The position numbers were made by a program, and so were the translations under genes. A stretch of 14,467 nt of DNA, taken from NCBI GenBank assembly GCA_027083075.1, contig JALWQQ010000196.1, positions 1-14,467 of the forward strand, given 5' to 3'. Source of the DNA: Campylobacteraceae bacterium. GTDB taxonomy: Bacteria > Campylobacterota > Campylobacteria > Campylobacterales > Sulfurovaceae. Below are positions 1 through 14,467 of the stretch, one piece after another; within the stretch, counting starts at the first letter, position 1, and each line of letters starts with the position of its first letter. Under the pieces are notes generated by a model. It did not search any database and was not told the DNA's origin. It saw only the letters and a program-made list of their open reading frames with translations.

Positions 1-637
1 CATCAAACCCTACGATCGTCAACTCAAAACAGAGGATTTCGAAGGCAATTCCGTAACGATCGCACTGCCGGAGGGGGTCGAAACAACACGGATGGCGGAG
101 CACTTCTTCAACCTTGCCAAGCGCGCCAAAAAGAGAGCGAAAAATCTTGCGATAGAGCGTCGCAATTTGAGTGAAAAAAAGGCGTTTTACGAACGTTTGG
201 CGCAAGCGATCGAAGCGGCAACCGATCTGCACACACTGGAGATCTTAGCACCCAAACGCGGCAAAGCGATGCGAAAAAAGGCAAAGCAGCGTTTTGGGGA
301 GCTCTTCTGGATCGAAGGACACAAGATCATCGTCGGGCGCAATGCCAAAGAGAACCAAGCGATCCTCGAAGCAGCAAAAGCAAACGATATCTGGATGCAT
401 GTACGCGAGATACCGGGCGCACATCTCATCATCCGCACCGACAAACAGCAGCTTCCCGACTCGCTCTTAGAGGCAGCTGCCAAACTCTGTGTCGACTTCA
501 GTACCGCCAAGGCGGGGAACTACTTGGTTGATTATACAAAACGAAAATTTGTCAAACTCAAAGAGGGGGCGCACGTAGAGTACGACAAGTACCGTACGAT
601 TGCGATACTCAAAGAGGGTATCGAGATACGAGCGTAG
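1..637 (+). CDS. NFACT-family protein (RqcH/FbpA-like), 3' end only
   Basis: The reading frame is open from the left edge, so this is the C-terminal part of a longer gene; the ATG at 92 is internal, because codons before it (IKPYDRQLKTEDFEG...) already read like the end of the NFACT-N region. A Lys/Arg-rich helical stretch (NLAKRAKKRAKNLAIERRNL) looks like the coiled-coil linker. It is followed by an NFACT-R (DUF814) domain with GHKIIVGRNAKEN, NDIWMHVREIPGAHLIIR and VDYTKRKFVKLKEGAHVEY. In the family, RqcH and its relatives bind the 50S subunit with peptidyl-tRNA and take part in ribosome-associated quality control by adding C-terminal Ala tails; others were named fibronectin-binding proteins. 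The assignment to the family is strong from the NFACT-R motifs. Whether this member makes Ala tails cannot be judged because the N-terminal half is outside the window. It ends with TAG just before the cdsA promoter. Confidence 0.88.
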   Translation, partial: IKPYDRQLKTEDFEGNSVTIALPEGVETTRMAEHFFNLAKRAKKRAKNLAIERRNLSEKKAFYERLAQAIEAATDLHTLEILAPKRGKAMRKKAKQRFGELFWIEGHKIIVGRNAKENQAILEAAKANDIWMHVREIPGAHLIIRTDKQQLPDSLLEAAAKLCVDFSTAKAGNYLVDYTKRKFVKLKEGAHVEYDKYRTIAILKEGIEIRA

Positions 638-640
638 ATA

Positions 641-649
641 TGCTATAAT
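641..649 (+). promoter_or_regulatory. extended -10 promoter for cdsA-dxr
   Basis: TGCTATAAT fits an extended -10 box (TGnTATAAT). It lies 4 bp after the NFACT stop codon and 28 bp before the cdsA ATG, so the predicted transcript start is near 656. No -35 box stands out, which is normal for the Campylobacterota housekeeping sigma factor. Confidence 0.7.
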
Positions 650-677
650 CGCTCCAAAAAGAGGGGTTTTGCTTTCG

Positions 678-1418
678 ATGCTAAAAACACGACTTCTGAC
701 GGCGGTGGCGCTAATCGTAGTGGTGGCAACCGTCGGCTACTTGGACAACTTTACGCTTACTTGGCTCTTTTTCGGCATTGTGGCGCTCTTCGCCTTTCAT
801 GAAGCGCTTCGACTCTTTGAGATCAAAAATAGCAGTCTCTATCTCTATGCGCTACTCTTATGGCTTGTCGCCTATCTCCACCCCTATCCCGAAGATCTCT
901 TTTTTCTCGCCGCTATTATCGTCGGTGCAACCGTCGCCTATCGTCCCCAAAGCGATGCGAAACTGTTACTACCCTTCCTCTATCCCCTCGGGGCAAGCTT
1001 CTTCTTTTTAGTACTCTACGAAGAGGTGGGGATGGAGGCGCTCGTATGGCTCTTGATCGTCGTCGCCTCTACCGATACCTTCGCCTACTTTGTCGGCAAG
1101 GCGATCGGCAAGCGAAAATTTTCCGACACCAGCCCCAATAAAACGATAGAAGGTGTGGCAGGCGGGGTGCTCTTTGCCACCCTTTTCGGTACGCTTTACG
1201 GCACAACGCTCCTTTCACTTCCAATAGCACTCATTGTCTCGTTACTCAGTGCCGTCGCCTCTGTCTTCGGGGATCTTTTCGAAAGTTACCTCAAACGCCA
1301 AGCGGGGGTCAAAGATAGCGGCGATCTGCTGCCGGGGCATGGCGGCATACTCGATCGCATCGACGGCTATCTCTTCGCCGCACCGATCATGACACTACTT
1401 GTGAGGCTCTTTGCGTGA
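678..1418 (+). CDS. cdsA: phosphatidate cytidylyltransferase
   Basis: CdsA makes CDP-diacylglycerol from phosphatidic acid and CTP, the branch-point step of phospholipid synthesis in the inner membrane. The 246-aa product starting at ATG 678 is highly hydrophobic with several membrane segments (beginning LLTAVALIVVVATVGYL). It carries the family motifs SPNKTIEGVAGG (about residues 153-164) and the C-terminal signature GDLFESYLKR, then GVKDSGDLLPGHGGILDRID. The frame is open back to 600, but that extension would run through the TATAAT box and adds charged residues before the first membrane segment, so I chose 678; GAGGGG at 661-666 is a distant, weak ribosome site. The stop TGA overlaps the GTG start of dxr (GTGA), indicating co-translation. 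Confidence 0.93.
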   Translation: MLKTRLLTAVALIVVVATVGYLDNFTLTWLFFGIVALFAFHEALRLFEIKNSSLYLYALLLWLVAYLHPYPEDLFFLAAIIVGATVAYRPQSDAKLLLPFLYPLGASFFFLVLYEEVGMEALVWLLIVVASTDTFAYFVGKAIGKRKFSDTSPNKTIEGVAGGVLFATLFGTLYGTTLLSLPIALIVSLLSAVASVFGDLFESYLKRQAGVKDSGDLLPGHGGILDRIDGYLFAAPIMTLLVRLFA

Positions 1419-2512
1419 GCATCGTCATTCTCGGCTCTACCGGCTCTATCGGCATCAATGCACTTGCGCTTTGCGATGCACACGAGATCGAAGTCGAAGC
1501 GCTTGTGGCAGGTAGAAATATCGATCTACTCAACGAACAGATCCGACGCTTTCATCCGCGCATGGTCGCCATCGCCGATGCTGCAGATGCACGCAAGGTG
1601 GCACACAACGATGTGCGCAGCGGCACAGAGGGAATACTCTCACTGATCGAAGAGAGCCAAAGCGAGATCGTGCTCAACGCACTTGTCGGTTTTGCGGGAC
1701 TCTTGCCTACCCTCAAAGCGATCGAAGCAGGCAAACGCATTGCCCTTGCCAACAAAGAGTCGCTGGTAGCCGGCGGTATGCTGATCGACACCTCGCACAT
1801 CATCCCTGTCGATAGCGAACACTTCGCCTTGCGCTATCTGATGAACGGGAAAGAGTTTCGCAAACTCTACATCACCGCAAGCGGCGGCGCCTTCAGAGAC
1901 TGGGAACTCGAAAAGATCGAAACGGCAAGCTTTGCCGATGCGCTGAAGCATCCCAACTGGTCGATGGGCGACAAGATCACGATCGATAGTGCTACGATGA
2001 CCAATAAACTTTTTGAGCTCCTAGAAGCCAAATGGCTCTTCGACTCCACCGCCGTCGATGCGCTGATAGAGCGCAGCTCTACGGTACATGCACTTATTGC
2101 CTACACGGACGGCTCAACCGTAGCACATATGGCAAGTACCGATATGAAGCTACCGATCGCCTTGGCACTCGGTATCGAACCCAAAAGTCCCGTCGTACCC
2201 GAAACCGATCCGCTTACGCTCTCACCTCTGCGTTTCGAAGCGATAGATGAGAGGCGCTACCCCATCTGGCAGATCAAGACACACCTGTTGCAACATCCAC
2301 ATCTTGGCGTCGTTATTAATGCCGCCAATGAAGTCGCTATCGAAGCCTTTAAAAAAGAGCGATGCAGCTTTTTCGGTATGAGCGACATCGTTTTGGATGC
2401 CTATAAGCATTTTGAAGATGTCGTTCCAAGCAGTATTGAAGATGTTGTCAAAATCGATGAAGAGGTAAGAAACTATGTGCGAATGAGCAACGGAGTAATG
2501 AGCAATGAGTAA
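1415..2512 (+). CDS. dxr: 1-deoxy-D-xylulose 5-phosphate reductoisomerase
   Basis: Dxr (IspC) converts DXP to 2-C-methyl-D-erythritol 4-phosphate with NADPH, the committed step of the MEP isoprenoid pathway. The 365-aa protein begins with the nucleotide-binding motif ILGSTGSIG (5-13). It has the metal ligands D133 and E135 in PVDSEHF, the flexible-loop region ASGGAFRDW (155-163) with HPNWSMGDKITIDSATM after it, E204 in LLEAKWLF, and INAANEVAIEAF near the C-terminus. The start is GTG, fixed by the Rossmann motif beginning at residue 3 and by the 4-bp overlap with cdsA. The last residues (RMSNGVMSNE) do not look like enzyme sequence: they are encoded by the heptad arm (about AATGAGN units) of the repeat element that follows, so the natural C-terminus was probably replaced or extended by it. 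Confidence 0.95.
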   Translation: MSIVILGSTGSIGINALALCDAHEIEVEALVAGRNIDLLNEQIRRFHPRMVAIADAADARKVAHNDVRSGTEGILSLIEESQSEIVLNALVGFAGLLPTLKAIEAGKRIALANKESLVAGGMLIDTSHIIPVDSEHFALRYLMNGKEFRKLYITASGGAFRDWELEKIETASFADALKHPNWSMGDKITIDSATMTNKLFELLEAKWLFDSTAVDALIERSSTVHALIAYTDGSTVAHMASTDMKLPIALALGIEPKSPVVPETDPLTLSPLRFEAIDERRYPIWQIKTHLLQHPHLGVVINAANEVAIEAFKKERCSFFGMSDIVLDAYKHFEDVVPSSIEDVVKIDEEVRNYVRMSNGVMSNE

Positions 2513-2612
2513 CCGAAAGAAAACAACTAAAGCGTTGCAGGGCAACGCATATCGAAATTCTTCATTCCTTATTCCTTATTCCTCATTTGAAAATCTCCTA
2601 AGGAGATTTTCA
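2482..2612 (+). repeat. composite palindromic heptad-repeat element, copy A
   Basis: Parts in order: a purine heptad arm of degenerate AATGAG-type units (about 2482-2510) that encodes the tail of dxr; a mini-hairpin GCGTTGC-AGG-GCAACGC (2532-2548); four pyrimidine heptads CTTCATT, CCTTATT, CCTTATT, CCTCATT (2560-2587), which in reverse complement read as the same AATGAG/AATAAG type; and a perfect hairpin TGAAAATCTCC-TAA-GGAGATTTTCA (2588-2612) ending on the A of the next ATG. A second copy with the same core and last hairpin but different heptads lies at 3145-3367. The two copies share 21 of 23 bases across the core (2529-2551 versus 3263-3285). Confidence 0.85.
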
Positions 2613-2615
2613 TGA
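2505..2615 (+). CDS. possible 36-aa leader peptide of element A
   Basis: An uninterrupted frame runs from ATG 2505 (overlapping the dxr end by 8 bp, GGAG 9 bases upstream) to TGA 2613-2615. The TGA overlaps the ATG of the hydrolase gene as ATGA. The peptide begins MSNRKKTTKALQGNAY and ends ENLLRRFS. The frame in element B shares KALQxNAY and ENLxRRFS and the same stop overlap. A ribosome translating it would open the hairpin that covers the ribosome site of the next gene and end where it must restart. The conserved peptide ends follow from conserved DNA, so they do not prove translation. No known function is recognised; it may be only an open frame in a repeat. Confidence 0.35.
   Translation: MSNRKKTTKALQGNAYRNSSFLIPYSSFENLLRRFS
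2588..2612 (+). promoter_or_regulatory. RBS-sequestering hairpin before the hydrolase gene
   Basis: Perfect 11-bp stem TGAAAATCTCC / GGAGATTTTCA with a 3-base TAA loop. The AAGGAG ribosome site (2600-2605) sits in the loop edge and 3' arm, 6 bases before ATG 2612. Folding of the mRNA would hide the ribosome site and the first base of the start codon. Confidence 0.65.
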
Positions 2616-3160
2616 AAGTCCTTATCTTGCACGGGTGGGGCGGTAGCGACTACCCGCACTGGCAAGCACACTTGGCGATGGAGATCGCCAAGCGCTACGG
2701 CACGGTGAGTTTTCCGCTGATACAACACCCTCACTACCCTTCCAAAAACCGATGGGTCAAGGAGGTGCGTGCAGCACTTGAGGATTTTCGTCCCGATACG
2801 GTTGTCTGCCACTCGCTTGCCAATACCTTATGGTTTTGGCTCTGCGAGATGCGTATCGCACCGCAGATCAAACGCCTCTTTATGGTCTCGCCGCCAAGTC
2901 TGCACACCTCCGAAGAGGTGCTTAAAAGCTTCTACCCCGCGCCGATGCCCGAAACCCTTTGCGCCGAAGAGGTTACACTCTTTGTCTCCGATAACGACCC
3001 GTGGATCGAGATAGACGAAGCCAAACAAATCACCGAACACTACGATGCTGCACTGCATATACTGCATGATGCGGGACATATCAATACCGAGAGCGGATTT
3101 GGAAAGTGGGAAGAGATAGAAAAATCGGTCTTATCCGATTTTTCAGTGAAGAGTGAATAG
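2612..3160 (+). CDS. RBBP9/YdeN-family serine hydrolase (alpha/beta fold)
   Basis: The 182-aa protein has the compact single-domain layout of the RBBP9/YdeN family. HGWGG at residues 7-11 forms the oxyanion region. The nucleophile Ser68 lies in VCHSLAN, a GxSxG variant with Cys in the first position. SDNDPW (126-131) supplies the acidic residue and GHINTESGFGKW (155-166) the catalytic His156. Members are small cytoplasmic carboxylesterase-like hydrolases of poorly known substrate, and no substrate can be given here. There is no signal peptide. The start ATG is fixed by the MKVLILHGWGG beginning and AAGGAG 6 bases upstream, which lies inside a hairpin. The last residues (about KSVLSDFSVKSE) are encoded by a hairpin and by the AGTGAAG heptads of element B. 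The gene sits between two copies of the same repeat element, so it may have been inserted between dxr and tsaD. Confidence 0.87.
   Translation: MKVLILHGWGGSDYPHWQAHLAMEIAKRYGTVSFPLIQHPHYPSKNRWVKEVRAALEDFRPDTVVCHSLANTLWFWLCEMRIAPQIKRLFMVSPPSLHTSEEVLKSFYPAPMPETLCAEEVTLFVSDNDPWIEIDEAKQITEHYDAALHILHDAGHINTESGFGKWEEIEKSVLSDFSVKSE
3119..3144 (+). terminator. hairpin overlapping the 3' end of the hydrolase gene
   Basis: Perfect 10-bp inverted repeat GAAAAATCGG-TCTTAT-CCGATTTTTC inside the last codons of the hydrolase gene. The descending arm ends in five T, so it could weakly terminate transcription or protect the mRNA 3' end. Its outer GAAAAATC resembles the outer GAAAATC of the two RBS hairpins, suggesting it belongs to the same element family. 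Confidence 0.45.
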
Positions 3161-3176
3161 AAAATAGTTACAGTAT

Positions 3177-3200
3177 GCTTTTCTTCGAAAAGCTTTTATT
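3177..3200 (+). terminator. candidate intrinsic terminator after the hydrolase gene
   Basis: GCTTTTC-TTC-GAAAAGC followed by TTTTATT, 16 bp after the hydrolase stop. The stem is 7 bp and only moderately GC-rich, so it is a weak candidate. If it works, tsaD needs a promoter in 3200-3350, and none with a clear -10 box is visible. Confidence 0.45.
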
Positions 3201-3226
3201 GAAAAATGACGCATGAGGAGCAAACA

Positions 3227-3370
3227 GTGAAAAACCAAAAACAGATCCACTTATTATTAATCAAAGCGTTGCAAAGCAACGCATACCCAACCCCTTCACC
3301 CTTCACCCTTCACCCTTCACCCTTCACTCTTCACTCTTCACTTGAAAATCTCCCAAGGAGATTTTCATGA
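3227..3370 (+). CDS. possible 47-aa leader peptide of element B
   Basis: GTG 3227 has a good ribosome site, GAGGAG, with 6-base spacing. The frame then stays open through the core hairpin and all seven heptads and stops at TGA 3368-3370, overlapping the tsaD ATG as ATGA. The peptide begins MKNQKQIHLLLIKALQSNAY. It contains two copies of PSPFTLH (three heptads make 21 bases, seven codons) and ends SSLENLPRRFS. The strong ribosome site, the stop position and the shared ends with the frame in element A favour a translated leader over chance. No protein family is recognised, the composition is repeat-driven, and no function as a protein is claimed. Confidence 0.42.
   Translation: MKNQKQIHLLLIKALQSNAYPTPSPFTLHPSPFTLHSSLENLPRRFS
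3343..3367 (+). promoter_or_regulatory. RBS-sequestering hairpin before tsaD
   Basis: Perfect 11-bp stem TGAAAATCTCC / GGAGATTTTCA with a CAA loop. AAGGAG (3355-3360) lies 6 bases before ATG 3367 and mostly in the 3' arm. It is identical to the hairpin before the hydrolase gene except for one loop base (T to C). Confidence 0.65.
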
Positions 3371-4380
3371 TCCTCAGCATCGAGTCCAGCTGCGATGACA
3401 GTTCTATCGCCGTTACGGAAATCGACACCTATAAGCTTCTATGGCATAAAAAGATCTCTCAAGAGACCGAACATAGCCGTTACGGTGGCGTGGTGCCGGA
3501 GCTTGCCAGCAGACTACATGCAGTGGCGTTGCCCAAACTGCTTGAAGAGACTAAGCCCTATTTCCCCGAAATCAAAGCTGTTGCCGTCACCAACCGTCCC
3601 GGTCTGGGCGTAACGCTGATGGAGGGGATCGCTATGGCAAAGAGTCTGGCTGCCTTTCTCGATATCCCCGTTATCCCGGTGCATCACCTTAAGGGGCATA
3701 TCTACTCGCTCTTCATCGAAAAAGCGACACGTTTTCCGATGCTTGTCGTTCTGCTCTCCGGAGGACACACCATGGTCGTTCGCGTAGAGGATTTTGACAC
3801 GATGGAGATCCTCGCTACGACGATGGATGACAGTGTAGGCGAAAGTTTTGACAAATGCGCCAAGATGATGGGGCTTGGCTATCCGGGCGGGCCCATCATC
3901 GAAGCACTTGCCAAAGAAGGCGACGAAAACCGTTTTGAGCTTCCCGTACCGCTTCGCAATGCCAAAGAGATCGCCTTTTCGCTTTCGGGGCTCAAAAATG
4001 CGGTGCGCCTAAGCATCGCCTCACTTGGGGGTGCGGAGCGGATGTCCCACCAAGAGAAGTGCAACCTTGCCGCCTCGTTTCAAAAGACGGTAGCGCTCCA
4101 CCTGCTTCAAAAGTGCAAAAAGCTCTTTGTGCGCGAGCCGATAGAAGATGTTGCCTTGGTAGGCGGCGTTGCCGCCAATGCCTATCTGCGCAGCCGTTTC
4201 GATGCACTCTGCAGCGAAACAGGTAAACGACTCCACACCGTACCGCTACGCTTCTGTGCTGACAATGCCGCGATGATCGGACGCTATGCGATCGACGCCT
4301 ATGAGAGAAAGGCGTTTGTTTCGCCAAGCGAACTGGATATGGAGACGACACGCAAACTTCGCCCCGACACGCTGCTATAG
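3367..4380 (+). CDS. tsaD: tRNA N6-adenosine threonylcarbamoyltransferase
   Basis: TsaD (formerly Gcp/YgjD) transfers the threonylcarbamoyl group from TC-AMP to A37 of ANN-decoding tRNAs, working with TsaB and TsaE in the cytoplasm. The 337-aa product has the complete ASKHA-type fold motifs: ILSIESSCDDSS at the N-terminus, HSRYGGVVPELASRLH (36-51), the metal ligands H107 and H111 in VHHLKGHIYS, LLSGGHTMV (129-137), DDSVGESFDKCAKMMGLGYPGG (154-175), FSLSGLKNAV, VGGVAANAYLR, and the third metal ligand D299 in CADNAAMIG. Length is normal for bacteria. The start is fixed by the family's N-terminus and AAGGAG, though that ribosome site lies in a hairpin. No usual threonylcarbamoylation partner is adjacent. 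The gene is generally essential in bacteria, which makes the repeat-laden leader notable. Confidence 0.96.
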   Translation: MILSIESSCDDSSIAVTEIDTYKLLWHKKISQETEHSRYGGVVPELASRLHAVALPKLLEETKPYFPEIKAVAVTNRPGLGVTLMEGIAMAKSLAAFLDIPVIPVHHLKGHIYSLFIEKATRFPMLVVLLSGGHTMVVRVEDFDTMEILATTMDDSVGESFDKCAKMMGLGYPGGPIIEALAKEGDENRFELPVPLRNAKEIAFSLSGLKNAVRLSIASLGGAERMSHQEKCNLAASFQKTVALHLLQKCKKLFVREPIEDVALVGGVAANAYLRSRFDALCSETGKRLHTVPLRFCADNAAMIGRYAIDAYERKAFVSPSELDMETTRKLRPDTLL

Positions 4381-4407
4381 ACAAGCCGTGCACAAGCACT
4401 ATTTGGG

Positions 4408-4413
4408 TAAAAT
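4408..4413 (+). promoter_or_regulatory. candidate -10 box for gyrB
   Basis: TAAAAT preceded by TTGGG in the 69-bp tsaD-gyrB gap, 36 bp before the gyrB ATG. No -35 box is evident. It is the best -10 match in the gap; start of transcription would be near 4420. Confidence 0.45.
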
Positions 4414-4446
4414 CTATACAATTTACGAGAATTGAAACGGGAGTAG

Positions 4447-6764
<2,318 letters not shown>

Positions 6765-6765
<1 letters not shown>

Positions 6766-8192
6766 TGTTACTTTCGGAACTGGAGGAGCGCGAACGTCGA
6801 TTTAAGTTGGCTATGCGGGCGGGCATACCCGTGCTTTTGTTGGCGGGCTTGGTCTTTTATACGCTCTTTTCTCAACATGAACTCAAGCCTACCCCTTACA
6901 CCGTCGGCATACTACTTGCCATCGTGTTTGTTACCGTCTATTTCAACTACTTTTTAATCGATCTAAGTGTCAAAGAGAGCTTAACCGATCAGACTACCCA
7001 AAGTTTTACCCAAAAAGCCTTTATTACAAAGCTTGGCTCACACCAACCAAAAACGCTGGCGATACTTGTAGTCAAAAATCTACACACCATCAATCGCTTC
7101 TATAGGACAGAGAAGGTTGACCACCTACTCTATACGATTATACACAACCTCGATCTTCATCTAAGCACTTATGGCTGCAAAAATCCTCTCATCGCAAGAC
7201 GCTACGGTGCAGAGTTTCTGATCGCACTCAAAGAAAACAAAGAGGATATCGAGGCAATTCTCAATGCTTTTATGCGCAACAATCGCACTATCGACGATAT
7301 TGAGGTCGATTACACCTTTGCCGTCGTTACGGATGCCCAAGGCGATCTTGAGATACTCTTGAGAGACCTGCACGAAAGGGTTTTTGAAGAGGTTGATACA
7401 GACATACAAAAAGATCGCATTACGCGCAAGGCTTCCGAAGTCGAGGCAGACGAGCTCCGCATCAAAGAAGCGCTACAGCATAAACGCTTACAGTTAAGCT
7501 TCCGACCGCTACTTAATACCAAGAGTCAAAGAGTCGATATCTACGAACTTGCCGTCAAACTCAAAGATACTCAAGGTGAACTCATTTTACCTCGCACCTT
7601 TTTGCCCGTCCTTAACCGCTTGGGACTTGGGCAAGAGTACGATCTGCTTTTGGTCGAAGCGATCGTAAAACTATTGAGATTGACAGATGAAAGCATCTCG
7701 TTTACTTTCAATCTTTCGCCTTTTTCGCTCCGCACCCTGTCGTTTCAAGAGGCGTTCTTTAAACTAATACGACTGCACGAAGTCGATCCCTCTCGTCTTA
7801 TTATCCAACTCTATGAGCGCAAAACCCACCATAACCTCAGCGGCTACTTTGAGACACTCCGGACCTTTCGCCATAAAGGCATACGCATCTGTATCGACAA
7901 CTTTGGCGCCTCCAATGCTTCGATGGAGTATATCAAACATTTCAAGTTCGATATGGTACAGTTCGATCGCGACTATGTAAACAAGATTGACGATACCGCA
8001 CGCTACGCAATGCTTCGATCGCTTGTTACAATGGCACAAAGCTTGGGAACACTGACCGTTGCCAAATGGGTCGATAACGATAAACAAAAAGAGAAGCTTG
8101 AGAGCTTAGGCATCGACTACCTGCAGGGGTACGGTATCGGATCGATCTTGAGCGAAGAGGCGCTTATCGCACAGCACAATCCCCTTAGATAA
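6765..8192 (+). CDS. membrane protein with degenerate GGDEF and EAL domains
   Basis: The 475-aa product has two membrane segments near the N-terminus (about 20-35 and 45-66), a short linker, a GGDEF-like domain (about 70-215) and an EAL-like domain (about 230-470). The GGDEF site reads RRYGAEF (145-151), lacking the GG(D/E)EF signature. In the EAL domain several usual residues are replaced: the EAL motif reads ELA with Lys for Arg (261-265), the first Glu of the ExTE-type motif is Q348, DDFG reads DNFG (378-381), the KxD Lys is Q399, and the AEGVE Glu is K434. Retained are N316, E351, D378 and QGY (454-456). Active members make or break cyclic di-GMP; this one is probably inactive as an enzyme and may sense the nucleotide or act as a scaffold at the inner membrane (inference). 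It overlaps gyrB by 1 bp and is 10 bp before queF, so it seems to be in their transcript. Confidence 0.85.
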
Positions 8193-8202
8193 AAGGAAGA
8201 CG

Positions 8203-8580
8203 ATGAGATACGGCGAAGCGGAGATACGAAACTTTTCGATCGACAATCCTGAAAACTTTTGGCCCAATAACAATCCCGAAAACTATACGATCGATATCGA
8301 GCTACCGGAGTTTATGTGCATGTGCCCGCGCTCGGGTTATCCCGATTTTGCCAAGATCAAACTCAGCTATGTACCCGACAAAACGGTCATAGAGCTCAAG
8401 GCTCTCAAGCTCTATATCAACTCTTTTATGCACCGCTATATCTCGCATGAAGATGCGGCAAACGAAATCTATAATACCCTTTATGAAAAACTCAAACCTC
8501 GCAAGATGAAACTTATCGCCGACTTCAACCCTCGCGGCAATGTCCACACGGTGATCACGATCGACAGTGAAACACGTTGA
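8203..8580 (+). CDS. queF: NADPH-dependent 7-cyano-7-deazaguanine (preQ0) reductase
   Basis: QueF reduces the nitrile of preQ0 to the amine preQ1 with two NADPH, a late step of queuosine biosynthesis before insertion into tRNA. The 125-aa protein is the short, single-domain (type I) form. It has the catalytic Cys41 in MCPRSGYPDFA with D48, the family motif E64-LKALKLY, and H82-E83 in ISHEDAAN. The spacings C41-D48, D48-E64 and E64-E83 match those of the Bacillus enzyme as I recall it (C55, D62, E78, E97). AAGGAAG lies a few bases before the ATG and directly after the stop of the EAL-like gene, so it is the last gene of a gyrB-EAL-queF unit. There is no clear functional link between the three products. 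Confidence 0.95.
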   Translation: MRYGEAEIRNFSIDNPENFWPNNNPENYTIDIELPEFMCMCPRSGYPDFAKIKLSYVPDKTVIELKALKLYINSFMHRYISHEDAANEIYNTLYEKLKPRKMKLIADFNPRGNVHTVITIDSETR

Positions 8581-8624
8581 TATGACACTTTGACATATTT
8601 TCTTTCTGCATCAAGGAGCTACGC

Positions 8625-8630
8625 TATACT
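8625..8630 (+). promoter_or_regulatory. candidate -10 box for the HTH gene
   Basis: TATACT in the 74-bp gap between queF and the HTH gene, 24 bp before its ATG. No -35 box at the right distance; TTGACA at 8590-8595 is about 29 bp away, too far to pair with it. Confidence 0.35.
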
Positions 8631-8654
8631 TGCCGCAAAAAAGGCACACTCAAG

Positions 8655-8888
8655 ATGCTTGACTTCGACACCATCGCAGCAAGGCTCAAGCGCATACTTG
8701 CGTACGAATACAAGCGTAGTCGTATCAAGGACAAGGAGCTCGCGGAGGCGCTCGGACTCGATGCCGCCTACTTTGCCGTGATCAAAAAACGTAAGAAGAT
8801 TCCCTATGAAGCGCTTGTGCATTTTTGTACCCGACGCAAAATCAGCCTCAACTGGGTCTTGACGGCACAAGAGCCCGTTTACCTATAG
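8655..8888 (+). CDS. small helix-turn-helix protein, CI-repressor N-terminal type
   Basis: The 77-aa product is almost entirely a lambda-repressor-like DNA-binding domain. A first helix (about DFDTIAARLKRILAYEY) precedes KDKELAEALGLDAAYFAVIKKRKKIPYEALVHFCTRR (25-61), with the helix-turn-helix around 26-45 and the conserved IPYEALVHFC and ISLNWVL segments of the phage CI-repressor HTH family. Similar stand-alone mini-HTH proteins are common in Campylobacterota. No effector domain is present, so it would act as a DNA-binding dimer of unknown target. The start is ATG 8655; the ribosome site is weak (AAGG, 10 bases upstream). It is separate from the next gene, which has its own promoter 4-32 bp after this stop. 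Confidence 0.8.
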   Translation: MLDFDTIAARLKRILAYEYKRSRIKDKELAEALGLDAAYFAVIKKRKKIPYEALVHFCTRRKISLNWVLTAQEPVYL

Positions 8889-8891
8889 AGG

Positions 8892-8920
8892 TTGACCCGA
8901 AGCCAAATACAGGCTATAAT
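8892..8920 (+). promoter_or_regulatory. sigma70 promoter for the DUF2853 gene
   Basis: TTGACC (8892-8897), a 17-bp spacer, and TATAAT (8915-8920). This is the best full promoter in the window. Start of transcription would be near 8927, leaving a leader of about 33 bases that contains AAGGAAG. Confidence 0.78.
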
Positions 8921-8959
8921 ATTTTGTCCGCAATCAATTTTTCTAAAAGGAAGAAGAGA

Positions 8960-9298
8960 ATGAGTAAACGTGACGAAAAGATCGCACTCTACCAAGAGGA
9001 GTCGAAAAAGTTAGGTTTGGGGCTTAGCGACGCACTTATCGAAAAGGTAACGATCGGCTTGGGACCCTCTATCTACAAAAGAGATAGTGAAACAGTCTCT
9101 TGCTCACAAGAGAGCGAACTAGCTACGGTCAAGAAAAACTTTGCCCAAAAGAAACTTGGTGTAACCGACGAAGCGGCGATCGATGCGGCCATCAAAAAAG
9201 TCTGCGAAAAGATGGGTAGCTCTAATCGCAACAAATACCGCGCCCTCTTCTATGCACTGCTTGCCAAAGAGCTTGGCAAAGAATCCGTCTATGCCTAA
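8960..9298 (+). CDS. DUF2853 family protein
   Basis: A 112-aa soluble, mostly helical protein with no signal peptide or membrane segment. Features typical of DUF2853 are YKRDSETVSCSQESEL (about 35-50), followed by VKKNFAQKKLGVT, AIDAAIKKVCEKM and KYRALFYALLAKELG. The family is small and of unknown function. The frame is open upstream to 8825, but that would run through the TATAAT promoter; ATG 8960 follows AAGGAAG at good spacing and gives the family's usual length. Its own strong promoter suggests solid expression as a single gene. The stop codon lies in the loop of a 7-bp hairpin. Confidence 0.85.
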   Translation: MSKRDEKIALYQEESKKLGLGLSDALIEKVTIGLGPSIYKRDSETVSCSQESELATVKKNFAQKKLGVTDEAAIDAAIKKVCEKMGSSNRNKYRALFYALLAKELGKESVYA

Positions 9299-9306
9299 TG
9301 GCATAG
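9289..9306. other. perfect hairpin around the DUF2853 stop codon
   Basis: CTATGCC-TAAT-GGCATAG, 7-bp stem, with the TAA stop in the loop. No T-tract follows, so it is not a standard intrinsic terminator; it may protect the mRNA end. It lies between convergent genes. Confidence 0.5.
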
Positions 9307-9399
9307 GCTCAATGTTCAACACCTTTTATCTTCACGCAACACGCTAGCCACAAAAGATAGATCGATACTCAAAAAGTAATAGCAATAGCAGTAGGAAGT

Positions 9400-9418
9400 G
9401 TAGCGGATTGACCGCTAC
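9400..9418 (-). terminator. candidate terminator hairpin after the multicopper oxidase gene
   Basis: GTAGCGG-ATTGA-CCGCTAC, a perfect GC-rich 7-bp stem, 17 bp beyond the - strand stop. The nearest T-run on the - strand is about 25 bases further (complement of AAAAA at 9371-9375), so intrinsic termination is uncertain. The rest of the 137-bp convergent gap shows no gene. Confidence 0.45.
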
Positions 9419-9435
9419 CTAAGTAAGTAGTTACA

Positions 9436-11463
9436 TTATCCGACAAACAACGGGCGCATCATATCATGATCCTCATGAGAGAGAATATGACAATGCCATA
9501 CATACCTGCCCGGTCTATCAAAGGTCATTTTGATACGTGTTACCTCTCCGGGATAACAGATCACCATATCTCTTGGGCACTTCTCTGTCGGGTCTGCAGG
9601 TCTTAGTGTATTTGGTACAAGAGTTATGCCTTGCATCTCCGCGCCCAATCCGGTAGAGCCATTATGTAGAGTAATCGGCTTGTTGACAATGTTGGTTTGG
9701 AACTTCTCACGATTAAGGATCTCAAAATGCACCAAATGCACATGTATCGGATGTGCATCGGGAGTGTTATTGTAAATCTCCCAAATTTCAGTCGATCCCA
9801 GTGCAGGGTTTTCGGTGATAGGCATATGCCATGTAGTAGAGCCGTTGACCGTATTGCCCGCCATATCTACTGTAGGCTCGGCAACTCCAAGCATAGGCTG
9901 CAATCGCCCGAGCTCATCACGTCCCTCGAAGAGAGCTAGTTTTCTTACATTGTCAACCGGCGCTGTCACACCCGCAAAGTGTGCGATAAGTGTCGGATCA
10001 AAATTGTCCGGAATCGCGGAGAGTGGCTGCGTGACATCAAATGCCATGATCCTATCGGTCTGCCTGTTTGCAAACAGATTTGCAGGATCAAACCCGGGAT
10101 CCGTGGTCAATGTACCGTCAAACGGTGCATCACCTGCAATATTTTCCATAATCACGCGAGAGCCTGCAGGCACCTGCGAGAAATCCACAACAATGTCCGG
10201 TCTCTCGGCGGGCGCTACGACCAATTGATTGACCTGTGTTGCCTGCGCCGCAAGCCCGAGATCCCCACCGATATGCCAAAATGGCAGAATCGGATCGTTA
10301 GCACTTATCGTTGTAGCACCTGCGGGAACGATACGAAAACGAATGCCTAAAAATCTCGAATCACACCCGTTCAAAAGTCTCAAGCGATAGTGTCGAGGCT
10401 CTACGTTCGTTTTGGGCCAAATTTTACCATTGACCACGATATGATCACCGAAAAACTCCGTTAAGACGGTAGGACCGCCATTGGGAAATTGTGCGGCAGG
10501 CAAATTGACACCATTGGCAGTGATAAAATCCGCATAACTCGGATCACTGGGATACGCAGGATAGAAGAGCTCACCATTGCTCTTAAACATCTTATCTTGT
10601 ATCGCATATGCCAACTCGTACGGACCGGCAGGTAGTCCAAGCGGATTGTTTAGTTTACCCGTGTCCTGATTGTCTCTTATGAAATAAAAACCAACCAATC
10701 CGGCATAGACATTCAATCTTGTGATGCCAAGACTATGGTCGTGATACCACAGTGCACCTGCCTGTTGGGTATTGTCATAAACATAATTTTTATGTACCCA
10801 GCGAGGACCTTTTATCTTAAAGTTTGGTGAAAAGAAGTACTCGGGGTTTCCATCCGAATTGGTATTGACATGTGCACCGTGCACATGCGGCACGATGGGT
10901 ACTCCGTCCGTGTTGATATTGTACTGCGTATAACCCGGGATGCCGTACGCCCAGTGAAAAGAGGTATCTACGGGTAAAATGTGCGGGAGTGGTGTGCCTG
11001 CACTAACAAGCTTATTTCTCCACTTGATCTTGAGCTTTTGGTTTGTAAAGACCTCGATCGTCTTACCGGGCCAAGTGACATTCCATTTTTTTCTTCCGTA
11101 ACCCCAAACCGGTGTCAAAAGTGCATTGCCGTTAGCATCAACCAGACCTGTTTTGTGCACATATTGCGCTGCAACGATTTTGAGCTTTTTAGCTTTTTTT
11201 CGGTGGCGATGCTTGTGATGCTTATGACCCGACTTGTGAAAATACTTAAACTTCGGCGACAAAGCATTGGGTGCCAACTCTACAAATTTCGGCTGCAATG
11301 CAGGATCGCTAAGCGGTCCGTTAGAACTACCCAATGAGGCAGCCTCGGCACCGGAAGAGCCGACAGCCAACCCCAAGGCACCTACTTGCATTACACTACC
11401 CGCACCAAGTGCGGCACTACCTTTAAGAAAACCACGACGTGAAAGTTTGGATTTCTTTTTCAT
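9436..11463 (-). CDS. Tat-exported multicopper oxidase, CotA/bilirubin-oxidase type
   Basis: A 675-aa laccase-like oxidase that should oxidise a phenol, metal ion or similar donor and reduce O2 to water in the periplasm; the substrate cannot be read from sequence. The N-terminus has a twin-arginine signal (SRRGFLKG, 8-15, then a hydrophobic stretch to about 41, ending GAEA). Copper ligands are complete: HVH (193-195), WYHDH (239-243), HPIHVHLVHF (571-580) and HCHILSHEDHDMM (657-669), giving T1 ligands H571, C658, H663 and M668. The spacing and LNVYAGLVGFYFIRD match the CotA group. An unusual basic His-rich stretch (HKSGHKHHKHRHRKKAKK, 76-93) lies between signal and first cupredoxin domain. 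The start ATG follows AGGGGGAAG. It faces queF/DUF2853 and lies beyond the str operon, with no copper genes beside it, so it may be an acquired single gene. Confidence 0.92.
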   Translation of the reverse strand: MKKKSKLSRRGFLKGSAALGAGSVMQVGALGLAVGSSGAEAASLGSSNGPLSDPALQPKFVELAPNALSPKFKYFHKSGHKHHKHRHRKKAKKLKIVAAQYVHKTGLVDANGNALLTPVWGYGRKKWNVTWPGKTIEVFTNQKLKIKWRNKLVSAGTPLPHILPVDTSFHWAYGIPGYTQYNINTDGVPIVPHVHGAHVNTNSDGNPEYFFSPNFKIKGPRWVHKNYVYDNTQQAGALWYHDHSLGITRLNVYAGLVGFYFIRDNQDTGKLNNPLGLPAGPYELAYAIQDKMFKSNGELFYPAYPSDPSYADFITANGVNLPAAQFPNGGPTVLTEFFGDHIVVNGKIWPKTNVEPRHYRLRLLNGCDSRFLGIRFRIVPAGATTISANDPILPFWHIGGDLGLAAQATQVNQLVVAPAERPDIVVDFSQVPAGSRVIMENIAGDAPFDGTLTTDPGFDPANLFANRQTDRIMAFDVTQPLSAIPDNFDPTLIAHFAGVTAPVDNVRKLALFEGRDELGRLQPMLGVAEPTVDMAGNTVNGSTTWHMPITENPALGSTEIWEIYNNTPDAHPIHVHLVHFEILNREKFQTNIVNKPITLHNGSTGLGAEMQGITLVPNTLRPADPTEKCPRDMVICYPGEVTRIKMTFDRPGRYVWHCHILSHEDHDMMRPLFVG

Positions 11464-11509
11464 TCTTCCCCCTTTGTTTATTGGTTGAACTTAAATTATT
11501 TTGAAAAAT

Positions 11510-11530
11510 TACTTAATAAATGCTTAAGTA
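11510..11530. promoter_or_regulatory. dyad, possible operator upstream of the oxidase gene
   Basis: TACTTAA-TAAATGC-TTAAGTA, perfect 7-bp arms with a 7-base centre, 47 bp upstream of the oxidase ATG. Position and symmetry fit a repressor or activator site. The regulator is unknown; it does not match the Fur or CRP/FNR consensus I know. Confidence 0.4.
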
Positions 11531-11593
11531 TTGATGCAACAGGAAATTTCTCTTTATAAATTTTTATTATGTAACTGAAGGTTCATTTGATTA

Positions 11594-11612
11594 GGTCATG
11601 TATGCAATGACC
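11594..11612. promoter_or_regulatory. second dyad upstream of the oxidase gene
   Basis: GGTCAT-GTATGCA-ATGACC, perfect 6-bp arms and a 7-base centre, 131 bp upstream of the oxidase ATG. It could be a second regulator site or a chance palindrome. Confidence 0.3.
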
Positions 11613-11897
11613 GGACACCAAACAATTAAATTCACAACTATAAAAAGTCAGATAAACTCGCAAGAGACCTAACACAAAAGAAGCCTATCCATGAATAAAA
11701 TTCAACCGCAAAAGTTAGAAATGGTGATGTAGCATTCGATGAGAGGCTATACGTTGCATAAATGATAAGGTGTCTAGGAGAGATTGCGAACATTCAAAGA
11801 CAGTAGTAGATTTTGGCTCTTAAGCGAAGGAGTACAACATTAAGCTGCAAGGGTTTTTGGCAAGTTGTATTTAGATTTGTGGGTCTGGGTAAAGGAG

Positions 11898-11943
11898 CTT
11901 ACTTATAGTAAGTGACTGCACCCATCTCACAAAGATGAGTGCA
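11898..11943 (-). terminator. hairpin pair after fusA
   Basis: On the - strand, 14 bases after the fusA stop, comes TGCAC-x-CATCT / AGATG-x-GTGCA (one mismatch, 5-base loop, 11917-11943). It is followed by CTTACT-ATA-AGTAAG (11898-11912). The stems suit an operon end, but no T-tract follows either, so the mode of termination is uncertain. Confidence 0.45.
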
Positions 11944-11957
11944 AATTGTCAAAAAGA

Positions 11958-14048
11958 TTAGCTGTTACGCTTTTCTATGATCTCTTTCGCAATATTTGCC
12001 GGCACTTCCTCGTAGTGATCGAACTCCATCGTATAGGTTGCGCGTCCTTGTGTCATAGAGCGCAGATCGGTAGAGTAACCGAACATCTCCGCAAGCGGTA
12101 CGAAGGCGTTGACGATCTTGTTGCCCGCGCGCTCGTCCATACCGTTGACTTGACCGCGGCGTTTTGAGATGTCGCCGACTACATCACCCATGTACTCTTC
12201 GGGAACCTCTACTTCGACTTTCATCATCGGCTCAAGGATCACGGGGTTTGCTTTTTTTGCACCCTCTCTAAAGCCCATAGAACCCGCAAGTTTAAATGCC
12301 ATCTCCGAAGAGTCGACATCGTGGTAACTACCGTCATAGAGTGTTACTTTGACATCCTCTACGGGATAACCCGCCTGAATACCGCGCTGCATCGCCTCTT
12401 GGATACCTTTGTCAACCGCAGGGATGTACTCTTTAGGAATAACACCGCCTTTGATCTCGTCAACAAACTCATAGCCGCTGCCGGGCTCTTGCGGCTCGAT
12501 ACGCAAGAAGACATGACCGTACTGACCGCGACCACCGGTCTGTTTTGCGTATTTGTACTCCTGCTCAACAGCACTTCGGATCGTTTCACGATAAGCAACT
12601 TGCGGTGCGCCCACCTCTGCTTCGACTTTAAATTCGCGCTTCATACGATCGACAATGATCTCGAGGTGAAGCTCACCCATACCGGAGATGATCGTTTGAC
12701 CGGACTCTTCATCGGTATGTACACGGAAAGAGGGGTCTTCTGCCGCCAATTTTGCCAAAGCCGTACTCATCTTCTCTTGATCCGCTTTAGTCTTGGGCTC
12801 GACCGCAACAGAGATAACCGGATCGGGGAACTCCATGCGCTCCAAGACCACCTTCTCTTTTTCGTCACAGAGTGTATCACCCGTTGTCGTATATTTCAGA
12901 CCGACAACCGCACCGATGTCGCCCGCGCAGATATCTTTGATCTCTTCACGCTTGATCGCATGCATCTTCATGATACGACCGACACGCTCTTTTTTATTTT
13001 TGGTAGAGTTGAGCGTATATGAGCCCGAATCAAGCTTACCGCGGTAAACACGGATAAAGGTTAACTGCCCGACAAAGGGGTCGGTCATGATCTTAAATGC
13101 CAATGCTGCAAACGGACCGTCATCGGTAGACTCGACAACCACTTCGGTATCGGGATCGTCCATCAAGGTACCGCGAATCGGCTCCGCCTCTACAGGTGAG
13201 GGAAGATAGTCGACTACTGCATCCAAGAGTGTCTGCACCCCTTTGTTTTTAAAGGCGGTACCGCACGTCATCGGAACGATCTGCATAGAGATAGTCGCTT
13301 GCTTGATCCCCTCTTTGATCTCCTCTTCGGTGAGCTCTTCGCCCTCCATATACTTTTCCATCAACTCGTCGTTACCGTCGGCAGAGCAGATCTCTTCGAT
13401 CATCTTTTCACGATACTCTTCGGCTTTCTCTCTGAGTTCATCGCGAATCTCTTGCTCATGGTATGCCGAACCCATCTCCGCCTCGGCGTCCCAGACGATC
13501 TCTTTCATTTTGACAAGATCGACAACACCCTCGAAGTTGTCTTCTGCACCGATGGGCAGCTGGATGGGCACGGGGTTACCGTTGAGGCGCTCGCGGATCT
13601 GACGCTCTACCTCATAAAAGTCGGCACCGGTTCTGTCCATCTTGTTGACGAAAACGATAGAGGGTACGCCGTAGCGGTTGCGCTGTCTCCAAACGGTTTC
13701 GGACTGAGGCTGCACGCCACCGACCGCACAGAAGACAGAAACGGCACCGTCAAGCACACGCATAGAGCGCTCGACCTCGATCGTAAAGTCGACGTGCCCC
13801 GGAGTGTCGATGATGTTGATCATCTTGTTTTTCCATGTACAGGTAGTCGCCGCAGAGGTGATCGTAATACCACGCTCTTGCTCCTGCTCCATCCAGTCCA
13901 TTGTCGCCGCACCGTCGTGCACCTCGCCGATCTTGTGCTCGACGCCGGTGTAGAACAAGATGCGTTCCGTCGTTGTCGTTTTTCCTGCATCGATGTGCGC
14001 CGCGATACCGATATTTCTTACATCTTCGAGTTTGTGTGATCTTGGCAT
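11958..14048 (-). CDS. fusA: elongation factor G
   Basis: EF-G is the GTPase that drives translocation of tRNA and mRNA on the ribosome, and with RRF recycles the ribosome. The 696-aa product has the GTP-binding motifs AHIDAGKTT (G1, 17-25), RGITITSAA (switch I, 59-67), DTPGH (G3, 81-85) and NKMD (G4, 135-138). It is complete through domains II-V (for example [14 protein letters not shown] and [28 protein letters not shown]) and the C-terminal [28 protein letters not shown], split here only by naming. AAGGAAG precedes the ATG. It lies 11 bp after rpsG in the str operon; no tuf gene follows, so fusA is the last gene of this unit, as in related genomes. Confidence 0.97.
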
Positions 14049-14059
14049 CTTCTACTTCC

Positions 14060-14467
<408 letters not shown>

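Follow-up and report, generated by a model that had tools for sequence, protein, structure and literature searches.

The window, meaning the whole 14,467-nucleotide stretch of DNA analysed, carries on its forward strand the genes dxr (1415–2512; TIGR00243 over cut-off, the match ending at residue 357 of 365), a Ser_hydrolase-family gene (2612–3160; PF06821) and tsaD (3367–4380; TIGR03723 over cut-off). Each junction between them holds one copy of a composite palindromic element, designated A and B. Copy A begins with a forward purine heptad arm of AATGAG-type units (2482–2512; sequence and fold), which contains the dxr stop codon and from which, by its sequence, the C-terminal dxr codons (RMSNGVMSNE*) come. 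The right-hand core hairpin, GCGTTGC-AGG-GCAACGC (2532–2548, no strand assigned; sequence and fold), is followed by GCATATCGAAA. Next come a forward pyrimidine heptad array (2557–2587, with a strict period-7 run at 2564–2583) and the start hairpin TGAAAATCTCC-TAA-GGAGATTTTCA (2588–2612, forward), which has a Shine-Dalgarno sequence in its right arm and whose final base is also the first of the start codon, ATG.

Copy B opens with a left-end hairpin, GAAAAATCGG-TCTTAT-CCGATTTTTC (3119–3144, no strand assigned), with the last hydrolase codons as its host arm, and continues with the forward purine heptad arm AGTGAAGAGTGAATAG (3145–3160; sequence and fold), containing the hydrolase stop codon. The forward left core GTATGCTTTTC-TTC-GAAAAGCTTTTATTG (3173–3201; sequence) and a right core in the opposite orientation, which reads GGTATGCGTTGC-TTT-GCAACGCTTTGATT on the minus strand (3266–3282), are followed by a forward pyrimidine heptad array (3291–3342; sequence) and the start hairpin TGAAAATCTCC-CAA-GGAGATTTTCA (3343–3367, forward), which extends to the first base of the tsaD ATG. 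The hydrolase C-terminus SVLSDFSVKSE is partly encoded by copy B, and orthologues terminate earlier. Both start hairpins are located in the 5' leader.

A preliminary description of this DNA had reported the two composite copies, and these were borne out with corrected coordinates and extra parts; it had missed the second, inverted left core of copy B, the hairpin formed from the last hydrolase codons, and the fact that the 25-base hairpin contains a Shine-Dalgarno sequence (GGAG) and stops at the first base of the ATG. The 13-base perfect complement described between the copy B arms is exact (AGTGAAGAGTGAA); the longest perfect complement between the copy A arms is just 6 bases, and the stem there pairs via mismatches and G-T. 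Both junctions fold better than 200 of 200 shuffles (z = −4.17 for A and −7.55 for B). Scanning of periods 4 to 12 revealed tandem runs in the window at period 7 only, both of them the A and B arrays, and Rfam models at gathering score gave 0 matches in the window.

A and B are members of a family of intergenic elements in Campylobacterota, in Sulfurovum/Nitratifractor-type, vent-type genomes. The family layout consists of purine heptads, a GGTATGC core hairpin, pyrimidine heptads, and a hairpin over the ribosome-binding site and start codon of the next gene. The earlier view of a repeated palindromic element with maintained palindromes was right. The exact core GCGTTGC-N3-GCAACGC occurs at two places in the source genome assembly (83% complete), those of A and B in the window. 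In that genome, 9 contigs carry heptad arrays of at least four units, at 11 places in all (15 overlapping matches), and a relaxed core was found again both there and in relatives. A 400-kb portion of Nitratifractor salsuginis contained 36 strict tandem arrays with a period of 7 and none with periods of 3–6 or 10–14; an assembly artefact is unlikely, since this finished genome has the same pattern. At the named MAG loci, arrays before starts were mostly pyrimidine (35/46) and those near stops mostly purine (43/51). Behind the upstream gene, purine heptads like AGTGAAG place a stop codon in each of the three frames; the complementary heptads, before the next gene, leave each frame open. This may explain why arrays are tolerated at these positions.

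The preliminary description had further proposed that the heptad arms covary locus by locus. This failed in four genomes, in which the best complement to an array within its own flanks was no better than the best within those of other array loci (one-sided Wilcoxon: N. salsuginis, 57 arrays, p = 0.31; G001, 32 arrays, p = 0.95; the source genome, 14 arrays, p = 0.79; G016, 24 arrays, p = 0.97), the test having little power where heptad types are few and N. salsuginis having many types. Likewise, 17 neighbouring arm pairs in N. salsuginis were no better than permuted pairs, 412 of 1000 permutations being as good. Individual loci are well matched, namely copy B and 8 of the 57 N. salsuginis arrays, which beat all 20 comparison loci (about 2.7 expected). 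Arm covariation as a general rule was rejected by the neighbouring-arm and own-versus-other-flank tests. The parts that covary are the core stem and the last hairpin, not the heptad arms. In 19 cores, the stem formed a mean of 4.1 pairs, compared with 1.54 with shuffled partners. Conservation of the last hairpin, also claimed earlier, holds between A and B but not across the family, where its sequence varies by gene and fits the start of that gene. Where an element parts two genes, the second often begins in a near-perfect hairpin of this kind; in many lineages it is made per gene, the opening codons of the gene recurring as their reverse complement in one arm.

Start hairpins were linked to arrays in every set compared: 15/46 array-led versus 0/324 array-free starts at the named MAG loci, 6/22 versus 2/257 in N. 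salsuginis, 5/12 versus 1/29 in G001, and 3/9 versus 0/21 in G016. The array-free starts rule out chance hairpins. Hairpin onset fell within 7 bases of the array boundary at 28 of 251 array ends, compared with 29 in the six equal bins beyond combined. A candidate start codon lay inside 20 of 21 inspected boundary hairpins, and 44 of 58 hairpins carry a motif resembling Shine-Dalgarno in their left arm or loop. The start codons of dxr, tsaD, murD and a selB-like gene lie within stems of about 9–16 bp. At the named loci, 31 of 46 array-led starts are without a strong hairpin, and the hairpin thus either decays or is not obligatory.

Comparison of orthologous junctions, the evidence from which consists of fixed differences between species, revealed that the element is absent where the orthologous genes abut, and junctions without it are mostly without a start hairpin. 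Hairpin arms at orthologous junctions match each gene's own codons. Nine orthologous junctions of G000 and G001, which belong to one genus, were aligned, and three gave clean empty/filled pairs, unpolarised and with no clear target-site duplication in these three alignments, whose boundaries are blurred by hairpins. Filled starts had fold energies of −12 to −26 kcal/mol; two junctions fold strongly yet are array-less, that of the hydrolase in G027 (−16.4 kcal/mol) and that of tsaD in G005 (−12.0 kcal/mol).

The folding of filled starts would be expected if the element regulated translation as RNA, with the start hairpin shutting the ribosome-binding site, the pyrimidine array serving as an S1-type ribosome standby, and the purine arm with the upstream stop masking the array until upstream ribosomes melt the pairing, in a long-range translational coupling whose pairing evolved under selection and not by copying. 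The pyrimidine and purine placement of the arrays fits this reading, as do the distance from array end to start codon (mostly 16–29 bases at the 46 array-led starts, clustering at about 18–24) and the concentration of hairpins at starts (before correction, 38/93 start-side versus 11/90 stop-side ends). We nevertheless consider it unlikely, as stems of up to 19 bp across start codons are expected to impede initiation, and the heptad arms lack per-locus covariation. Stem mismatches show no G-T excess (3/13), which is as expected of DNA copying followed by decay. Some gene ends also carry inverted copies, at 5 of 84 stop-side ends after six misfiled starts were reassigned by eye, and at 3119–3144 in the window.

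The template switching suggested in the preliminary description is sensible as a mechanism, and we tentatively favour, with a confidence just short of even, the reading of A and B as a non-coding palindromic dispersed element fixed at tight junctions by insertion, fold-back template switching and Shine-Dalgarno selection. In this pathway, the element would insert where genes abut or overlap, with a RAYT-like transposase as the best candidate mover, and the insertion would part the next gene from a ribosome-binding site located in the upstream gene. The replicating strand would fold back at the element edge and copy host sequence in reverse, by quasipalindrome-type template switching, to give a hairpin of about 8–19 bp in which the leader or first codons of the gene form the host arm. 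The best survivors would be junctions at which the reversed copy, or the retained leader, leaves a Shine-Dalgarno sequence suitably spaced from the start, and the same fold-back copying may keep the core stems palindromic. The array-linked start hairpins, their position at array boundaries, the gene-matched arms, the empty/filled pairs, the lack of a G-T excess, the Shine-Dalgarno-like motifs and the core-stem pairing speak for this pathway, as do the inverted copies at gene ends, where no start is to be made. Against it, the start side far outnumbers the stop side, which plain insertion without selection would not predict; the heptad arms should be homogenised too, yet do not covary per locus; and most array-led starts are without a strong hairpin, while the two array-less junctions fold strongly. 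The further proposal that recurrent fold-back copying is tied to the spread of the element, with the first codons of the next gene, reverse-complemented, becoming leader and Shine-Dalgarno sequence at many of the junctions that the element splits, so that self-templated ribosome-binding sites arose repeatedly and independently in one lineage, is rather less likely.

The two inverted cores of copy B, arranged as in REPINs, also suggest a REPIN-like unit mobilised in trans by the REP-associated tyrosine (Y1) transposase RAYT, with the end hairpins made by the transposition reaction. A RAYT gene is present, the N. salsuginis protein scoring 81.8 against the NCBIfam REP_Tyr_transpos cut-off of 80, and that of the source genome 67.6, just under the cut-off. 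With genomes counted as array-rich from 4 heptad matches upwards, a Y1 match in an open frame of 250–300 aa was found in 10/14 array-rich versus 5/27 other genomes (Fisher p = 0.0017), within the family in 9/11 versus 3/14 (p = 0.005), and a Y1 match of any size in 13/14 versus 14/27 (p = 0.014), the size class having been picked after the list was seen and kinship being ignored. This significant association makes RAYT a serious rival as well as the candidate mover. REPs usually flank their RAYT, but 0 of 11 Y1 gene regions (3.0–5.0 kb each) contained heptad arrays or core-like hairpins, and G014, with 32 heptad matches, lacks any Y1 match. We know of no Y1 transposition that invert-duplicates its target, and we regard this origin of the hairpins as improbable. 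Fold-back of a reverse transcript at an mRNA 5' end could give the inverted start copies as well, the order of reversed start copy, loop and start being that which we infer for self-primed cDNA. Such an origin is highly improbable and a reverse transcriptase does not fit as the source, being missing from most array-rich genomes: RVT_1 was found in 13 of 41 genomes (4/14 array-rich versus 9/27 others), and in none of the array-rich G000, G001, G014, G016 and G019. Loss of SbcD was rejected as a permissive factor, with SbcD over cut-off in 1/14 array-rich versus 8/27 other genomes (p = 0.13, kinship ignored). The pattern does hold for N. salsuginis, which has arrays but no SbcD match, and for G010 of the same genus, in which SbcD is present and arrays are absent.

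If insertion with fold-back copying is correct, overlapping operon junctions would have a natural and recurrent way of being split, in which the gene itself immediately supplies a new ribosome-binding site. The finding makes the old puzzle of bacterial heptamer repeats in Cyanobacteria and Beggiatoaceae testable in N. salsuginis, which is in culture as a type strain and has a finished genome, and would raise the question of how dxr, tsaD, murD and the selB-like gene are translated with stem-bound start codons.

Searches of an open-access library gave papers on heptamer repeats but none seen on start hairpins like these; this does not establish their absence in print. REPIN/REP sequences are short dispersed palindromes, with two hairpins in inverted orientation and a conserved tetranucleotide of GTAG/GGAG type at the hairpin foot. 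Like them, the family consists of dispersed palindromes with an inverted hairpin pair, and many genomes have a RAYT-like gene. Unlike them, it has heptad arms and probably a different flanking motif, the foot of the core hairpin reading GGT(A/T)TGC, and no copy of the element was found beside the RAYT-type genes. In relation to the terminal inverted repeats and target-site duplications of MITEs, the arms of the element are inverted in type and unmatched by locus, and its three empty/filled alignments give no clear duplication.

TAACTGA heptamer direct repeats occur in Beggiatoaceae, Cyanobacteria and Bacteroidetes (MacGregor 2015, PMC4679880). In the parts of that account considered here, they share with the family an intergenic tandem arrangement, often close upstream of start codons, and one orientation that reads open while the other gives stops; they comprise a single heptamer with no predicted hairpin, and canonical ribosome-binding sites in about 10% of repeat regions. 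The family instead has heptads of many kinds and arms that pair, as well as a core hairpin, and its start hairpin contains a Shine-Dalgarno sequence; the units of A and B are of AATGAG, AATAAG and AGTGAAG types, not TAACTGA. In P6b of the Nostoc trnL group I intron, pairing seven-base repeats (Class I TDNGATT, Class II NNTGAGT) likewise form a stem, and Class II resembles the AATGAGT units of copy A; the text examined limits these to one intron stem, without a gene-start hairpin (PMC4476775). Quasipalindrome template-switch mutation copies one inverted-repeat arm onto the other and, as described in the sections consulted, alters existing imperfect inverted repeats (PMC7202029, PMC8604942), whereas the inverted copies described here are of host sequence and are found again and again at junctions that carry one repeat element.

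The preliminary description of a composite element at both junctions flanking the Ser_hydrolase-family gene (dxr/hydrolase, copy A; hydrolase/tsaD, copy B) was borne out, with the purine heptad arm, GCGTTGC/GCAACGC core, pyrimidine heptad array and 25-base hairpin all present. The 25-base hairpins of the two copies are a single loop base apart, and the junction folds of A and B (z = -4.17 and -7.55) each beat 200 of 200 shuffles. The last hairpin of both copies lies entirely within the leader, with the centre CTCC-NAA-GGAG, as it does at other genes in stretches L197 and L241. Copy B has an extra left core (3173-3201) and an extra hairpin built from the hydrolase's last codons (3119-3144). The window also encodes a multicopper oxidase with a TAT signal (9436-11463, minus strand).

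The exact core (GCGTTGC-N3-GCAACGC) occurs in two places in the source genome (83% complete), namely A and B, while YTYAYNN arrays of four or more units occur in 11. Such arrays were present in 20 of the 41 genomes searched, a count that is no gauge of chance since heptad arrays satisfy the reversed-pattern control too. A relaxed core, with the TTGC/GCAA stem kept constant, hit 73 stretches in the collection of named genomes, every one titled as Campylobacterota and most as Sulfurovum, Nitratifractor or Campylobacteraceae MAGs. Other short palindromes of the GGGGTCAGACCCC and GGGACTGAAGTCCC types were seen within the same intergenic mosaics (L008, L031, L033, L099, L108).

Heptads are a grammar across the whole genome. 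In 400 kb of Nitratifractor salsuginis (G019), sampled at even spacing, 36 strict tandem arrays had period 7, with none at periods 3-6, 10-14 or 16-20, and 3, 2, 1 and 1 at periods 8, 9, 15 and 21. A looser threshold gave 57 arrays in 400 kb, with a maximum of 34 bases and 29 of the 57 at 29-32 bases; an array of ~145 bases lies elsewhere in the genome, and heptad types vary widely inside it. In L170-L189 from this genome, array lengths cluster at 29-32 bases, roughly four units with a small remainder. The sharp length limit would not be expected from slippage alone. Some stems at L172 5314-5408 pair at 6 of 7 heptad positions, the seventh being a regular mismatch every 7 bases. The accessible part of the genome paper for strain E9I37-1T (2,101,285 bases) does not contain the word 'tandem'.

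The proposal that heptad arms are matched locus by locus did not hold. In each of four genomes, the best complement of an array in its own flanks was no better than that found in flanks from the remaining array loci (p = 0.31 for 57 arrays, 0.95 for 32, 0.79 for 14 and 0.97 for 24), and neighbouring arm pairs in N. salsuginis (n = 17) were no better than permuted pairs. A minority is well matched, with 8 of 57 N. salsuginis arrays the best of 21 loci against ~2.7 expected (e.g. AGTGGGT with ACCCACT); the arms look alike mainly because a set of heptads is shared within each genome. The core stem does covary, with a mean of 4.1 pairs over 19 cores chosen on the outer motif only, some of them orthologues; shuffling the partners lowered the mean to 1.54, and none of 500 shuffles exceeded 3.2. 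The first stem pair is broken in 3 of the 19. In L132, the orthologue of copy A in genome G001, the two arms share a rare heptad variant with CGTT (AACGAAG and CTTCGTT), which is what arm-to-arm copying would give.

Four genomes supplied 251 array ends, at 28 of which a hairpin with a stem score of 8 or more began within 7 bases of the boundary, compared with 15 in the next bin and 29 in six further bins together. Inspection of 21 of the 28, the other 7 being cores, orthologue repeats or weak, revealed a possible start codon for the adjoining gene in 20 (one doubtful), the exception lying at an lnt-like gene. Over all loci, permissive calling gave 197 array-led starts, and 58 of these have an abutting hairpin. 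The right arm holds the start codon in 40 of the 58 hairpins and the loop does so in 9; a Shine-Dalgarno-like motif falls in the left arm of 21, the loop of 23 and the right arm of 1, and 13 lack one. Start hairpins occurred at 15/46 array-led versus 0/324 array-free starts in the named loci (p = 2.7e-15), 5/12 versus 1/29 in G001 and 3/9 versus 0/21 in G016, these three rows overlapping because the named loci were picked by core and include G001 and G016 contigs. The N. salsuginis values were 6/22 versus 2/257, or 5/21 versus 2/272 under other start rules.

The hairpin arms follow the gene's own codons. At the hydrolase junction, GATGAGGATTTTC lies opposite GAAAATCCTCATC in G016, CAAAATAAGG opposite CCTTATTTTG in G014, and AGTAAGAGGAGCTTC opposite GAAGCTCCTGTTACT, with one mismatch, in N. 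salsuginis, each arm tracking that genome's own synonymous codons. Arm fit to the own start versus orthologues' starts was 11.2 versus 5.9 for hydrolase, 13.8 versus 7.4 for tsaD, 13.7 versus 6.8 for dxr and 11 versus 6 for murD, among junctions scoring 8 or more (5/16, 5/20, 3/12 and 4/5, respectively), a cut that raises the own-start mean, with some rows from close relatives.

At the dxr/hydrolase junction of four genomes (G010, G009, G015, G013) the element is absent, and the start of the hydrolase gene lies against the dxr end or within it. With a later in-frame codon taken as the hydrolase start in G001, G002 and G010, the 60-base start region folds at -12.2 to -26.2 kcal/mol in filled junctions (both genes in G000, G001, G016 and G019; hydrolase in G014) and at -2.0 to -9.3 kcal/mol in array-free junctions, except G027 hydrolase (-16.4) and G005 tsaD (-12.0). 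The tsaD start folds at -14.4 kcal/mol in G027, which has a short array, and at -10.1 in G014, which has a different insertion. Among nine orthologous junctions compared between G000 and G001, three form clean empty/filled pairs, with the element in G001 only: an iron-sulphur protein (L157/L068), a queE-like gene (L168/L066) and an M16-like peptidase with the array within its N-terminus (L166/L085), all named by eye. The other six are both filled, hold other palindromes or align ambiguously. At the queE-like site, both genomes have the FYL codons, to which the arm in G001 is complementary. At L085 1300-1560 (G001), compared with L166 (G000), the array is in frame with the peptidase gene; in L036 (G014), heptads are read inside a probable signal peptide.

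A copying process is indicated by the inverted host copies at element edges, which are frequent at starts and occasional at stops. Raw counts were 38/93 start-side and 11/90 stop-side ends, the latter corrected to 5/84 as 6 of the 11 were misfiled starts. Selection for RNA structure as the sole cause is disfavoured by the absence of a G-T preference among stem mismatches (3/13, a small sample). Quasipalindrome template switching homogenises inverted-repeat arms, according to the accessible text of PMC7202029 and PMC8604942, and the edge hairpins may arise similarly, by copying of host sequence in reverse. The predominance of start-side hairpins is most readily explained by selection for a Shine-Dalgarno sequence, because the original one would have lain in the upstream gene.

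A candidate mover is the REP-associated tyrosine transposase (RAYT), whose N. salsuginis protein scores above the model cut-off and that of the source genome just below. Y1-class genes of 250-300 aa, a size class chosen post hoc from the list, are commoner in array-rich genomes (four or more heptad matches; 10/14 versus 5/27 others, p = 0.0017, ignoring kinship); however, the element is missing from all 11 Y1 regions, and the array-rich genome G014 has no Y1 match. A reverse transcriptase does not fit. The lack of SbcD offers only a weak lead (p = 0.13 against array richness).

No description of start hairpins of this kind was found in the open-access literature searched and, as far as that literature shows, they are undescribed. 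We file the element as a kind of dispersed palindromic repeat. Its relatives, from the accessible parts of the reports, include heptamer repeats ahead of starts in Beggiatoaceae, Cyanobacteria and Bacteroidetes (PMC4679880) and heptad stems in the Nostoc trnL intron (PMC4476775); unlike either, as described there, this element is found with start-site hairpins.
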